A stretch of DNA of 64,000 bases from NCBI RefSeq assembly GCF_014202975.1, contig NZ_JACHHZ010000005.1, positions 186,001 to 250,000 of the forward strand, read 5' to 3'. This DNA comes from Povalibacter uvarum (GTDB taxonomy: Bacteria > Pseudomonadota > Gammaproteobacteria > Steroidobacterales > Steroidobacteraceae). Below are positions 1-64,000 of the stretch, piece by piece; position 1 is the first letter of the stretch, and each line of letters starts with the position of its first letter. The notes under the pieces were generated by a model. It searched no databases. It saw only the letters and a program-made list of their open reading frames with translations, and was not told the DNA's origin. The translations under genes were made by a program, and so were the position numbers.

Positions 1-961
1 TGAACGCGAGCATGGGGACGCCGCTATGACGCAACAGCTCGGCGACGGTCTTGAGCCGCGCATTGAAGAGATCACTGAGCGGCTCATGCACCGTGCGCGC
101 ATTCAGATCGAGCTCGACTTGTAGCTCACCCTGGCTGACGACGACGCGCCCGGAGCCGGGGAGTTTCTGCGCAAGCGGATCGAAGACAAGCGCCGCTACG
201 ATATCGTTGTGGGCGGCGATATTCCGCAGCAGTCGCAGCGTTCTGTCGTCGGCGTGGGCGAAGTCGCTGGCAATGCAGACGAGGCAGTCGTGAAACGCGA
301 GCCGCAGTACTTCCTCGAGAGCGCGATTCAGCGTCGCGGTCGGCTCAACCGGTGCGCTGCCCGCCGTCAGCGACTGATTGAAGCGCGAGATCACGCCGAA
401 GATCTGATGCAGCCGATTGCGGCTGCGATGCGGCTTCACATGCTCGATGTCCGTGTCGTTGAATACGACGGCACCGACGCGATCACCTCCCCGGAACGCC
501 ATCCACGCCCCGATGCTCGCGAACTCGGCCGCGACGACGGACTTCAGCGAGCGCTGCGATCCGAAGAACATCGACATGCTCTGATCGACGACGAGGAAGG
601 CTGGCCGGTCCTTTTCTTCCGTGTACGCGCGCACATGCGGCTCACCCGTGCGCAGGGTCACATGCCAGTCGATCGTGCGGATGTCGTCGCCGGGAAGGTA
701 GTGCCGGATCTCCTCAAAATTGAGGCCGCGTCCGCGCACGCGCGAGCTGTGCTGACCGGCCAGAATGCTGCGATGTTTCTGTCGCGGCAGGAACGTCAGG
801 TCGCGCGCCAGTAGTTCTAGCCGCATGAGGTGCTGCACGTCGACATACGCGATGCCGATGTCGGCTGCATCGACCGGGCTGCGGGCAAGCTGGGGCACTT
901 GGGCTCTCGTTTGAGGGAAGCTCCGAACGTACGACCAGCGGTCCGCCGTGACTATCCGCAT
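1..961 (-). CDS. DUF58 domain protein (MoxR-associated), 3' end cut by window edge
   Basis: Reverse-strand reading gives the DUF58 signature GRGLNFEEIRHYLPGDDIR, followed by TIDWHVTLRTGEPHVR. A von Willebrand-like metal-site motif follows (VVDQSMSMFFGS, DxSxS type). The frame stays open to position 1, so the C-terminus is missing. Proteins of this family usually work with a MoxR AAA ATPase, probably in maturation or chaperoning of envelope or metal-dependent complexes; the exact role is unknown. No moxR lies directly upstream: the next gene is divergent, and a moxR sits about 12 kb away at 12894-13937. The start is uncertain: ATG at 961, GTG at 898 and ATG at 834 are all in frame and none has a strong Shine-Dalgarno. 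Family alignment from memory (a VYVDLQDLLRL-like start region) favours 898 or 961. Forward-strand frames here are shadows. Confidence 0.85.
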   Translation of the reverse strand, partial: MRIVTADRWSYVRSFPQTRAQVPQLARSPVDAADIGIAYVDVQHLMRLELLARDLTFLPRQKHRSILAGQHSSRVRGRGLNFEEIRHYLPGDDIRTIDWHVTLRTGEPHVRAYTEEKDRPAFLVVDQSMSMFFGSQRSLKSVVAAEFASIGAWMAFRGGDRVGAVVFNDTDIEHVKPHRSRNRLHQIFGVISRFNQSLTAGSAPVEPTATLNRALEEVLRLAFHDCLVCIASDFAHADDRTLRLLRNIAAHNDIVAALVFDPLAQKLPGSGRVVVSQGELQVELDLNARTVHEPLSDLFNARLKTVAELLRHSGVPMLAF

Positions 962-1072
962 AAGGGGAAGAGCTGGCGGAATCGGGCCGCTGTGATGCGG
1001 TTGTCGGCGGCGCGGACGAATGGAAAAGCGCGTAGAGTGGCGCGCTCCATCCGTAGAACGGGAGCAGCGCTC

Positions 1073-1783
1073 TTGTCGAACAGAACCCTCGCCAGTCTCG
1101 GTCAGGCGGTGCTCGCGATAGCCGCTCTCACCGTGTCGACAACGGTCGTGCAAGCCGCCGAACCCGCGACACCGGTTATCGAGAAAACTGGCGATTGGCG
1201 GGCAGCGGTGCGGCGCTTCGCTGAGGTGAATCTCAAGCATCCAGCGTGGGGCGTCTCGCATTCGGCGCGCGACTATGATCTGGCGAAAGCGCTCGCCAAA
1301 GAGGATGGCGTAACGCTCGATGACGATGTGTTGTACGCCGCTGCGTATCTGCACGACGTGGCCGCGTTTGCACCGTTCCGCAAGCAGAATGTGGATCACC
1401 AGGATGAAGCCGCGGACATCGTAGGCTCATTGCTCGACGGCACTGGGTTCCCGATGGCAAAGATCGATGCGGTTCGAGGCGCCATCCGCACGCACATGTT
1501 CGAACGCGATCCTGCGGGACCCGAAGCGATCTACCTGCATGACGCCGATGCGCTCGACTGGCTGGGCGCGATTGGCGTCGCGCGGATTTTCGCGCTCGTC
1601 GATCCAAACGGCGGCGCGCCCGACGGTCCAGCGGTCGTGAAGCGACTGGAAGCGAACCTGGAGAAAGTCCCGCCGCGAGTCATCTCGAAGGCAGGCAAGG
1701 CACGCACGCCCGAACTCGCCCGGGAACTCGAGCAGTTTCTCAAGAATCTCAAAGCCCAATCGTCCGACTACCGAACGCTCTGA
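1073..1783 (+). CDS. Exported HD-domain metal-dependent phosphohydrolase-like protein
   Basis: About 236 aa. An N-terminal hydrophobic segment ending VVQAAEP looks like a cleavable signal peptide. The HD-fold motifs are visible: His in GVSHSARDYDLA, the HD pair in AAYLHDVAAF, further His/Asp in NVDHQDEAADI, and an Asp in LHDADALDWLG. The HD superfamily hydrolyses phosphoester bonds, commonly on nucleotides; the substrate here is unknown. An exported HD protein is less common than a cytoplasmic one. The frame is open upstream to 830, but that would put about 80 residues before the signal peptide. The TTG at 1073, with GGAGC about 7 bases upstream, gives a proper signal sequence and is preferred. 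Confidence 0.72.
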   Translation: MSNRTLASLGQAVLAIAALTVSTTVVQAAEPATPVIEKTGDWRAAVRRFAEVNLKHPAWGVSHSARDYDLAKALAKEDGVTLDDDVLYAAAYLHDVAAFAPFRKQNVDHQDEAADIVGSLLDGTGFPMAKIDAVRGAIRTHMFERDPAGPEAIYLHDADALDWLGAIGVARIFALVDPNGGAPDGPAVVKRLEANLEKVPPRVISKAGKARTPELARELEQFLKNLKAQSSDYRTL

Positions 1784-1809
1784 ATCCGCGCGAAAGCGGG
1801 AACCCCTCC

Positions 1810-1835
1810 GTCATTCCCGCGAAGGCGGGAATCCA
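1810..1835. repeat. Family-A REP-like palindrome, single arm
   Basis: TCATTCCCGCG followed by GCGGGAATCCA forms an inverted repeat around a short loop. The same palindrome recurs in at least eight other intergenic spaces of this window (5802, 10346, 12819, 32268, 35611, 35809, 54655, 62612). Confidence 0.85.
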
Positions 1836-1931
1836 TCCTGCGCTGGCTCGCCGCTCATCGCTCGCAGCCGAGAGATTCCCCCACCGTCGCCGCGCGCTGG
1901 CCCTCCGAGAATCCAGTACATCCCATCCTCC

Positions 1932-1960
1932 TGGACGTCTCGGGCTTTTTATCATATAAA
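1932..1960 (+). promoter_or_regulatory. Candidate sigma70-type promoter for the family-43 gene
   Basis: A TATAAA box (1955-1960) lies 17 bases after TGGACG (1932-1937), a poor match to a -35 element. The surrounding AT-richness is exceptional here. This is a guess from pattern only; an alternative -10 is TATCAT a few bases upstream. Confidence 0.3.
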
Positions 1961-2001
1961 TAAGCTCTATCTGTTCAATGAAGCATTCCGGGGGATCGCG
2001 G

Positions 2002-3063
2002 ATGGCCACGACGAGATGTCGGCTCCGTTTCGTGGCGGCATCTGCCGCAACAGTTCTCGCGACGATCGCCTCCCTTGGCATCAGCAGCGCGACAGTCGCA
2101 GCGACCGCGCAAGGGCAGAGCGCAGATCAATTCTCGAATCCGCTGCTGCTTTCCGGACCCGATCCCTGGGTGACTCGCGAGGGCGAGTTCTATTACTACA
2201 TGCACACGCTTGGAAATCGTCTCGCGATCTGGAAGACGCGCGACATCACGAACCTGCGCGATGCCGAGCAGAAGACGATCTGGACCCCTCCGCCAAGCGG
2301 CCCGAACGCGCAGTCGATCTGGGCGCCGGAGCTGCATCGCATCGATGGCAAGTGGTATGTGTATTACACCGCCGCGGCGAACGGGCACGATGACGATGAT
2401 CATCGGGGCATCTTCGTGCTGGAAAACGACTCAGCGGATCCGTTGCAGGGCGAGTGGCGGGATCGCGGTCAGATCAAGACGCGGTACACCGGCATCGACG
2501 GCACGACGTTCAGTCACGAAGGTCGTCGCTACTTCGTCTATTCGCCGTACGTCGGGCCGGACAGCGTGCTTTCGATTTCGCGCATGAGCGATCCGGTCAC
2601 ATTGACGGGAGAGGAAGTGATCCTGGCTCGTCCCGATCAGGGGTGGGAGCGACAAGGTGGGCGCCAGATCCTCGAAGGCCCCGAGTTCCTGCTCGGGCCG
2701 AAAGGGGATTTGTTTCTCGTGTATTCGGCGAGTGCATGCTGGTCCGACGACTACGCGCTCGGCATGTTGCGCGCGCCCGCAGGCAGCGACCCTTTGAATG
2801 CGGCTGCGTGGACAAAGTCGCGCACGCCCGTCTTTGCCAAATCGCGTGAGAACAGTGTGTTCGCGCCGGGCCACAACGGCTTCTTCACGTCGCCGGATGG
2901 CAAGGAGCACTGGATCATCTATCACGCGAATCCTGGTCCTGACATGAAGTGCACGCCGAAGCGCGCGCCGCGGATACAGCCATTTCACTTTGGTGCCGAC
3001 GGAGCTCCCGTGTTCGGCAAACCCGTGAGTTCGGATCAGAAGCTCAGGAAGCCGTCTGCCTGA
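2002..3063 (+). CDS. Secreted glycoside hydrolase family 43 protein
   Basis: About 353 aa with a long signal peptide (about residues 1-36). The five-bladed propeller family GH43 (arabinofuranosidases, xylosidases, arabinanases) uses two Asp and one Glu. Candidates are Asp54 in SGPDPWVTREG, Asp166 in YTGIDGTTF and Glu225 in ILEGPEFL. The conserved SIWAPELH and KWYVYYTA blocks support the call. It probably cleaves terminal sugars from plant-type polysaccharide in the periplasm or outside the cell; the substrate cannot be fixed. An ATG at 1978 is in frame, but ATG 2002 has GGGGGAT about 8 bases upstream and yields a normal signal peptide. It is followed 35 bases later by a second propeller gene, probably co-transcribed. 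Confidence 0.87.
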   Translation: MATTRCRLRFVAASAATVLATIASLGISSATVAATAQGQSADQFSNPLLLSGPDPWVTREGEFYYYMHTLGNRLAIWKTRDITNLRDAEQKTIWTPPPSGPNAQSIWAPELHRIDGKWYVYYTAAANGHDDDDHRGIFVLENDSADPLQGEWRDRGQIKTRYTGIDGTTFSHEGRRYFVYSPYVGPDSVLSISRMSDPVTLTGEEVILARPDQGWERQGGRQILEGPEFLLGPKGDLFLVYSASACWSDDYALGMLRAPAGSDPLNAAAWTKSRTPVFAKSRENSVFAPGHNGFFTSPDGKEHWIIYHANPGPDMKCTPKRAPRIQPFHFGADGAPVFGKPVSSDQKLRKPSA

Positions 3064-3098
3064 GTCCGAGTCGTGCCGTCATTTAGTGAGAGAGGCCC

Positions 3099-4133
3099 AT
3101 GAGGATTTCACGACGTCTGCTGCTGCTTGCCAGCTTGTTTGCCGCGACTGCATTCGCCCGCCAGCCCGATCCGCCGGGACAAGTCCGCACCGGTGAGAAA
3201 CCGGTCAATGAGGCGTACCTGTTCGCTCACATGACGCATGCCGACTACGGTCGTCTCTACTACAGCGTCAGCACGGATGGTCTGCATTGGTATCGGCTGA
3301 ACCAGGGCAAGCGGATCACTGACGACTATCGCGGTCATCCCGACATCGCGAGAGGTCCCGATGGCACGTACTACATCGCAGGCAATCAGAGCGATGAGTC
3401 GCCGACGATCAATATCTGGTCGTCACGTGATCTGATCGAGTGGAGGCGCTACAGCGACTACAAACCAGATCTGAAAGCCACACCTGGCTACTCCCAGGCG
3501 TTGCAGCGCATCGGCGCGCCGAAACTGTTCTTCGATGAAGCCTCGAAGCAGTTCGTGATGACGTGGCACACGCCGCATCTCGAAGGCACGCCCGAAGATT
3601 CCGAGCGGTACTGGGCGAGTCAGCGCACGCTGTACGTGACTTCGCCGGATCTCAGGAAGTTCTCAGGCCCCCCGCATCGCCTCTTCGACTGGGACATGGG
3701 CACGATCGACGTCTTCATCCGCAAGGCTGAAGGCAAGTACTGGACGGTCATCAAGGACGAGACGTATCCGACGCTCGACTGGGTGACGGGCAAGACGATC
3801 CGCATCGCACATTCGGATTCGCTGCTCGGACCGTACAAGGAGCTCAGTGCGCCGATCAGTCCCAACTTCCGCGAAGCGCCAATGTTGATTCAGTCGCCGA
3901 ACGGCAAGGTCTGGTACCTGTATTACGAACAGTATCCGGGCGTTTCGTATGGCTTGTCGGTCGCGAGCAGCCTGTCGGGTCCGTGGTACCAGGTCTCCGG
4001 CTACACGTTCTTCTCGGATTGGGACAAGTACAGCCTGCCGTCCAAAGTCAGGCACGGTGCGATGATCACCATTTCGCGCCAGCAATACGACGCGCTGGTG
4101 AAGCGGTTCGGAATCGAGAAGGAATCGAAGTAG
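3099..4133 (+). CDS. Secreted beta-propeller (GH43/GH32-like) glycosidase
   Basis: 344 aa with signal peptide MRISRRLLLLASLFAATAFA. The protein is rich in propeller blade motifs (LYYSVSTDGLHWYRL, YYIAGNQSDE, WYLYYEQYPG). Plausible acidic triad: Asp in YRGHPDIARGPDG, Asp in MGTIDVFIRK and Glu in NFREAPMLIQS. This arrangement is typical of the GH43/GH32/GH62 superfamily. Sequence similarity to the upstream family-43 gene is only in fold-type motifs, so it is not a recent duplicate. The short gap to that gene suggests an operon for degrading a shared glycan. The exact GH subfamily cannot be assigned by eye. Confidence 0.75.
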   Translation: MRISRRLLLLASLFAATAFARQPDPPGQVRTGEKPVNEAYLFAHMTHADYGRLYYSVSTDGLHWYRLNQGKRITDDYRGHPDIARGPDGTYYIAGNQSDESPTINIWSSRDLIEWRRYSDYKPDLKATPGYSQALQRIGAPKLFFDEASKQFVMTWHTPHLEGTPEDSERYWASQRTLYVTSPDLRKFSGPPHRLFDWDMGTIDVFIRKAEGKYWTVIKDETYPTLDWVTGKTIRIAHSDSLLGPYKELSAPISPNFREAPMLIQSPNGKVWYLYYEQYPGVSYGLSVASSLSGPWYQVSGYTFFSDWDKYSLPSKVRHGAMITISRQQYDALVKRFGIEKESK

Positions 4134-4251
4134 CGGATAGCCAGAAGCGGCTGTAACTCCAGCCCCCTCACCCGTGTCCTGTTCTCAGGTGGGCCGGTAC
4201 TCCGGCGGGATAGCCATGAGAATCAGAACCTTGCAGGTGAGGGATGGAATC

Positions 4252-4779
4252 ATGAACAAGCGCTTTGCCGGTCCGGTCGCGGTCGCCGTTCTGTCGTTGA
4301 CCCTGGGGGCGTGTACCGCGGGCGAGGCCGATGCGGATGGCCTGGAAATCAGCTTCAAAGCCAGGGACGAGGCCACGCCACGGGACGTCGGACTGCCGGC
4401 CTATCCGGGAGCCCGGGAATACAGAGAACCGGGTGACTCGAGCGCCGGCGCGGCCGTCGGCCTGTCGACGCCATTGTTCGGATTCATGGTCGTCGCGACG
4501 GACATGGAAAGCTCCGACGATCCGCAAAAAGTTGCCGCCTTCTACAAGCGCGCACTCGCGAAGTACGGTCCGGTGCTCGACTGCAGCGACGCGGATCGAA
4601 GCAAGCGGTCGAACGCTGACCACGACGGCGATCTCGAATGCGAGAGTGACGAGCGCGGCGATCATGAAGCCGTCTACAAAGTCGGGACGAAGAACAAGCA
4701 AAGGATCGTCGCGGTCAAGTCGCACGACGGCGGCACGCGCTTCAGTCTCGTTTATCTTCATGTCCGCGAGGACAAGTAG
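4252..4779 (+). CDS. Small acidic lipoprotein of unknown function
   Basis: About 175 aa. The signal ends in a lipobox (LTLGAC), so a lipid-anchored envelope protein is expected. After the Cys come VGLPAYPGAREY and a region DDPQKVAAFYKRALAKYG, the pattern of proteins that read a p-value-like time or step series in DUF-type periplasmic lipoproteins; I do not recognise a named family with certainty. The middle is very acidic (DADRSKRSNADHDGDLECES). The start at 4252 has GAGGGA about 9 bases upstream and gives the correct signal peptide; the frame is open further upstream to 4174 without support. Confidence 0.72.
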   Translation: MNKRFAGPVAVAVLSLTLGACTAGEADADGLEISFKARDEATPRDVGLPAYPGAREYREPGDSSAGAAVGLSTPLFGFMVVATDMESSDDPQKVAAFYKRALAKYGPVLDCSDADRSKRSNADHDGDLECESDERGDHEAVYKVGTKNKQRIVAVKSHDGGTRFSLVYLHVREDK

Positions 4780-4946
4780 CGGGCGCCAGAACCACTCGTC
4801 GACACTGTCGTCGACGAAGTGACAGTTCGAACTGCCTTAGCGACAACCAGAAGGATCAGCGGCACGTTCTCCATCATTGCGGCGCCGACCACGAAGAGCA
4901 CGGAGGAACTCCTTCAGTGCGAGGTGTGACCGGAGGTCGCCCGCAG

Positions 4947-5702
4947 TCAGAACGTGAATCCCAGCCTGAGCATGGGACCGAACGTGGTCATGTCGTAGAC
5001 GAAGCGTTCTGTCCCGCTGCCGCGATCGTAGTCGTAGCCGAGGGCGCGATAGCCCACAGTCATCAGCATGCGGTCCGAGAAGCGATAGCCGACGTCTCCC
5101 TGCAGCTGCCACACGGAGTCCGAGCTGACGCCGAAGCCGCCGATGTTCGCGCGCCCCACGAGAAACCATTTATCGCCCAGCGGCACGGTGGCGCGCACGA
5201 GCACGGTCGGGTCGACCCAATCCTTGTCGAGGTCCGCGGTGCGACCTATGGCGCCCAGAGGCGTATTGAGCGTGAGATCGAGCTCCGCGTCGATCTTCAT
5301 ATAGATCGCACCGACACCGATCTCCATCCACGGCGACAGGCGAGCGAGGAACGCGAGCTCCCATCCGAGTTGCGACAGCTCGGCCTTGCCGTCCGCAATG
5401 CTCGAGTCCTGCAGAACATCGGCCTCTAGCTTCATGTAGAGGACATCGGAGGTGAACGCCCAGCGATCGTTGTGTGCTTCCGCGTAGAGCATGGCACCGA
5501 ACTGGAGATTCTCGAAAATGTCGCCGGGATCCTCATCGACGTCCACGGGCGGCAAGGAGCCGATGCCCGTCTGGCCCTGCATGTTGGGGAACAGGATGTA
5601 GGGCTCGAGAAGGTAGTGCCAGGAAGTATCCCGATTCGTTTGCGCCTCGGTCGTCGCTGCGCAGAGCGCAAGCACGAGGATCGGCATCATTCGGATCTGC
5701 AT
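4947..5702 (-). CDS. Outer-membrane beta-barrel protein (OmpW/porin-like), unknown ligand
   Basis: About 251 aa. Signal peptide MQIRMMPILVLALCAATTEA is followed by alternating hydrophobic/polar strands rich in aromatic residues. The C-terminus is LRLGFTF, the terminal-Phe signature recognised by the BAM machinery. The length suits an eight- to ten-strand barrel. The start at 5702 has GGGGAGG with 7-base spacing; the longer open frame to 5807 only adds a sequence derived from a family-A repeat. It converges with the small lipoprotein gene. Function unknown. Confidence 0.78.
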   Translation of the reverse strand: MQIRMMPILVLALCAATTEAQTNRDTSWHYLLEPYILFPNMQGQTGIGSLPPVDVDEDPGDIFENLQFGAMLYAEAHNDRWAFTSDVLYMKLEADVLQDSSIADGKAELSQLGWELAFLARLSPWMEIGVGAIYMKIDAELDLTLNTPLGAIGRTADLDKDWVDPTVLVRATVPLGDKWFLVGRANIGGFGVSSDSVWQLQGDVGYRFSDRMLMTVGYRALGYDYDRGSGTERFVYDMTTFGPMLRLGFTF

Positions 5703-5801
5703 GGCGTGGCCTCCCCGTGTTTGCGGACGAGGCTGTTTTACTTGGTGGGGCCCGGCGTTTCGGATACGTAGTCGGGGCAGGTCGGAGGCGATGCGCGTAT
5801 C

Positions 5802-5871
5802 CGTCATCCCCGCGCACGCGGGGACCCATGCCTTTGTTCCGGATGGATTCCCGCCTGCGCGGGAATGACGG
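5802..5871. repeat. Family-A REP-like element, paired palindromes
   Basis: Two palindromes face each other: GTCATCCCCGCG...GCGGGGACCCATG, then GGATGGATTCCCGCC...GCGGGAATGACGG. Together they can fold into a larger cruciform. It sits between two minus-strand genes, just downstream of the M56 gene, where it could act as an mRNA end or stability element. Confidence 0.85.
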
Positions 5872-5873
5872 AT

Positions 5874-7085
5874 TTACCGAACGATCAGTTCCAGATTGAA
5901 CTGCTGCTTCAGCGCATCAGCAACGAGACGCCGGGCGTCGCTCAGATCGCCCTGCGTGGCCCGCAGCTCGATGTCGTACCGCGGATAGTCGAGCTCACGG
6001 CCGTAGCCCCGGACCTGCCGGTTCTCCACGGAAAAAACCTGGCTGATCAGCTCGCGCATCGAGACGTTGCTTGCGTAGACGTAGTCCTTCTGCACGACGA
6101 CGAAGCCGGGCTCATCGGCGTCACTTCTCTGGATCGACCTTGCACCGGCTGACACTTTCAGTTCGGACGTGGCGACGATCTTCATCCCGAGTGCGACAGG
6201 CATGGCTGTGCACGTCAGCAGAGTTGCTGCAGCGACGGCACGCCGCCACGTGCTCGGCTTGGCCCGGCCGGAGACGATCGCGCGGACTCTCGCACTGAGA
6301 TCGCCGCCGACCGCGCTTGCCGCGCAAAGATGTCGTGAAGCAATCGACTGCTTGCAGACGTGCAGGAGCGTGTGGGCGTACATTGCCGGGTCACGCCCAT
6401 CCTGGACAGCGCCTTCGTCGCAAGCGTGCTCGCGTTCGATGATGAGCCGGTTGCCGATCCACCAGACGAGTGGATGAAACCAGAACAACGTTTGCACCAG
6501 CATCTGCAGCGCTGCCGCGAGATTGTCATGGCGGCGCACGTGACACGCTTCGTGCGCGATGACTGCGTCGATCTGCGCAGGCCTCAATCGCTTCAAAGCG
6601 CGGCGCGGAAGCAGCACGACAGGATTCAGAATGCCGACGACGGCTGGTTCGGCGAGCCGGTCGGAACATCGCACTGGAACCGGGGCGATGATGTCGCATG
6701 GCGAACTGGTCTTCACGAGCATCCGGCTGTGCAGCCAGGCGCGAACCCACCGCTGCGCGACGAGCGCACTGCCCAGTATCCAGGCGGCAACCAGAACGTA
6801 TCTCGCATACCCGAAATCATCGCTGAAGAGCGTAGCGCTCGAGATCGGAGCTGCCGCCTGTTGCACGATCGGCAGCAACGCCGGCTTGTCGTCGAGCTGC
6901 AGGATGAAGTGATGGCCGATCCAGCCGAGGAGGGCAAACGGAACCAGGAACTTCAGCGAAGCGGCGAGCCAGATCCAGTAGCGGACTCGCGCGAAGTCCT
7001 GACGCACCAGCAGGGCCAGCAGCCATGCGGCCACGGCGAACCAGGTCGACTGCCAGAGGTGATCCGCAACGGCGCTCACGCTCAC
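5874..7085 (-). CDS. M56 (BlaR1/MecR1-type) membrane metallopeptidase sensor with DUF3738-like tail
   Basis: 403 aa. Membrane segments lie at about residues 10-30, 38-60, 95-112 and 290-310. The zinc site is HEACH (178-182), with the conserved second motif EREHACDE (217-224), as in BlaR1-type antirepressor proteases. The C-terminal part (about 325-403; MRELISQVFSVENRQVRGYG then YPRYDIELRA) resembles the DUF3738/TIGR03435 type of exported domain rather than a penicillin-binding sensor. The signal is therefore probably not a beta-lactam. By family knowledge it would cleave or trigger cleavage of the BlaI-type repressor encoded just upstream. The GTG start at 7085 overlaps the blaI-like stop by 4 bases, so translation is coupled. 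Confidence 0.85.
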   Translation of the reverse strand: MSVSAVADHLWQSTWFAVAAWLLALLVRQDFARVRYWIWLAASLKFLVPFALLGWIGHHFILQLDDKPALLPIVQQAAAPISSATLFSDDFGYARYVLVAAWILGSALVAQRWVRAWLHSRMLVKTSSPCDIIAPVPVRCSDRLAEPAVVGILNPVVLLPRRALKRLRPAQIDAVIAHEACHVRRHDNLAAALQMLVQTLFWFHPLVWWIGNRLIIEREHACDEGAVQDGRDPAMYAHTLLHVCKQSIASRHLCAASAVGGDLSARVRAIVSGRAKPSTWRRAVAAATLLTCTAMPVALGMKIVATSELKVSAGARSIQRSDADEPGFVVVQKDYVYASNVSMRELISQVFSVENRQVRGYGRELDYPRYDIELRATQGDLSDARRLVADALKQQFNLELIVR

Positions 7086-7462
7086 TTCTCCTTGCGCGAC
7101 ATTTCCCGCAGCAGCTTCTCGGCTTCCTTGATATCCGTCATCGTGAGCTTGCCGGTCTCGATGAGGTGAGCCATGACTGTCTGCGAGCGGCCGCCGAACA
7201 AGGCGAGCACATCGTCGATCCAGCGGCTGCGGGCGTCGTCACGGCTGACGGTTGCCTCGAAGATGTTGGCGTTGCTGATCTTCTTGGAGCGGCGAACGGC
7301 GCCTTTGGATTCGAGCCGGTAGACGATGGTCTGCACGGTCGTATAGGCGGGCCGCCCCTTCTTGGGAAAATCGTCGTGGATTTCGCGCACGGACGAAGCG
7401 CCCTTGTTCCAGAGGGCTTCCATCACGCGCATTTCGAGCTTACTGAGTTTCGGCGGGACCAT
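7082..7462 (-). CDS. BlaI/MecI-family transcriptional repressor
   Basis: 126 aa, the usual family length. The winged-helix motifs are clear: LSKLEMRVMEALWNKG, then SVREIHDDF, and the recognition segment AYTTVQTIVYRLESKG. The C-terminal dimerisation helix region carries the protease-sensitive part of the family. It should repress its own operon until the partner M56 protease is activated. It begins inside the end of the FecR-like gene (23-base overlap) and overlaps the M56 gene by 4 bases. The targets cannot be read from the sequence. Confidence 0.92.
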   Translation of the reverse strand: MVPPKLSKLEMRVMEALWNKGASSVREIHDDFPKKGRPAYTTVQTIVYRLESKGAVRRSKKISNANIFEATVSRDDARSRWIDDVLALFGGRSQTVMAHLIETGKLTMTDIKEAEKLLREMSRKEK

Positions 7463-8600
7463 AGAAGAACCGGATGGGGATGGCGTTGCCGAGCCTACGA
7501 CAGGAGTAGTTCGCCGGGCAATCGGTGGACGGAGGAAGCGGCAGCCGGGTCAGCACGATCGTTCCCTCCGGGGTTCCACGGGCACCGATTCCCAGCTCGC
7601 TCCTCAGGTAGCGCGTCAGTTCCGTTATGTCGCCGGCCTTTATGACGCCGCTCATGCGCACGGAACGCAAGTCCTCTTCCGCAAAGACAAACCGGGAGGT
7701 CGTGTAGCGCTCGACTTCGAGCAGGGCATCCTCGAGCGGTTCCCGATCGAGGACGATCCGGCCCGATTGCCATGCGGTGCGCCGCTCCAGTTCTTGCGTC
7801 GAGGGCATCCACACCGTCTGCCAGCCGGTTCCGAGGGTCCCGGCTTCGTTCGCATTGAAGACATACGGGCCTTCACTGACGCGGGCGCGCAGTAGCGCAG
7901 GTGGGACGGGATGAGGCATGCGGCTCCCTGCTACCTCGAGCTGTCCCTGCAGCACAGTCAGTTCGAGCCGCTCCTGTGTAACTTTGCGCAGGTGGAACTT
8001 CGCATCTCCGGGCAACACTTCGAAGCTCCGCGGCCCGGCCACCACCCTGAAAGGGCGCTCGGCATCGTGCTTCGCATCGATGGCGATCTCTCCTCTCAGC
8101 AGCGCGATGTCCCGTGAACGGGGATCGTAGTCGATGAGCACGCGCGAGCCGGAATTGAGAACAATCGATCCGCCGTCCGGCAGCGGAAGGACCTTGCGGG
8201 CACCGACGGGCGCGGAGATGTCGGCCTTCGCGCGCAGGGGATTGCCCAGGTTGTCGGACCAGGGCATGCGATGCGAGATGGCAAGGACGAGCGTCATCAT
8301 CGTGATGCCCGCGAGGCCGAGGAAGATGCCGAGCACCATCCGGCCATAGTGTTTCTCCACGCGATCCGCGAGCTTCTCGACCGGGATGAGTTCACCGAGC
8401 ACTGCCAGAATCTCGGGACCGTGCCAGCGCTTGCACCGATCGATGATCGTGTCGCGATGGCCAGGCCCTTTGAGCCATACGCGCAGTGCCTGCGCCTCGT
8501 CGCGGCTGATCGTGCGCTCGATCTTTTCGAGCCACCTCGCGGCTTCTTCAACGATACGATTGTCGCGCTGAAGCGCTCCTTCGTTCATTGCCGCGCTCAA
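7440..8600 (-). CDS. FecR-like transmembrane regulator without an adjacent sigma factor
   Basis: 386 aa. The N-terminal cytoplasmic part (AARWLEKIERTISRDEAQ) is the DUF4880 type found at the start of FecR anti-sigma factors. One membrane helix lies at about 88-109, followed by a FecR domain (LPDGGSIVLNSGSRVLIDYD; LRGEIAIDA). A later part (about 285-355; LEDALLEVERYTTSRFVF, then IVL) resembles the STN domain of TonB-dependent transducers. FecR proteins normally sit beside an ECF sigma factor, and none is present here. The gene instead lies between an AAA ATPase (4-base overlap) and a BlaI repressor (23-base overlap). An anti-sigma role is therefore uncertain; a periplasmic signal relay is equally possible. 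Confidence 0.82.
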   Translation of the reverse strand: MSAAMNEGALQRDNRIVEEAARWLEKIERTISRDEAQALRVWLKGPGHRDTIIDRCKRWHGPEILAVLGELIPVEKLADRVEKHYGRMVLGIFLGLAGITMMTLVLAISHRMPWSDNLGNPLRAKADISAPVGARKVLPLPDGGSIVLNSGSRVLIDYDPRSRDIALLRGEIAIDAKHDAERPFRVVAGPRSFEVLPGDAKFHLRKVTQERLELTVLQGQLEVAGSRMPHPVPPALLRARVSEGPYVFNANEAGTLGTGWQTVWMPSTQELERRTAWQSGRIVLDREPLEDALLEVERYTTSRFVFAEEDLRSVRMSGVIKAGDITELTRYLRSELGIGARGTPEGTIVLTRLPLPPSTDCPANYSCRRLGNAIPIRFFYGPAETQ

Positions 8601-10243
8601 CGCTGCACGGGTTCCGCGAGATAGTGCAGGGCGTCCGGAACGAACGACAGATCAGTCGCTTCCCGGATCGCCGTTCGCATCTGCAGTTCGAGAACGTCGA
8701 GCGGCACCGGGCTTTGATAGCTCGCGAGGCACTGCCTGACGGCCACATCCGCGGTGACACGTTCCGTTCGAACCAGCCGATACACCTTCACAACGAGCGA
8801 CTCGGCTGCGCCAGGCGTCAGCAGCTCTGGCAACGTTTCGATGCGCGAAAGCTCCTCGAGCGACAACGAGAGATCGTAGCGTCTCGCCAGCGCGCTCAGG
8901 AGCGCCGCGCTTTCCACGCGGGTGCTCGTGGGAAGAATGGGAATCTTCAGATCGAGGCGCCCGGGACGCTTCAGGTCGATCTCGATCAGGTCCGGCCGCG
9001 ACGATGCGAGTACCCACATCACTCTGCCTCGGTTCGCGGAGTCGGACATCTCCTGCGCGATCATCGAATACAGCCGGCCCGACAAGCCGCCATCGCCGAT
9101 GCCCGATTCGCGGCGGCCGAGTGCCTGATCCGCCTCATCGACGAACACGATGCAGCGCCCGAGCGCGCGTGCGAGCCGGAAGACCTTCTCGAGATTTCCT
9201 TCGCTGGAGCCGATCCATTTTTCCCGGAAGTTCTTCAGCTTTACGATCGGCACACCGACTTCGCCGGCCAGGCATTCGACGAGGTACGTCTTGCCTGTGC
9301 CGACCGGACCGGAGATGAGATAGCCCATCGGCAGGGCCTTGAGATCGTTGCTGCGCCAGAGTTCGATGTCCTGGCGCAGCCAGCGCTTGAGCGCTTCCTG
9401 GCCGTGATAATCCTTCAGCGTGCGCGAAGATTGCATGAACTCGAGCAGTCCCGGCGCGTCTCGCTCAACGAGCTCCTTCTTCACCGCGCCGAGCTCGCGA
9501 GGCTGCATCACCTGGCGGTTGTACGCGCGGACTTTGGTCAGTTGTTCCAGCGTGCGAGTGGAGACACCCGTCATCGACGCGGCCAGATCCGTGAGATCGA
9601 CATCGCTCGGGATCGTCCGCGGGTAGTCGCTGGCAAGGATGCTCAACGCTGCGTGAAGTTCCTGCGCCGACGGCAATGCGATCTGGATCGTCGTCACGTG
9701 CGGGGCAAAGGCGATCAGCGGTTCCAGATCGGCGAGGTTGTCGACGACGAGCAGGCTTGCGAACCGAAGTTGCGTGAACTGATCGCTCGAACCCCACTCC
9801 CGGACGACGGCAGTGATCGCGCCATGCTCGAAGCCCTCGCCATCCGAGGGCAGCACTTGTCCTGCCGAGCTGACCATGACGGCAACGCTGACCGGATCTC
9901 GCGATTTGAGTGCCGCGACGTTCGCGAGGTAGCGCAGGTACTTGCTGACGAACCGGAAGGCTTCGAGCGGTCCCTGGGGAAGATTCCGCAACGCTGACGG
10001 AACCCAGTCCGCAAGCAGTTCTCCGCCGCGCGCCACGGCGAGGCCATTGCCCAGGTCATAGGTAAAGACGACATCGAAGTCCAGAAGCTCGTCCCGGACA
10101 TAATGTTCGATGTTGACGAGCTGCGAACCGAGCGGCATCCGGTCGCTCACGTTGCCATGCATCACGAACTGGGCAGAAGCGCCGCTCTCGAACGAAAGGT
10201 CGAGTTGCCTGGCCCAGCCCGGTGCGTCGTCGGTCGTCTTCAT
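8597..10243 (-). CDS. AAA+ ATPase (CDC48/Ycf46-like) with degenerate N-terminal AAA half
   Basis: 548 aa. The second half is a classical AAA module: Walker A GPVGTGKT (312-319), Walker B CIVFVDEAD (364-372) and arginine region KRPGRLD (426-431). The first half begins FVMHGNVSDRM and has Rossmann-type strands but no Walker motifs, as in bacterial two-domain CDC48/Ycf46-like ATPases. No protease domain is present, so it is probably a remodelling ATPase. It is the first gene of a four-gene operon, overlapping the FecR-like gene by 4 bases. Its ATG has GAGGGG close upstream. How an unfoldase links to FecR, BlaI and M56 signalling is unknown. Confidence 0.87.
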   Translation of the reverse strand: MKTTDDAPGWARQLDLSFESGASAQFVMHGNVSDRMPLGSQLVNIEHYVRDELLDFDVVFTYDLGNGLAVARGGELLADWVPSALRNLPQGPLEAFRFVSKYLRYLANVAALKSRDPVSVAVMVSSAGQVLPSDGEGFEHGAITAVVREWGSSDQFTQLRFASLLVVDNLADLEPLIAFAPHVTTIQIALPSAQELHAALSILASDYPRTIPSDVDLTDLAASMTGVSTRTLEQLTKVRAYNRQVMQPRELGAVKKELVERDAPGLLEFMQSSRTLKDYHGQEALKRWLRQDIELWRSNDLKALPMGYLISGPVGTGKTYLVECLAGEVGVPIVKLKNFREKWIGSSEGNLEKVFRLARALGRCIVFVDEADQALGRRESGIGDGGLSGRLYSMIAQEMSDSANRGRVMWVLASSRPDLIEIDLKRPGRLDLKIPILPTSTRVESAALLSALARRYDLSLSLEELSRIETLPELLTPGAAESLVVKVYRLVRTERVTADVAVRQCLASYQSPVPLDVLELQMRTAIREATDLSFVPDALHYLAEPVQR

Positions 10244-10345
10244 CAGCCCCTCGGATGACCGGTGTCGTCTTACCGGCTACTGATGTCATCTACGCTACTA
10301 CGAGCGTAGTAATGACGGCAAGAGGGGACTGCCGCCACCGTGATT

Positions 10346-10467
10346 CGTCATTCCCGCGCAGGCGGGCATCCATGCCTCGATGCCGGATGGACTCCCGCCT
10401 GCGCGGGAGTGACAGGCCAGATGGACTCCCGCCTGCGCGGGAGTGACGGATGCGCGGGAGTGACGGA
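10346..10467. repeat. Family-A REP-like cluster, expanded copy
   Basis: A pair of A palindromes is followed by extra tandem repeats of the right arm GACTCCCGCCTGCGCGGGAG and a shortened third copy GCGCGGGAGTGACGG. This is the longest run of A arms in the window and lies immediately downstream of the oxidoreductase stop codon, so it could form the mRNA 3' structure. Confidence 0.85.
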
Positions 10468-10468
10468 C

Positions 10469-11578
10469 TTACTCGACGGTGACTACGACCTTGCCCCGCG
10501 CCCGCCCAGTCTCGAGATACCGCAGCGATTCGGCGACTTCACTCAGGGGATAGGTTCGATCGATCACCGGCTTCAGTTTCCCTGCGGCCATGAGATCCGC
10601 GAGGTACTGCATGTCGGCCTGCGTCGACTGGGCGATCATCATGCCCATCTTCTGATCGACGAACGGCGAGAGGATCAGTGCTTTCAAGGGCAGCGCGAAC
10701 GGTCCGATCCAGTTGCCGTGCGCGCCGCCAACGATGACGAGCCGGCCGTTCGGCTGCAGTACGCGGCGCAGGTCCGATAGCGATCGATTGGCGACGTTGT
10801 CGACGATCACGTCGTAGCGGGCGTCCGCGGCAGCAAAATCCGCTTGCGTGTAGTCGATGATGTGATCGGCGCCAAGTGAGCGGACGAGCTCGATGTTCTT
10901 CGTGCTGCACACAGCAGTGACTTCGGCTCCGAGTAATTTGGCGATCTGGACAGCGAACGTTCCAACGCCGCCGGAAGCGCCGTTGATGAGTACCTTCTGG
11001 CCGGGCTGCACGGCGCCATGATCACGCAACGCTTGCAGCGCCGTCATCGCGCCGACGTTGACGGAGGCAGCCTGTTCGAACGTGACATTCTCCGGCTTGG
11101 CCACGACAGCCCCCGTTTCACGCTTCACGATGTACTGCGCAAGCGTGCCGCCGCCGCCACCGAAGACTGCATCGCCGGGTTTGAACTTCGTGACGTTCGC
11201 ACCGACCGCTTCGACCGTCCCTGCGAAGTCGGCTCCGAGCCGTGCTTCCTCCGGTGTCGGCGCACCCATGCCACGACCCAGGCGCAACAGGTATGGGCTG
11301 CCGCGCAGGGTGCGCCAATCGAGCGGATTCACCGAGGCCGCGTGAACCTTGATAAGGATCTGGTCGGCCTCGGGCACAGGCTTCGCGATATCTTCGACCC
11401 GGATGATGTCCGGTGAGCCATAGCATCGCGCTGTCGCTGCCTTCATGTGCGCAGCGCCATCCGGCAGCAACGCTACAGTCGGGCAGGGCGCGTTGTAGCT
11501 GATTGCGAAAGCAAATGCCGCGAACGCAAGCGTGATGAGGATCGCGATACCGCTCAGGATCTTTCTGGTCAGGCTCAT
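10469..11578 (-). CDS. Membrane-anchored medium-chain (zinc-type/quinone) oxidoreductase
   Basis: About 369 aa. Residues from about 45 on are a medium-chain dehydrogenase/reductase: VHAASVNPLDWRTLRG, GADFAGTVEAVG, the nucleotide-binding NGASGGVGTFAVQIAKLLGA and LGADHIIDY. It lacks the structural zinc cysteines and resembles NADPH:quinone oxidoreductases. The first about 28 residues form a hydrophobic signal or anchor, unusual for a nucleotide-dependent enzyme. If that anchor stays in the membrane with the catalytic part outside, cofactor supply is a puzzle. Two ATGs exist: 11584 lies only 2 bases from GGGAG, while 11578 has 8-base spacing and is preferred. Substrate unknown. Confidence 0.83.
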   Translation of the reverse strand: MSLTRKILSGIAILITLAFAAFAFAISYNAPCPTVALLPDGAAHMKAATARCYGSPDIIRVEDIAKPVPEADQILIKVHAASVNPLDWRTLRGSPYLLRLGRGMGAPTPEEARLGADFAGTVEAVGANVTKFKPGDAVFGGGGGTLAQYIVKRETGAVVAKPENVTFEQAASVNVGAMTALQALRDHGAVQPGQKVLINGASGGVGTFAVQIAKLLGAEVTAVCSTKNIELVRSLGADHIIDYTQADFAAADARYDVIVDNVANRSLSDLRRVLQPNGRLVIVGGAHGNWIGPFALPLKALILSPFVDQKMGMMIAQSTQADMQYLADLMAAGKLKPVIDRTYPLSEVAESLRYLETGRARGKVVVTVE

Positions 11579-11730
11579 CGTCATTTCTCCCTGTTTGTGG
11601 CGCGACTATGCGAGGCGCCCGGCTGCTTTTTAAGGGGAGTGCGACGAGGGACGAATCGGCCCGGCGAACGACGGCCGGCCGGGATGAGCGGCGGCGGCCG
11701 CAGGGCCGATTCCCGAAATCGCGGGGCGGA

Positions 11731-12345
11731 TCAGCTCTCGCAGAAGATCCGGACTTTCTTCACGGCGACATCGATCTGCGACTCGGTGGTCGCTTTCAGT
11801 GCCGCTTCCTTGGCAGTGTGACAGTCAGCGGCTTCCTCCTGTTGCTTCACCGTTACGTCCGCTGTCTGAACGGCAGGGTCGCTTGCGCTCGTGCAGTGCA
11901 CGGGCGTGACCTTGCGCACGTTGGCTGAAGGACCTTGCTCCACGGCGACGCAGTCGCCCTTGTCGATATCCCCTTGCTCGACCACAACCGAGATCGTGCC
12001 GCCGCCCACCAGATTGACGGTGTACTGGTGCGCCATGTTGTCCTTGTTCTTGTGTGATTTGATCGCCGCGGTGAGCAACGCGCCCGCGAGTGCACCCGCC
12101 GCGGCATCGCGCACCTGGTGTCCGTGCGATGAGTTGTAAGAGCCGGCCAGTCCGCCAACGACAGCACCTGTGGCGACGCCGGTCGGCTGGCCGTCGTTTC
12201 CGACTTTCACCATGTCGATGCGATCGACGATGCCGTAGCTGATGGCGAACGATTGTCCGGTCTGTCTTTGCTGTGCACTCGCGCCGGACACGAACAACAC
12301 AGTCAGCAATGCGACGGCGGTTGATGGTTTCGTGAACGTGGTCAT
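11731..12345 (-). CDS. Exported glycine-zipper protein, unknown function
   Basis: About 204 aa. A signal peptide ends ...SGASAQQ. The centre holds a glycine-zipper stretch (GVATGAVVGGLAGSYNSSHG, then DAAAGALAGALLTAAI), the membrane-inserting motif common in outer-membrane lipoproteins of the SlyB/17 kDa antigen class, though no lipobox is visible. A small beta-like part follows (YTVNLVGGGTISVVVEQG), then a Cys-containing tail (ADCHTAKEAALKA). The start at 12345 has GGAG at 7-base spacing; the open frame to 12435 is not needed. Possibly a stress-related envelope protein. Confidence 0.72.
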   Translation of the reverse strand: MTTFTKPSTAVALLTVLFVSGASAQQRQTGQSFAISYGIVDRIDMVKVGNDGQPTGVATGAVVGGLAGSYNSSHGHQVRDAAAGALAGALLTAAIKSHKNKDNMAHQYTVNLVGGGTISVVVEQGDIDKGDCVAVEQGPSANVRKVTPVHCTSASDPAVQTADVTVKQQEEAADCHTAKEAALKATTESQIDVAVKKVRIFCES

Positions 12346-12491
12346 CGCGATCTCCGTTCCAGTAAGGGCGTAGCGCGGCCGAGCGTACCGTCCACCTGGG
12401 AGGGGCACCCATTTGTACGAATACCTAGAGACCAATGCACAGTTTGCTCGGGCGCTGATAGCATCTGCCGTACCTTCCGTCGGAGACCGTC

Positions 12492-12812
12492 ATGGCACAG
12501 ACACGGATCGAAGCGTACGAAGTCCTCTATTCGGCCAACACGTTCTCGCCGCGTATCGCGCTGAAGAATGCCGGCAACTACGTCGGCCAGATGATCTTCA
12601 AGCCGAACGGCACGACGCTGCCGGCGGACACGGTGGTCAACAACCAGGTGCAGCTGTACTACCACCTGGACGATTTCCAGAATGCGATCGACCTGCTGCG
12701 CAATGAGAAGCCGATCTACATGTATTACAGCGGTTCGGGCGGCGGCTTCGAGAACGGCATCCGGACGATGTCGGAGAAGGTGGGCGAGGGGGAGATTGCG
12801 CCGGCGGTGTGA
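12492..12812 (+). CDS. Small cytosolic-type protein of unknown function
   Basis: 106 aa with no signal peptide or membrane segment. Notable strings are FKPNGTTLPADTVV, QLYYHLDDFQNAIDLLRN and PIYMYYSGSGGGFENGI. The composition looks like a small folded beta/alpha protein. The start has GGAGA 5 bases upstream. I do not recognise the family. It stands alone between a divergent glycine-zipper gene and a family-A repeat. Confidence 0.68.
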   Translation: MAQTRIEAYEVLYSANTFSPRIALKNAGNYVGQMIFKPNGTTLPADTVVNNQVQLYYHLDDFQNAIDLLRNEKPIYMYYSGSGGGFENGIRTMSEKVGEGEIAPAV

Positions 12813-12818
12813 GACCTC

Positions 12819-12888
12819 GTCACTCCCGCGCAAGCGGGAGTCCATCCGGTCGATTCGGAATGGATTCCCGCTTTCGCGGGAATGACAG
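12819..12888. repeat. Family-A REP-like element, paired palindromes
   Basis: GTCACTCCCGCG...GCGGGAGTCCATCC, then GGATTCCCGCTTTCGCGGGA, facing each other between two convergent genes (the 106-aa protein and moxR). It could serve as a two-way transcript-end structure. Confidence 0.87.
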
Positions 12889-12893
12889 ATGGC

Positions 12894-13937
12894 TTACGCC
12901 GGCACCGCCACGACCTTCACCAGCTCATCGATCACTCCATCCGCCGACACCCCTTCCGCGTTCGCGTCGTAGGAAAGAATCAGTCTGTGACGCAGCACCG
13001 GATGAACCACGGCGCGAACATCGTCCGGCGTCACATGATCGCGCCCCTCCAGCCACGCATTGACGCGTGACGTTCGCTCGAGACTGATGCCGCCGCGTGG
13101 GCTCGAACCGATCTGAATCCACTTCTTGAGCGAGTCGCCGTACTTGTCGGGGTGACGTGTGGCGGTGAGCAGATCGATGACGTACTTCTCGATCGCGGGC
13201 GCCACGTGGACCCTGTCGATCTCGCGCCGCGCATCGAACAGCGATTCCTGCGCGATGGCTTTGTCCGAGGACTTGTCCGCGGACCGCGATGCCTTCGTCT
13301 TCTCGCCATTCTCTTCTGGCTTCTGCGCATGGGCCTGCGCAGTCTTTTCTGCTTCTTCCTTGCGCACCAGTTGCAGCACACCGATCTCGCTTTCCGGATC
13401 CGGATAGTCGACGAGCACTTTCATGAGGAAGCGGTCCATCTGCGCTTCGGGCAGCGGATACGTTCCCTCCTGCTCGATCGGATTCTGGGTCGCGAGCACC
13501 ATGAAGAGATCGGGCATCGGATGCGTCTTGCCGGCGACGGTGATCTGTCGCTCTTCCATCGCCTCCAGCAGCGCTGACTGGACTTTCGCGGGTGCGCGAT
13601 TGATCTCGTCCGCGAGGATGACGTTGCCGAAGATCGGCCCGGGCTGGAACTGGAAGACGTTCTTCCCCTCCTGCTGATGCAGTACTTCGGTGCCCGTGAT
13701 ATCCGCCGGCAGCAGATCCGGCGTGAACTGGATGCGCCGCATGTCGGCTTGCAGGCTCTTCGCTAGACTTTTCACCGCGCGCGTCTTCGCGAGTCCCGGC
13801 AAGCTCTCCAGCAGGAGATGTCCGTCCGCGAGCAGCCCGATCAGCATGCTGCGGATCAGATCCTTCTGGCCGAGGATGGAGGTCTCGACGAGCTTCTGGA
13901 GTTCCGCGATGGCGGGTCGCGCAGGCTGAGTCGTCAC
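12894..13937 (-). CDS. MoxR-family AAA+ ATPase with charged insertion
   Basis: About 347 aa. Walker A region LLLESLPGLAKT (the usual first Gly is Ser), Walker B NVILADEINRAPAKVQSALLEAMEE, sensor-1 MVLATQNPIEQEGTYPLPEAQMDRF and lid motif WIQIGSSPRGGISL. MoxR ATPases assist maturation of complexes with DUF58/VWA partners. Residues about 193-232 form a Lys/Glu/Ala/Ser-rich insertion not usual in the family, probably a disordered linker. The gene starts at GTG 13937 in a GTGA overlap with the upstream HAD gene stop; the open frame continues far upstream to 15518, but that is antisense to other genes. The expected DUF58 partner is not downstream; one lies at the left window edge. Confidence 0.9.
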   Translation of the reverse strand: MTTQPARPAIAELQKLVETSILGQKDLIRSMLIGLLADGHLLLESLPGLAKTRAVKSLAKSLQADMRRIQFTPDLLPADITGTEVLHQQEGKNVFQFQPGPIFGNVILADEINRAPAKVQSALLEAMEERQITVAGKTHPMPDLFMVLATQNPIEQEGTYPLPEAQMDRFLMKVLVDYPDPESEIGVLQLVRKEEAEKTAQAHAQKPEENGEKTKASRSADKSSDKAIAQESLFDARREIDRVHVAPAIEKYVIDLLTATRHPDKYGDSLKKWIQIGSSPRGGISLERTSRVNAWLEGRDHVTPDDVRAVVHPVLRHRLILSYDANAEGVSADGVIDELVKVVAVPA

Positions 13938-14932
13938 TTCTGTTCCCACGGATAAATCACTTTCCACTCTTTCTGCATGTCGACGACTGTCCAGCCCTTC
14001 TGCGTCGCCTCGTCCCACGCCTTGTCCAGCGTGCCGATGTGTGACTTGCGGTCGTAGGCCCATTCGCGTTTCGCGTCGGTGTGATGAACGATGCCCATGA
14101 AGCGCGTGCCGCCGCCTGCCGCAGTCCATTGCAGCATCTGGTGATCGCCATCGGAGTTGCCGAACGCGAACACAGGTACGCGTCCGATGAACTTGTTGAT
14201 GCCCGCGGGTTTGCCTTCCTTGTCGTCGACGAAGTCGACCTCGGCGAGCTTGACCAGCACGGGTTTTCCATTCCGGATCTCGTACTTCACCTTGCCGCTG
14301 GAGCCGACGATCTGCTCGGGCGGAATGCCGTAGACCTTCGACGCCCAGGGCCGCATGAATTCGATGCCGCCGCCGGAAACGATGTAGGTCTTGAATCCAT
14401 TGGCACGCAGATACGCGAGCACTTCGAGCATCGGCTGGAAGACGAGCTCGTTGTAGGGCCGCTTGAAGCGCGGGTGCTTCGCGGTTGCGATCCAGTCGGT
14501 GACTGTCTTGCTGAACTCTTCGGTAGTCATGCCAGCATGCGTGACCGCGATCAACTCCAGCAGCCCTTTCTCGCCGGACGCCATCACGGCTTTGGTATCT
14601 CCCTCGATGACGCCTTTGAACGGCTGTTTCGTCTTCCAGTCGGGGTGCTGCGGAGCCAGGGCCTTCACACGATCCAGCGCGAACAGGAGCTGGAAGTAGG
14701 CGGGTTGCTCCGACCAAAGCGTGCCGTCGTTGTCGAAGACTGCGATGCGAGCTTCCGGTGCCACGAACGTCGTCGATCCCTGGCGCGTGGTGTCCGCGAC
14801 GAACTTCACGATGGCCTGCTTTGAAGGGCCGTCGTTCCAGGAAGGCAGCGGATCGGGCGCGGCGGCGATTGCCGGCTGGCTCGCAACGAGCAAGCACATC
14901 AGGAGCGCCTGAAGACTGGCGATGGCTCGCAT
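13934..14932 (-). CDS. Exported HAD-family phosphatase (phosphoserine phosphatase-like)
   Basis: About 332 aa. Signal peptide MRAIASLQALLMCLLVASQP... is followed by HAD motif I FDNDGTLWSE (Asp67 nucleophile, Asp69), motif II in KTYIVSGGGIEF, and motif IV FAFGNSDGDHQML. The cap between motifs I and II is helical, as in the SerB-like subclass. It should hydrolyse a phosphomonoester in the periplasm; the substrate is unknown. The ATG at 14932 has GGAGG at 7-base spacing, so the longer frame to 14959 is not used. The stop overlaps the moxR start by 4 bases, giving a two-gene operon of a secreted phosphatase and a cytoplasmic ATPase. Confidence 0.85.
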   Translation of the reverse strand: MRAIASLQALLMCLLVASQPAIAAAPDPLPSWNDGPSKQAIVKFVADTTRQGSTTFVAPEARIAVFDNDGTLWSEQPAYFQLLFALDRVKALAPQHPDWKTKQPFKGVIEGDTKAVMASGEKGLLELIAVTHAGMTTEEFSKTVTDWIATAKHPRFKRPYNELVFQPMLEVLAYLRANGFKTYIVSGGGIEFMRPWASKVYGIPPEQIVGSSGKVKYEIRNGKPVLVKLAEVDFVDDKEGKPAGINKFIGRVPVFAFGNSDGDHQMLQWTAAGGGTRFMGIVHHTDAKREWAYDRKSHIGTLDKAWDEATQKGWTVVDMQKEWKVIYPWEQK

Positions 14933-15104
14933 GGAAGTTCCTCCGTTTCTGCAAGGCAATGATGAAAGTACGTTGCTGTCCCGGCAGCGGGTATCCGTGG
15001 AAGGGGAAGAAAGCGCCGGCTCGCCGTCTTGCCCGAACTACGCATCCCGGTTGATTGCACGCACCCGGATACTTGACCGCGTGAGGCATACGGGAGGCAG
15101 GGGC

Positions 15105-16538
15105 ATGCATTCGTCGACTCGGACACTCGGCCTGATCGCGGGCGCAGCGTTGCTGTTGCTGGGCAGTGGATGTCGGCAGAAAACCGCCGACCCTGCACCT
15201 CCATCGAAGGCGAGCATGAACGCAGCGCAGGGTGCATCGCTCGAGGAGATGCGAGCCATCGCCAAGGAAGCCTATACATATGGATTCCCGCTCGTGGATA
15301 ACTATCGTGTCCAGTATTCGTACTTCGCGGATGCGGCCAATCCCGAGTACAAGACGGGCTGGAATCAGATATTCAACAACGCGCGTGTCTACACGCCAGA
15401 CGATAAAGCGATCCAGACGCCGAACTCCGATACGCCGTACTCGTACGTCGGTGCCGATCTGCGTGCCGAACCGCTGGTGCTCAGCGTGCCGGCGATGGAG
15501 AAGAACCGCTTCTATCACCTGCAGTTCATCGATCAGTACACCCAGAACTTCGCGTACGTGGGGACGCGGACGACGGGTAACGACGCAGGAACCTTCCTGC
15601 TGGCGGGTCCGCGCTGGCAGGGCGAAGCGCCTGCAGGCATCAAGCAGGTGATCAAGTCCGAGACGGACTTCGCCTTCATCCTGTATCGCACTCAGCTCTT
15701 CGATCCGTCCGACATAGCGAACGTGAAGAAGGTCCAGTCCGGTTACAAGGTACAGACGCTTTCATCGTTCATGGGTCAGGCCGCGCCGCCGGCTGCACCC
15801 ACCGTCGACTTCATCAAGCCGTTGACCGCGACCGAACAGCGTTCATCGCTCGAGTTCTTCAACGTGCTCAACTTCGTGCTGCAGTTCTGTCCGACCGTTC
15901 CCTCCGAAGTCGAGATCATGGAACGGTTTGGAAAGCTCGGCATCGGCGCCGGCAAGACGCTCGATGCGCAGGCTCTGTCACCGCAAATGCGCGCCGCGAT
16001 CGAAGGCGGCATGGCGGATTCGTGGCAAGCGTTCAAAGCCGTGGATCAACAGGCGCAGGAGGGAAAGCTCACCAGCGCGGACTTCTTCGGTACGCGCGAG
16101 CATCTGCGCAACAACTACGAGTACCGCATGGCCGCCGCTGCTGCCGGCATCTACGGCAATTCAATCGAAGAAGCTTTCTACACGCAGTACAAGGGTGACA
16201 CTTCGGTCGATCGTTTCGTGCTGCATTTCCCGCCGGGCCAGCTGCCTCCCGTCGACGCCTTCTGGTCGCTGACGATGTACGAAATGCCGGCGAGCCTGCT
16301 GTATGCGAATCCTCTCAAACGTTACCTCATCAACTCGCCCATGCTCCCGAAGATGAAGAAGGATGCCGATGGCGGCCTGACGCTCTACGTGCAGCACGAG
16401 TCGCCGGGGAAAGCGAAAGAGTCCAACTGGCTGCCCGCACCCGCCGGTCCGATGATGGTCGTGCTGAGGCTCTACGCGCCGAAGCAGGAAGTGCGCGATG
16501 GCACGTGGAAGCGGCCAGCACTGCAGAAGGTGGAGTAA
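15105..16538 (+). CDS. DUF1254/DUF1214 lipoprotein
   Basis: About 477 aa. The lipobox LLGSGC predicts a lipid-anchored envelope protein. The DUF1254 part contains AYTYGFPLVDNYRVQYSYF and NSDTPYSYVGADLRAEPLVLS; the C-terminal DUF1214 part contains PPVDAFWSLTMYEMPASLLYANPLKRYLINS and a final WLPAPAGPMMVVLRLY. The family is widespread and its biochemical role is not established. The frame is open to 14922, but ATG 15105, with GGGAGG about 9 bases upstream, gives the proper signal. A related shorter protein follows about 44 bases downstream, probably in the same transcript. Confidence 0.9.
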   Translation: MHSSTRTLGLIAGAALLLLGSGCRQKTADPAPPSKASMNAAQGASLEEMRAIAKEAYTYGFPLVDNYRVQYSYFADAANPEYKTGWNQIFNNARVYTPDDKAIQTPNSDTPYSYVGADLRAEPLVLSVPAMEKNRFYHLQFIDQYTQNFAYVGTRTTGNDAGTFLLAGPRWQGEAPAGIKQVIKSETDFAFILYRTQLFDPSDIANVKKVQSGYKVQTLSSFMGQAAPPAAPTVDFIKPLTATEQRSSLEFFNVLNFVLQFCPTVPSEVEIMERFGKLGIGAGKTLDAQALSPQMRAAIEGGMADSWQAFKAVDQQAQEGKLTSADFFGTREHLRNNYEYRMAAAAAGIYGNSIEEAFYTQYKGDTSVDRFVLHFPPGQLPPVDAFWSLTMYEMPASLLYANPLKRYLINSPMLPKMKKDADGGLTLYVQHESPGKAKESNWLPAPAGPMMVVLRLYAPKQEVRDGTWKRPALQKVE

Positions 16539-16582
16539 CGCTCGCCCCGGTTCAGTAACGCGGAGAAGCAGGAGAAATGCAG

Positions 16583-17614
16583 ATGAAATCCCGCCTCGTC
16601 GGACCCTTCGCTGCTGCAGCGGGAGTCATTGCCACATGGACTGCCTCCGCGGCCGCGAGCGGCGGCCCGGCGCCAGTGACGGCCGACAACTTCGTTCGTG
16701 CCGAGTCGGATACGTACATCGGCGCCGCGGCGCGTGAGGCGGGTGGTCTCGGCAAGATGCAGCATCGGCGCGAACCTGCGTCGATCGACAATCAGACCGT
16801 CATCCGCCTGAATCGCGACACGCTCTACTCGTCAGTCGTAGTGGATCTCGACGCGGGACCGGTCACGATCACGTTGCCGGACGCCGGCAAGCGATTCATG
16901 TCTCTGCAGCTCATCAGCCAGGATCACTACGCAGTGACCGAGTACGGCGCGGGAGCGCATACATTGAGCAAAGAGAAGATCGGTACGCGCTACGCGATCG
17001 CTGCTGTTCGGACACTGGTCGATCCCAGCGATCCGAAGGACCTGGCGCAAGTCCACAAGCTTCAGGATGCGATCAAGGTCAGCCAGCAGGGCACGGGGAA
17101 ACTCGAGTTGCCCGACTGGGACTCCGCGAGCCAGAAGAAAGTCCGCGACGCGCTGCTGGTCCTCGGCTCGACGCTGCCGGACTATAGGAAGGCTTTCGGC
17201 ACGAAGAAGGACGTCGATCCCGTGCGCCATCTCATAGGCGCAGCGCTTGGTTGGGGAGGCAATCCTGACAAGGACGCGACGTATCTCAACGTGACGCCGT
17301 CGAAGAACGACGGGACGACGGTCTACAAACTGAAAGTGGGAGACGTGCCCGTCGATGCCTTCTGGTCGGTGAGCGTCTACAACGCGCAGGGCTACTTCGA
17401 GAAGAATGCCCACAACGCCTACACGATCAACAACCTCACGGGAAAGAAAGGCGGCGACGGTTCGATCACGATCCAGTTCGGCGGTTGCGACGGCAAGGTC
17501 GCGAACTGCATTCCGATCGTGAAAGGCTGGAACTACACGGTGCGGCTCTATCGGCCGCGCGCCGAGATTCTCGATGGCTCGTGGAAGTTTCCGGAGCCGA
17601 AGCCCGCGGCGTGA
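16583..17614 (+). CDS. Exported DUF1254/DUF1214 protein, second copy
   Basis: About 343 aa. The signal peptide ends near TASAAASGG. DUF1254-like motifs are DNQTVIRLNRDTLYSSVVVDL and FMSLQLISQDHYAVTEYG; DUF1214-like motifs are VPVDAFWSVSVYNAQGYFEKN and WNYTVRLYRPRAEILDGSWKFP. It shares domain order with the preceding lipoprotein but is shorter and diverged, so this is an old paralogue pair. ATG 16583 is preferred over 16577 because AGGAG then sits 8 bases rather than 2 bases away. The stop lies 4 bases from the stop of the convergent regulator gene. Confidence 0.87.
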   Translation: MKSRLVGPFAAAAGVIATWTASAAASGGPAPVTADNFVRAESDTYIGAAAREAGGLGKMQHRREPASIDNQTVIRLNRDTLYSSVVVDLDAGPVTITLPDAGKRFMSLQLISQDHYAVTEYGAGAHTLSKEKIGTRYAIAAVRTLVDPSDPKDLAQVHKLQDAIKVSQQGTGKLELPDWDSASQKKVRDALLVLGSTLPDYRKAFGTKKDVDPVRHLIGAALGWGGNPDKDATYLNVTPSKNDGTTVYKLKVGDVPVDAFWSVSVYNAQGYFEKNAHNAYTINNLTGKKGGDGSITIQFGGCDGKVANCIPIVKGWNYTVRLYRPRAEILDGSWKFPEPKPAA

Positions 17615-17618
17615 GGGG

Positions 17619-19127
17619 CTATCCGGTCGCAGCCGGGTTCGCCAGCTGCGATCGTATCCCCAGCAGTTGCTCGATACGCGCCTGTGTTTCCCGGCGTGAC
17701 TTCCGCTCACGCCATCCATCGCCGGACTTGAGAATGTCAGTGGCTCGTTCGAGCCGCGCCTGCGCTTCATCGAGCCGGCCCTGCCGCATCAGCGATTCAG
17801 CGAGCGCGCTCTCCGCCCGCGCCGTATCCATTTCGCAATGAGGGATTGTTTCGAAGATCGCGATCTCCCGCCGCAGCAGTTGCTCTGATTCCTCCAGCTC
17901 TCCTGTTTTCAGAAGAGCCTCGGCGAGAAAGTGGTGTGCATACGCGACCAGGTAGGGGGCCGGCGGATCGTCCGGAGTGATGGCGTCGTATCCGCGTCGC
18001 GCTTCTTCTATGGCCTCGTCGTAGCGGCCCTGTTCGATGAGTGCCCAGGTCAGCGTCGAGATCAGATAGGCATTGCGGGTATCCACTCGTTCCGGCACCT
18101 GTTGATACGCAGCGATGGCACGCCGGGCTTGCACGACAGCTTCATCAGGTCGGCCTTCGGCGATCCGCAGCAGCGCCCATTGATCGATCACGTTGACGGT
18201 GGAGTAGTGGGCGTCGCCGTGCACTTGCCGCGAATGTTCGAGGGCGCGACGGAGGTGATGCTCAGCTTCGGCGTACCGCCCAGTATCAGTGAGCGCTTCC
18301 GCAAGTGTCGAGTTGAGCTCGACGCCTTCGGAGCTCACTTCCCGACCATGCTGGACGAGAATGGCCAGCCCGCGACGCGCGACTTCTTCACAGCGTTTGG
18401 GATCGCTGACGAGCGGATAGTAGTTCCCGAGTTGCATCAGTGTCGGGATCAACGCGAGATCGTTCTCTCCCACACTCTCGCTCAGCGAGTCGAGGACGGT
18501 AAGGAGCCGCTTGATGGCACGGCGATAGTGACTGGCTCCCTGATACGCCTGGGGAAGCTCGGTATTGGCGCCCGTTGAAGGCGGCGCCGACGCAGCGGAA
18601 GTCGATGAACCTGACGACGTAGCCGAGTCGGCCACCTGCTCGGGCTCGATCGTCGAAGCAGGCCCAAGCAGCCAGGCGGCTGCCAGTGCAACCGCTGCGG
18701 TCAAAGCGGCAGCGATCGCGTAGTAGCGCTGCCTCGAGCCTTTCGTATGCGCTGCCGCGACAGCGCCCCGGGCCTCGTCCCCTGTCACTCCATCGAAGCT
18801 GACGGCCGCGACCAGGCGATACCCTTTGCGCGAGACCGTATCGATGTAACGTTTCGATTTCTGCTCGCCGAGGGCGCGCCGCAACTGCGCGATGCTCTGG
18901 TAGATCGAATCGGGGGTCACGACCAGGCCGCTCCACGCAATGCTCTCAATCTCGCGCTGCGGGACAACTTGCCCGGCGCGCGAAGCGAGCAGCGTAAGGA
19001 CGCGAAGGTTGCGAGGATCGATCCTGACTATCTCGCCCTCGCGGGAGATCTGCTTGGCGATCGGATCGACGAGCCAGTCGCCTACACGAAAGGAGGTCAG
19101 GTTCTCGTCGGGATCGGTGGCCGCCAT
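17619..19127 (-). CDS. CadC-like transmembrane regulator: winged helix, one TM, TPR repeats
   Basis: About 502 aa. The N-terminal OmpR/CadC winged helix (FRVGDWLVDPIAKQISREGE; SIYQSIAQLRRALGE; YIDTVSRKGYRLVA) is followed by one membrane helix (AIAAALTAAVALAAAWLLG). A Ser/Thr-rich linker and a long periplasmic region of TPR-like helices follow (YAEAEHHLRRALEHSR, PDEAVVQARRAIAAYQQ, YDEAIEEARRGYDAI). This is a one-component membrane regulator that senses outside and binds DNA inside. It converges on the DUF1254 genes and diverges from the secreted Cys-protein gene; either could be a target. The longer frame to 19208 lacks support; neither start has a strong Shine-Dalgarno. Confidence 0.87.
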   Translation of the reverse strand: MAATDPDENLTSFRVGDWLVDPIAKQISREGEIVRIDPRNLRVLTLLASRAGQVVPQREIESIAWSGLVVTPDSIYQSIAQLRRALGEQKSKRYIDTVSRKGYRLVAAVSFDGVTGDEARGAVAAAHTKGSRQRYYAIAAALTAAVALAAAWLLGPASTIEPEQVADSATSSGSSTSAASAPPSTGANTELPQAYQGASHYRRAIKRLLTVLDSLSESVGENDLALIPTLMQLGNYYPLVSDPKRCEEVARRGLAILVQHGREVSSEGVELNSTLAEALTDTGRYAEAEHHLRRALEHSRQVHGDAHYSTVNVIDQWALLRIAEGRPDEAVVQARRAIAAYQQVPERVDTRNAYLISTLTWALIEQGRYDEAIEEARRGYDAITPDDPPAPYLVAYAHHFLAEALLKTGELEESEQLLRREIAIFETIPHCEMDTARAESALAESLMRQGRLDEAQARLERATDILKSGDGWRERKSRRETQARIEQLLGIRSQLANPAATG

Positions 19128-19272
19128 CTTCTGTAAAGACTCGAGGGAGCGTGGCTTGCGGATATAGTGTGTGAGCGAAGGGTACGCGGGAATTTCAGAA
19201 AAATTCAAACTCTGGCCCGCGCCGGTTCAGGACTTCCACGGCGGCTGTCGGGCAATTTCCGTTGGGTGAAAC

Positions 19273-19875
19273 ATGAATCAGGCAACAACTGTCCGTTCCG
19301 CGTGCCTCGCGATCGTCGTTCTCAGCGGCGTTCTCGGGACGGGCAACGCGCAGACGCCGGGTTCGGCCACGAACGCCACGCTCAAAGGAGCGTTCTCGGT
19401 TCAAGCGGAGGAAGAGTGCGTGCACTCCTCGACCTTCGGCCCGCCCCCGGTGCTGGAGGCGCTGGGTCCAACGGTCATGGAGAACATCACGATTCAGGGC
19501 ACGCTTACGCTGAACGGCGACGGCACGGGCGAATTCGTGGGGCGCAGCGCGTCGATCACGACGATCGCGATCGCATCTCCCGTACAGCAATCGACACTAC
19601 GCTGTCCGGTCACGTACTCGATGGATCGCGGCGGTGTCGTCTCCCTCGAACGCACTTGCACCGGCACTGTCACGCGGGGATCGCTGAGCGTCGGTGCGCA
19701 GGTGTGGACGGCAAGTGCCGTGAGGCTCGAGGGACGTTTCCATTCCGTGACGGGCGCGTTACAGCTCGCCGATACGGCGCTCGAGATCGAAACGATCACT
19801 TCATTCCGTGGCGCTCGCACACCGAGGTTGTGCACGCGCGCGTGGTCGGCATTCAGGATAGAACGGCCGCGATAG
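19273..19875 (+). CDS. Secreted cysteine-containing protein, unknown family (copy 1)
   Basis: 200 aa with a signal peptide ending GTGNAQT. The mature part has LKGAFSVQAEEECVHSS, FGPPPVLEALGP, GTLTLNGDGTGEF, LRCPVTYS, CTGT and a tail IETITSFRGARTPRLCTR. Cysteines at about four positions may form disulfides. The neighbouring gene at 20066 encodes a protein with the same order of motifs, so this is a diverged tandem duplicate. No family recognised; the small beta-rich layout suggests a periplasmic or secreted binding domain. Confidence 0.7.
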   Translation: MNQATTVRSACLAIVVLSGVLGTGNAQTPGSATNATLKGAFSVQAEEECVHSSTFGPPPVLEALGPTVMENITIQGTLTLNGDGTGEFVGRSASITTIAIASPVQQSTLRCPVTYSMDRGGVVSLERTCTGTVTRGSLSVGAQVWTASAVRLEGRFHSVTGALQLADTALEIETITSFRGARTPRLCTRAWSAFRIERPR

Positions 19876-20065
19876 TCCGCTCGATCGAACGCGCTGCAGC
19901 GGCGCGATTCCCCTCATCCAATCTTCTCGTGTGCCGCTTCTTCCCGGCTTCGGAGGAGGCGAGCTCGCGTGCGCCATTCACCAGGGTTCTTCGAATCTCT
20001 CGCGCTGATCCGAAGGATGCGACTGCAAGCGCGATTTGAAATGCAACTTCATCGGGAGCTCGATC

Positions 20066-20644
20066 ATGAAATTGTTCTTGGGTGCATTGGTGCCGGCGAT
20101 CCTCCTCGCGGCTGCGCCGCTGAGCGCGCAGGAAGCGCCGTCGCTGAAAGGAAAGTATGCGGTGGTGATTCAGGAGGATTGCGTGTTCTCGGCCTCCGGC
20201 TTCGGGCCCGGACCACTCTTTCAGGCCCTGGGCCCGGTCACTCGCGGCACGGGCACGCTTCAGGGCGAAGCCATCCTGTCGAGTGATGGAACGGGGCAGA
20301 TGACGCTCAACAATGCGTTCATCGGTACGAACCCTGCGCTCACGCCTGCGCTGGGCTACGCGCTGACTTGTCCTGTGCAGCATTCGGTCGGGCCGGCGGG
20401 CGATTTCGAAGCAACTTTCGATTGCACGGGCGTGACGACGACCGGCACCGGCTCGCAGGTTGCGCTCCAGGTCTTCCAGAACGGCATGGCTGTGAACGGG
20501 CATGCACGCGCCAAACGGTTCGTTCTCGCGGCGAGCACCGGGCTCGATATCGAAACGATCGGCAGCGCGGCAGCGACACCCGTTCAGCGCATGTGCCACC
20601 GCACATTCCAGCTGCTGAAGCTCGCAAAGAACGGCGGCGAGTAG
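20066..20644 (+). CDS. Secreted cysteine-containing protein, unknown family (copy 2)
   Basis: About 192 aa. The signal peptide ends AAAPLSAQE. Motifs parallel copy 1: LKGKYAVVIQEDCVFSA, FGPGPLFQALGP, GEAILSSDGTGQM, LTCPVQHS, FDCTGV and a tail IETIGSAAATPVQRMCHR. The Cys positions match those of copy 1, which argues for conserved disulfides. Start ATG 20066 has GGGAG at 8-base spacing; the upstream extension to 20036 is not needed. Function unknown. Confidence 0.75.
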   Translation: MKLFLGALVPAILLAAAPLSAQEAPSLKGKYAVVIQEDCVFSASGFGPGPLFQALGPVTRGTGTLQGEAILSSDGTGQMTLNNAFIGTNPALTPALGYALTCPVQHSVGPAGDFEATFDCTGVTTTGTGSQVALQVFQNGMAVNGHARAKRFVLAASTGLDIETIGSAAATPVQRMCHRTFQLLKLAKNGGE

Positions 20645-20654
20645 GAAACCCCCG

Positions 20655-20693
20655 AACTCCTCGGGCGCAAGGACGCGCCCGGGCGAGTTCCCC
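20655..20693. terminator. GC-rich stem-loop after the secreted paralogue
   Basis: GAACTCCTCGGGCGC, a short loop, then CGCGCCCGGGCGAGTTC can pair into a long imperfect stem right after the stop at 20644. There is no clear T run, so it could be a weak intrinsic terminator or a 3' stabilising hairpin. Confidence 0.4.
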
Positions 20694-20785
20694 GCCGGCG
20701 ACTGCCCCTCGTACGCATCCTGTCCCACAGATTTCGTTACTAGAATCGGGCGAGTCTCATCGTCCGTGGCCGGTGGAGATCTGTC

Positions 20786-21223
20786 ATGCGTGCGAGCACG
20801 AATCGGCTTTCTGGTTGCGCCGCCATTCTTCTTTGCGTCTTCGCCGCGCCTGGCTCGACGAATGCGCAATCGGCGCCTTCGGTGCAGCTCATCCAGCAAC
20901 TGGAGAGCCAGTTCGGACTGACGGATCGTCAGGTGCGTGGCGCACTGGGTGCGCTGCTCGTCTACGTACGGGAACGCCTTCCGAAGAAGGACTTCGATGA
21001 TTTCTCGCAGCGCATCCCGAACGCCGCGCAGATCATGCAGGACGTGAAGCTGCAGGGCATCGTGACGAAACCCCTCGACACGATCGACGATTACGAAGCT
21101 TCGTTGGCGAGCCTCGGTATCGGTCAGCCGCTCGCGTCTCAGTTCGCGCCGGCAGTCGTGAAGCATCTTGGCGATGCGGGCTACTACCGCGAGCGGGACA
21201 TCCTCGCGCGAGCGCTGAACTGA
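20786..21223 (+). CDS. Exported DUF2780 (VcgC/VcgE-type) protein
   Basis: 145 aa. The signal peptide ends STNAQSA. The DUF2780 pattern is visible: LIQQLESQFGLTDRQVRGALGALLVYVRERLP, then DTIDDYEASLASLGIGQPLASQFAPAVVKHL. Function is not established for the family. The start has GGTGGAGAT about 6 bases upstream. It stands between the Cys-protein pair and the first sulfatase. Confidence 0.8.
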   Translation: MRASTNRLSGCAAILLCVFAAPGSTNAQSAPSVQLIQQLESQFGLTDRQVRGALGALLVYVRERLPKKDFDDFSQRIPNAAQIMQDVKLQGIVTKPLDTIDDYEASLASLGIGQPLASQFAPAVVKHLGDAGYYRERDILARALN

Positions 21224-21251
21224 CGGATCGTCGCCACGAGGGGCAGGGCGA

Positions 21252-21297
21252 TTGCCCCAACTACGGAGTCACAAGGGAGTACCGGACGATGACAATC
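21252..21297 (+). promoter_or_regulatory. Conserved block upstream of sulfatase 1
   Basis: TTGCCCCAACTACGGA at 21252 and GATGACAATC at 21288 recur, with the same 36-base offset, upstream of the second sulfatase (23852 and 23888). The block lies 103 bases before this start codon against 107 there. It is a candidate shared operator or promoter, or leftover duplication. Confidence 0.55.
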
Positions 21298-21354
21298 GCC
21301 CGGCGCATTCCTGCGGCAGCAAGTGCGTCGTCATCTCCCACGAGGTAAAACTCC

Positions 21355-22917
21355 ATGAATCGAGCTTCACGATGGCTGTTGATACTCGCATCGATGCTGG
21401 TGTCGACCGCTGCTATGGCTCAGGGCGCCAAGCCGAACATCCTGGTCATCTTCGGCGATGACATAGGTATCCCACAGGTCAGCGCCTACACCCAGGGCCT
21501 CATGGGCTATCGCACTCCGAACATCGATCGCATCGCGAAGGAGGGCGCGCTCTTCACCGACTCGTACTCCCAGAACAGCTGCACGGCGGGGCGAGCGTCG
21601 TTCATTCTCGGCATGGAGCCTTTCCGCACGGGCTTGCTCACGATCGGCATGCCGGGCGATCCGCACGGCATTCCTGACTGGGCGCCGACCATCGCGGATG
21701 TAATGAAGGCGCAGGGCTATACCACCGGACAGTTCGGCAAGAACCATCTCGGCGATCGCGACCAGCATCTGCCGACGAAACACGGCTTCGATGAGTTCTT
21801 CGGCAACCTGTACCACCTGAACGCCGAAGAGGAACCAGAAGGCTACTTCTATCCGAAGGATCCCGAGTTCCGGAAGAAGTTCGGTCCCCGTGGCGTCATT
21901 CATTCGTACGCCGACGGTCGGATCGAAGATACGGGGCCGCTCAACACTGCGCGCATGCCTACCGTCGACGAAGAATTTCTTGGCGCCGCAAAGAACTTCA
22001 TCGACCGCGCTGCTAAAGACAAGAAGCCGTTCTTCGTGTGGTTCAACTCCACGCGCATGCACGTCTTCACGCATCTGAAGAAGGAATCGCTCGGCAAGAC
22101 CGGCGTAGGCATCCACGCGGACGGTATGGTTGAGCATGATGGACACGTCGGCCAGCTTCTCAAGCAGCTCGACGATCTGGGCATCGCGAACAACACCATC
22201 GTTCTGTACACGACCGACAACGGCGCAGAGCTGGCACTGTGGCCCGACGGCGCGATGACGATGTTCCATGGCGAAAAGGGCACGACGTGGGAAGGCGGTT
22301 TCCGCAATCCGATGATGGTGCGCTGGCCCGGCGTCATCAAACCGGGCACCGTTTACAACGACATCATCTCGCTGATGGACTGGATGCCGACGCTCTCGGC
22401 CGCCGCTGGCGAACCCAACGTCGTCAACAAGATGAAGAGCGGCTTCAAGTCCGGCAGCAAGACCTTCAAGGCGCACCTGGACGGCTACAACTTCCTGCCT
22501 TACTTCCAGGGCAAGGAGCCGAAGGGGCCGCGCGATACGATGTTCTACTTCGACCAGGGCGGCAATCTGAACGCGGTGCGCTGGAATGACTGGAAGGTCA
22601 GTTTTGCCATTGCCAGCGAAGGCAATATCGCGACGGCGACGCGCGAAGTTCCCTCATGGGCGATGATCACGAATCTGCGCATGGACCCCTATGAGCGAGG
22701 CATCAAGGAAGGCGGCGAGTCGCTGAAGTTCTTTGCTCAGCAGATGTGGCTGCTCGTGCCGATCCAGCAGCAGATCAAGCAGTTCTTCTCCGACTTCGAT
22801 CAATATCCGTATCAGGCGGGTTCCTCGCTCAATGCGAGCGGCATCGGCTACGGCTTGCTGCGCCAGCAGGATGCCATGAAGCGGTTGAAAGACCTCGAAT
22901 CGATGCGCCCAAGGTAG
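21355..22917 (+). CDS. Periplasmic type-I sulfatase (arylsulfatase family), copy 1
   Basis: 520 aa with a signal peptide ending STAAMAQ. Metal ligands are in LVIFGDDIG. The formylglycine motif CTAGR has Cys76 in the C-x-A-x-R form, which needs oxidation by a sulfatase-modifying enzyme not present in this window. Further conserved pieces are GKNHLGD, HGFDEFFGNLYHLNAEEEPE, TRMHVFTHL and LYTTDNGAE. It should hydrolyse sulfate esters outside the cytoplasm. Nearly all these blocks recur in the second sulfatase. The start has GAGGT at 9-base spacing. Confidence 0.93.
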   Translation: MNRASRWLLILASMLVSTAAMAQGAKPNILVIFGDDIGIPQVSAYTQGLMGYRTPNIDRIAKEGALFTDSYSQNSCTAGRASFILGMEPFRTGLLTIGMPGDPHGIPDWAPTIADVMKAQGYTTGQFGKNHLGDRDQHLPTKHGFDEFFGNLYHLNAEEEPEGYFYPKDPEFRKKFGPRGVIHSYADGRIEDTGPLNTARMPTVDEEFLGAAKNFIDRAAKDKKPFFVWFNSTRMHVFTHLKKESLGKTGVGIHADGMVEHDGHVGQLLKQLDDLGIANNTIVLYTTDNGAELALWPDGAMTMFHGEKGTTWEGGFRNPMMVRWPGVIKPGTVYNDIISLMDWMPTLSAAAGEPNVVNKMKSGFKSGSKTFKAHLDGYNFLPYFQGKEPKGPRDTMFYFDQGGNLNAVRWNDWKVSFAIASEGNIATATREVPSWAMITNLRMDPYERGIKEGGESLKFFAQQMWLLVPIQQQIKQFFSDFDQYPYQAGSSLNASGIGYGLLRQQDAMKRLKDLESMRPR

Positions 22918-22935
22918 TTGCTCGGACTGGATCGC

Positions 22936-22966
22936 GCGGAGAGGCGCCCGGGCCTCTCCGCCTTTC
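22936..22966. terminator. Intrinsic terminator between convergent genes
   Basis: A 10-base perfect stem GCGGAGAGGC / GCCTCTCCGC (22936-22945 and 22952-22961) with a 6-base loop is followed by CTTTC. It sits between the sulfatase stop (22917) and the end of the convergent DUF4239 gene (22965), so it could end both transcripts; the T run is weak. Confidence 0.65.
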
Positions 22967-23762
22967 ACCGCGCAGCCCCATCCGCTGCCGCGTCGGCTTC
23001 CATGCCCTGCTGCAGTTCCAGCATCGACTGCTGACTGATCCGCAGAAATCCCTCCTGGGACCGATCGAGATCACTGATCAGCATGATGACGCCAGCGAAC
23101 GCGACGGCCAGGCACGTCACGGGGGCGCCGATGCGGGCGCCGCTCACGCCGGCCTGGTAACCCATCGCGAGCATGCCGATCGCGGTTGAAGCGAACATGA
23201 AGGCCCAGATGGTCATCGGAATCCGGTTGCGCTGAATCGCGATGCGTTCACCGTGTACGTCGATCATCTCGTTGAGCGCACCGATGAACAATGGCAGCGA
23301 GGTCGATGTCGGCTGCTCGGCCGCCAGTGGCGAGGCACGCTGCCACATCGCGCGTTGCAGTTCATCCGATCCCGTCAGGAACGCAGCGTAGTTGTTCTTG
23401 TGCAAGGCGCCATCGAGCCTTATCGCCACGTACTGTCGCAGATGAACACGCAGTTCCGCTCCCACGGGTTCGGGGAGCAGCCACGTGCGCAGGTAGGTCG
23501 TTCCGATCGCATTGGCATCCTTCACGACCAGCGCCTTGCGCGCGTCGAAGCGCGAGGCGGCCATCGAGAAAGTGAAGGCGAGCACGAATGCCAGCAGGCC
23601 GAGCGTTGCACCGACAGAGGCACCGATCGGTCCCTCTGCTTCGGCGCCCCGGGCGACGGCGCGTCGTCCCAGCCAGCGGCCCGCGCCGATGAATGCGAAC
23701 GCGAGCACGAGCGTCAGGACGAAGAGCATCGGGATCGGGATCAGGTCGCGGATTTCTTCCAT
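22965..23762 (-). CDS. DUF4239 (bestrophin-like) membrane protein
   Basis: 265 aa with membrane helices at about 10-28, 48-66, 180-200 and 207-228. The pattern GLLAFVLAFTFSMAASRFDARKALVVKDANAIGTTYLR is typical of DUF4239; these proteins resemble bestrophin channels, and function is unproven. It lies in opposite orientation between two paralogous sulfatase genes, so it interrupts what may once have been a direct tandem pair. Confidence 0.82.
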   Translation of the reverse strand: MEEIRDLIPIPMLFVLTLVLAFAFIGAGRWLGRRAVARGAEAEGPIGASVGATLGLLAFVLAFTFSMAASRFDARKALVVKDANAIGTTYLRTWLLPEPVGAELRVHLRQYVAIRLDGALHKNNYAAFLTGSDELQRAMWQRASPLAAEQPTSTSLPLFIGALNEMIDVHGERIAIQRNRIPMTIWAFMFASTAIGMLAMGYQAGVSGARIGAPVTCLAVAFAGVIMLISDLDRSQEGFLRISQQSMLELQQGMEADAAADGAAR

Positions 23763-23851
23763 CGGCTACCTCGGCAGTGCAGCGTACCGGCAGATTTCCT
23801 TACCTGAGTGCTTCGACCGCGTCGCTACGTATCTACGGCAGTCATTCGAAG

Positions 23852-23897
23852 TTGCCCCATCTACGGACTGTCAAAGTGACGGGAGCCGATGACAATC
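23852..23897 (+). promoter_or_regulatory. Conserved block upstream of sulfatase 2
   Basis: TTGCCCCATCTACGGA at 23852 and GATGACAATC at 23888 match the block upstream of sulfatase 1 with identical internal spacing. The intervening bases are less conserved. Confidence 0.55.
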
Positions 23898-23958
23898 CCC
23901 AGCTGCGATCTCACGTCGGGCGAGGTGCGCCCGCAGCAGCCTCGAAGGAGTCATTCGA

Positions 23959-25545
23959 ATGAACCGATTGTTCGTCCTGCTCATGGGCTCATTGCTGTCG
24001 ACGGCTGCCATGGCCCAGGGAGCGAAACCCAACATCCTCGTGATCTTTGGCGACGACGTTGGGCAGTCGAACATCAGCGCGTACACGCACGGTCTCGTCG
24101 GCTACAAGACACCGAACATCGACCGCATCGCCAAGGAAGGCATGATGTTCACGGACTACTACGCCGAGAACAGTTGCACCGCCGGACGCTCGACGTTCAT
24201 CACGGGTCAGAGTGTGTTCCGCACGGGCCTGTCGAAGGTGGGGCTGCCTGGTGCACCCGTGGGACTTCAGGATCGCGACATCACGATCGCACAGGCGTTG
24301 AAGCCGCTCGGCTACGCCACTGCGCAGTTCGGCAAGAACCATCTTGGCGATCAGGACAAGTTCCTGCCGACCAATCATGGCTTCGATGAGTTCTTCGGCA
24401 ATCTGTACCACCTCAATGCCGAAGAAGAGCCGGAGCGGCCCTACTGGCCGAAGAACGATCCGGCCTTCCTCAAGTTCTATAATCCGCGCGGTGTCATTCG
24501 TTCGTCTTCCGACGGCAAGATCGAGGATACCGGCGCGTTGAACCGCAAGCGGATGGAAACGATCGACGACGAAACCACCGGCGCTGCGATCAGCTACATC
24601 CAGCGGCAGGCGCAAGCCAACAAGCCCTTCTTCGTCTGGATGAACTTCACCCGCATGCACGTCTTCACTCACGTGCGCCCGGAGTATCGCGGCAAGGCCG
24701 GCATGGGACCGGGGCATGAATATGCGGACGGCATGTGGGAGATGGATCAGAACGTCGGCAAGATTCTCAAGGCCGTGGACGATGCGGGCATCGCGAACAA
24801 CACGATCGTCGTCTTCACCACCGACAACGGACCGAATTTCTTCAGTTGGCCGGATGCGGCCAATACGCCGTTCCGAAGCGAAAAGGATTCGAACTGGGAA
24901 GGCGCATTCCGTGTGCCCGCGATGGTTCGCTGGCCCGGGAAGATCAAGCCCGGCGAGATTTCCAATGGCCTGATGTCGGGGCTGGACTGGTTCCCCACGC
25001 TGCTGGCCGCGGCCGGTGACGCGAGCATCAAGGACAAACTGCTGAAGGGCACCAGCCTCGGCGGCAAGTCGGCGAAGGTGCACCTGGATGGCTACAACCA
25101 GCTGCCGCTGCTGACTGGGCAGACCGACAAGAGCGCGCGCACCGAGTTCTACTATTTCAATGATGACGCAGATCTGGTGGCGATGCGTTACGACAATTAT
25201 CTGCAGGGCGCAACCAGCCCGGACGCGTGGAAGATCGTGTTCTGCGAACAGCGCGCGCAAGGCGGATTGGAAATCTGGAAGGAGCCGTTCACGTGTCTGA
25301 GGGCGCCGAACATGTACAACCTGCGCATGGATCCATACGAGCGGGCGTCCGTCGGACCGACGAGTGGGTATCAGGCGATGATGACGGATAACGTGTACAT
25401 CCCCATCGACGCACAGCGGCGCGCTGCTGCATTCCTGCAGACATTCATCGAGTACCCGCCCAGCCAGATCCCCGCCAGCTTCACCATCGACCAGATCGAG
25501 GAGAGCGTGAAGCGGCAGGTGACGGAGAAGATGCAGAAGAAGTAG
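23959..25545 (+). CDS. Periplasmic type-I sulfatase (arylsulfatase family), copy 2
   Basis: 528 aa. Signal peptide ending STAAMAQ and mature N-terminus GAKPNILVIFGDDVG are almost the same as in copy 1. The formylglycine motif is CTAGR (Cys73), in NSCTAGRSTF. Other shared blocks are FGKNHLGDQDKFLP, GFDEFFGNLYHLNAEEEPE and FTTDNGPNFFSWPDA. The C-terminal half diverges from copy 1 (an extra EQRAQGGLEIWKEPF), suggesting a different sulfated substrate. The start has AAGGAG at 8-base spacing. Confidence 0.93.
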   Translation: MNRLFVLLMGSLLSTAAMAQGAKPNILVIFGDDVGQSNISAYTHGLVGYKTPNIDRIAKEGMMFTDYYAENSCTAGRSTFITGQSVFRTGLSKVGLPGAPVGLQDRDITIAQALKPLGYATAQFGKNHLGDQDKFLPTNHGFDEFFGNLYHLNAEEEPERPYWPKNDPAFLKFYNPRGVIRSSSDGKIEDTGALNRKRMETIDDETTGAAISYIQRQAQANKPFFVWMNFTRMHVFTHVRPEYRGKAGMGPGHEYADGMWEMDQNVGKILKAVDDAGIANNTIVVFTTDNGPNFFSWPDAANTPFRSEKDSNWEGAFRVPAMVRWPGKIKPGEISNGLMSGLDWFPTLLAAAGDASIKDKLLKGTSLGGKSAKVHLDGYNQLPLLTGQTDKSARTEFYYFNDDADLVAMRYDNYLQGATSPDAWKIVFCEQRAQGGLEIWKEPFTCLRAPNMYNLRMDPYERASVGPTSGYQAMMTDNVYIPIDAQRRAAAFLQTFIEYPPSQIPASFTIDQIEESVKRQVTEKMQKK

Positions 25546-25578
25546 CGGCGGGATCGCCCCCTGCCCGGTTCGACTCAG

Positions 25579-25648
25579 CCTGTGGGTCCGACTTGCCGCC
25601 GTCCGGCGGTGCTTCGCATGACCTGCGGCTGAAGCCGGACCCACAGGA
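25579..25648. repeat. Family-B REP-like palindrome
   Basis: The outer arms CCTGTGGGTCCG and CGGACCCACAGG enclose a central hairpin of the CCGCCGTCCGGCGG type and GCATGACCTGCGGC. It sits between the sulfatase and the fused spermidine-synthase-like gene. Confidence 0.83.
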
Positions 25649-25672
25649 AGAAAAGTCCGGTACAGTGCAGCG

Positions 25673-28198
25673 GTGAGATCGCAGAACACGTCTGACATCA
25701 GTCAGCCATCCTCTCCTGATTTCAGCCGCGGCCGCGTCGTCGTACCCGCGCTCCTGCTGTTCGCTTCCGGCGTTGCCGCGCTCGTCTATCAGCTCCTGTG
25801 GATCAAGCAGCTGTCGCTCGTCGTCGGTGCCGACATTCATGCCATCACGATTGCGATCAGTGCGTTCTTTGCCGGGCTGGCGGGAGGCGGGCTGATCTTC
25901 GGGCGTCGTGCCGATCGGACGGCACGACCGCTGCGGCTCTACGCGGCGCTCGAGACGGTGATTGCCGTCCTGGCCGTCGTGGCTACATTCCTGCTTGCAC
26001 ATTTGGCCGGTGCGTTCGCAAGACTCGAAGTGACGGTCGGGCCGCTTGCATGGCTGCTCCCGTTCGCGTTGGTGGGGTCCCCAGCACTGCTGATGGGCGG
26101 AACCGTGCCCGTGCTCGTGCGGGCTATCGCGCCGGTCGATTCGCAACTCGCTCGCGTCGGTGGCGTGCTGTATGCGGCTAATACGGCGGGGGCCATCGTC
26201 GGAACACTGTTCACGGTGTTTGCCTTCATTCCAGCGTTCGGCATCCGTGGGTCAGCCGTTGCTGCTGCGATGTTGAATGTTGCCGCTGCAGCCGGGGCAC
26301 TGTGGCTGGCGCACCGTGAGAAGGCGCATTCGCCGGCGCCAGCAAACCCAGTGAGCCGCGCCAGCCTGCTCAATCTGCCGCACGCGAGGCTCGCACTGGT
26401 TCTCTATTCCATCTCCGGCGGCATCGCGCTCGGCTACGAAGTGATCTGGTCGCAGGTGATCGTGCAGTGGACCAGTACCCGCAGCTTCGCGTTCGCGATC
26501 GTTCTCGCAACGTATCTGGTCGGTCTCTCGGTCGGCAGCTGGATATATGCGCGGCGGGCAGCGCGGATCACCGATCTCTGGAGCACGTTCGGATTGCTGA
26601 TCGCACTGGCCGGTGTCAGTGCATTGCTCGCGGTGGCGATGCTGGGAGATTGGTTGCAGCCATTGCAGGTGGGTGCTGCGACGCTGGCGTTCAAACTCAC
26701 GGGCGCTGAGCCGATCGCAATGGCGGCGCGCTTCTTTCTCGCGAGTACCTGGATCGTTCTGATACCGACGATGCTGCTGGGTGCGGCGTTCCCGGTTGCG
26801 CTGAAGCTCATTGCCTCCGCCGACTACGCGGGTCACGACACAGGCGTCATCATCTCATTCAACACGATCGGCGGCATCGTCGGCACGGCCCTCACGGGAT
26901 TCGTACTCATTCCCGGACTGGGTCTGGAGCGAAGTCTGGCTCTGATGGCGATCGGTGCGTGCATCATCGGAGCGATTGCTGTTCTGCAGAGCCGCGCCAG
27001 CCCGCAGTTGCGCTGGGGCACGTTTGCCTGCGGCATCGTAGCGCTCATCGTCGCAGCATCGATCTCCCCGCAGCATCTGGCATCGCTACTCGCGAAGGCT
27101 CGCAACGGCGAGCTCGTGTTTTTCGAGCCCGGCGCCGGCGGGACGGTCGCGGTGGTGATGCAGAAGAACGGCGACAATGCGTTCCGCCGGTTGTATGTCG
27201 ATGGCGTTTCCAACTCCGGCGACTCGATGACCTCGCTTCGCTACATGCGATTGCAGGCTTTGCTGCCACTCATTATCCATCGCGGCGAGCCGAAATCGGC
27301 GCTGGTCATCGGGCTTGGCACGGGAATCACGAGCGGTAGCCTGCTGAGCTATCCCACGCTGGACACGCGCGTGGTGGCGGAGCTCTTGCCCGGCATCGTG
27401 CATGCGGCACCGCTGTTCGAAGGAAACTTCGATGTGACGAACGACGATCGCGTCGAAATCCGCGTTCGCGATGGCCGTCGTGAGCTGCTGCAAAGCGAGC
27501 AGCGCTATGACCTGATCACGCTCGAGCCGCCCCCGCCATCGGCCGCGGGCGTCGTGAATCTGTATTCGACCGACTTCTATCGAATCGCGGCCCGCAGATT
27601 GAACGAGCATGGTCTCGTAGCGCAGTGGCTGCCGTTGCCGACGCAGACCGATGCCGACACGCGTTCGCTCGTCCGAAGCTTTCTCGACGTGTTTCCCCAT
27701 GCATCGGTCTGGACGACCGAACTGCACGAGATGCTCCTGATCGGATCGCTCTCGCCGCTCGAGCTGGATGCACGGCGGATTGCGCGCCGATTCGACCAGC
27801 CGCAGGTGAGGGCGGCATTGAGCGAAGTCGGCATCTCCTCGCCGCAGGCGTTGGTCTCGACCTGGATCATGAACCGCGACGGCCTCGAACGTTATGCAGC
27901 GAATGCACGGCCGGTCACCGATGACGATCCCCGCATCGAGTACGGTCCCTGGGTTCTGCCGGACGACTTTGCCAAGGTGCTGCCGCCGCTGCTCGAGTTG
28001 CGCAGCGATCCGCCGTTGATGAACGCTGACCGCGTTTTCGTTGCCGAGACGCTTGCGCAACGCGAGCGGCTGCTGCGGTTCTACGCGGCCGGGCTCCACG
28101 CCTATCGGGGCGAGCGTGACCTTTGGAGTCGCACGCTGCGTTCTGTGATCGAGGAGGAACCCGGCAATCCCTACTATCGCTGGATCGGCGGTCGATGA
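25673..28198 (+). CDS. Polytopic membrane protein fused to a spermidine-synthase-like domain
   Basis: 841 aa. The first about 460 residues hold many membrane helices (VVVPALLLFASGVAALVYQLLWIKQLSLVVG; GTVPVLVRAI; LGAAFPVAL), the layout of fused transporter/spermidine-synthase proteins. The second part has a Rossmann core (ALVIGLGTGITSGSLL, VVAELLPGIVHAA) and YDLITLEPPPPSAAG, then LYSTDFYRIAARRL. Where real spermidine synthases have the catalytic DxxD-type loop, this protein has EPPPP, so true aminopropyl transfer is doubtful. The substrate is unknown. The GTG start at 25673 lacks a clear Shine-Dalgarno. Confidence 0.83.
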   Translation: MRSQNTSDISQPSSPDFSRGRVVVPALLLFASGVAALVYQLLWIKQLSLVVGADIHAITIAISAFFAGLAGGGLIFGRRADRTARPLRLYAALETVIAVLAVVATFLLAHLAGAFARLEVTVGPLAWLLPFALVGSPALLMGGTVPVLVRAIAPVDSQLARVGGVLYAANTAGAIVGTLFTVFAFIPAFGIRGSAVAAAMLNVAAAAGALWLAHREKAHSPAPANPVSRASLLNLPHARLALVLYSISGGIALGYEVIWSQVIVQWTSTRSFAFAIVLATYLVGLSVGSWIYARRAARITDLWSTFGLLIALAGVSALLAVAMLGDWLQPLQVGAATLAFKLTGAEPIAMAARFFLASTWIVLIPTMLLGAAFPVALKLIASADYAGHDTGVIISFNTIGGIVGTALTGFVLIPGLGLERSLALMAIGACIIGAIAVLQSRASPQLRWGTFACGIVALIVAASISPQHLASLLAKARNGELVFFEPGAGGTVAVVMQKNGDNAFRRLYVDGVSNSGDSMTSLRYMRLQALLPLIIHRGEPKSALVIGLGTGITSGSLLSYPTLDTRVVAELLPGIVHAAPLFEGNFDVTNDDRVEIRVRDGRRELLQSEQRYDLITLEPPPPSAAGVVNLYSTDFYRIAARRLNEHGLVAQWLPLPTQTDADTRSLVRSFLDVFPHASVWTTELHEMLLIGSLSPLELDARRIARRFDQPQVRAALSEVGISSPQALVSTWIMNRDGLERYAANARPVTDDDPRIEYGPWVLPDDFAKVLPPLLELRSDPPLMNADRVFVAETLAQRERLLRFYAAGLHAYRGERDLWSRTLRSVIEEEPGNPYYRWIGGR

Positions 28199-28393
28199 GG
28201 CGAAGTGGCGATGCAGCGATGCAGCACTGCCTGAAGGTTCTAGCGGAAACCCACAGCGCCGATGTGGGGAATATCGGCAATAATCAACTCAAGAGCGAAA
28301 CACAGCGGGAATCCCCTGGCGCGCGCAACGACCGTCGGGGTGACGAGAGATCAGTCCTGGAACACCCGGGTTCTTGCACCGGCTCAAGCACGG

Positions 28394-30460
28394 ATGAAGT
28401 ATCGACGTGCCGAGGGTGCCTCTTTGGAACTCGCGCCAGGATCGAGCGAAGCCGGTGCGGACCCGGCTCCACGCAGCGAAGCCAGAAATCAGAAGATGCT
28501 TCTGAGGTTGTCCCGCGCCCTCGCGGGGCTCGTGCTCATCGCAAGTTCATGGGTGCTCGCCGGCTGGTTTCTCGGGATCGAGTCCTGGGTGCGGATCGTT
28601 CCGGACGCGGTGTCGATCAAGACCAATGTCGCTCTCGGCATTCTGCTGCTCGCCGTACTGTTGTTGCAGGCGACGGGCGAAGCATCGACGCCTCAACGAG
28701 TATGGCCATGGCGCCGCGGCCTGGCCGGCTTCGTCGTGGGGCTCGGATTGGTGACCGCGTCGCAGTCGATCCTCCAGGCGGACTATGGCATCGACGAACT
28801 TCTCGTCGCGGATTTTACGACGGCAAGCGCAGGCCATCCGGGACGGATGTCGGAAGTGAGTGCGCTGTGTCTCATATTACTGGGCACTTCGTTCATCGCG
28901 CTCGATCGCGGCGGTCGTTCCGAGCAGATCGCGCGCGTGCTGTCGCTGATCGTCTTCGGCATTGGCTACCTCGGGGTCATCGGGCATCTCTTCGAGTCGG
29001 AGTCGCTCTATCGCCCGGGTGAGATGACGGCGCAGTCGATACAGAGTTCGGGACTCTTCATGCTGATCGCAACGGGCTTCGCGCTCGCGCGGCCCGATCG
29101 GGGACTCGCACATCGACTGACCAACAAAGGGTCGGCCGGCGTCCTGCTGCGGCGATTGTTGCCGGTCGTTCTTTTCGCCGCGCCGCTGATCGCATGGCTG
29201 ATGACGAGAGCGAGCGCCTATGGCGACGGCACACTGGCGGCGTACGTCGTCGTGGCTGAGGTCGCCCTGCTGGTTGCATTGGTCATGTGGACCGCAAGGG
29301 CAATGCAATCCATCGCTGTGGCACGGGAGCGAGCCGAGTCACATGTCCGCACGAGCGAGGAGCGGCTCAACTGGGCCTTGCAGGCTGCAGGCGGAGGCGC
29401 CTGGGATTGGGATCTGGCAAGGAACGAGGCGTGGTGGTCGCCGGAGATGTATGACCTCTGGCTCGTCAGTACAGGAACGCCGATGCACCTGGACAACTCG
29501 GTTGCGCGAATCGATCCGCGCGATCGCGATGTGGTTGCCGGAACGATGAAGAAAGCGATTGCCGACCATTCTGTGTATCGATGCGAGTTCCGCATCCTCA
29601 ATCCGGGCGGTCCCGAGCGATGGATGGAATCTCGCGGTCGCGCCATCTACGGGAACAGCGGCCGCGCCGAAAGATTGCTGGGTATCTCCATCGACATCTC
29701 CGCGCAGAAACGAGTCGAGCTGTCGCTGCGGCAGGCCAACGAGATTCTCGAACGCAACAATGCCGAGCTGCACCGGTTCGCGATGGTCGCCTCGCATGAT
29801 CTGCAGACGCCGCTGCGAACGATCGGGAGTTTCGCGGAGCTGCTGGTGTCGCGCTACGCCGATCGGCTGCCGGATCAAGGCCAGCAGTGGCTCAGCCATA
29901 TCGCGAACTCGGCGCAGCGATTGCAGACGATGGTGAAGGCATTGCTTCAGTACGCACGCATCGATTCCAAGGCAGAGCCGTTCGAACAAGTGCCGATGGA
30001 TGTGGCATTGAGTCGCGCGCTGGAATTGCTGGAGACGCCTCTGAGCGAAACGAACGGCAGCGTGGAGACCATGCCTCTGCCCGCAGTGCACGGGGATGCG
30101 ACCCAGCTCGTCCAGGTGTGGCTCAATCTCATCGGCAATGCGCTGAAATACCGCAGCGAGCTGCTGCCCGTCGTGGAAGTCTCGGTGGAGAGGCGCGATC
30201 GGGACTGGCTCTTCTGCGTCACCGACAACGGGATCGGTATCGACGCACGCCACAGTGAACGGATCTTCGAGATGTTCGAGCGTCTGCATGACGCAGCCGT
30301 CTATCCGGGAACGGGGATCGGCCTCGCCATCTGCCGTCGCGTCGTGGAGCGGCACGGCGGTCGCATCTGGGTCGAATCGCAGCTCGGCGAGGGCAGCCGG
30401 TTCTGTTTCACGCTGCCGATGTCCGGATCTGAGCAATCAGGTCAAGGGTGGTCGTCATGA
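28394..30460 (+). CDS. Membrane sensor histidine kinase with PAS domain
   Basis: About 688 aa from this start. An N-terminal sensor of about eight membrane helices (residues about 37-320) is followed by a PAS fold (LNWALQAAGGGAWDWDLARNE ... ERLLGISIDISAQKRVE), a HisKA box (VASHDLQTPLRTIGSFAEL; His is the phosphorylation site) and HATPase_c (LIGNALKYRSEL, DNGIGIDARHSERIFEMFERLH, GTGIGLAICRRVVERHGG). The kinase core resembles the phytochrome-type class that pairs with small Rcp1-like receivers, and one is encoded next (ATGA overlap). The start is unsure: ATG 28262, 28394 and 28496 are all in frame with weak signals. Confidence 0.88.
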   Translation: MKYRRAEGASLELAPGSSEAGADPAPRSEARNQKMLLRLSRALAGLVLIASSWVLAGWFLGIESWVRIVPDAVSIKTNVALGILLLAVLLLQATGEASTPQRVWPWRRGLAGFVVGLGLVTASQSILQADYGIDELLVADFTTASAGHPGRMSEVSALCLILLGTSFIALDRGGRSEQIARVLSLIVFGIGYLGVIGHLFESESLYRPGEMTAQSIQSSGLFMLIATGFALARPDRGLAHRLTNKGSAGVLLRRLLPVVLFAAPLIAWLMTRASAYGDGTLAAYVVVAEVALLVALVMWTARAMQSIAVARERAESHVRTSEERLNWALQAAGGGAWDWDLARNEAWWSPEMYDLWLVSTGTPMHLDNSVARIDPRDRDVVAGTMKKAIADHSVYRCEFRILNPGGPERWMESRGRAIYGNSGRAERLLGISIDISAQKRVELSLRQANEILERNNAELHRFAMVASHDLQTPLRTIGSFAELLVSRYADRLPDQGQQWLSHIANSAQRLQTMVKALLQYARIDSKAEPFEQVPMDVALSRALELLETPLSETNGSVETMPLPAVHGDATQLVQVWLNLIGNALKYRSELLPVVEVSVERRDRDWLFCVTDNGIGIDARHSERIFEMFERLHDAAVYPGTGIGLAICRRVVERHGGRIWVESQLGEGSRFCFTLPMSGSEQSGQGWSS

Positions 30461-30900
30461 AGAAACCAAACGCCATCCTGCTCCTGGCCGAAGACAATGA
30501 GACCGATATCGAGCTCACTCGGCTGTCCATCGAACAGTCCGGAGTGAAGGTCGATGTGCACGTCGTCCGCGACGGCGAGCAATGCCTGGCCTTCCTGCGG
30601 CGTGAAGGCGCGTACGCGAACGCGCCGACACCGCAGCTCGTGCTTCTCGATCTGCATATGCCGCGCATGAGTGGTCTCGAAGTGCTCGATGAAATCAACG
30701 CGCGTCCGGAACTTCGAGTGCATCCGGTCGTCGTGCTCACGACATCCGACAACGATTCCGATATCGGGGAAGCGTACAAGCGACGCTGCAGCGGGTACGT
30801 CGTCAAGCCGATCGGATTCGCCGCGTTCGCGACGGCGATGCAGTTAGTGCTGGGGTACTGGCTGGCGCTGGTGGCTTTGCCTTCCAGAAGGAGCCACTAG
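30457..30900 (+). CDS. Rcp1-like single-domain response regulator
   Basis: 147 aa. Acidic pocket AEDNETDIE, phospho-acceptor Asp in LVLLDLHMPRMSG, Thr in VVVLTTSDN and Lys in VVKPIGF. There is no output domain, as in receivers paired with phytochrome-type kinases. The ATG overlaps the kinase stop by 4 bases, so the pair is translationally coupled and this is almost certainly its partner. The end (LVLGYWLALVALPSRRSH) is longer and more hydrophobic than usual. Confidence 0.92.
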   Translation: MKKPNAILLLAEDNETDIELTRLSIEQSGVKVDVHVVRDGEQCLAFLRREGAYANAPTPQLVLLDLHMPRMSGLEVLDEINARPELRVHPVVVLTTSDNDSDIGEAYKRRCSGYVVKPIGFAAFATAMQLVLGYWLALVALPSRRSH

Positions 30901-30953
30901 GCGGCTGACAGGGGCCGGCTAGCGAGGTAGCCGAGAGTCGGCAGCCTCTTGTT

Positions 30954-30980
30954 GTGGGTCCGGCTTCAGCCGGACCCACC
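30954..30980. repeat. Family-B palindrome, minimal form
   Basis: A perfect 26-base palindrome: GTGGGTCCGGCTT followed by its complement AGCCGGACCCAC. The shortest B element in the window, located between the response regulator and the AraC gene; the rest of the 277-base gap shows no gene. Confidence 0.85.
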
Positions 30981-31177
30981 GCCAGAGTCACAATCGGTCA
31001 GATCCGATCACCCCGTGTGCAACAGACCGGCGAGCGGGAAAAATGCGTACCGCGATGCGGCGGGGTGCGTTGACCCGCCCGAATGGAGGTGGCTCCCCGC
31101 CGGGCACTCTGCTAGCGTCGGCCTCAAACAAGAATGGGATGCGTGCGTCGCGAGACGAGGCTGAAGGGAGTTTTTCC

Positions 31178-32230
31178 GTGCGATACGTCTTCACGGATTA
31201 CGACGAGTTCGCGGACGCGATCAGCGGCCTGGACGGCCGCTATATACCCACCGCTCGCTCGCGGCATCAGTGGTGGATCGACCCTGCGCGCGTGGGCCGG
31301 TTGCGATTGCAGCAGCTCCAGGTAGGTGCGCCGGCCGCGTTCGCGGGCGATGGCGAAGAAAGCGAGCCGGGGCTGACTGTCGGCATCCCATTGACCGACC
31401 CAGCCGAGATCCGCATCGACGGTCACTCGCTGGCCGAAGACTCGTTCATCCTGATCCGTCAGGACCGCCCGCTCACGTACTCGGCTCAGGGCATCACCCG
31501 CTGGGCGGGTGTCACCGTCCCCACCAACGTTTTCGAGCATGCGCGCTTCAAGGATGCAGCGGAATGGAGCGCGGCGATGCTCAGCGAAACCCGCGTTCGT
31601 GCGAACTCGTCCGCGCTCAGGCGCGTCAGCCTGCTCGTCGCGTTGCTGTGCGCGGGCGAGGACTCGATCAATATCTTCAATCCGGCGGCGATCGCAGCGG
31701 CGGAGGAAGAATTCCTGGTCGCCGTATCCGAGTTGCTGCAGGTGAGCACCTGCTTTCCCGAGCAGCGCGTCGGTCGCAAGCCCCTGGCTCGCGATCGCAT
31801 CATTGCCCGGTGTCTCGAGTTCCTCAGCGAGAACCATGGCGGACCCATTCTAGTCGGCGATCTGTGTCGTGCCGCCGACGTGACCGAGCGAACGCTGCGC
31901 AATGTGTTCAACGAGTATTTCGGTGTCGGCCCGATCCGCTTCCTGCGCGCACGCCAGTTGCAGGAAATCCGCAGCGCCTTGCTGACACAGAATTCGGCGA
32001 ACGAAACGATCTCCCAGGTCGCGGCCCGTTTCGGCGTCTGGGATTTCAACCTGTTCTCGCGCAACTACCGCGCGCTCTACGGCGAAAGCCCCTCGCAGAC
32101 ACTGCGCAATGGCCGCTCCGGCCGACCGCAGCCGGCGATGAACGAAGATCTCGAATCGATGCGGTCGTGGATGAGGTATGCCAACGCACGATTCGCCGGG
32201 ATCGCCGATACGGGCGGCGAGAGCCCCTGA
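31178..32230 (+). CDS. AraC-family transcriptional regulator
   Basis: About 350 aa. The N-terminal ligand-type domain (FTDYDEFADAISGLDGRYIP) is followed by a C-terminal double helix-turn-helix: ILVGDLCRAADVTERTLRNVFNEYFGVGPIRFLRARQL, then ISQVAARFGVWDFNLFSRNYRALYGESPSQTL. It belongs to the EutR-like branch by layout. Start GTG 31178 has AAGGGAG at about 7-base spacing; the open frame back to 31043 is unsupported. The regulated genes are unknown. Confidence 0.88.
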   Translation: MRYVFTDYDEFADAISGLDGRYIPTARSRHQWWIDPARVGRLRLQQLQVGAPAAFAGDGEESEPGLTVGIPLTDPAEIRIDGHSLAEDSFILIRQDRPLTYSAQGITRWAGVTVPTNVFEHARFKDAAEWSAAMLSETRVRANSSALRRVSLLVALLCAGEDSINIFNPAAIAAAEEEFLVAVSELLQVSTCFPEQRVGRKPLARDRIIARCLEFLSENHGGPILVGDLCRAADVTERTLRNVFNEYFGVGPIRFLRARQLQEIRSALLTQNSANETISQVAARFGVWDFNLFSRNYRALYGESPSQTLRNGRSGRPQPAMNEDLESMRSWMRYANARFAGIADTGGESP

Positions 32231-32585
32231 AATACTGCGAAGAATCGGCAAAATCCCCCGCCGCTCCGTCATTCCCGCGAAAGCGGGAGTCATGTGTCTC
32301 GGTCCTGCTCCGGATGGATTCCCGCTTTCGCGGGAATGACGTCCGGGTTGTGGGTCCGGCTTTAGACGGACGTCATCGCGTTGGCGATCCGGGCCTTCGG
32401 TCTGACGTCCGACTGAAGTCGGACCCACGGAAGGCGCCGGCCCGACTCTCCGCCTCAGACGCAATCCTTCGTCCCCTTATGCGTATGGCACGCCCAGGGG
32501 GCCGTCGTCATATTGCGCCGCAAGTACCCGGAGCGCTCCGGGGCCTGGCATTCACAACGAACCACCGACTCCGGAGGAGATCGAC
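32231..32585. other. Intergenic region with composite A+B repeat
   Basis: No gene seen. It contains the composite repeat at 32268-32428. After it (32430-32585) there is ordinary sequence leading to a GGAGGAG ribosome site for the DUF4136 gene. Confidence 0.7.
32268..32428. repeat. Composite REP element: paired A palindromes plus B palindrome
   Basis: Order: GTCATTCCCGCG...GCGGGAGTCATG, then GGATTCCCGCTTTCGCGGGA, then GTGGGTCCGGCTTTAGACGG ... TCCGACTGAAGTCGGACCCA. This A-A-B order returns at 54655 and 62612. Confidence 0.87.
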
Positions 32586-33188
32586 ATGCGTTTCCCCAAA
32601 ATTCCTGCCTTGCTGGCGGCGCTGGGTATGGTTGCGGGGCTGAGCGCCTGCTCCAGCGGTCCGTCTATTCGTGCCGACGCCGATCCCACCGTCAACCTGT
32701 CGAGCTACAAGACCTTCGGCTACTTCGAGCGCGTGTCGACGGACAAGAATGCGTACACGACCATCGTGAGCACGCGGCTGAAGGATGCGACGCGGCGCGA
32801 GATGGAGAAGCGCGGCTATCAGTTCGTCACGAGCAATCCGCAGCTGCTCGTGAACTTCAACGTCAACATCCAGGACAAGCAGGACATCCGCAGCACTCCT
32901 TCGGCGGGCGTCGGCGTCGGTTACGGCGGCTACTACGGCTACCGGGCCGGCATGTACGGCACCTGGGGCGGCTATCCGCAGGACATCGAAACGGTGAATT
33001 ACCAGGAAGGCACGCTGAGCATCGACCTCGTCGATTCGACGAAGCAGCAACTCGTCTGGCAGGGTACGGCACAAGGCCGCATCAACAAGAAGGCTGTGGA
33101 GAATCCGGGCCCGGCAATCGACGCGGTGGTTGGCGAGATCTTCGCGAAGTATCCGATTCCGGCGCCCGGTGCGCCCGCGCAGAAGTAA
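32586..33188 (+). CDS. DUF4136 lipoprotein
   Basis: 200 aa. Lipobox GLSACSSG. DUF4136 features: NLSSYKTFGYFERV, then REMEKRGYQFVTSNPQLLVNFNVN, a Gly/Tyr-rich loop (GVGVGYGGYYGYRAG) and GTLSIDLVDSTKQQLVWQGTAQGRI. The family is a common outer-membrane-associated lipoprotein of unknown function. The start has GGAGGAG about 9 bases upstream. The DUF481 gene follows after 15 bases, suggesting an operon. Confidence 0.9.
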   Translation: MRFPKIPALLAALGMVAGLSACSSGPSIRADADPTVNLSSYKTFGYFERVSTDKNAYTTIVSTRLKDATRREMEKRGYQFVTSNPQLLVNFNVNIQDKQDIRSTPSAGVGVGYGGYYGYRAGMYGTWGGYPQDIETVNYQEGTLSIDLVDSTKQQLVWQGTAQGRINKKAVENPGPAIDAVVGEIFAKYPIPAPGAPAQK

Positions 33189-33203
33189 GCCGCCGAATAC
33201 GCC

Positions 33204-34250
33204 ATGGCTGGCGTCGCCAGCAAACGCATCCTCTTAGCCATGCTGGCAGCATTCCTGCTGCCAGCGCTCGCCGCTGCACGCGAAAAAGTGGATGTCATCT
33301 ATGTCGCCAACGGCGATCGCATCACGGGCGAGATCGTTTCGCTCGAGTACGGCCAGCTCAGCGTCAAGACTGACTCGCTGGGAACGATCAGCATCGAATG
33401 GCCCGACGTCAGGTCTGTCGAGAGCAAGCAGGGGTTCATTCTCGAAGATCTTCACGGCGGCCGCTTCTACGGCACGCTCGTGACGGATGCGAAGACTCAG
33501 AAGCTGACCGTTGCCGAGGAGGGCGGTGCGCCGTCGCTCATCAATCTGCTCGACGTGACCCGCATCTCCCCGGGCGAGAGCACGTTCTTCAGCCGCATGC
33601 ACGGCTCGTTCTCGGTGGGCTTCGACTACACGAAATCGAGCGACATCACGACGGTGAGCGGCGCGATGGATCTTTCGTATCGTGCTCCTGAGTTCGCATG
33701 GTCACTGAGCGCGGACGTCAACTCGACGAAGGATCCCGTGCAAGGCACCCTGGATCGCGACTCGCTCACTTACGGTTACCAGTGGCTTCGCGCGCACAAG
33801 CGCTTCTGGGCCGGGATTGCTGCACTGGAGCGCAATGAAGAGACCGGCATCGACGCACGTTTCACGCTCGGCGGCGGCATCGGCAAGTACTTCCATCAGA
33901 CATCGCGCAGCGAAATCTCGGGCCTCATGGGTCTCGCACTGACGAGGGAGTGGGCTACAGGCGAAGCAGACAGCCAGAACAGCCTCGAAGGCCTGATCAG
34001 CGGCAGCTGGCGGATCTTCAAGTTCTCGACGCCCAAGGTGAGCCTGAACGCGAACGTCACGCTCTACCCGAGCATCACCGAGTCCGGCCGTTATCGAACG
34101 AGCTCCAACCTGACCCTGCGCCGCGAAATCGTCACCGACTTCTACCTCGACCTGTCGCTCTACCAGTCATACGACAGCGATCCGCCGGATGTAACTGCAG
34201 AGAAGGATGACTACGGTATTACTACGTCGCTTGGCTATTCCTTCTACTAG
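33204..34250 (+). CDS. DUF481 outer-membrane protein
   Basis: 348 aa. The signal peptide ends ALAAAREK. An N-terminal SH3-like region (VIYVANGDRITGEIVSLEYGQLSVKT; ISIEWPDVRSVES) precedes a barrel with repeated strand motifs (FSVGFDYTKSSDITTVSGAMDLSYRAPEF; DFYLDLSLYQSYDSDPP). The C-terminus TSLGYSFY ends in an aromatic residue. The DUF481 family is predicted to be salt-induced outer-membrane proteins; the role is unproven. It follows the DUF4136 gene closely. Confidence 0.87.
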   Translation: MAGVASKRILLAMLAAFLLPALAAAREKVDVIYVANGDRITGEIVSLEYGQLSVKTDSLGTISIEWPDVRSVESKQGFILEDLHGGRFYGTLVTDAKTQKLTVAEEGGAPSLINLLDVTRISPGESTFFSRMHGSFSVGFDYTKSSDITTVSGAMDLSYRAPEFAWSLSADVNSTKDPVQGTLDRDSLTYGYQWLRAHKRFWAGIAALERNEETGIDARFTLGGGIGKYFHQTSRSEISGLMGLALTREWATGEADSQNSLEGLISGSWRIFKFSTPKVSLNANVTLYPSITESGRYRTSSNLTLRREIVTDFYLDLSLYQSYDSDPPDVTAEKDDYGITTSLGYSFY

Positions 34251-34327
34251 AAGCGGTTAGCGGATAGCGGTTAGGAAGAAGGAAGAATTCCCTCCTTCTC
34301 GACTACCCGCCAACCGCTAACCGCTTC
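34250..34327. terminator. Long inverted repeat between convergent barrel genes
   Basis: AGAAGCGGTTAGCGG at the left pairs perfectly with CCGCTAACCGCTTCT at the right, with an inner GAAGAAGG / CCTTCT stem. It starts at the DUF481 stop and ends just before the stop of the convergent BamA/TamA-like gene, so it is a likely two-way transcript terminator, though without a T run. Confidence 0.6.
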
Positions 34328-34333
34328 TCCCCT

Positions 34334-35491
34334 TCACAGTCCCCACCCGCTCCCCATCTGCAGATAGAACGCCCATTCCTCAGGGCCCTTCGCGACATCG
34401 ATTCCGACCTGAAGCCCCAGCGCGCGTGAAATGAGGTAGCGCGTGCCGACGCCGCCGGCCCAGCGGCTCTCCGCGTCGTCCATTTCGCCGAAGGAATCGG
34501 CGGCGCGACCGACACCGGCGAACGCGACGGCGAACCAGCGGCCGTCGATGTCGTAGCGGGCTTCGGCTTCGGTGGTGAGAACGGCGTCGCCTTGATACCG
34601 ACCCTTTGCGATGCCGCGCTGATTGATCGAGGGCAGCGCGTAGAAGGGGACGTCGCCTGACGTGAAGTTCGTGTCGAGACGCAGGCCGACCACCCATCGG
34701 TCGGTCGGGTCGAGGAACCAGCGGTTCTTGCCGTCGACTTCGGTGTAGTCGAAATCCTGGGTGAACGAGCCCCAGTGCTGGCGCACGTACCATTCGGACT
34801 GCAGTCCGCGGCTCGGCGTGAAGATGTTGTCGCGCGAGTCGTACAGCATGACGAGGCCGGCACCCAGGTTCTCGACGTCGCCGTTCAATTGATCGAAGAC
34901 CGGCGGCGCATTGTCTTCATCGAGTCCCGTTTCGGCATCGAGATAGATGAGCTGCCCTCCCAGCCAGATGCGCGATGAGCCCAGCTTCCAGACCAGTTGC
35001 TGGAACGTTGCCCATCCCTTCATGTTGTAGCCGACACCGTCGTTCAGGCGAGGGAAGTCTTCGCCGCCGTAGAACGTGAGATTGATGTCCATCGCGGCGA
35101 CGCCGCCGGTGTAGCGCATCGTGTTGTTGCGCCAGATGCCGAGATGGCCGAGGCCGCCGATCTTGGTCCCGTTCTCGGTGGCAGCGCCCATGACCATGCT
35201 GACGCTCGGCGGCGTGAAGTCGGGTTTCTCGCCGGCGGGCGCGCCTGACGGTCCCTTGCGATGAAAGAACGCGAGCGCGACTCCGCCGCCGTAGCCGACA
35301 GCGGGCTCCGTGATGATGACGGGGATCGGCAGAAAACCTTTTCGATCGAGCAGCCAGCGACTGCCATCGAAGCGGCCGTCCTGCGGGTCGGTGAACAACT
35401 CACGCCACGTTTCGGCATGCGCGGTGCCGCCGAGGAGCGCAGCCAGCGACGCAACGAATGACAATCGAACCCACTTGGCGACAAACGGCAT
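34334..35491 (-). CDS. BamA/TamA-like surface-antigen outer-membrane barrel
   Basis: About 385 aa. The signal peptide ends GGTAHAET. The C-terminal barrel carries the Omp85-type signatures YDSRDNIFTPSRGLQSEWYVRQHWG, SINQRGIAKGRYQGDAVLTTEAEARYDI and RWAGGVGTRYLISRALGLQVGIDVAKG. There are no POTRA domains, so it resembles the short patatin-associated or orphan Omp85-type proteins. Function unknown. ATG 35491 has AGGAGATC at 8-base spacing; the longer frame to 35617 is unsupported. Confidence 0.83.
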   Translation of the reverse strand: MPFVAKWVRLSFVASLAALLGGTAHAETWRELFTDPQDGRFDGSRWLLDRKGFLPIPVIITEPAVGYGGGVALAFFHRKGPSGAPAGEKPDFTPPSVSMVMGAATENGTKIGGLGHLGIWRNNTMRYTGGVAAMDINLTFYGGEDFPRLNDGVGYNMKGWATFQQLVWKLGSSRIWLGGQLIYLDAETGLDEDNAPPVFDQLNGDVENLGAGLVMLYDSRDNIFTPSRGLQSEWYVRQHWGSFTQDFDYTEVDGKNRWFLDPTDRWVVGLRLDTNFTSGDVPFYALPSINQRGIAKGRYQGDAVLTTEAEARYDIDGRWFAVAFAGVGRAADSFGEMDDAESRWAGGVGTRYLISRALGLQVGIDVAKGPEEWAFYLQMGSGWGL

Positions 35492-35610
35492 TTGCCGATC
35501 TCCTGCAATCATGGGTGCAGGCTCGCGCATCGCCGGCGGTATTGTCGATCCGTGTGAAGGGCATCTTCCGATGTTCTCCTTGTGCGGATGCTCAAGCTCG
35601 CGTGGTTGGC

Positions 35611-35740
35611 GAAGCATCCGTCATCCCTGCGAAAGCGGGGATACATGACCTTTATTCGGATGGATTCCCGCGTTCGCGGGAATGACGGAGGCATCGCCTG
35701 TGGCGATTACGTCCGACTGAAGTCGGACCCACAACAAGAC
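35611..35740. repeat. 130-base composite repeat, copy 1 of a tandem pair
   Basis: Starts GAAGCATCCGTCATCCCTGC and ends GTCGGACCCACAACAAGAC. It contains paired A palindromes, GGAGGCATCGCC and a B right half. The same 130-base block recurs at 35809-35938 with only a few base differences. Confidence 0.88.
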
Positions 35741-35780
35741 CGCCAGCTCAGCTAGCATCGCGGATCCATCCCTTCTGACT

Positions 35781-35938
35781 GTGGGTCCGGCTTTAGCCGG
35801 ACGTTAGCGAAGCATTCGTCATCCCCGCGAAAGCGGGGATCCATGACCTTCATTCGGATGGATTCCCGCGTTCGCGGGAATGACGGAGGCATCGCCTGCG
35901 GCGATTGCGTCCGACTGAAGTCGGACCCACAACAAGAC
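35781..35938. repeat. B left half plus second 130-base composite copy
   Basis: GTGGGTCCGGCTTTAGCCGG leads into a copy of the 130-base block (35809-35938). Together they make a full A+B composite. Confidence 0.88.
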
Positions 35939-35978
35939 GCTCAGTCCACCCTTCGCTGCCGTGGCACCAGTTGGTCGC

Positions 35979-37151
35979 CTAGCAGCTGGTAGCGGAGCCT
36001 TCCTCTTCCATCGCCGACGGCGCGTTGTCCTCAAGGTGCAGCGTAAAGTGCACCGTCGTCCCCTTCCCCAGCTCACTCTCGATCCAGATCCTGTTCTCAT
36101 GCGCATCGACGATGCGCCGGGTGATGTACAGGCCGAGGCCCGTCCCATGCCGGCGATCCGCCGAGCCCGACCAGTACGGATCGAACACGAGCGGCAGATC
36201 CTTGGCGGAAATGCCCGGGCCCGTATCGCGAACCGAGATTCGTACCGCGTCATCGAGGCGCGCGGCGCTGACGACGATCGTGTCGCCGTGCCGGCAGAAC
36301 TTGATCGCATTGCCCAGCAGGTTTGCGAGCACTTGCAGGACGCGCTCGCGGTCGCAGCTCACGACCATGTCCGGATTGTCGCAAGCGCCCGTCAGCCGGA
36401 TGCCCTTCGCTTCAGCGAGCGGTTCATGGACGGCAATAGCTTCGCTGACGAGCTTGCCCGCCGGCTCCGGCTTGATCGTCACGGCGATCTGACCGTTGCG
36501 GATATTGGCCATGTCGAGCAGGTCGGCGATCACGCGACTCATCAGATCGACCGTGCTCGTCAGCCGGCTGTGAATGGCGGCTTTCACGTCATCGCTCAGC
36601 TTCTCCGGCTTGCGATTGAGCAACTGCACGCCGCTCTTGATCGCCTGCAGGAAATTGCGGACGTCGTGCGACACGACCGCAAGGACGTCCTCGCGGGCCT
36701 GGACTGCTTCGCGCAGCAGCGCCTCGCTCTCCTGCAGTTGGCGATACTGTTCCGCGAGCCGCTTGCGCTGCTGATCCATCCCGATGAAGGTGTCCGCCTT
36801 GTGCCTGATCGCGTGCGGATCGACCGGTTTGAACAGGAAATCCACGGCCCCTGATTCGTACCCGCGAAACACGCGCTGGGCATCGCGGGCGCCGGCGGTG
36901 ACGAAAATGATCGGGATGTACTTCGAGCGTTCGGCGCCGCGCATGAGCTCGGCGAGCTCGAAGCCGTCTATTTCCGGCATCTGAATGTCGAGGAACGCGA
37001 GAGCAAACTCGTGCAACAGAATCAGCTCGAGTGCCTCGGTTCCGGAGCGCGCGAACAGAATTTCCGCGTCGTCGCGCCGCAGGAGCGCTTCGAGCGCAGT
37101 CAGGTTCTCTTCCGTGTCGTCGACCAGAAGAATTTTTGACTTGGTCGTCAT
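35979..37151 (-). CDS. Receiver-histidine kinase (REC-HisKA-HATPase), cytoplasmic
   Basis: About 390 aa. N-terminal receiver: ILLVDDTEENL, Asp in LAFLDIQMPEIDG, Lys in FLFKPVD. A short coiled linker is followed by HisKA (VLAVVSHDVRNFLQAIKSG) and HATPase_c (NLLGNAIKFCRHGD, DTGPGISAKDLPLVFDPYW, GTGLGLYITRRIVDAHEN). No membrane segment. It overlaps the CheB stop by 4 bases (ATGA) and is the last gene of the kinase-CheR-CheB operon. It probably receives phosphate from, or passes it on to, the large hybrid kinase. Confidence 0.92.
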   Translation of the reverse strand: MTTKSKILLVDDTEENLTALEALLRRDDAEILFARSGTEALELILLHEFALAFLDIQMPEIDGFELAELMRGAERSKYIPIIFVTAGARDAQRVFRGYESGAVDFLFKPVDPHAIRHKADTFIGMDQQRKRLAEQYRQLQESEALLREAVQAREDVLAVVSHDVRNFLQAIKSGVQLLNRKPEKLSDDVKAAIHSRLTSTVDLMSRVIADLLDMANIRNGQIAVTIKPEPAGKLVSEAIAVHEPLAEAKGIRLTGACDNPDMVVSCDRERVLQVLANLLGNAIKFCRHGDTIVVSAARLDDAVRISVRDTGPGISAKDLPLVFDPYWSGSADRRHGTGLGLYITRRIVDAHENRIWIESELGKGTTVHFTLHLEDNAPSAMEEEGSATSC

Positions 37152-37777
37152 GCCGGGCTCCCTAACATCGAAGAGCGGACCGCGAACAGGGATGGCAGTT
37201 CCTTCGTCATCTCCGCCGGCGTCCACACATAGGTCGGTTTGAACAAAGCGAGGGCCGCGGATGGCATTGCCGCTGCCTCGGAAGCGGCGGGCGATTGCAC
37301 GATCGTGATGCCACCCACTGCTGCAACCTCATGCAGCCCTGCGGCACCATCGGCACTGGCGCCGCTCAGCAACATCGCCAGCAGGCGCCCGCCATACGTG
37401 TCGCGCGCCGACTGGAACAGGACGTCGATCGACGGTCGCGAGAAATGCACCGGATCGTCGACCGACAACGCGAACGCGCGATGCGACTCGATCAGCAGGT
37501 GATAACCGGGCGGCGCGAGATACACGACGCCGGGTTGCAGCGGCTCCTTGTCTTCGGCCTGCTGCACGGCAAGCAGGCAATCGCGAGCCAGCAATTCGGG
37601 CAGGCCTTCGGGCGGACGCGGCGGCAGATGCAGCACGACGACGACAGGCACGGCTGTGGTCGCCGGCATGGTGCGCAGGATCTGGCGCAGCACTTCCAAC
37701 GCACCCGCCGATCCGCCGACCACCACTGCGTCGAAGCGAGCGTCGGATGTCGAGGCGGTGGTGCTTCGCGCAGCCAT
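37148..37777 (-). CDS. CheB-type methylesterase domain protein without receiver
   Basis: About 209 aa, only the catalytic domain. Catalytic Ser in VVVGGSAGALEVL, His in VVVLHLPPRPPEGL and Asp in LSGASADGAAGLHEVAAVGG. Without a receiver it cannot be switched by direct phosphorylation like chemotaxis CheB. It starts at a TGATG junction with the cheR-like stop and overlaps the next kinase by 4 bases. In such clusters, CheB/CheR pairs probably modify a non-chemotaxis partner; no receptor gene is present here. Confidence 0.9.
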   Translation of the reverse strand: MAARSTTASTSDARFDAVVVGGSAGALEVLRQILRTMPATTAVPVVVVLHLPPRPPEGLPELLARDCLLAVQQAEDKEPLQPGVVYLAPPGYHLLIESHRAFALSVDDPVHFSRPSIDVLFQSARDTYGGRLLAMLLSGASADGAAGLHEVAAVGGITIVQSPAASEAAAMPSAALALFKPTYVWTPAEMTKELPSLFAVRSSMLGSPA

Positions 37778-38598
37778 CAGTCGACCCTCCGGAATATTTT
37801 GGGCCCGACGCTCATCGGATTGAATCGCGGCGCCTGGGCCGAGAAGCGAATGGATTCCTTCGTCCCGAGGCACAGGAAGCCGCGCGGACAGAGTGCATCC
37901 GCGAAGAGTCCCAGCGCACGATCCTGCAGCTCGCGGTCGAAGTAGATCAGCACGTTGCGACACGACACGAGCTGGACTTCCGAAAAAATGCTGTCCGTCG
38001 CAAGACTGTGATCGGCGAACGTGATGCGACGGCGCAGCTCCGGCGCCATCACGGCGTTGTCCTGATCGGCGTGATAGTAATCCGAGAGCGAACCGGTGCC
38101 GCCGGCGGCGCGATAGTTGAGAATGAACTGACGCAGTCGATCGAGCGCATACACTCCGGTCTGCGCTTTGCGCAGGCTGTCGTCGTTGATGTCGGTCGCG
38201 TAGATCAGCGTTCGATCGAGCAGTCCTTCCTCGGCGAGCAGGATCGCGAAGGAGTACGCCTCTTCGCCCGTGCTGCATCCCGCGATCCATAGTTTCAGCG
38301 ACGGATACGTCGCAAGGATCGGCACCACGTGCTGGCGCAGCGCGAGGAAAAATTCGGGATCCCGGAAGAGGTCCGTGACCTGGATCGTCAGGTACGCGAG
38401 CAGGCGAGGGAATGCCCGTTCGTCGTGAAGGATGCGCGCCTGCAGCGCCGAGATGCTCTCGCAGTGCATGGCAGTCAAGGCCTGGATGAGACGCCGCCGG
38501 ATCGACGCAATCGCGTACTGCCGGAAATCGTAGTGGAAGCGCTCATAGATCGCCTCCAGCAGCAGCCGGATTTCGAGGTCAGTGACCTCCGGCCTCAA
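37777..38598 (-). CDS. CheR-type protein-glutamate methyltransferase
   Basis: 273 aa. The N-terminal helical domain (YERFHYDFRQYAIASIRRRL) and SAM fold (KLWIAGCSTGEEAYSFAILLAE; IYATDINDDSLRKAQTG; LVSCRNVLIYFDRELQDRAL) are typical of CheR. It starts with TTG 38598, which overlaps the hybrid kinase stop (TTGA). The TTG start and overlap suggest expression tied to the upstream gene. Confidence 0.91.
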   Translation of the reverse strand: MRPEVTDLEIRLLLEAIYERFHYDFRQYAIASIRRRLIQALTAMHCESISALQARILHDERAFPRLLAYLTIQVTDLFRDPEFFLALRQHVVPILATYPSLKLWIAGCSTGEEAYSFAILLAEEGLLDRTLIYATDINDDSLRKAQTGVYALDRLRQFILNYRAAGGTGSLSDYYHADQDNAVMAPELRRRITFADHSLATDSIFSEVQLVSCRNVLIYFDRELQDRALGLFADALCPRGFLCLGTKESIRFSAQAPRFNPMSVGPKIFRRVD

Positions 38599-41500
38599 CG
38601 CGCCGCTCCCTGGCGTGCGGCCGGCATCCAGATGCGCAGCAGCGACAGCAGCTTCTCGATGTCGATCGGCTTCGTGATGTAGTCGTTCGCACCGGCGTCC
38701 AGACAGCGTTGCCGGTCGTCCGGCATGGCCTTCGCAGTCAGCGCAATGATAGGGAGCGACTTCAGATCGTCGCGCGCACGGATGTGGCGCATCGCTTCGA
38801 AGCCGTCCATCTCCGGCATCATGATGTCCATCAGGATCAGGTCGATCTGGTTGCCGGGTTGCAACGCCGCCAGTGCTTCGCGTCCGTTGCGGGCGATCTC
38901 GAGAATCGCGCCATGTGGTTCGAGCACGCGACTGATCGCGAACACGTTACGCACGTCATCTTCGACGAGCAGGATGCGCCGCTTGTCGAACACGGACTCG
39001 CGGCTGCGCGCGACGCGCAGCATCCGCTGTTGTTCCAGCGGCAGCGAAGCCTCGACGCGATGCAGGAACAGAGTCACTTCGTCGAGCAGACGTTCGGGAG
39101 AGCGTGCGCCCTTGATGATGATCGACTTCGAGTAGCGTCGGAGCTGCTGTTCTTCCTCCGCGGACATCGTCCGCGCCGTGTACACGATGACCGGCGGGAA
39201 GGAGTACTTCTCGTCGGTCGCCATCTTCTGCAGCAGCTCGTAGCCGGTAGCATCCGGCAATCCGAGATCGAGAACCATGCAGTCGAAGGTTTCCGCACGC
39301 AGTTTCTCCAGCGCGTCGGCGACAGTGGAGACGGCGACGGGCCGCACCTGCTCGGATTGCAGCAGGCGCACCATGCTGTCCCGCTGCACCGTGTTGTCTT
39401 CGACGATGAGCACGGCACCCTGGCCGGTCGCCGCCTTGCGCTCCAGGTTCGCGAGCGCCGTGATCAGCTGTTCGCGTTCGACAGGTTTGCGCAGCACGTT
39501 GGCCGCGCCCATCTCGAGCGCAGTCTGCGAATAGTCGAAGCCGGACACGACCTGCACGGGGATGTGCCGCGTCGCCGGGTTGTGCTTCAACCGATCGAGC
39601 ACGGTGAGGCCCGTGTGATCGGGCAGTCGCATGTCGAGAACGATCGCGGTGGGCCGGTACTTCAGCGCAAGTTCGATGCCCTCGTCCGCGGTCGACGCGA
39701 TGATGCATTCGAACTGGAAGCCGGAGGCCAGCGTCGCAATCGTGCTTGCGAAGGAAGGATCGTCTTCGATGATCAGTAGCACGCGGCCGGAGTGCGGCAC
39801 CGCAGATGGCTCGCGAATCGGAACGACCGCGGCTTTTGGTGCGACGTGACGTGTTGCTTGATGCGCCGGAGGTGCCGCCGGCGGGGCCTGCGCCTTGTCG
39901 GCAGGCATGACCTGAGGCAGAAGGAGTGTGAAAGTGCTGCCGCAGCCCGGTGTGCTCGCCAGTTCGATCCGACCGCCGAGCATGGCGGCCAGTTCACGCG
40001 AGATCGAAAGACCGAGGCCCGTGCCGCCGAAGCGACGATTCGTCGTGCCGTCAGCCTGGCGGAACGGCTCGAAGATCACTTCATGCTGCGCGGGATCGAT
40101 GCCGATGCCCGTGTCTTCGACAGTGAGCGCGATCCACTCGGGCGTGGCTTGCGGGACGAACACGTTCAGTCGCACGTGGCCCTGCGAGGTGAACTTCAAC
40201 GCATTCGACAGGAGGTTCTTCAGGATCTGTCGCAGCCGCTGCGAATCGGTCTGCAGCGAGACCGGTGAGTCGGGTGCGACCTGGATCTCGAAGGCCACGT
40301 GCTTCTGATCGGCGAGCGGCTTGAAGACCTGCGACATGTTGTCGAGCAGCTGCCGCATGCCCACGGTTTCGCGCACCACATCGATCTGGCGGGCTTCGAT
40401 CTTCGACAGATCGAGGATGTCGTTGATGAGCTCGAGCAGGTCGTTGCCCGCCGCGTAGATGTTGTTCGCGAACTTGACCTGTTCGTCGGTGAGATTGCCC
40501 GACTGGTTGTCGGCCAGGAGCTTCGCGAGGATGAGCGAGCTGTTGAGCGGCGTACGCAGCTCGTGCGACATGTTCGCCAGGAATTCGTTCTTGTACTGGT
40601 TGGCGCGGCCGAGCTCCGACGCCTTTTCCGAGAGGACCGCCTGCGCCTTCGCCAGATCGTCGCGCTGCTGCTCGAGCATCTGCGTGTACTCTTCGAGCTG
40701 CATGTTGCTCTGCGCGAGCTCATGCTGCTGCGCCTCGAGGTGTGCCTGCGATTCCTTCAGCGCCTTCGTCTGGACCTCGAGCTCTTCGTTGCTGACGCGC
40801 AGCTCTTCCTGTTGCGTCTGCAGTTCTTCACTCTGGCGCTGGGTTTCTTCCAGGAGGTCTTCGAGGCGCGTGCGATCCTTCGCCGAGCGCACGGCGTTCG
40901 CGAGCGATTCGGAGATCCGGTCGAGCAGCTCGCGTTCGATCGTCGCCGTCGGCTTCAGGAAGCCGAGCTCGATCACCGCGTGAACTTCGTTCTCCGAAAT
41001 AGCCGGCGCCAGCAGAAGCTCGCGCGGCTGGGCCGAGCCGAGGCTCGATGTCACCGGCAGATAATTCGCCGGCACCTCACGAATGTGGAGCGCGCGGCGT
41101 TCCTTTGCCGCCTGCCCGAGCAGGCCCTCGCCGGGCTGGATGTCGCCATCGCGCCCCGGGGGCGGTGTGTAGGCGTAACCCGCGAAGCGCTGGAAGCTTC
41201 CGTCGCCCATCGCGAGGTACACCGCACCGACCTGCGCACCCAGATGGGTCGCGAGGAATGACAGCACTTCGTCGCCGAGGCGATTGAGTCGCTGTTCGCC
41301 CTGGATCCTCGTGCCGAACTGCATGAGGGCGGTGCGCAGCCAGACCTGCTGTTCACGCGTCCGATAGTCCTTCGAGGTCGTTATGGCTGCCATGGCGATG
41401 AGAACGAAAAGCAGTGCGGACCCACCGGTCGTGACCCAGACGGAGAACTGCGATGCCTTCTGCCACTCGGTCTCGCGCTCACGCAGGAGCGTCTGCTCTT

Positions 41501-42029
41501 CCTGCACCATCTCGGTGGTCAGCGCGCGGATCTGATCCATGACGACTTTGCCGCTGTCGCTGCGGACGAGCTCCAGTGCTGCCGCGTTGCTGCCGTTCTG
41601 ACGCAGCTGGATGGTCTGGGACAGTTCAGCAAGCTTGCCTTCGATCAGTGTCTTCAGAGCCTCGAGACGCTCCAGTTGTCTCGGGTTGTCCTGCAGCATT
41701 CCGCGCAGCCGGCGCAGGTCGGTGGGGATTTCGGCAATCGCCGCACTGTAAGGCTCCAGATACGTCGTTTCCCCGACGAGCATGTAACCGCGTTGTCCGG
41801 TTTCCGCATTGATGACTCGCGCCTGCAGTTGCTGAAGGTTGCTCACGACCTCGAGCGTGCGAGCCACTCGTTCCCGCGATTCCGTCCGGTTCTGCAGCGA
41901 GACGTACGTGACGTAGCCGATCAGCAGCATCGCGAGGATCGCGAGAATGAATCCCACGAGGGTGCCCCAGGGCAGGGGAAGGCGCGAATGGAGACGGGAC
42001 GCTTCTGCGGCGGCTTGGGTGTCGGTCAT
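38595..42029 (-). CDS. Hybrid histidine kinase: CHASE3, GAF, HisKA-HATPase, three receivers
   Basis: 1144 aa. Two membrane helices (about 23-44 and 197-220) flank a CHASE3-type periplasmic sensor (RVINAETGQRGYMLVGETTYL). A GAF region follows (LATHLGAQVGAVYLAMGDG), then a long coiled coil rich in Glu and Gln (about 395-475), HisKA (FLANMSHELRTPLNSSLIL) and HATPase_c (NLLSNALKFTSQG; FGGTGLGLSISRELAAMLGG). Three receivers follow, with acceptor Asp in IVLDMRLPD, MVLDLGLPD and ILMDIMMPEMDG. It leads a four-gene operon with CheR, CheB and a second kinase, all with overlapping ends. Its periplasmic ligand is unknown. Confidence 0.94.
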   Translation of the reverse strand: MTDTQAAAEASRLHSRLPLPWGTLVGFILAILAMLLIGYVTYVSLQNRTESRERVARTLEVVSNLQQLQARVINAETGQRGYMLVGETTYLEPYSAAIAEIPTDLRRLRGMLQDNPRQLERLEALKTLIEGKLAELSQTIQLRQNGSNAAALELVRSDSGKVVMDQIRALTTEMVQEEQTLLRERETEWQKASQFSVWVTTGGSALLFVLIAMAAITTSKDYRTREQQVWLRTALMQFGTRIQGEQRLNRLGDEVLSFLATHLGAQVGAVYLAMGDGSFQRFAGYAYTPPPGRDGDIQPGEGLLGQAAKERRALHIREVPANYLPVTSSLGSAQPRELLLAPAISENEVHAVIELGFLKPTATIERELLDRISESLANAVRSAKDRTRLEDLLEETQRQSEELQTQQEELRVSNEELEVQTKALKESQAHLEAQQHELAQSNMQLEEYTQMLEQQRDDLAKAQAVLSEKASELGRANQYKNEFLANMSHELRTPLNSSLILAKLLADNQSGNLTDEQVKFANNIYAAGNDLLELINDILDLSKIEARQIDVVRETVGMRQLLDNMSQVFKPLADQKHVAFEIQVAPDSPVSLQTDSQRLRQILKNLLSNALKFTSQGHVRLNVFVPQATPEWIALTVEDTGIGIDPAQHEVIFEPFRQADGTTNRRFGGTGLGLSISRELAAMLGGRIELASTPGCGSTFTLLLPQVMPADKAQAPPAAPPAHQATRHVAPKAAVVPIREPSAVPHSGRVLLIIEDDPSFASTIATLASGFQFECIIASTADEGIELALKYRPTAIVLDMRLPDHTGLTVLDRLKHNPATRHIPVQVVSGFDYSQTALEMGAANVLRKPVEREQLITALANLERKAATGQGAVLIVEDNTVQRDSMVRLLQSEQVRPVAVSTVADALEKLRAETFDCMVLDLGLPDATGYELLQKMATDEKYSFPPVIVYTARTMSAEEEQQLRRYSKSIIIKGARSPERLLDEVTLFLHRVEASLPLEQQRMLRVARSRESVFDKRRILLVEDDVRNVFAISRVLEPHGAILEIARNGREALAALQPGNQIDLILMDIMMPEMDGFEAMRHIRARDDLKSLPIIALTAKAMPDDRQRCLDAGANDYITKPIDIEKLLSLLRIWMPAARQGAAR

Positions 42030-42483
42030 TGTCGTTCGGATTTCGTGTCGTGATTTACTAGTTATTCGGCCGCACCCATCTCACCCGCATCTCGTCGCGA
42101 GTCGATCTGCAGGGTCCGGTGATCTCTCCCTGCGAGCAGATCCCAGGCCAACAGAACCAGGGAATGGGGCGCTGCTCGCGGCCAACAGGTTCTAACGCCT
42201 CGGGAGGCGTCGTTGTTCCGCGACGCCGCGATTCGGCGGTCATGTGCGTCAACGATACCGGGATGAGCGGGAGTCGGACCAGTCGGCGTTCGTCAGCCGA
42301 TGACTCCATGCCTCACTTCGGTGGCGATCCGCTCTTGGCCACTGAAACGGTAGGCCTTAGCTTGCGGACTGCGCGCATTCTTCGTTGTTGAAAGTCGCAT
42401 CGCAACCGCAGGAACAAAGGTTCGCGGCGATCTCTTGCCCCCGGGTGAGTCATCACCGGTATCGATGCAACAGGAGAAGGATC
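42030..42483. other. 454-base divergent intergenic region
   Basis: It separates the large kinase operon (minus) from the BON gene (plus), so it should contain both promoters. I see several short inverted repeats (for example CCTCGGGAGG near 42199) but no certain promoter, gene or RNA. AGGAGAAGG just before 42484 is the BON ribosome site. Confidence 0.6.
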
Positions 42484-43578
42484 ATGGGTTATCAATCACG
42501 TGACGGGAGGCAATCGGATCAGTCCCGGAATCAGGGGCGCAACCATCGCAACGAGGAAGCGCGTCGCTTCCGCGACGACAGTGGCTGGGACGATGAGAAT
42601 GCGCCGCGATCGGCCGAAGGCATCGGCGACTACGGCGGTTACAGCGACAGCCGCTACAGCAGCGGCGGGCGCTTTGGTGGATATGCCGAAGAGGAGTCGT
42701 CCTACCGTGGCGACTACTCGCCGCGCCATTCGCGTCGCGAAGAGAACGACTGGCGCGATCGGGGACGTGGCAACTACGAAAACCAGAGCAACTACGAGCG
42801 CTACGGCTACGGTCAATCGGGCTCCAGCCAATCGGGCTCCGGCCAGTCCCGTTTCGGCCAGTCGCGCTTCGAGCGCGATTCCGGCTACGAAGGCTCGCGG
42901 CATGGCGAGAACGAACCGGACTTCCGCACACAGCCGTGGCGGGATCGCTCGACGGAAGGCTGGAGCGGCGATCATTACCCGCATCGTGATTTCACTTCCG
43001 GCCGCGGCGGCGACTACGAGCGCGGCTCGTCGGGTCGCGGCTATGGGCAGGACTATGGTCGCGGGAGCGAACAGGACGGGCGCTACGGCAGCCTGAGTTC
43101 CGCTTACGACTCCGACTATCGCACTGCGAGCGGCTACAGCGGTGACTACGGCTATCAAGGTTCCTCCGGGGCTTCTTCCGGTCGCGGCAATCGCGGCAAG
43201 GGCCCGAAGGGATACGAGCGTTCAGACGATCGCCTGAAGGAAGTAATCTGCGAGCGCCTGTCGGACGACTCGGATATCGATGCAAGCGAAATCACGGTGA
43301 ACGTGACCGGGGGTATCGTGAAGCTCACCGGCACTGTCGACAGCCGCAACGAGAAGTATGCGGTCGAGGAAATGATTGCCAACTGCAGCGGCGTGAAGGA
43401 CGTCGATAACCAGTTGCGAGTGCAGACGAGTCGCTCGTCGAGTCAGTCGTCACAGTCGCAGCGTGACAACTCCCTGGGCTACAGCGCGAGCGGTCAGGAC
43501 GGCGGCTATGGACAGGCGGGCGCCGGACGGCCGACAACGACTACCCAGACGTCGACGCCGAGTACGAAGAAGCAGTAG
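42484..43578 (+). CDS. BON-domain protein with long disordered Arg/Gly/Ser/Tyr-rich region
   Basis: 364 aa. Residues 1 to about 265 are low complexity with Arg, Gly, Ser, Tyr, Asp and Gln (SSQSGSGQSRFGQSRF, GRGGDYERGSSGRGYGQD), likely disordered. The BON domain follows at about 273-345 (DDRLKEVICERLSDDSDIDASEITVNVTGGIVKLTGTVDSRNEKY ... VKDVDNQLRVQ), then a Ser/Gln/Thr-rich tail. BON domains bind phospholipid or envelope surfaces. There is no signal peptide, and the R/Y/G composition recalls phase-separating proteins. The ATG has AGGAGAAGG upstream. Confidence 0.87.
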   Translation: MGYQSRDGRQSDQSRNQGRNHRNEEARRFRDDSGWDDENAPRSAEGIGDYGGYSDSRYSSGGRFGGYAEEESSYRGDYSPRHSRREENDWRDRGRGNYENQSNYERYGYGQSGSSQSGSGQSRFGQSRFERDSGYEGSRHGENEPDFRTQPWRDRSTEGWSGDHYPHRDFTSGRGGDYERGSSGRGYGQDYGRGSEQDGRYGSLSSAYDSDYRTASGYSGDYGYQGSSGASSGRGNRGKGPKGYERSDDRLKEVICERLSDDSDIDASEITVNVTGGIVKLTGTVDSRNEKYAVEEMIANCSGVKDVDNQLRVQTSRSSSQSSQSQRDNSLGYSASGQDGGYGQAGAGRPTTTTQTSTPSTKKQ

Positions 43579-43590
43579 CTGAGGTCATTG

Positions 43591-43631
43591 GCCAGCTAGC
43601 CGGCCAGCCGGTTAGCTGGCTTCTTTTCTTT
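43591..43631. terminator. Strong terminator overlapping the yihY 3' end
   Basis: GCCAGCTAGCCGG and CCGGTTAGCTGGC pair over 13 bases with one G-T wobble, with loop CCAG, followed by TTCTTTTCTT. It terminates the BON gene (stop 43578). Its left arm contains the stop codon of the convergent YihY gene (43596), so the last codons of that gene lie inside the hairpin. Confidence 0.85.
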
Positions 43632-44435
43632 CATCCCTCCAGCGCACGCCGTGATCTCAGCTCCAAACAGGAAGATCTGCGCCGTGTAATACAACCAGAG
43701 CAGCATCGCCGCGAATGACGCTGCTGCGCCGAATGCCGAAGGTTGTGTCGAACGTCCCAGATAGAGTCCGATCAGCCATCGGCCTGCTTGAAAGAAGAGG
43801 GCCGTGATCAACGCGCCGGTGAGCGCGGAACTCCAGGACAGTCGGCGTGCGGGCAGATAGCGATAAATGCCGGCGACAAGCACGGTGATCAACGAAGTCG
43901 ATACCAGCAGATCGATTGCGGTAATCATGATCATGAACTCGGCGTAGCGCTCGGCGACGATGGCTCTCACTCCTGCAAGCGCAGTCGTGATCGTCAACGA
44001 GACCAGCAGCAGGAACCCCACGGCGAGGATCAGGCCGAAGGACAACAGCCGGGCTCTCAGGAATCCGCGGATACCTTTGGGGACTTCAGCATGCGCACCC
44101 CAGATCCGTTCGAGTGCGCTCTCGAGCGCGGCGAACACGGTCGTGGCGCCGATCAGCAGACTCACGACGCTCAGCGCCGTAGCGATCATGCCGCCATCGC
44201 TCTGCGAGTTGCGCATTGCGTCGAGCAGGATCTCCGCGGTGCCCGCGCCGAAGAGGGAACGCAACTGACTTGCCAGATTCGCGTGCGCGGCTTCGAGGCC
44301 GACGATCCAGCCCATGAACGTGACCAGAATGATGAGCAGCGGCGCCAGCGAGAATGCGCAGTAGAACGCGAGTGCAGCGCCCAGCGTCGGCGCTTCGTCA
44401 GCGGACCAGTGGGTCGCTGCGCACCGCAGGTGCAT
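43596..44435 (-). CDS. YihY-type (formerly RNase BN-like) inner-membrane protein
   Basis: About 279 aa from ATG 44435. Motifs: DEAPTLGAALAFYCAFSLAPLLIILV, AALESALERIWGA, YRYLPARRLSWSSALTGALITALFFQAGRWLIGLYL and YYTAQIFLFGAEIT. Six membrane helices fit the family; it is not a nuclease, and transport or export is assumed. A TTG at 44468 would add 11 residues; neither start has a good ribosome site. It lies just downstream of the hydroxylase gene in the same direction. Confidence 0.87.
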   Translation of the reverse strand: MHLRCAATHWSADEAPTLGAALAFYCAFSLAPLLIILVTFMGWIVGLEAAHANLASQLRSLFGAGTAEILLDAMRNSQSDGGMIATALSVVSLLIGATTVFAALESALERIWGAHAEVPKGIRGFLRARLLSFGLILAVGFLLLVSLTITTALAGVRAIVAERYAEFMIMITAIDLLVSTSLITVLVAGIYRYLPARRLSWSSALTGALITALFFQAGRWLIGLYLGRSTQPSAFGAAASFAAMLLWLYYTAQIFLFGAEITACAGGMKEKKPANRLAG

Positions 44436-44528
44436 CCATCCGGATCTAAGCCAATGATCGCGTCGCAAGGTTGGAAATCCACGCTCTCACATCGCAGCAA
44501 TGCGCTGCGGCGAGCAGCGGTTCCGGGA

Positions 44529-46691
44529 TCAGGCGCCGAGGATTGGCCAGGTCCGGATGCGTCGCCCGAGAAGCCGCGACGCGGCGTTGCTGACCGCGGC
44601 CATGGCAGCAGGGGTCACGATCTCCCCAATGCCGCAGATGCCTGAGTCGCTCGGCACCAGCACGACTTCGACGGACGGACATTCGTTCATGCGCAGGAGC
44701 CGGTAGTCCGCGAAGCTTCGCTGCTCGACTGCGCCGCCCTGCAACGAGACGCGCTCATGAAGCGCCGCGGAGGCACCCATCACGAAGCCGCTGATGGCCT
44801 GTGCCTCCACGATGCCGGGATTGATGACGGTCCCGACATCGACGGCGACGGTCGCTTTCAGAAGCGTCGGTGTACCATCGCGCAAGGTCATCTCCGTGAT
44901 CACAGCCGCGTGGCATTCAGGCGAGTCGTAGATACCGCAGGCGAGGCCGCGAACGACATCCTTGTCTGGAGGTCGCCGCCATCCCGCGCGGTCAGCCAGC
45001 GAGGTCAGCACCTGCCGCATCCGCTTCGGATCGAACGTCACGCGCGTCTCCGCGTTGACGACGAACGATTGCGGCTGGGCATGCAGATGCCGGAGGCGAA
45101 ACTCGAGCGGATCGTGACCGCATTGCTGCGCAGCTTCGTCCATGAAGCATTCGACTGCCGTCGTCACGTTGTTCCAGTACGTGCCGCGCCACCACGCGCA
45201 AGGCGTCATGGGTTTCGCGGCGCGATGCTCGATGCGAATGTTCGGAACGTCATAGAGCAGCGAGACGAGGGGCGTGGCAATCGTCCAGTCGGCGCCTGCG
45301 GCGTCGATCTGCGATGGTTCCTGCTGACGAAGCACGGATTCGGCGGCACAGCGATGTTCGAAGCTCACGAGCCTCCTGCTCGCATCGATGCGTGCGCGTA
45401 GACGATGCACGCTGGCCGAGCGATAGAGACCGAATTGCACGTCGTCTTCGCGCGTCCAGAGCACTTGCACGGGCCGTCGCAGCGACTTCGCGAGTCGCGC
45501 CGCTTCGAGGCCGTAGTCGATCTCCAGGCGGCGTCCGAACGAGCCGCCGATCAGGCATGAATGAACGACGACTTTCTCCGGCGCGAAACCGAGCTCGCGG
45601 ACGATCGCGTCCTTGAGGCGCGTCTGGCGCTGGTTGCCGCACCACACTTCGATGCGGTCATCGACGATGTGGGCCGTCGCGTTCGGCGGCTCCATCGGCA
45701 CATGAGCGAGGAATGGCTGTCGATACTCCGCCGCGATTGTTCTGCCGCCGTCGATCTGTCCGCGTTCGAGCGATACGATGCCCGGCTCGTTACAAAGCCG
45801 CGCCAGCGCTTCGAGCGGGGAGGGCGTGACCGTCGAGGGCTGCGTCCATTCGACGCGAAGTGCTTCGCGTGCGCGCTGCGCAGACCAGGAGTCCTCGGCG
45901 ACGACCGCCACCGCATCGCGAACGTGATCCGTCGACGGCCACGCATTCCCGGGCTGTGCGACCGTAGCGATAAAGCCGGGGGTCCTGAGTGCAGCGGAAT
46001 CGTCGAAGCGTGCGAGTTTTGCGCCGAGTACCGGCGCGCGTACCAGCACGGCAAAGCACAATCCCGGCAGGCGCTTGTCGATCCCGTAGGCCGCCCTGCC
46101 AGCGATGATCTCTTCGTGATGCGCAACCCTTCCTGGTCGCCCGATGTATCGCCATGTCTCCGGCGTTTTGAGGCTCACGGCCTCCGCGGCGGGAGGCGTC
46201 AGCGCGGCAGCCTCATCGACCAGTTCGTTGTAGGCAATTTTTCGCCCGGTCGGCCGATGCGTGATTTCCGCATCGAAGGTACTGAGCTCGGTGATCGGAA
46301 CGGTCCAGCGTGTCGCCGCGGCCTGCAGCAGCATCGAGCGAGCCGTCGCGCCGGCTCTGCGCATGCGGTCTTGCCAGCCCGCGACCGTATAGCTGCCGCC
46401 CGTGAGGATCATGCCGAAGCGGGGATCCGAGGGCACCTGCACGATTTCGATGCGGCGCGGGTCGACGTCGAGTTCTTCGGCCAGCAGGGTCCTGAGCCCG
46501 GTATGTGCCCCCTGGCCCATTTCCACGCGGCTGGTCAGCATCAGGATACGGCCGTTGCCATGGAGCTCGACCCACCATTGCGGGGCCAGAACGCGCTGCG
46601 GTGCTGCTTTGCACCCCACGAAGGCGAGGCCGATGCCTCCGACCAGCAGGATTTGTGCAAATTGTCGTCGTGTCAGGGGAACCTGGGTCAT
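44529..46691 (-). CDS. Molybdopterin hydroxylase large subunit (isoquinoline 1-oxidoreductase beta-like)
   Basis: 720 aa. The N-terminal signal TRRQFAQILLVGGIGLAFVGC has a twin-arginine pattern and a lipobox, so Tat export and lipid anchoring are likely. Conserved cofactor regions: SRVEMGQGAHTGLRTLLAEEL, IGGSFGRRLEIDYGLEAARLAK, DVGTVINPGIVEAQAISGFVMG and GIGEIVTPAAMAAVSNAA (catalytic-type Glu). The usual small [2Fe-2S] partner (IorA type) is not adjacent on either side, so the gene is orphan here. Substrate unknown; aldehydes or N-heterocycles are common for the family. Confidence 0.88.
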   Translation of the reverse strand: MTQVPLTRRQFAQILLVGGIGLAFVGCKAAPQRVLAPQWWVELHGNGRILMLTSRVEMGQGAHTGLRTLLAEELDVDPRRIEIVQVPSDPRFGMILTGGSYTVAGWQDRMRRAGATARSMLLQAAATRWTVPITELSTFDAEITHRPTGRKIAYNELVDEAAALTPPAAEAVSLKTPETWRYIGRPGRVAHHEEIIAGRAAYGIDKRLPGLCFAVLVRAPVLGAKLARFDDSAALRTPGFIATVAQPGNAWPSTDHVRDAVAVVAEDSWSAQRAREALRVEWTQPSTVTPSPLEALARLCNEPGIVSLERGQIDGGRTIAAEYRQPFLAHVPMEPPNATAHIVDDRIEVWCGNQRQTRLKDAIVRELGFAPEKVVVHSCLIGGSFGRRLEIDYGLEAARLAKSLRRPVQVLWTREDDVQFGLYRSASVHRLRARIDASRRLVSFEHRCAAESVLRQQEPSQIDAAGADWTIATPLVSLLYDVPNIRIEHRAAKPMTPCAWWRGTYWNNVTTAVECFMDEAAQQCGHDPLEFRLRHLHAQPQSFVVNAETRVTFDPKRMRQVLTSLADRAGWRRPPDKDVVRGLACGIYDSPECHAAVITEMTLRDGTPTLLKATVAVDVGTVINPGIVEAQAISGFVMGASAALHERVSLQGGAVEQRSFADYRLLRMNECPSVEVVLVPSDSGICGIGEIVTPAAMAAVSNAASRLLGRRIRTWPILGA

Positions 46692-46810
46692 CGCGATCCG
46701 TCCGAAGGTTTCGGCGACTGGGCGCGCAGGCGGCGAAGCACTATTCTGCGCGGCGCGGTCCGGCCCGAACCGGTCCTGTGCTCAACGACGGCTCCATGTG
46801 ACGAACGGCT

Positions 46811-47677
46811 ATGACGACACTCACTGAATTCCCGATGCTTGCGAGCGTGCAGCGCCGACTCGTCGGCAATCGCATGAATTGCCTGTGGCTGCTCGGTCCT
46901 TCGCTGGTCCTGGCATTGATCGGCTGGTGCGAGCTGCACACCACGCTGTTCGGCGGCACGTCCCCGGGCCTGTGCGTCTCGGGTGTCTGGGCGGTGCAGG
47001 TGGCGGCGGGCTGGATCCTGGCGGGAGCCGCACTGCTGCAATGGGGAGACAGGATCAGTCAGATGGCACGGGCCCTCGGGCATCCGGCTGTGGCCATCCT
47101 GATAGGAGCCGCGGTCATCGCAGGATTCACACTCGTCAGCGAATGGGCGCTAGCGCATCCGGACGCGATCTTCATGAAGTTCGTTTACGGACGCGCGCCC
47201 TTGCACGTGGCCGTAGCAGCGCTGCTCGTCGCGAGTTTCGTGTGGATGCAGCGCGATCGTGAACAGCCGGAGGTCGCGACAGCAACGACTACTGTCACGC
47301 CGCCCGCTGTGGAGAGGGTGTCCGTTGAAGAGATCGAGCCTGAGCCCGCGCCGGTGACTATCTCTCAGGACTTCCTGCGGACGCTGGAAGTCATGACGGG
47401 ACGGGGACGCACTACCGTCAACGTCAGCGAAGTCGAATGTCTCGAAGCCGATCGCAACTACATCAGCGTATTGCACTCGTCAGGCCGGACGTATCTCGTT
47501 CGTCAGACGATGGCATCGATCGAGCAGCTGCTCGATCCCGGGATGTTCGTGCGCGTGCACCGGTCCACGATCGTGAATCGCGAGTGCCTGCGTGAGCGTC
47601 GGGCGGGCGGCGTGCTCGTGCTGCGGTCTGGCCGCACGGTGAAGATCGGACGGGCGTATCGCGAACGGGTGAACTGA
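46811..47677 (+). CDS. LytTR-type DNA-binding regulator with membrane domain
   Basis: 288 aa. Membrane helices lie at about 27-45, 57-75, 90-110 and 130-145. After a Glu/Pro-rich linker comes a LytTR domain (VNVSEVECLEADRNYISVLHSSGRTYLVRQTMASIEQLL; FVRVHRSTIVNRECL; GRTVKIGRAYRERVN). It acts as a one-component membrane-sensed transcription factor. It is divergent from the molybdopterin hydroxylase, and the 119-base gap probably holds both promoters, so that gene is a candidate target. Confidence 0.9.
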   Translation: MTTLTEFPMLASVQRRLVGNRMNCLWLLGPSLVLALIGWCELHTTLFGGTSPGLCVSGVWAVQVAAGWILAGAALLQWGDRISQMARALGHPAVAILIGAAVIAGFTLVSEWALAHPDAIFMKFVYGRAPLHVAVAALLVASFVWMQRDREQPEVATATTTVTPPAVERVSVEEIEPEPAPVTISQDFLRTLEVMTGRGRTTVNVSEVECLEADRNYISVLHSSGRTYLVRQTMASIEQLLDPGMFVRVHRSTIVNRECLRERRAGGVLVLRSGRTVKIGRAYRERVN

Positions 47678-47706
47678 CTCCTGCGCTGGAGCCGGAGTGT
47701 GAAATC

Positions 47707-49260
47707 CTAGTTAGTCTTCGCCTGACGCTCCTTCTCCCGCTGCTCCGAGACCAGCGAGTACGCCACGTAATACTTGTAGATGTTGCTGACGTACTGAACG
47801 GTCTCGCGGCCGACTTTCTCCGAGACCACCACCTCGACGTTGTTGAACCATTTGTTCGGATCGAGGCCGCGCTTCGCGGCCGTCTCGCGCAGGCTGCGGA
47901 TGCGGTTCGGTCCGGCATTGTACGAGGCGAACGCGAACAGGGCCTTGTTGACCTCGTCCATGGGTTCGTCGGCGTAGTACTGGTCGATCATGAAGCGCAC
48001 GTACTTCACGCCGGCGTGAATGTTCGGTTCGATCTGGCGGATGTCGCCGACTTTCATGTCTTTGCCCGTTGCCGGCATTATCTGCATGACGCCGATGGCG
48101 CCGACGTGGCTGCGCACTTTCTGGTCGAGACCGGATTCCTGGTATCCCTGCGCGGCCATCAGCAGCCAGTCGATCTGGTACTGCTCGCTGTATTTCTTGA
48201 ACAGTTCAGCCAGCTGAACGAACTTCTGGCGCTCCGCATCGGAGGTGGCGCTCTTCGCCCAACGCGTGTTCTGCAGGTATTTCTGGATGACGACGTTGCC
48301 GAAGGTCGTGCCGCGCTTGTTCTTCTCGATGAAAGCATCGAGCTCGGCCTTCAGTTGCGGGCTGTTCTTGCGCACAGCGAAGGCAATGTCGCCGGCCTCG
48401 CGCACGACCAGGTCCTCGCGAACCTTCATGTCCTTGTAGATCTGGCTCCAGAACATCGCGAGATAGCGGTCGACGACGCTGTATTTCACCAGGCCGGCGT
48501 TCACCATCTCCAGCACGTCTTCGGCCTCGAATGTCGGCGGCGCATCGCGCAATGCGATCGGTGCCTTGCCCCGCTTTTTCAGGTCGGCATTCAGCGCCGT
48601 CAGGCTGCCGTAGTAGCTCGACGTTCGCTGCACGAAGATTTCCTTGCCGGAGAGGTCGTCGAGCGACGCGATCGGCGGCGCGTCGGCTGAGGTGACCACG
48701 ATCTCCTTGACGCCTGTTGCCAGCGGTGTCGTGAACTCGACGAGCTTGCTGCGCTCCGGTGTGACGGTCATGTTCGCGGCGATGACATCGCCATGCCCGG
48801 CATTGAGCTGCGGAATAAGTTGGTCGCGCGACGTGGGGAAGAACACCACGGCGACGCGCAGTTTGGTGAGCTTGTGCTTGGTGTTCAGCGTCTTGTCGAA
48901 CTCCTGCATCAGCTCGTAGCTGAGACCGCGCTGCGTCGCATTGTCGAGGAAGTAGAACGTCTTGCTGTAGGGCACGAGCACGCGGATCATCCGCCGCTCG
49001 ATCATGCCGTTCAGATCGCCGGTCCATGGCTTGGTGTTGACCTCGAAGTTGAGGCCATCGTCGACACCCTCGTCCTCCGCAGCGGACTGCGCGGTCGGAC
49101 TATCTGCAGGCAGAGTCTCGGCGGGTGCCGCAGTCTGCGCAGCGGGCTCTGGTGCGCGCTGATCTGCAGGCGCAGCAGCAGGCGGCTGCTTCTGTTCAGG
49201 CTGCCCGTCGCCGCATCCCGCAGCGAGAAGAGAACACAGGAACAAGGGGCCAAACCGCAT
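47707..49260 (-). CDS. mltF: MltF-like lytic transglycosylase lipoprotein
   Basis: About 517 aa. Lipobox SLLAAGCGDG, then an Ala/Pro-rich linker. An SBP_bac_3-type domain (MIRVLVPYSKTFYFLDNATQRGLSYELMQEFDK; IAANMTVTPERSKLVEFTTPL) precedes an SLT domain with the catalytic Glu in AAQGYQESGLDQKV, and GAIGVMQIMPATG. It cleaves peptidoglycan with formation of 1,6-anhydro-muramic acid; the regulatory N-domain binds cell-wall peptides in the family. The start at 49260 follows CGGAG; the longer frame to 49293 would break the lipobox spacing. Confidence 0.93.
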   Translation of the reverse strand: MRFGPLFLCSLLAAGCGDGQPEQKQPPAAAPADQRAPEPAAQTAAPAETLPADSPTAQSAAEDEGVDDGLNFEVNTKPWTGDLNGMIERRMIRVLVPYSKTFYFLDNATQRGLSYELMQEFDKTLNTKHKLTKLRVAVVFFPTSRDQLIPQLNAGHGDVIAANMTVTPERSKLVEFTTPLATGVKEIVVTSADAPPIASLDDLSGKEIFVQRTSSYYGSLTALNADLKKRGKAPIALRDAPPTFEAEDVLEMVNAGLVKYSVVDRYLAMFWSQIYKDMKVREDLVVREAGDIAFAVRKNSPQLKAELDAFIEKNKRGTTFGNVVIQKYLQNTRWAKSATSDAERQKFVQLAELFKKYSEQYQIDWLLMAAQGYQESGLDQKVRSHVGAIGVMQIMPATGKDMKVGDIRQIEPNIHAGVKYVRFMIDQYYADEPMDEVNKALFAFASYNAGPNRIRSLRETAAKRGLDPNKWFNNVEVVVSEKVGRETVQYVSNIYKYYVAYSLVSEQREKERQAKTN

Positions 49261-49461
49261 TTCCGCTCCGGCAAGGCGCGTCACCCGCCCCATTGTCGGC
49301 TGTGGGGAGGCGAGATGTATCCGTAGTAGGTGAAAGCGGGCATCCGCGAGGGCTGCAGCGGATATTTCGGCGATTTGCCCCGCCCCGGGCGCTGCCCACT
49401 TCCCCTATTTTCGCCGCTTCCGAGTCGGTCCACAGTGCCGCCTCGACCTCGGAGGCCACCC

Positions 49462-51054
49462 ATGCATGCGTCGTTGACCGATCCACGCCGCGCCGTTTCG
49501 CGCGGAGTATTGCTAGTCGCCATCGCCGGTACCGTCTGTGCGTGCGGGTCCAAGACGGAACCGACCGGCCCTGCCGCGTCGACAGATCCGGCTGCGCAGT
49601 CAACCGGCATGACACAGGCGGGAGCCCCGGCCGAAGTCGCGCCTCCCGTTCCGGCGCCCGCGGTGACGCAAGCATCGTGGGCTCCCGATGCACTCGAGGA
49701 GTTGCTGGCGCCGATTGCGCTGTATCCGGATCAACTGCTCGGTCAGGTCCTCGCGGCGTCCGTGAATTCGCAGGAAGTCCTCGATGCGGGCAACTGGCTG
49801 CTGCAGAACGAGAGCCTGAAAGGGAACGAGCTCGACGCCGCCGCGCAGAAGGCCGGGTTCGGTCCGGCCATGCGCTCGCTCGTTCAGTTTCCGACCGTCG
49901 TCGACATGATGTGCCAGCAGATCGACTGGACGCGGCAGGTGGGATCGGCGTTCAGCTCCGATCAGGCGGCAGTGCTCGATGCCGTGCAACGGCTGCGCGT
50001 GCAGGCCCAGGAGACGGGCAACCTGAAATCGACGAAGGAGCAGAAGGTCGAAACGAAGACGGAGAACAGCAAGGTCGTCGTGGAAGTGAAACCGGCCGAT
50101 CCGCAGATCGTCTACGTGCCGACGTACAACCCGCAGACGGTCTACACGACGCCACCGCCTGCACCGACGACAACGACGACGGTGGTCCACGAGGAAGACA
50201 CCGTGAGCACGGGAGCCGCTGTGGCCGGCGGCCTGATTGCATTCGGGCTGGGCGTCATCATCGGCAACGAGATGAACGACGACTATTACCCGCACTGGGG
50301 ATACGGCAGCGTTTACTACGGCCCGCGTCCGTTCTATCCGCCCGCGTATGTCTATCGACCTGCGTACGGCCCGGCGTTCCGGCCCGCCTACGGCTACGCG
50401 TCGCCCCCGGGTTATCGCTACAACTACAACAACGTCAATATTCGTAACGATGTGAACATCAACATCAATAACGACTACTTCAACCGATTCGACAACAATC
50501 AGAACCTGCGCGGCAACACCAACAGTCCGCTGCGTCCGACGCAACAGCCGCGCGTCGGTCAGACAGGCGGCACGCAGCGGGTGGGTCAGACGGGGGGCAC
50601 ACAACGCGTCGGCCAGGCGAAAACCGCCGAGAACTGGAAGGGACAATCAACGTACCAGGGCGCGAAGAACCCTGCGACCGCCGAGCGGCTGAATCAGGCA
50701 GCGGGCGGCCGTGCGGGCACACATGAGTCGCGCGATGTCGGTGGTGCCGGCGGCACGCGCAATCCCGCACTCGCTCAAACGCAACAGCGTGAGCAGCCGG
50801 CGCGCACTCAGCATGCGGATCGCGGTTACGGAGGCTCGACCCGAACCGACGCGAGGGAGCACACGCCGACGCGAGATCTGGGTGGCGCAACCGCGTCGCA
50901 CCGGCCGGCAACTCAGCATGCGGCACCCGAAAGGCGCGACAACGCATTCTCCGGTGCGCATCGGGAAGGCGGTGGATCGTTCGATCGCGCAGCCAGCACG
51001 CGCGGCCATGCGAGCGCTGGTCATGCACGCAGCGGCGGCGGACGTCGGCGCTGA
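49462..51054 (+). CDS. DUF3300 lipoprotein with Gly/Tyr/Asn-rich tail
   Basis: About 530 aa. Lipobox VCACGS. DUF3300 domain: LLAPIALYPDQLLGQVLAASVNSQEVLDAGNWLLQN and VKPADPQIVYVPTYNPQTVY. A membrane-like or zipper segment (GAAVAGGLIAFGLGVIIGNEM) leads to a Tyr/Pro-rich part, then an Asn-rich stretch (NNVNIRNDVNININNDYFN) and an imperfect 9-residue repeat VGQTGGTQR at about 365-385. The C-terminus is His/Arg/Gly rich. The family partner DUF2950 is encoded next (10-base gap to its open frame). ATG 49462 has GGAGG at about 7-base spacing. Confidence 0.88.
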   Translation: MHASLTDPRRAVSRGVLLVAIAGTVCACGSKTEPTGPAASTDPAAQSTGMTQAGAPAEVAPPVPAPAVTQASWAPDALEELLAPIALYPDQLLGQVLAASVNSQEVLDAGNWLLQNESLKGNELDAAAQKAGFGPAMRSLVQFPTVVDMMCQQIDWTRQVGSAFSSDQAAVLDAVQRLRVQAQETGNLKSTKEQKVETKTENSKVVVEVKPADPQIVYVPTYNPQTVYTTPPPAPTTTTTVVHEEDTVSTGAAVAGGLIAFGLGVIIGNEMNDDYYPHWGYGSVYYGPRPFYPPAYVYRPAYGPAFRPAYGYASPPGYRYNYNNVNIRNDVNININNDYFNRFDNNQNLRGNTNSPLRPTQQPRVGQTGGTQRVGQTGGTQRVGQAKTAENWKGQSTYQGAKNPATAERLNQAAGGRAGTHESRDVGGAGGTRNPALAQTQQREQPARTQHADRGYGGSTRTDAREHTPTRDLGGATASHRPATQHAAPERRDNAFSGAHREGGGSFDRAASTRGHASAGHARSGGGRRR

Positions 51055-51081
51055 TCATAGGCAATGGGTGGAGTGACTCTC

Positions 51082-52365
51082 ATGAAGTTTGCGTTCGCGT
51101 TGATGATCGGACTCGCGTTGACGTTGAGCGTCGGCGGTTGCAGCAAGCAGGCCAGCAGCCCGTCGGACGCCACTCAGGCATCCACCGGATTCGAAACGCC
51201 GGAAGCAGCCATCGAGGCGCTTGTTGCCGCGGTCGAGAAGAACGACAGCGCGGCGTTGAAGGCGCTGCTGGGTTCTGGCACGCAGGATCTCATCAGCTCA
51301 GGCGATGAAGTTCAGGATCGGGCCGAACGCGAAGCTTTCGTTGCACGCTACCGCGAGAAGCATGCGCTGGTTGCCGGCGGGCCCGACGACCAGGTCCTGC
51401 AAGTCGGTGCGGACGATTGGCCGATGCCGATTCCTCTCGTGAGAAAGAACGGTCAGTGGTATTTCGACGGCGAAGCGGGCGCGAACGAGGTGGTCGTTCG
51501 GCGCATCGGTGCGAATGAGCTGCGCACGATCGATGTGATGCGCGGCTACGTGCAGGCGCAGGATGAGTACGCGTCTGTCGGACGCGATGGCGGTCAGCCG
51601 GGTGTATATGCCCAGCGGCTACGAAGTCAGCCCGGCAAGCACGATGGATTGTACTGGGAAGCCGTCGCAAACGAGCCGCAGAGTCCCGCGGGTCCATTCC
51701 TCGCCGATGCATCGGCGGAAGGTTACGACGCGAGCAAGAACTCGCCGTATCACGGTTACATTTATCGCGTGCTGTCCGGGCAGGGCGCTGCCGCGAATGG
51801 CGGCGCACGCGAATACGTCGTCGACAGCAAGCAGACAGGCGGATTCGCACTGATCGCGTGGCCCGCGAATTACGGCGCAAGCGGCATCATGACTTTCATG
51901 GTGAATCAGGACGGCGTGGTCTGGCAGCGAGACCTTGGGGACGACACCGCGGACATCGCGGCGGCTATCGCTCAGTTCGATCCGGATGAGACGTGGACAC
52001 CGATCGCGACGGAGGCCGATCAATCCGACGAGCCGGTCGCACGGGCGAATCCGGCATCGGAGAACTGCATCCAACAGGGCGGCAATCTGCGGATCGAGAA
52101 GACTCCGCGAGGCGACGAGTACGGCGTCTGCACTTTCGAAGACAACTACCAGTGCGAGGAATGGGCGTTGTTGCGCGGGGAATGCCGGGCCGGTGGCGTT
52201 CGCGTCACGGGCTATCTGACGGATGCTGCGCGGTTCTGTGCGATCACGGGCGGCCGGTATGTCGTGACGAGCGATGGTCCGCCGGAGCAGGGAACGTGCA
52301 CCTTCCGGGACCGCAGCTGCAACGCCGACGCCTACTACCGCGGGGATTGCGGCAGAAACAGCTGA
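51082..52365 (+). CDS. DUF2950 lipoprotein fused to two DUF333-type domains
   Basis: About 427 aa. Lipobox SVGGCSKQ. DUF2950 motifs: FETPEAAIEALVAAVEKNDSAALKALLG, WYFDGEAGANEVVVRRIG, PYHGYIYRVLSGQG and FALIAWPANYGASGIMTFMVN. The last about 95 residues hold two Cys-rich DUF333-like units (NCIQQGGNL...YGVCTFEDNYQCEEWALLRGEC; ARFCAITGG...GTCTFRDRSCNADAYYRGDC). DUF3300-DUF2950 neighbours are common in proteobacteria; the double DUF333 tail is unusual. ATG 51082 is preferred over 51064 because GGAG is better spaced and the signal is shorter. Confidence 0.88.
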   Translation: MKFAFALMIGLALTLSVGGCSKQASSPSDATQASTGFETPEAAIEALVAAVEKNDSAALKALLGSGTQDLISSGDEVQDRAEREAFVARYREKHALVAGGPDDQVLQVGADDWPMPIPLVRKNGQWYFDGEAGANEVVVRRIGANELRTIDVMRGYVQAQDEYASVGRDGGQPGVYAQRLRSQPGKHDGLYWEAVANEPQSPAGPFLADASAEGYDASKNSPYHGYIYRVLSGQGAAANGGAREYVVDSKQTGGFALIAWPANYGASGIMTFMVNQDGVVWQRDLGDDTADIAAAIAQFDPDETWTPIATEADQSDEPVARANPASENCIQQGGNLRIEKTPRGDEYGVCTFEDNYQCEEWALLRGECRAGGVRVTGYLTDAARFCAITGGRYVVTSDGPPEQGTCTFRDRSCNADAYYRGDCGRNS

Positions 52366-52444
52366 CATCGATTCCCGCTCCCGCAGGAACGAAGGTGAGC
52401 CCGTTGGCGTTGCAGTGACAGCAGCTGCAACGTGCGAGGCCGTC

Positions 52445-53008
52445 ATGAGTCCTGCTGCCGATGCCGGCAAAACACCGGCAATGATCACTGGGCTGTTCAA
52501 TCGCGCAGCCGACACCGAACGAGCCTATCGGGCCACGATGGCCCTGGGCTACACGAGCGACGAAATCAATCTGGTGCTCTCCGAGGAAACGCGCCAGCAG
52601 CATTTCACGCTGGGCGAGGTGAGTGCGGGTCTCGCACGAAAAGCGAAGGAAAGCACCGAGCACAAACCTCCGGATGCGACTGAACTCGGCGGGCCGGCCG
52701 GCGCTACTGTCGGAACGATCGCACCTGCCGCAGCCGCCGTTGGCACAGCGCTGCTGTTGCCTGGGCTCATATTCGCGGGACCCATTGCCGTTGCGCTCGC
52801 AGCAGCAGGTGCGGTCGGGGTCGCGGGCGGACTCGCCGGGGCGCTCACGAACTGGGGCATTCCGAAAGGCCGCGTCGAATCCTACGAGAAAGAAATCCGC
52901 GACGGCGGCATCCTGATGGGCGTGAAGCCGAAGTCAGCGGAGGATGCCGCTGAGCTCGCGATTCAGTGGGAGAGTGCGGGTGGGGTGATGGTGAAAGAGA
53001 GGGAGTGA
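52445..53008 (+). CDS. Glycine-zipper stress-type protein
   Basis: About 187 aa. The N-terminal part (ITGLFNRAADTERAYRATMALGYTSDEINLVLSEET) resembles the general-stress or YflT-type domain. It is followed by a long Gly/Ala-rich zipper (GGPAGATVGTIAPAAAAVGTALLLPGLIFAGPIAVALAAAGAVGVAGGLAGALT) and the conserved end GIPKGRVESYEKEIRDGGILMGV. It probably inserts in, or contacts, the inner membrane. The start has GAGG 5 bases upstream. Function unknown. Confidence 0.75.
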   Translation: MSPAADAGKTPAMITGLFNRAADTERAYRATMALGYTSDEINLVLSEETRQQHFTLGEVSAGLARKAKESTEHKPPDATELGGPAGATVGTIAPAAAAVGTALLLPGLIFAGPIAVALAAAGAVGVAGGLAGALTNWGIPKGRVESYEKEIRDGGILMGVKPKSAEDAAELAIQWESAGGVMVKERE

Positions 53009-53015
53009 GGGACGT

Positions 53016-53043
53016 CCGTCATCCCCGCGCAGGCGGGAATGAC
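53016..53043. repeat. Family-A half element
   Basis: A single shortened palindrome, GTCATCCCCGCGCAGGCGGG then AATGAC, between convergent genes. It joins a left arm directly to a right-arm end, a deletion derivative of the paired form. Confidence 0.78.
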
Positions 53044-53074
53044 ATTGGTGTGATTGCCCGAGTCGGTTCCCATA

Positions 53075-54547
53075 TCACCTGTCCGCTGCCAACGCCTCGC
53101 GCTCAATCACTTTCCCCCTCAGCACCACTTTGTCGATCTGACTCCACGCCCGGATCGAATCCAGCGGATTCGCATCGAGCAGCAACAGGTTCGCGACCCT
53201 GCCCGTCGCTACCGTCGAATAGGTCTTTTCCCAGCGGAACTGGCGGGCGCTGTTGATCGTCCCGGCGCGGAAGACATCGAGAAGCGGAATGCCCGCTGTC
53301 GCCATCAGGCGCATCTCGCGGTAAGTGTCGTAACCAGGTTGATTTCCGTAAGTCGGCGCGGACGGCGTATCGCTGCCGAGCAGCAGCGGATGTCCCAGGT
53401 CGTGCAGATAGCGCGCCGCACGCATGCCTTGTTCGCCGATCTGCAGTTCCATCGATGCGATCTTCGCGTCGGGCAGGTCGCCATAGTTCTGCTTCATGAC
53501 CTTCTTGAACCATTGTCCGGCGTCGGTGCGATACCACTCGAGCAGCGGTGCCGGAACGACCTTCTTGTAAGTCGGATCTTCGAGCGTGTCGGCGCGGAAC
53601 AGGTCGGCGGTTCCCGCCAGCACGCGGAGCGTCGGCTGATATCCCGTGCCGCTCTTGTGGATGCGATTCATGTGAGCGGCGATCTCGGGCGGCACGCCGG
53701 GCTTGCCCGACGCAGGCCCCCAGTTCCAGAGGCCGTGTGCGAGGACATCCACTTTCGCATCGAGGGCAATGCGTTGCATGTCGAGTGCGTTGGCGTGCGC
53801 CAGGATCGGCAGGCCTCGCTTCGTCGCAGCGGCACGCAACCGCTGCAGCGATTCCTTGCTCAGCACGGGCCAGTCCGATGAATCGCCGAAACCGTTCTCG
53901 ATGAAGATCTTCACGCAGGCGGCGCCGCTGGCAGCTATGCGGTCTACGATGGCTTCCGGCGTGTGTGCAGCAGCGTCCGCGCCTTCAGGAAGAGGATGCT
54001 TCGCTGCATTCGCCGGCTCGTAGATGTAATCCGGCATCGCGGTGTAGCGCAGTGGCTTGTCGACGAATACGGAAGGGTAGCCATCGAGCGGCATCGTCGC
54101 GCCGCATCGAAGCAGATCCGGATGCTGCGGCTGAGCTTCGAACGCTGCGATGGCCTCCGGGACGTTCGCGAGATCGAGAACCTGCGTGACGCCGAAGTAC
54201 AGATAGCTGCGCGGTTGCTGGCGATAGAACGCGTCGGTGAGCGGCTTGAGCTCCGACAGGTGCGCGCCCTGGGGCAGTCCCACTGCATCCGATACATGAA
54301 CGTGCGAATCCGTCAGGCCAGGCGTCAGGAATTTTCCGGCGCCCGGCACCCGCTGCGCACCCTTTGCGTCGATGGGCTTCGAACTGATCTGTGCAATCCG
54401 TTCGTCGCGGATCAGAACCCATTGTGAGCGCAGTGGCTGCGATCGTTCCGGCGAGACGATCGTGACGTTCTCGATCAGTACGTCGGCGGCCGGGGCCTGC
54501 TGGCAGAGAATCGCAACTGCAAGCGCGGAGGTTATCTTTCGCAGCAT
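53075..54547 (-). CDS. Secreted amidohydrolase (imidazolonepropionase/prolidase-like)
   Basis: About 490 aa. The signal peptide ends QQAPAADV. Metal-binding motif TDSHVHVSD, a Lys in ACVKIFIENG (possible carboxylated ligand), His in LAHANALD and VLAHGLW, and Asp in LLLGSDTPSAP mark the amidohydrolase superfamily. The end carries KTYSTVATGRVANLLLLDANPLDSI, typical of the group. It probably hydrolyses small amides or peptides in the periplasm. The start has GGAAGG at 8-base spacing. Confidence 0.87.
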   Translation of the reverse strand: MLRKITSALAVAILCQQAPAADVLIENVTIVSPERSQPLRSQWVLIRDERIAQISSKPIDAKGAQRVPGAGKFLTPGLTDSHVHVSDAVGLPQGAHLSELKPLTDAFYRQQPRSYLYFGVTQVLDLANVPEAIAAFEAQPQHPDLLRCGATMPLDGYPSVFVDKPLRYTAMPDYIYEPANAAKHPLPEGADAAAHTPEAIVDRIAASGAACVKIFIENGFGDSSDWPVLSKESLQRLRAAATKRGLPILAHANALDMQRIALDAKVDVLAHGLWNWGPASGKPGVPPEIAAHMNRIHKSGTGYQPTLRVLAGTADLFRADTLEDPTYKKVVPAPLLEWYRTDAGQWFKKVMKQNYGDLPDAKIASMELQIGEQGMRAARYLHDLGHPLLLGSDTPSAPTYGNQPGYDTYREMRLMATAGIPLLDVFRAGTINSARQFRWEKTYSTVATGRVANLLLLDANPLDSIRAWSQIDKVVLRGKVIEREALAADR

Positions 54548-54654
54548 CCGTTCACCTTCCCGTAGTGCAGGCAAGACTACGGGAAATGCAGCGGATCGGG
54601 TACGGCGTTGGCCGGCGGAACGGTGCCGCAGGCCGGCTACGAGGCTCGCCAGCG

Positions 54655-54766
54655 GTCATTCCTGCGAAAGCGGGAATCCATTCTTGGGAAGCCGGATGGA
54701 CTCCCGCGTGCGCGGGAGTGACGGACTGCCTATCGGCATGACGTCCGGCTGAAGCCGGACCCACAG
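54655..54766. repeat. Composite A+B repeat
   Basis: Paired A palindromes (TCATTCCTGCGAAAGCGGGA ... GACTCCCGCGTGCGCGGGAG) are followed by the B right half GACGTCCGGCTGAAGCCGGA then CCCACAG. It lies between two minus-strand hydrolase genes. Confidence 0.85.
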
Positions 54767-54785
54767 CCAGCGTCGAATCGAAAGC

Positions 54786-56030
54786 TCAATTCCCCAGTCC
54801 CGGCGGCGCCGGCTCGCTCTTCATCGAGCGCGCGACCGCTTCAGCCTTCTCCATCGCACGCAACACATTCTCACCGGCCAGCAGGGTGAGGTCGCGATCG
54901 CTCCAGCCGCGGCGGATCAGTTCGGCGAAGAGATTGGGGTACATGGACACGTCCGAGAGTCCTTCTGGCCAATCGGAGTTGCCGTCGAAGTCGCCGCCGA
55001 TGCCGACGTGCTCGACGCCGGCGACCTTGCGGACGTACTCGATGTGATCGGCGACCTTCGCGATGCTCGTGACCGGCATCTTCAGTTTGCCCATGACTTC
55101 GTCTTCGATGCGCTGCTGCTCTTCGAGCGACTTGCCCTGGGCGCGGCGTCGATATTCTTCCATGGCCGGCATCTGCACGGCCGCCACGGCCGGATCGATG
55201 AAGCCCGCGACGAACGTCACCATCACGACGCCGCCGTTCGCGCCCAGTCGCTTCAGGATGTCGTCGGGCACATTGCGCGGAACGTTGCAGAGTGCGCGTG
55301 CGGACGAATGCGAGAAGATCACCGGCGCTTTCGATACGCGCAAAGCATCGTCCATCGTTTCCACGGCCACATGCGACAGATCGACCAGCATGCCGAGGCG
55401 GTTCATCTCGTGGACGACTTGTTCGCCGAATGGCGTGAGTCCGCCGTGCTTCGCCGGCAGCGCGGCGGAGTCCGCCCAGTCGGTGTGCACGTTGTGAGTC
55501 AACGTCATGTAGCGCACGCCGAGGTCGTAGTACGTGCGCAGCGCGCCGAGCGAGTTCTCGATCGCGTGACCGCCCTCGATGCCCATCATCGAAGCGATGC
55601 GCTTGTTCTTGTGAGCCGACCGGACGTCCGCCGCCGTCAGCGCGACCCGGAAGGCATCGGGGTAGTGCTGGATCATCCGCGTGGCGATGTCGATCTGTTC
55701 GAGCTGCGTGCGGGCGTAGTGGCCGGGCGCTTCGCCGGGCGTATACACCGACCAGAACTGGCCGCCCACGCCACCTTCACGCAGTCGCGCCAGATCGGTC
55801 TGGCCCGGTACCTTGCTGCGCAGGTCGTAGGCTTCCACGTTGCCAGGTGCCTGCTTGTCGTTGCGGATCGCCCAGGGCAGGTCGTTGTGCCCGTCGATGA
55901 GGATGACTTTCTTCAGCAATTCCCGGGCGTGAGCCAGCGCGGGATCTGCCTTGTCGGCAGCCTGAGAGGAGGCTGCCATCAGGGAAAGCAGGAGCGTGCT
56001 GGCGAGAGCGAGGCGATTGGTTGTTTTCAT
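54786..56030 (-). CDS. Membrane dipeptidase family M19, exported, intact active site
   Basis: 414 aa. The signal peptide ends ASSQAADK. All family metal ligands are visible: HxD in LIDGHNDLPWA, bridging Glu in GIEGGHAIENSLG, His in LVDLSHVAVETM and His in VIFSHSSARALC; Asp in GIGGDFDGNSDWP completes the site. It should cleave dipeptides (or similar amides) in the periplasm. Its start is the first Met of the signal peptide. Confidence 0.93.
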   Translation of the reverse strand: MKTTNRLALASTLLLSLMAASSQAADKADPALAHARELLKKVILIDGHNDLPWAIRNDKQAPGNVEAYDLRSKVPGQTDLARLREGGVGGQFWSVYTPGEAPGHYARTQLEQIDIATRMIQHYPDAFRVALTAADVRSAHKNKRIASMMGIEGGHAIENSLGALRTYYDLGVRYMTLTHNVHTDWADSAALPAKHGGLTPFGEQVVHEMNRLGMLVDLSHVAVETMDDALRVSKAPVIFSHSSARALCNVPRNVPDDILKRLGANGGVVMVTFVAGFIDPAVAAVQMPAMEEYRRRAQGKSLEEQQRIEDEVMGKLKMPVTSIAKVADHIEYVRKVAGVEHVGIGGDFDGNSDWPEGLSDVSMYPNLFAELIRRGWSDRDLTLLAGENVLRAMEKAEAVARSMKSEPAPPGLGN

Positions 56031-56191
56031 GGAAGCGCCGGAGAGGTGACCGGACGAGGAGAATAGACGTCCGCACGCATCGAAGGGAACCCCGGCCCGC
56101 GCAATCGCGGGTGGCGAGGCTCACATCGTCGATGACGAAGTCGTCATGCGGAGCGGTCCGCATACAATAGGCCGAGCCAAGCGCCCCTCTC

Positions 56192-57097
56192 ATGCAGACC
56201 GCAACCGAATCCCTTCCGCGTTCGACCTGGCCCGGCATCCTGCTGGCGAGTGCCGGCGCGATCGCGTTTTCAGGCAAGGCGATCATCGTGAAGCTGTCGT
56301 ATCGCTACGGCGTGGATGCGGTGACGGTGATCATGTACCGCATGCTGTTCGCGATGCCGCTCTTTCTCGCGCTCTCCTGGTGGGCGAGCCGGGACAAGCC
56401 GGCGCTCAGCGCCCGGGACTGGACGGTTCTCTTCGGTCTCGGCTTCAGCGGCTACTACCTGGCCAGCTTTCTCGACTTCGCCGGATTGCAGTACATCACG
56501 GCGAATCTCGAGCGACTCATCCTGTATCTCAATCCGACGATCGTGCTGCTGCTCGGAGTCGTGCTCTTTCACAGACCCGTGACGAAACGGCAGTGGATGG
56601 CGCTGGGAGTGAGCTATGTGGGCGTGCTCGTCGTCTTCGGGCACGATATCGCGATCGGTGGAGAGAACGTGCTGCTCGGCGCAGTGCTCGTATTCGGCAG
56701 CGCCGCGAGCTACGCGCTGTATCTCGCTTACAGCGGCGAAGCTGTGAAGCGCATCGGCGCGCTGCGAATCACGGGAGTTGCGACCAGCATTGCGTGCGTG
56801 CTGTGCATAGCGCAGTTCTTCATCCTGCGGCCTGTATCAGCAATGGAAGTTGCGCCGCAAGTCATCTGGCTCGCGATACTGAACGCGACGTTGTGTACGT
56901 TCGTGCCCGTGATGATGGTGATGCTGGCAATCGAGCGCGTCGGCGCGGGCGTCACTGCGCAGGTCGGAATGGTGGGCCCGCTGTCGACGATCGCGATGAG
57001 CTTTCTTCTGCTCGGTGAGCCGTTCACTGCGTGGATGGTGGCGGGGACAGTGCTCGTGCTCGCCGGTGTGTGGTTGCTCGCACGATCGAAGCGCTGA
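56192..57097 (+). CDS. EamA/DMT-family transporter
   Basis: 301 aa with ten predicted helices in two EamA repeats (GILLASAGAIAFSGKAIIVKLSYRYGVDAVTVIMYRMLFA; NLERLILYLNPTIVLLLGVVLFHRPVTKRQWMALGVSYVGVLVVFG; RVGAGVTAQVGMVGPLSTIAMSFLLLGEP). Substrate unknown, usually amino acids or metabolites. It has no clear Shine-Dalgarno. Its stop (57095-57097) touches the stop of the next convergent gene. Confidence 0.92.
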   Translation: MQTATESLPRSTWPGILLASAGAIAFSGKAIIVKLSYRYGVDAVTVIMYRMLFAMPLFLALSWWASRDKPALSARDWTVLFGLGFSGYYLASFLDFAGLQYITANLERLILYLNPTIVLLLGVVLFHRPVTKRQWMALGVSYVGVLVVFGHDIAIGGENVLLGAVLVFGSAASYALYLAYSGEAVKRIGALRITGVATSIACVLCIAQFFILRPVSAMEVAPQVIWLAILNATLCTFVPVMMVMLAIERVGAGVTAQVGMVGPLSTIAMSFLLLGEPFTAWMVAGTVLVLAGVWLLARSKR

Positions 57098-57973
57098 TCA
57101 GGCCGGCGCAAGCTCCGGTGTCCGGCTGCTCGCGAGCCACGAACCGCCGAGAATCATCGCGAATCCCACGACGGTGCTGACACCGAACGGCTCATTGAGC
57201 ACCAGCACGCCGAGAAGCGTGGCCACAGCCGGATTCACGTAAGCGATGAGCGCGGCACGAGCCGCACCGGCTGTTCCTATCAGGTGGAAGAACAACAACA
57301 GGGCGAGCGCAGTGCAGACGAGCCCGAGCACTGCTACGGATGCGATCGTGAGCGTCGAAGGCATCTGCGCAGGCGCGGAAGCGAGTGCGAACGGCAGCAG
57401 GATCACCGACGCAATCACCAGGCTCAGCGCGAGTGCACCGAGCTCATCGACATCGGCCAGGTGACGCTGAACGATCAGCGGGCCAATGGTGTAGCCGATG
57501 ATCGCGAGCAGCATCGACGCGACGCCGACCCACAGCATCGGCCCGTGCCCCGGATCGAGCCCGAGCAGCGTCACGACGCCTGAGAATCCGATCGCGAGGC
57601 CGGCGAGCCGCCGCCCGCTCAGCTTTTCATGCACGCCGAAGAACGGCGCGATGACGACAACGGTCAGCGGCACCGTCGCAATCAGGATTCCCGTGAGCGA
57701 AGACGAGAGCCATTGTTCGCCGAAGGCGATCATGAAGAAGGGGACGACCAGTTCGGCGACCGCGAAAGCAGCGACCATGCGGATGCGCCCGACGGCAGGA
57801 CGCAGCACGCCTCGCTTCCATGCGATCGGCACCAGGACCACGGCAGCAAGCGTGATGCGCAGCCACGCAACGCAGGCGGGCGAGAGCTCGAGCAATGCGA
57901 GCTTGATGAAGAAGTACGGTACGCCCCAGATGACGCACAGAACCGCAAACACGATCCACGTGCGCGCGCTCAT
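57098..57973 (-). CDS. EamA/DMT-family transporter, second
   Basis: About 291 aa, ten helices with two EamA repeats (VCVIWGVPYFFIKLALLELSPACVAWLRI; LTGILIATVPLTVVVIAPFFGVHEKLSGRRLAGLAIGFSGVVTLLG; ARAALIAYVNPAVATLLGVLVLNEPFG). It differs clearly from the neighbouring transporter, so it is not a recent duplicate. ATG 57973 gives the standard short N-terminus; the open frame to 58042 adds a nonhydrophobic leader. Confidence 0.91.
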   Translation of the reverse strand: MSARTWIVFAVLCVIWGVPYFFIKLALLELSPACVAWLRITLAAVVLVPIAWKRGVLRPAVGRIRMVAAFAVAELVVPFFMIAFGEQWLSSSLTGILIATVPLTVVVIAPFFGVHEKLSGRRLAGLAIGFSGVVTLLGLDPGHGPMLWVGVASMLLAIIGYTIGPLIVQRHLADVDELGALALSLVIASVILLPFALASAPAQMPSTLTIASVAVLGLVCTALALLLFFHLIGTAGAARAALIAYVNPAVATLLGVLVLNEPFGVSTVVGFAMILGGSWLASSRTPELAPA

Positions 57974-58047
57974 GGACGTAAAGATCTCCCGCGTGGAGTG
58001 AAGCCGTCGTCTGCCGGCGGCCTCGCCCCAGACGTCATTCAATCATT

Positions 58048-58725
58048 CTACAAGCGGAAGAATACGCTGAACGAGACGGTTTCGATCGCGGCCTCGGCCG
58101 ACATGAGCGTCGCTGCAAGCTTGGCCGTGCGCAGGTACTCCGCCCGTAGCATCCAGCGATCCGCCACGGACCAGTCCACTCCGGCACCACCGAACCAGAT
58201 CTCTTCGCCGAAGGTCATCTCTTGCGATCCGCTGGTGAATTGCGTTTCGACGTCCTGGTCGGCAAACAGCATTCCGGCGCGCAGGAAGAGATCGACGCGT
58301 CCGAGTGGGAGCGACCCCAGCACCGAAACGGCTGGGCCCGACACCGTGGACGAGTATCGATTCTTGAACTCGATGGGCGCCGGGAAAGGAAAGCCGGGAT
58401 CGATTCTGTAGGTCTCGGTCACTTCCGATTCGCCGAAACTCAGGTAGGCGACTTCCGCGGCCAGGTAGCGATTGAGTCGGTAGCCGATCGTTGCCTGCCA
58501 TCCAAGATTGCCGTCCTCCACCTGAACCTCTTCCGGGAACGCCTGGAACACGACGCCGAACGGAGGTCCGATCCCGATCACCGTGCCCTTGCTGTCTCCC
58601 ATCTCCTGCCACGTTTCGCCGATACCGGCGCCCATGTAGAAGCCCGGCTCCGCGCCGAACGCACTGCTCGTGAGTGTGATCAGGCCAAGTGCTGCCGCAA
58701 CCTGCAGTTCCCTGTTCGTTTTCAT
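58048..58725 (-). CDS. Small outer-membrane beta-barrel (OmpW/OmpX-like)
   Basis: About 225 aa. The signal peptide ends SSAFGAEP. Strands such as FYMGAGIGETWQ, ATIGYRLNRYLAAEVAYLSFG and DRWMLRAEYLRTAKLAAT lead to the C-terminus VSFSVFFRL, a good BAM signal. An eight-stranded barrel is likely. The start has GGGAAA at about 6-base spacing. Function unknown. Confidence 0.82.
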   Translation of the reverse strand: MKTNRELQVAAALGLITLTSSAFGAEPGFYMGAGIGETWQEMGDSKGTVIGIGPPFGVVFQAFPEEVQVEDGNLGWQATIGYRLNRYLAAEVAYLSFGESEVTETYRIDPGFPFPAPIEFKNRYSSTVSGPAVSVLGSLPLGRVDLFLRAGMLFADQDVETQFTSGSQEMTFGEEIWFGGAGVDWSVADRWMLRAEYLRTAKLAATLMSAEAAIETVSFSVFFRL

Positions 58726-58990
58726 TGGATTTTCCCGCTCCGTCGTTCGTATGCGCACGCATTGTGCGGCACGAATGCCCCGTGCGGCGCATGCCACGAA
58801 ACTTCTTTTTCTTTCCGGATTTCATTCGTTTCAGAGATTTCGCGGGCCACATTCGTTGCCCGTCGAGTGACGCCAGCTCAGGGAAAGCCGCAGCGCCTGC
58901 GATGGGCCTGTATGCAATGGATTGTGCGGGCAACACCGCGAGCCGGCCGGCGAGCTGTCGTGGCAGACTTGCCGGGAGGGCGGATCAAAG

Positions 58991-60133
58991 ATGGGCGGGC
59001 AAATGACAACGACAATCACGCGTCGTGATGTCCTTGCGGCTGGGCTTCTGAGCGCGGTGCCGTTCGGCATCGCTCGCACGGCGGACACGAGCTGGGGCGG
59101 ATACGATCAGGCCATCGTCATCGAGGGGCTCGGCGGTCCCGGGAGCCTGACTGCGGATTCCAATACCGCATGGACTCCCGAGCATCTGAGCGACGTTCGC
59201 GCCTCGGGGCTTACGTGCGCGCACATGACGATCCTTCCTGTCGGCACGACCCCGACGGATGCGGCATTCACCGCCGCCGTGCGTGGCATCGCCTGGGTCG
59301 AGCGCGAGATCGACGCGCATCCTGATACCTTCGCCAGGATTCGCACGGTTGCAGACATCACGGCGGCGAAGCGTGCGAAGCGCACGGGCTTGATCTACGG
59401 CTTCCAGGACGGCGTCGCCTTCGAGACGGATCTCGACCGGCTCACCGATCTGCACTACTTCGGCATTCGCGTGATCCAGCCGACCTACAACCGCCGCAAT
59501 CTTCTTGGCGATGGCTGTCTCGAGCCGGCCAATGCGGGCCTGAGTCGTACTGGCTTCGACGCCATCGAACGGATGAACACCCTCGGTATTCTCGTCGATC
59601 TCAGTCACTGCGGACGTCAGACCGCTGCCGACGCGATAAGGACGTCGAAGAAGCCGGTCGCCTTCACTCACACGGGATGCTTCGCGCTGGCGAATCATCC
59701 GCGCAATCGCACGGATGAGGAGCTCCGCGCCGTGTCGAAGACAGGAGGAGTGTCGGGCCTCTACATCATGCCGTACCTCTCGGGCGGCCGGCAGCCGACG
59801 GCGGCTGACGTGATCCGCCACCTCGAGCACATGATCAACGTCGCAGGCGAGGATCACGTCTCCATCGGCACCGACGGCACGATCTCTCCGGCGGTGCTCG
59901 ATCAGGCCTACAAAGACGCCTTCGCCCGCAGCGTGCGCGATCGCCGGGCCGCCGGAATCGGCGCGGCGGATGAGAACGAAACGGGCTATCTGTTCGCAGG
60001 CGATCTCAATACGCCGCGCCGGTTCGAAACGCTTTCCGCGATGCTCGCCGGACGGGGACACAGCACGTCCCGGATCGAGAAGGTTCTCGGCCGCAATCTC
60101 ATGCGCGTGTTCGCGGATACCTGGAAGAGTTGA
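58991..60133 (+). CDS. M19-family protein with degenerate metal site (Tat-type signal)
   Basis: About 380 aa. The signal carries TRRDVLAAGLL, a Tat pattern. It aligns with the M19 dipeptidase at 54786 in LVDLSHCGRQTAADAI, VAFTHTGCFALANHPRNRTDEEL and HVSIGTDGTI. The HxD motif is replaced (AIVIEGLGGPGS) and the bridging-Glu motif GIEGG is here YGFQDG, so the standard two-metal site cannot form as usual. It may bind one metal, use other ligands, or be a non-peptidase. The start has GGGAGGG upstream; ATG 59003 is an alternative. Confidence 0.82.
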   Translation: MGGQMTTTITRRDVLAAGLLSAVPFGIARTADTSWGGYDQAIVIEGLGGPGSLTADSNTAWTPEHLSDVRASGLTCAHMTILPVGTTPTDAAFTAAVRGIAWVEREIDAHPDTFARIRTVADITAAKRAKRTGLIYGFQDGVAFETDLDRLTDLHYFGIRVIQPTYNRRNLLGDGCLEPANAGLSRTGFDAIERMNTLGILVDLSHCGRQTAADAIRTSKKPVAFTHTGCFALANHPRNRTDEELRAVSKTGGVSGLYIMPYLSGGRQPTAADVIRHLEHMINVAGEDHVSIGTDGTISPAVLDQAYKDAFARSVRDRRAAGIGAADENETGYLFAGDLNTPRRFETLSAMLAGRGHSTSRIEKVLGRNLMRVFADTWKS

Positions 60134-60154
60134 ACGCAAGGAAGGACGCCCCCC

Positions 60155-60790
60155 GTGAGTAAAATGAGTAGCGTGAGCGATGAGAGCAAACTGACCGCGA
60201 CGATCGTTTCATCGACGCGCCTGTCGAGCGGTTTCATCAAGCTCGATCGCGTGGAGTTCGATACCGCCAAGCACGCAGGCGGACGCCAGCGCGTCACACG
60301 CGAGATCACGGATCGCGGACATGCGGTGGGCGTGCTGGGCTACGACCCGGATCGCGATGAAGTGGTGCTCATCAACGAATTCCGTCCTGGCTGTCTCGTC
60401 GCAGGCGATCCTGCCTACACGGATAGCGTGGTGGCCGGTGGCATGAGTGCTGACGAGTCGCCGCTCGAAGCCGCCGTGCGCGAAATGCAGGAGGAGACAG
60501 GGCTCGAGCTGTACGACCCGGTGCTGGCGCACCCAGGGGCGTATGTCAGTTCGGGCGGCAGCACGGAAAGGATGGCGATCGTTGTCGGATTCGTCGACAC
60601 GAACGGGGCAGGCGGCGTGCACGGCAATGCGGAGGAATCCGAGGACATCCTCACCGTCGTTGTCCCGTGGCAGAAATTCATGCTGCGCGTCCGGGACGCG
60701 CAGATCACGGACCTCAAGACACTCGTCGCTGCGTACTGGCTGGCCGAGCATCGCGACCGGCTCCGTGCGCAGCGACGCACACATCGATAG
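60155..60790 (+). CDS. Nudix hydrolase (ADP-sugar pyrophosphatase type)
   Basis: 211 aa. Complete Nudix box GGMSADESPLEAAVREMQEETGLEL. The upstream segment DRGHAVGVLGYDPDRDEVVLINEFRPGC is typical of ADP-ribose pyrophosphatases (NudF group). It should hydrolyse ADP-ribose or a related nucleotide diphosphate in the cytoplasm. The start is GTG at 60155 or ATG 60164; no clear ribosome site separates them. A small gene follows after 18 bases. Confidence 0.9.
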   Translation: MSKMSSVSDESKLTATIVSSTRLSSGFIKLDRVEFDTAKHAGGRQRVTREITDRGHAVGVLGYDPDRDEVVLINEFRPGCLVAGDPAYTDSVVAGGMSADESPLEAAVREMQEETGLELYDPVLAHPGAYVSSGGSTERMAIVVGFVDTNGAGGVHGNAEESEDILTVVVPWQKFMLRVRDAQITDLKTLVAAYWLAEHRDRLRAQRRTHR

Positions 60791-60808
60791 TTCGCGGAGA
60801 ATCGAATC

Positions 60809-61075
60809 ATGCGGTATGAGAAGCAGACATTCAGGAACGAGACGGTCACGCTCGACGGCAACGAGTTCATCGAATGCACGTTCGCGGGTTGCCGGTTCCA
60901 GTACAGCGGCGGTGATTTCAACATCGATCGCATTCGTTTCGATTCGCTCGAGTTCACGGTCGACGGCCCCGCGGCCCGGACCGTGTTGTTGCTGCAGAGT
61001 TTGTGGAGCAACGAGGTCGGGCGCCAGGCCGTGCAGTCGATGCTCGAAGGGACCGCGAAACGCGCGGACGCATAG
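60809..61075 (+). CDS. Small pentapeptide-like protein, unknown function
   Basis: 88 aa. The start has GGAG well spaced upstream. The pattern NEFIECTFAGCRFQYSGGDFNIDRIRFDSLEF repeats every five residues, as in pentapeptide-repeat helices, though it is only about six coils. It is probably co-transcribed with the Nudix gene. No further function can be given. Confidence 0.72.
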   Translation: MRYEKQTFRNETVTLDGNEFIECTFAGCRFQYSGGDFNIDRIRFDSLEFTVDGPAARTVLLLQSLWSNEVGRQAVQSMLEGTAKRADA

Positions 61076-61116
61076 GAAGGCTTTCCGGATTCAATGAACG
61101 AAATAACCACGGAGCC

Positions 61117-62568
61117 ATGATGACAATCGCATCCAGCGTACTGCGCGGATTCGCCGCGCTTCCGATCGTTGCGAGCCTGGTGCTCGTGACATCAGCCAGT
61201 GCGGCGACCAGTTCGACCAAGAAAGCCGCCGTGCAATCGGTCGATCAGCACTCGGCGGAACTGATCGGGCTTTCCGATCAGATCTGGGCGTTCGCCGAGA
61301 CGGCACTGAAGGAGCATCGTTCCGCGGCGGCGCTTGCCGACTACGCGGAGAAGCAGGGCTTCAAGGTGGAGCGGGGCGTCGGCGACATGCCGACGGCGTT
61401 CATCGCGTCCTTCGGCTCGGGTCGGCCGATCATCGGAGTGATGGGCGAGTACGACGCACTGCCGGGCATCTCGCAGAAGGCGGTTGCGGAAAAGACGCCA
61501 CTGCAGGAAGGCGCGGGCGGACACGGCTGCGGGCACAACATGTTCGGTGCCGCGAGCCTCGGCGCCGCGGTGGCGATCAAGGAACAGATCGCAGCCGGAA
61601 AGCTGAAGGGCACGATCCGGTTCTACGGCACGCCAGCTGAAGAAAACATCGGCGGCAAGACCTACATGGCGCGCGACGGCTTCTTCAATGACCTCGACGT
61701 CGTGCTCGCCTGGCATCCGGGCGACAAGACACAGGCCGATACGACATCGAGCCAGGCGATGGTCGATCTCGCGATCGAATTCCGCGGCAAGGCAGCGCAT
61801 GCAGCGGGCGATCCGTGGAACGGGCGCAGCGCGGTCGACGCGCTCGAGTTGTTCACGCACGGCGTCAATCTCATGCGTGAACACATCAAGCCGACATCGC
61901 GCATGCACTACACGATCGTCGCCGGTGGCGATGTCCCGAACGTCGTGCCCGAGTACGGCAAAGTGTGGATCTGGCTGCGCGACTGGCAGCGGGTCGAAGT
62001 CGAGGGGTTGCTGGGCCGCGTGCGCAGACTTGCCGAGGGCGCAGCGACGATGACCGAAACCACATCGACGGTGACGGTCCAGGGTGGAAGCTGGGAGATT
62101 CTCAACAACCTGACGGGCGCAAAGCTGCTGAATGCCAACCTGCAGTGGCTCGGCACGCCGATGTACAGCGCGGATGAACAGGAATTCGCCAAGAAGATTC
62201 AGCGCGCGACGAGCGTCCCTGACGTCGGCATGGACACGAAGATCCATCCGCTGGAAAACCAGGAGCAGGAAGGCGGCTCGACGGACGTCGGTGACGTGAG
62301 CTGGATCGTGCCGACGCTCCATTTCACCGTCGCGACTTCACCCTCGAAGGCGCCATGGCACGCCTGGCCCGTCGTTGCGACCGGCGGCATGTCGATCGGC
62401 CACAAGGGGATGGTGCTGGCGTCCAAGACACTCGCGGCCACGATGGTCGATCTCTATGAGCAGCCTGCCACGCTGAAGGCAGTGCGCGCGGAGTTCGAAC
62501 AGAAGCGCGGCGGCGTGGTGTTCGATGCGTATATTCCGGATGGGCCGCCGCCGGTGCCGAAGGAGTAG
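61117..62568 (+). CDS. Exported M20 amidohydrolase (AbgB-like)
   Basis: About 483 aa. The signal peptide ends SASAATS. Metal-binding motifs GVMGEYDALPG, GAGGHGCGHNMFGAASLGAA and GTPAEENIGGKTYMARDG, LAWHPGD, and SKAPWHAWP match the M20D/AbgB group, which hydrolyses p-aminobenzoyl-glutamate-type amides. It has a signal peptide, unlike E. coli AbgB. Two ATGs (61117, 61120) stand next to GGAG; 61120 is better spaced. Confidence 0.9.
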   Translation: MMTIASSVLRGFAALPIVASLVLVTSASAATSSTKKAAVQSVDQHSAELIGLSDQIWAFAETALKEHRSAAALADYAEKQGFKVERGVGDMPTAFIASFGSGRPIIGVMGEYDALPGISQKAVAEKTPLQEGAGGHGCGHNMFGAASLGAAVAIKEQIAAGKLKGTIRFYGTPAEENIGGKTYMARDGFFNDLDVVLAWHPGDKTQADTTSSQAMVDLAIEFRGKAAHAAGDPWNGRSAVDALELFTHGVNLMREHIKPTSRMHYTIVAGGDVPNVVPEYGKVWIWLRDWQRVEVEGLLGRVRRLAEGAATMTETTSTVTVQGGSWEILNNLTGAKLLNANLQWLGTPMYSADEQEFAKKIQRATSVPDVGMDTKIHPLENQEQEGGSTDVGDVSWIVPTLHFTVATSPSKAPWHAWPVVATGGMSIGHKGMVLASKTLAATMVDLYEQPATLKAVRAEFEQKRGGVVFDAYIPDGPPPVPKE

Positions 62569-62580
62569 GCGACGAGCGGT

Positions 62581-62593
62581 GAGCGACGAGCCA
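62581..62593. repeat. Left arm of 13-base inverted repeat flanking a composite REP
   Basis: GAGCGACGAGCCA here is the exact reverse complement of TGGCTCGTCGCTC at 62820-62832. The two enclose the composite repeat and the terminator. Confidence 0.75.
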
Positions 62594-62611
62594 TGAGCCG
62601 GAGAGAGTTCC

Positions 62612-62760
62612 CGTCACTCCCGCGAAAGCGGGAGTCCATGCCTTGATCGGGATGGATTCCCGCTTTCGCGGGAATGACAGCTTGGTGTGGGTCCGGCTTT
62701 AGCCGGACGTCATGCGAAGCATCGCCACTGGCGATCACGTCCGACTAGAGTCGGACCCAC
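62612..62760. repeat. Composite A+B repeat, complete
   Basis: The fullest copy: GTCACTCCCGCGAAAGCGGG, GGATTCCCGCTTTCGCGGGA, then GTGGGTCCGGCTTTAGCCGG, a central GCGAAGCATCGCC / GGCGAT hairpin and TCCGACTAGAGTCGGACCCA. The A-A-B order is intact. Confidence 0.88.
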
Positions 62761-62781
62761 AATCAGAGCAAAGCCACGAAA

Positions 62782-62820
62782 CAAAAAAAAGGCCCGACAC
62801 AGTCGGGCCTTTCTCGTTCT
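62782..62820 (-). terminator. Intrinsic terminator of the coiled-coil gene
   Basis: On the minus strand: GGCCCGAC, loop, GTCGGGCC, then a run of eight T (read as A on the plus strand at 62783-62790). It follows the minus-strand gene stop at 62846 and is a textbook intrinsic terminator. The plus side has TTTCTCGTTCT, so weak action in that direction too is possible. Confidence 0.92.
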
Positions 62821-62832
62821 GGCTCGTCGCTC
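62820..62832. repeat. Right arm of 13-base inverted repeat flanking a composite REP
   Basis: TGGCTCGTCGCTC, the exact reverse complement of the left arm at 62581-62593. Confidence 0.75.
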
Positions 62833-62845
62833 GCAGCTCGCGGGC

Positions 62846-63607
62846 TTACTTCTTTTCCTTCCCGTTCTTCCCATCCGGCTTCGCATCCGGATTCTCGATT
62901 TCCTCGAGCAGCTTCGCGTGCAGGTCCGGGAGCGCCGGCAGATCCTTCTCGTCCTTGACCAGCGGCTTGAGTTGTTCGTGGATCTTCGTGGTCGCTTCGT
63001 GCAGTTCCTTGTAGGTCGTGACGAGGCGGCCCGTGCTGTCCGTCATCTTCGCGAGCTTCTGATCCTGCTCCGCCTTTTCCTTGCGCAGCGAAGTGAAGCT
63101 CGTCTCGATGTCACGGCGCGCATCGGCTTCTTCCTGCCGCTGCTTCTTCAGCGTGTTCATCTTCTTCAACACGTTCTCGGGCGTATCCGCGAGTGCAGTG
63201 TTGATGGCCTTGAGCTGCTTGTCCTTCTCGACGACGCGATCCTTGAGCGTCTGGATTTCCTTCGCCGAGGCGGTGCGCGCGGACGCAGCCTGCTGGTTGG
63301 CGTTGTCGAGCTTCGCGGTCAGGTCGACGACCTGCGCTTCAGCGACAGTCTGCGCCTTCTGCGCCGTGGCCAGCTTCTGCTCCATGCCGAGGATGGAGGA
63401 CTTGGCCTGCTCGCGCGCGGTGACGACGCTGGCGTCGGCTTCCGCGACCTTCTTCAGGGCTGCCTCAAGCGCCGTCTTCAGCTCTTCCTGACTGCAATTC
63501 GGGTCGAGTTTCAAAGCCTCTGCGGCGGTCCGCATGAGCATCTGCTTGCTGATCGCAAGCTCTTTCCAAACTTTAAGCTGAAGTTCCAATTGCGCTTGTT
63601 CCACCAT
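62846..63607 (-). CDS. Coiled-coil protein, unknown function
   Basis: About 253 aa. Almost wholly helical with heptad-like Leu/Ala/Lys/Glu spacing (LQLKVWKELAISKQMLMRTAAEALKL; EEADARRDIETSFTSLRKEKAEQDQKLAKM). It ends in a Lys/Glu/Pro tail. No signal peptide or membrane segment from ATG 63607, which has AGGACAC just upstream; the frame is open to 63835 but that extension does not resemble coding sequence. It could be a structural or chromosome-associated factor. It ends at a strong terminator. Confidence 0.78.
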   Translation of the reverse strand: MVEQAQLELQLKVWKELAISKQMLMRTAAEALKLDPNCSQEELKTALEAALKKVAEADASVVTAREQAKSSILGMEQKLATAQKAQTVAEAQVVDLTAKLDNANQQAASARTASAKEIQTLKDRVVEKDKQLKAINTALADTPENVLKKMNTLKKQRQEEADARRDIETSFTSLRKEKAEQDQKLAKMTDSTGRLVTTYKELHEATTKIHEQLKPLVKDEKDLPALPDLHAKLLEEIENPDAKPDGKNGKEKK

Positions 63608-64000
63608 GTGTCCTGCTGTTACGAAGGGAAGGAAAATTCGGGCCGGCGATTGTATTCCAGGAAGGGCGTTTTGCGGCACGTCTTCTTGAAAATCCGCCGT
63701 TTCGACGCTCGTGTCAGCGAATCCGACGGCGGCAGTACGCGGATCCGCAACTACTTGTTCCCGCTGGCTTTTGCACCCGGAACGCGCCCACAGGGCGTAA
63801 GCCACTGAGCGGCCTAGACATTCCCTGTATCGCAACTCAGTCCGCGACTTAGGGCCGGCATTGAACGGAATGGGGTGCGGTGTCCGGTAGATGGGTCTGG
63901 AGCGACCGCAATCAAGCCGGACAGCGCCCTCGCGGCGGGACGGTCAGTCGGCGACCCGCGTTGCCACCCGCTCGTTTTCGCGAGGAGCGGGGTCGCGAAC
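63608..64000. other. Right-edge region without a recognised gene
   Basis: No open frame here has a start, ribosome site and coding character that I trust. CATTCC near 63817 pairs with GGAATG near 63864, and GTCCGG near 63882 pairs with CCGGAC near 63918, so a structured RNA or transcript leader is possible. I could not match it to tRNA, tmRNA, RNase P RNA or 6S RNA. Confidence 0.5.

Follow-up and report, generated by a model that had tools for sequence, protein, structure and literature searches.

The window analyzed here is a 64,000-nucleotide stretch of the Povalibacter uvarum genome (positions 186,001 to 250,000 of contig NZ_JACHHZ010000005.1). It holds two genes for exported sulfatases, which are paralogues (53% identical), with a bestrophin-like gene between them. 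A 16-bp sequence that we call box A precedes both sulfatase genes and several other genes of the window. The features are as follows, numbered from the first letter of the window; elsewhere, contigs and genomes carry C and G labels.

5765..5780, minus strand: box A, CTGCCCCGACTACGTA, before an outer-membrane beta-barrel-like gene (ORF 4947-5807, start at about 5702)
14994..15009, minus strand: weak candidate box, CTTCCCCTTCCACGGA, matrix score 12.9, before a HAD-family gene (13934-14959)
15029..15044, plus strand: box A, TTGCCCGAACTACGCA, before an exported lipoprotein-like gene (ORF 14922-16538, likely ATG at 15105)
15068..15073, plus strand: predicted -10 element GATACT, +39 from box start
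20702..20717, plus strand: box A, CTGCCCCTCGTACGCA, before a DUF2780 gene (20786-21223)
20741..20746, plus strand: predicted -10 element TAGAAT, +39 from box start
21252..21267, plus strand: box A, candidate activator operator, TTGCCCCAACTACGGA, before the sulfatase gene at 21355
21291..21296, plus strand: predicted -10 element GACAAT, +39 from box start, within the second block at 21288-21297 (from the 24-promoter alignment)
21355..22917, plus strand: exported sulfatase, PF00884, 520 aa
22965..23762, minus strand: bestrophin-like protein, PF14023, between the two sulfatase genes
23852..23867, plus strand: box A, TTGCCCCATCTACGGA, before the sulfatase gene at 23959
23891..23896, plus strand: predicted -10 element GACAAT, +39 from box start
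23959..25545, plus strand: exported sulfatase, PF00884, 528 aa; box A also precedes its 90% identical orthologue in a Steroidobacter MAG
49320..49335, minus strand: weaker box A, TTTCACCTACTACGGA, with GACAAT at +38, before an SBP_bac_3/transglycosylase SLT lipoprotein gene (ORF 47707-49293)

The names DUF1254/1214 and DUF3313 that we use for boxed genes come from similarity and reading: ORF 14922-16538 was assigned to the DUF1254/1214 type by its similarity to neighbors and relatives, and the Pfam scan covered the neighboring DUF1254/1214 gene at 16577-17614. The candidate box at 14994..15009 scored under the regulon threshold. At 14994-15044, two boxes stand back to back, about 20 bases apart: the minus-strand box, which precedes the HAD-family gene, is weak, and the plus-strand box is strong.

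Paired blocks upstream of the sulfatase genes

Each of the two sulfatase genes is preceded by two blocks at constant spacing. The first, TTGCCCCA(A/T)CTACGGA, occupies 21252-21267 and 23852-23867, and the second, GATGACAATC, occupies 21288-21297 and 23888-23897, which gives a start-to-start offset of 36 bases at both loci. Box starts lie 103 bases (ATG at 21355) and 107 bases (ATG at 23959) before the start codons. An earlier, sequence-only reading had described the blocks, their 36-base offset, their distance of 103-107 bases from the start codons, and the variable bases between them, and our coordinates agree with it on every one of these points. A scan of the window with the block pattern, allowing up to three mismatches, returned 6 matches (0.60 expected), a number reached in none of 100 shuffles. 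Across the 6.32-Mb genome, the exact pattern occurs three times (reversed-pattern control, 0), the third copy lying on a different contig near a third sulfatase gene. The block pair is commoner than chance and is a real observation.

The sequence-only reading had named, as evidence against itself, upstream regions of the two genes that are equally identical along their full length; this is not what we found. When the two upstream regions are compared with each other, identity is 15/16 in block 1 and 10/10 in block 2, and only 7/20 in the spacer between them. On the 5′ side it is 15/50, 13/50, and 9/50 in the intervals -150 to -100, -100 to -50, and -50 to 0 from the box start, and on the 3′ side of the second block it is 12/29 and then 6/25; identity outside both blocks and spacer is thus 18-41%. 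Given this sharp profile, the block spacing is conserved in its own right and is not carried by general similarity. The paralogy of the sulfatases could invite the view that the two promoters are alike merely through gene duplication, as a neutral remnant. We regard that view as barely credible, and the identity profile leads us to reject it: the flanking DNA is at background identity, and the box with its -10 element also stands before unrelated gene families and in another species. In this respect, the earlier preference for an operator or promoter pair over neutral duplication was well placed.

Promoter architecture and a probable regulon

We aligned 24 candidate promoters by box start, 16 from this genome and 8 from Steroidobacter genome G013; some of the sites from which the scanning matrix was built had been picked by eye. 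Box A has the consensus YTKCCCSNNCTACGKA, and a -10 element of the form NANNNT is nearly always found at +38 to +40. Strong conservation is confined to two places, the box itself (positions 0 to 15, trailing off weakly as far as +18; about 12 of its 16 positions are strongly conserved) and the hexamer that occupies +39 to +44, where A at +40 occurs in 20 of the 24 promoters and T at +44 in 19, nothing comparable being seen between +19 and +39. The hexamers include GACAAT, GATACT, TAGAAT, CAACAT, and CAGCAT. Among the 24, the -10 element is poor or shifted at C1:665952, C1:666071, and G013 C18:85214, and it stands at +36 at C1:649670. No conserved -35 hexamer is present between the box and the -10 element in the aligned promoters. 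A long rigid pattern joining the two elements proved too strict to be useful.

From this alignment, it is very probable that the blocks are a switch site bound by a protein and a promoter -10 box, and GATGACAATC reads as a -10 element plus flank. The sequence-only reading had taken both blocks as a protein-binding operator or promoter pair; the pair stands, and its parts can now be told apart, block 1 as the candidate operator and block 2 as the -10 element. We consider it likely, on the evidence of the letters, that the pair forms a sigma-70 promoter module that depends on an activator and serves a small regulon restricted to this lineage. Were transcription to begin about 7 bases past the -10 element, box A would lie at about -51 to -36, the position of a class II activator. 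With the starts so placed, the 24 promoters combine an operator over the -35 region, at a fixed distance from the -10 element, with a weak or absent -35 hexamer. In class II activation of this kind, the activator would bind box A, make contact with RNA polymerase across the -35 region, and turn on a small regulon, most of whose members are exported proteins (sulfatases, DUF1254/1214-, DUF3313-, and DUF2780-type, outer-membrane, and bestrophin-like proteins).

Two other readings of the architecture have to be weighed. Two conserved blocks at constant spacing could instead be the -35 and -10 elements of an alternative sigma factor. In promoters of the sigma-70 family, however, these elements are usually 16-18 bases apart, whereas about 23 bases separate the end of CTACGKA from the -10 element, and box A is 16 bp long with its dozen or so strongly conserved positions; we therefore find an alternative sigma factor very unlikely. 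A repressor bound at box A is unlikely as well: a site over the -35 region would suit one too, but the lack of a conserved -35 hexamer is what is expected where an activator replaces the -35 element. The activator-dependent module is the reading we carry forward.

Box A with a -10 element at matching spacing precedes about 16 genes in this genome, most of them encoding exported proteins or lipoproteins. The boxed genes include those for three sulfatases, bestrophin-like, DUF2780, and beta-barrel-like proteins, a DUF1254/1214-type exported protein, a DUF3313-like lipoprotein, a multihaem cytochrome/TPR protein, a transglycosylase lipoprotein, an alpha/beta hydrolase, and a PF10136 protein. The sequence-only reading had pointed to weaker look-alikes of the block at 15029 and 20703 (box start 20702 in our numbering) and to a possible regulon; both look-alikes bear a -10-like hexamer at +39 (GATACT and TAGAAT) and are probable members, and a regulon is borne out by the sites found here together with about 8 candidate box A promoters in one relative.

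The matrix statistics cover about 0.7 Mb of this genome, supplemented by pattern searches. In that scan, the best sites fall into two clusters, C5:94-250 kb and C1:640-670 kb. Sites scoring at least 14 number 11 in C5:94-250 kb (156 kb) versus 1 in C5:270-550 kb (280 kb), the latter being the fairer comparison because much of the 0.7 Mb was chosen for containing matches. At C1:665937-666086, a bestrophin-like gene and the third sulfatase gene are divergent, with one box A facing each way; the arrangement of this bestrophin paralogue and sulfatase echoes the order sulfatase/bestrophin/sulfatase in the window.

The relative, G013, served as an independent test. A matrix trained on the P. uvarum genome only was run over 140 kb of G013 and returned 9 sites scoring at least 14, compared with about 0.9 expected (shuffled-column matrices: mean 0.91, maximum 6, 300 trials). 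NANNNT is present at +38 to +40 in 8 of these 9 sites (9% expected), although some matrix matches in G013, such as that at 75344, are without a -10 element and may be false. Orthologous genes are boxed in both genomes, namely those for sulfatases, the C5:169459 protein, the DUF3313-like lipoprotein, and an outer-membrane protein. The 90% identical sulfatase orthologue carries TTGCCCGAACTACGGA, with GACAAT at +39, and the orthologue of the beta-barrel-like gene (ORF 4947-5807) is weakly boxed. A site on C18 of G013 precedes an Omp85-like gene, the P. uvarum orthologue of which lies directly after the boxed C1 sulfatase gene.

Judging from the targets, which are mostly envelope or exported proteins, the likeliest role of the regulon is an envelope or nutrient response. 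Elsewhere on the contig, at C5:138-150 kb (loci L123 and L124), amino-acid decarboxylase- and antiporter-like genes, with gene starts read by eye, lie near a glutaminase gene and the two-component module; such genes could point to acid resistance.

Distribution of box A and comparison with known operators

When 200 genomes of the family were searched, strict matches to YTGCCCCNNCTACGBA numbered 9 in P. uvarum, 3 in G013, and 0-1 elsewhere, which is near the reversed control. One further box A is convincing (C285:46737 of G011, with TAGGCT at +39). It stands before an acyl-carrier-protein-like gene, a target different from those in P. uvarum and G013. At 80 orthologous sulfatase loci from Pseudomonas, Burkholderiales, rhizobia, and others, an upstream box A was found at the Steroidobacter locus only, and relaxed box patterns occurred at background level. 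On this count of 1/80, we reject a sulfatase operator conserved across taxa, and box A reads, from its distribution, as a lineage-specific control and not as a general sulfatase operator. The sequence-only reading had named absence of the block at orthologous sulfatases in relatives as a point against it: outside the genus the block is indeed absent, but the closest orthologue, that of Steroidobacter, has it.

Another element, TTTACCGTTACGTACTTCC, is strongly conserved among rhizobial sulfatase orthologues (loci L072, L076, L083, L090, L091, and L095). Its distance upstream of the sulfatase match is about 190-300 bases, and the L076 and L095 loci have a second copy elsewhere. GTACGTA occurs upstream in 8 of the 80 sulfatase loci, versus 0.5 expected.

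Sites of NarL/FixJ-type regulators are usually inverted repeats. In the 24-promoter alignment, box A lacks this symmetry, its halves TTGCCCC and TMCGTAG (reverse strand) sharing little, and we therefore did not class it as a NarL/FixJ-type operator. The FixJ operators of alphaproteobacteria, as in the fixK promoter, do resemble it in being 16 bp long and in lying upstream of a promoter -10 element. The FixJ consensus is GTAMGTAG (quoted in PMC4999443; PfixK, PMC13327599). On the reverse strand, three box A copies read GTACGTAG, which fits this half-site exactly; most sites have a partial CGTAG, and a GTAGTT core is seen in others. The two differ in the second half (GGGG in box A, TTTCCC in FixJ operators), in the genes served, and in number, with about 16 box A copies against a few FixJ targets; moreover, the reader of box A is a candidate only.

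The CrbR ACTU motif of gammaproteobacterial acs/actP promoters is similar in position, being the operator of a LuxR-family regulator upstream of an RpoD promoter, at -52 to -36 (PMC5715377). The ACTU sites form imperfect inverted repeats (TACGACC...GTCG type), whereas the letters and targets of box A differ; compared with the sites in PMC5715377, box A does not form a TACGACC-NNN-GTCG-type repeat, and we rejected its membership. Among the literature that we searched, which omits most subscription journals, no described regulon of this kind was found. The operator and its regulon are new, and of a familiar kind.

Candidate regulators and box B

The contig that carries the window also encodes a FixJ-type set, all on the minus strand, consisting of a kinase (C5:177048-178886), a regulator (C5:176419-177051), and a receiver-only protein (C5:171990-172358). 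The solved chains nearest to the regulator are FixJ 5xso and 1yio, a response regulatory protein that we take to be StyR. Its G013 orthologue (71% identical) lies on a box-rich contig, and no other genome in the genus holds a close copy; G016 and G097 have orthologues at 62% and 55%.

A second sequence, box B (TTCCCCTNNAGGYAGTR), lies upstream of the genes of the C5:171-179 kb module and has been located at the following sites.

P. uvarum: C5:176398 and C5:174755, minus strand
G013: C24:121074, minus strand
G016: C277:9397 and 14705
G097: C34:1612 and C12:46755

The downstream genes are exported genes of the FixJ/StyR-type module, encoding porin-like, glutaminase, receiver, and aspartase-like products. 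Box B resembles box A in its left half (TTCCCC), its length of about 17 bp, and a -10-like TAGCGT at +38/39 in several copies. It differs in its right half (AGGYAGTR) and in being nearly palindromic. All 4 genomes with this regulator have box B, versus 3 of the 196 others, and those 3 show no clear -10 element; as box B was first defined from two of the four regulator genomes, this co-occurrence is supportive and not a clean test.

We initially favored the C5:176419-177051 regulator as the reader of box A because GTACGTAG is exact in three copies. It shares the C5 region with the box A sites and is present in both box A genomes. On this reading, box A would be a second class of site next to box B, and two classes of binding site have been reported for FixJ itself (PMC4999443). 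The regulator was lowered as a reader of box A because G016 and G097, which hold orthologues, have no box A on the contigs concerned and no strict box A in the genome, and because box B lies in its own module. We now consider this assignment doubtful; the regulator more probably reads box B.

Somewhat less doubtful, though still on the unlikely side, is a reader from another FixJ-type clade, that of the G013 regulator at C24:95141-95776 and the P. uvarum regulator at C6:3393. The G013 gene belongs to a kinase-regulator-receiver set (C24:94677-97341, minus strand) with box A promoters on both sides (97397, plus strand, before a sulfatase gene, and 94641, minus strand, before another gene), and the C6:3393, G013, and G012 regulators are joined in one clade with support of 98/92. 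However, C6:3393 is only 53% identical and has no good box nearby, no close orthologue of the G013 C24 kinase was found in the P. uvarum genome, and G012, whose genome is 84% complete, has no strict box A. The genus-wide FixJ-type regulators C1:1156123 and C2:1203886 are unlikely readers, since genomes holding them are without box A. A regulator outside the FixJ type is a possible reader.

Taking these lines together, we put at about even chances that the activator at box A belongs to the NarL/FixJ-type response regulators and is paralogous to the C5:176.4 kb regulator, which is itself probably the reader of box B. More tentatively, we suggest that duplicated FixJ-type systems may each have kept the promoter geometry while their operators diverged into A and B, so that one cluster would hold two parallel regulons and box A would mark a previously unknown envelope/sulfatase regulon. 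If this is true, boxes A and B would offer a compact example of how the operators of paralogous response regulators diverge.

The module supplies a cis-element and a gene list for unexplained exported proteins (DUF1254/1214-type, DUF2780, DUF3313-type, and bestrophin-like proteins, and sulfatases) that are apparently switched on together. The signal, once found, would reveal the joint function of these boxed exported proteins.
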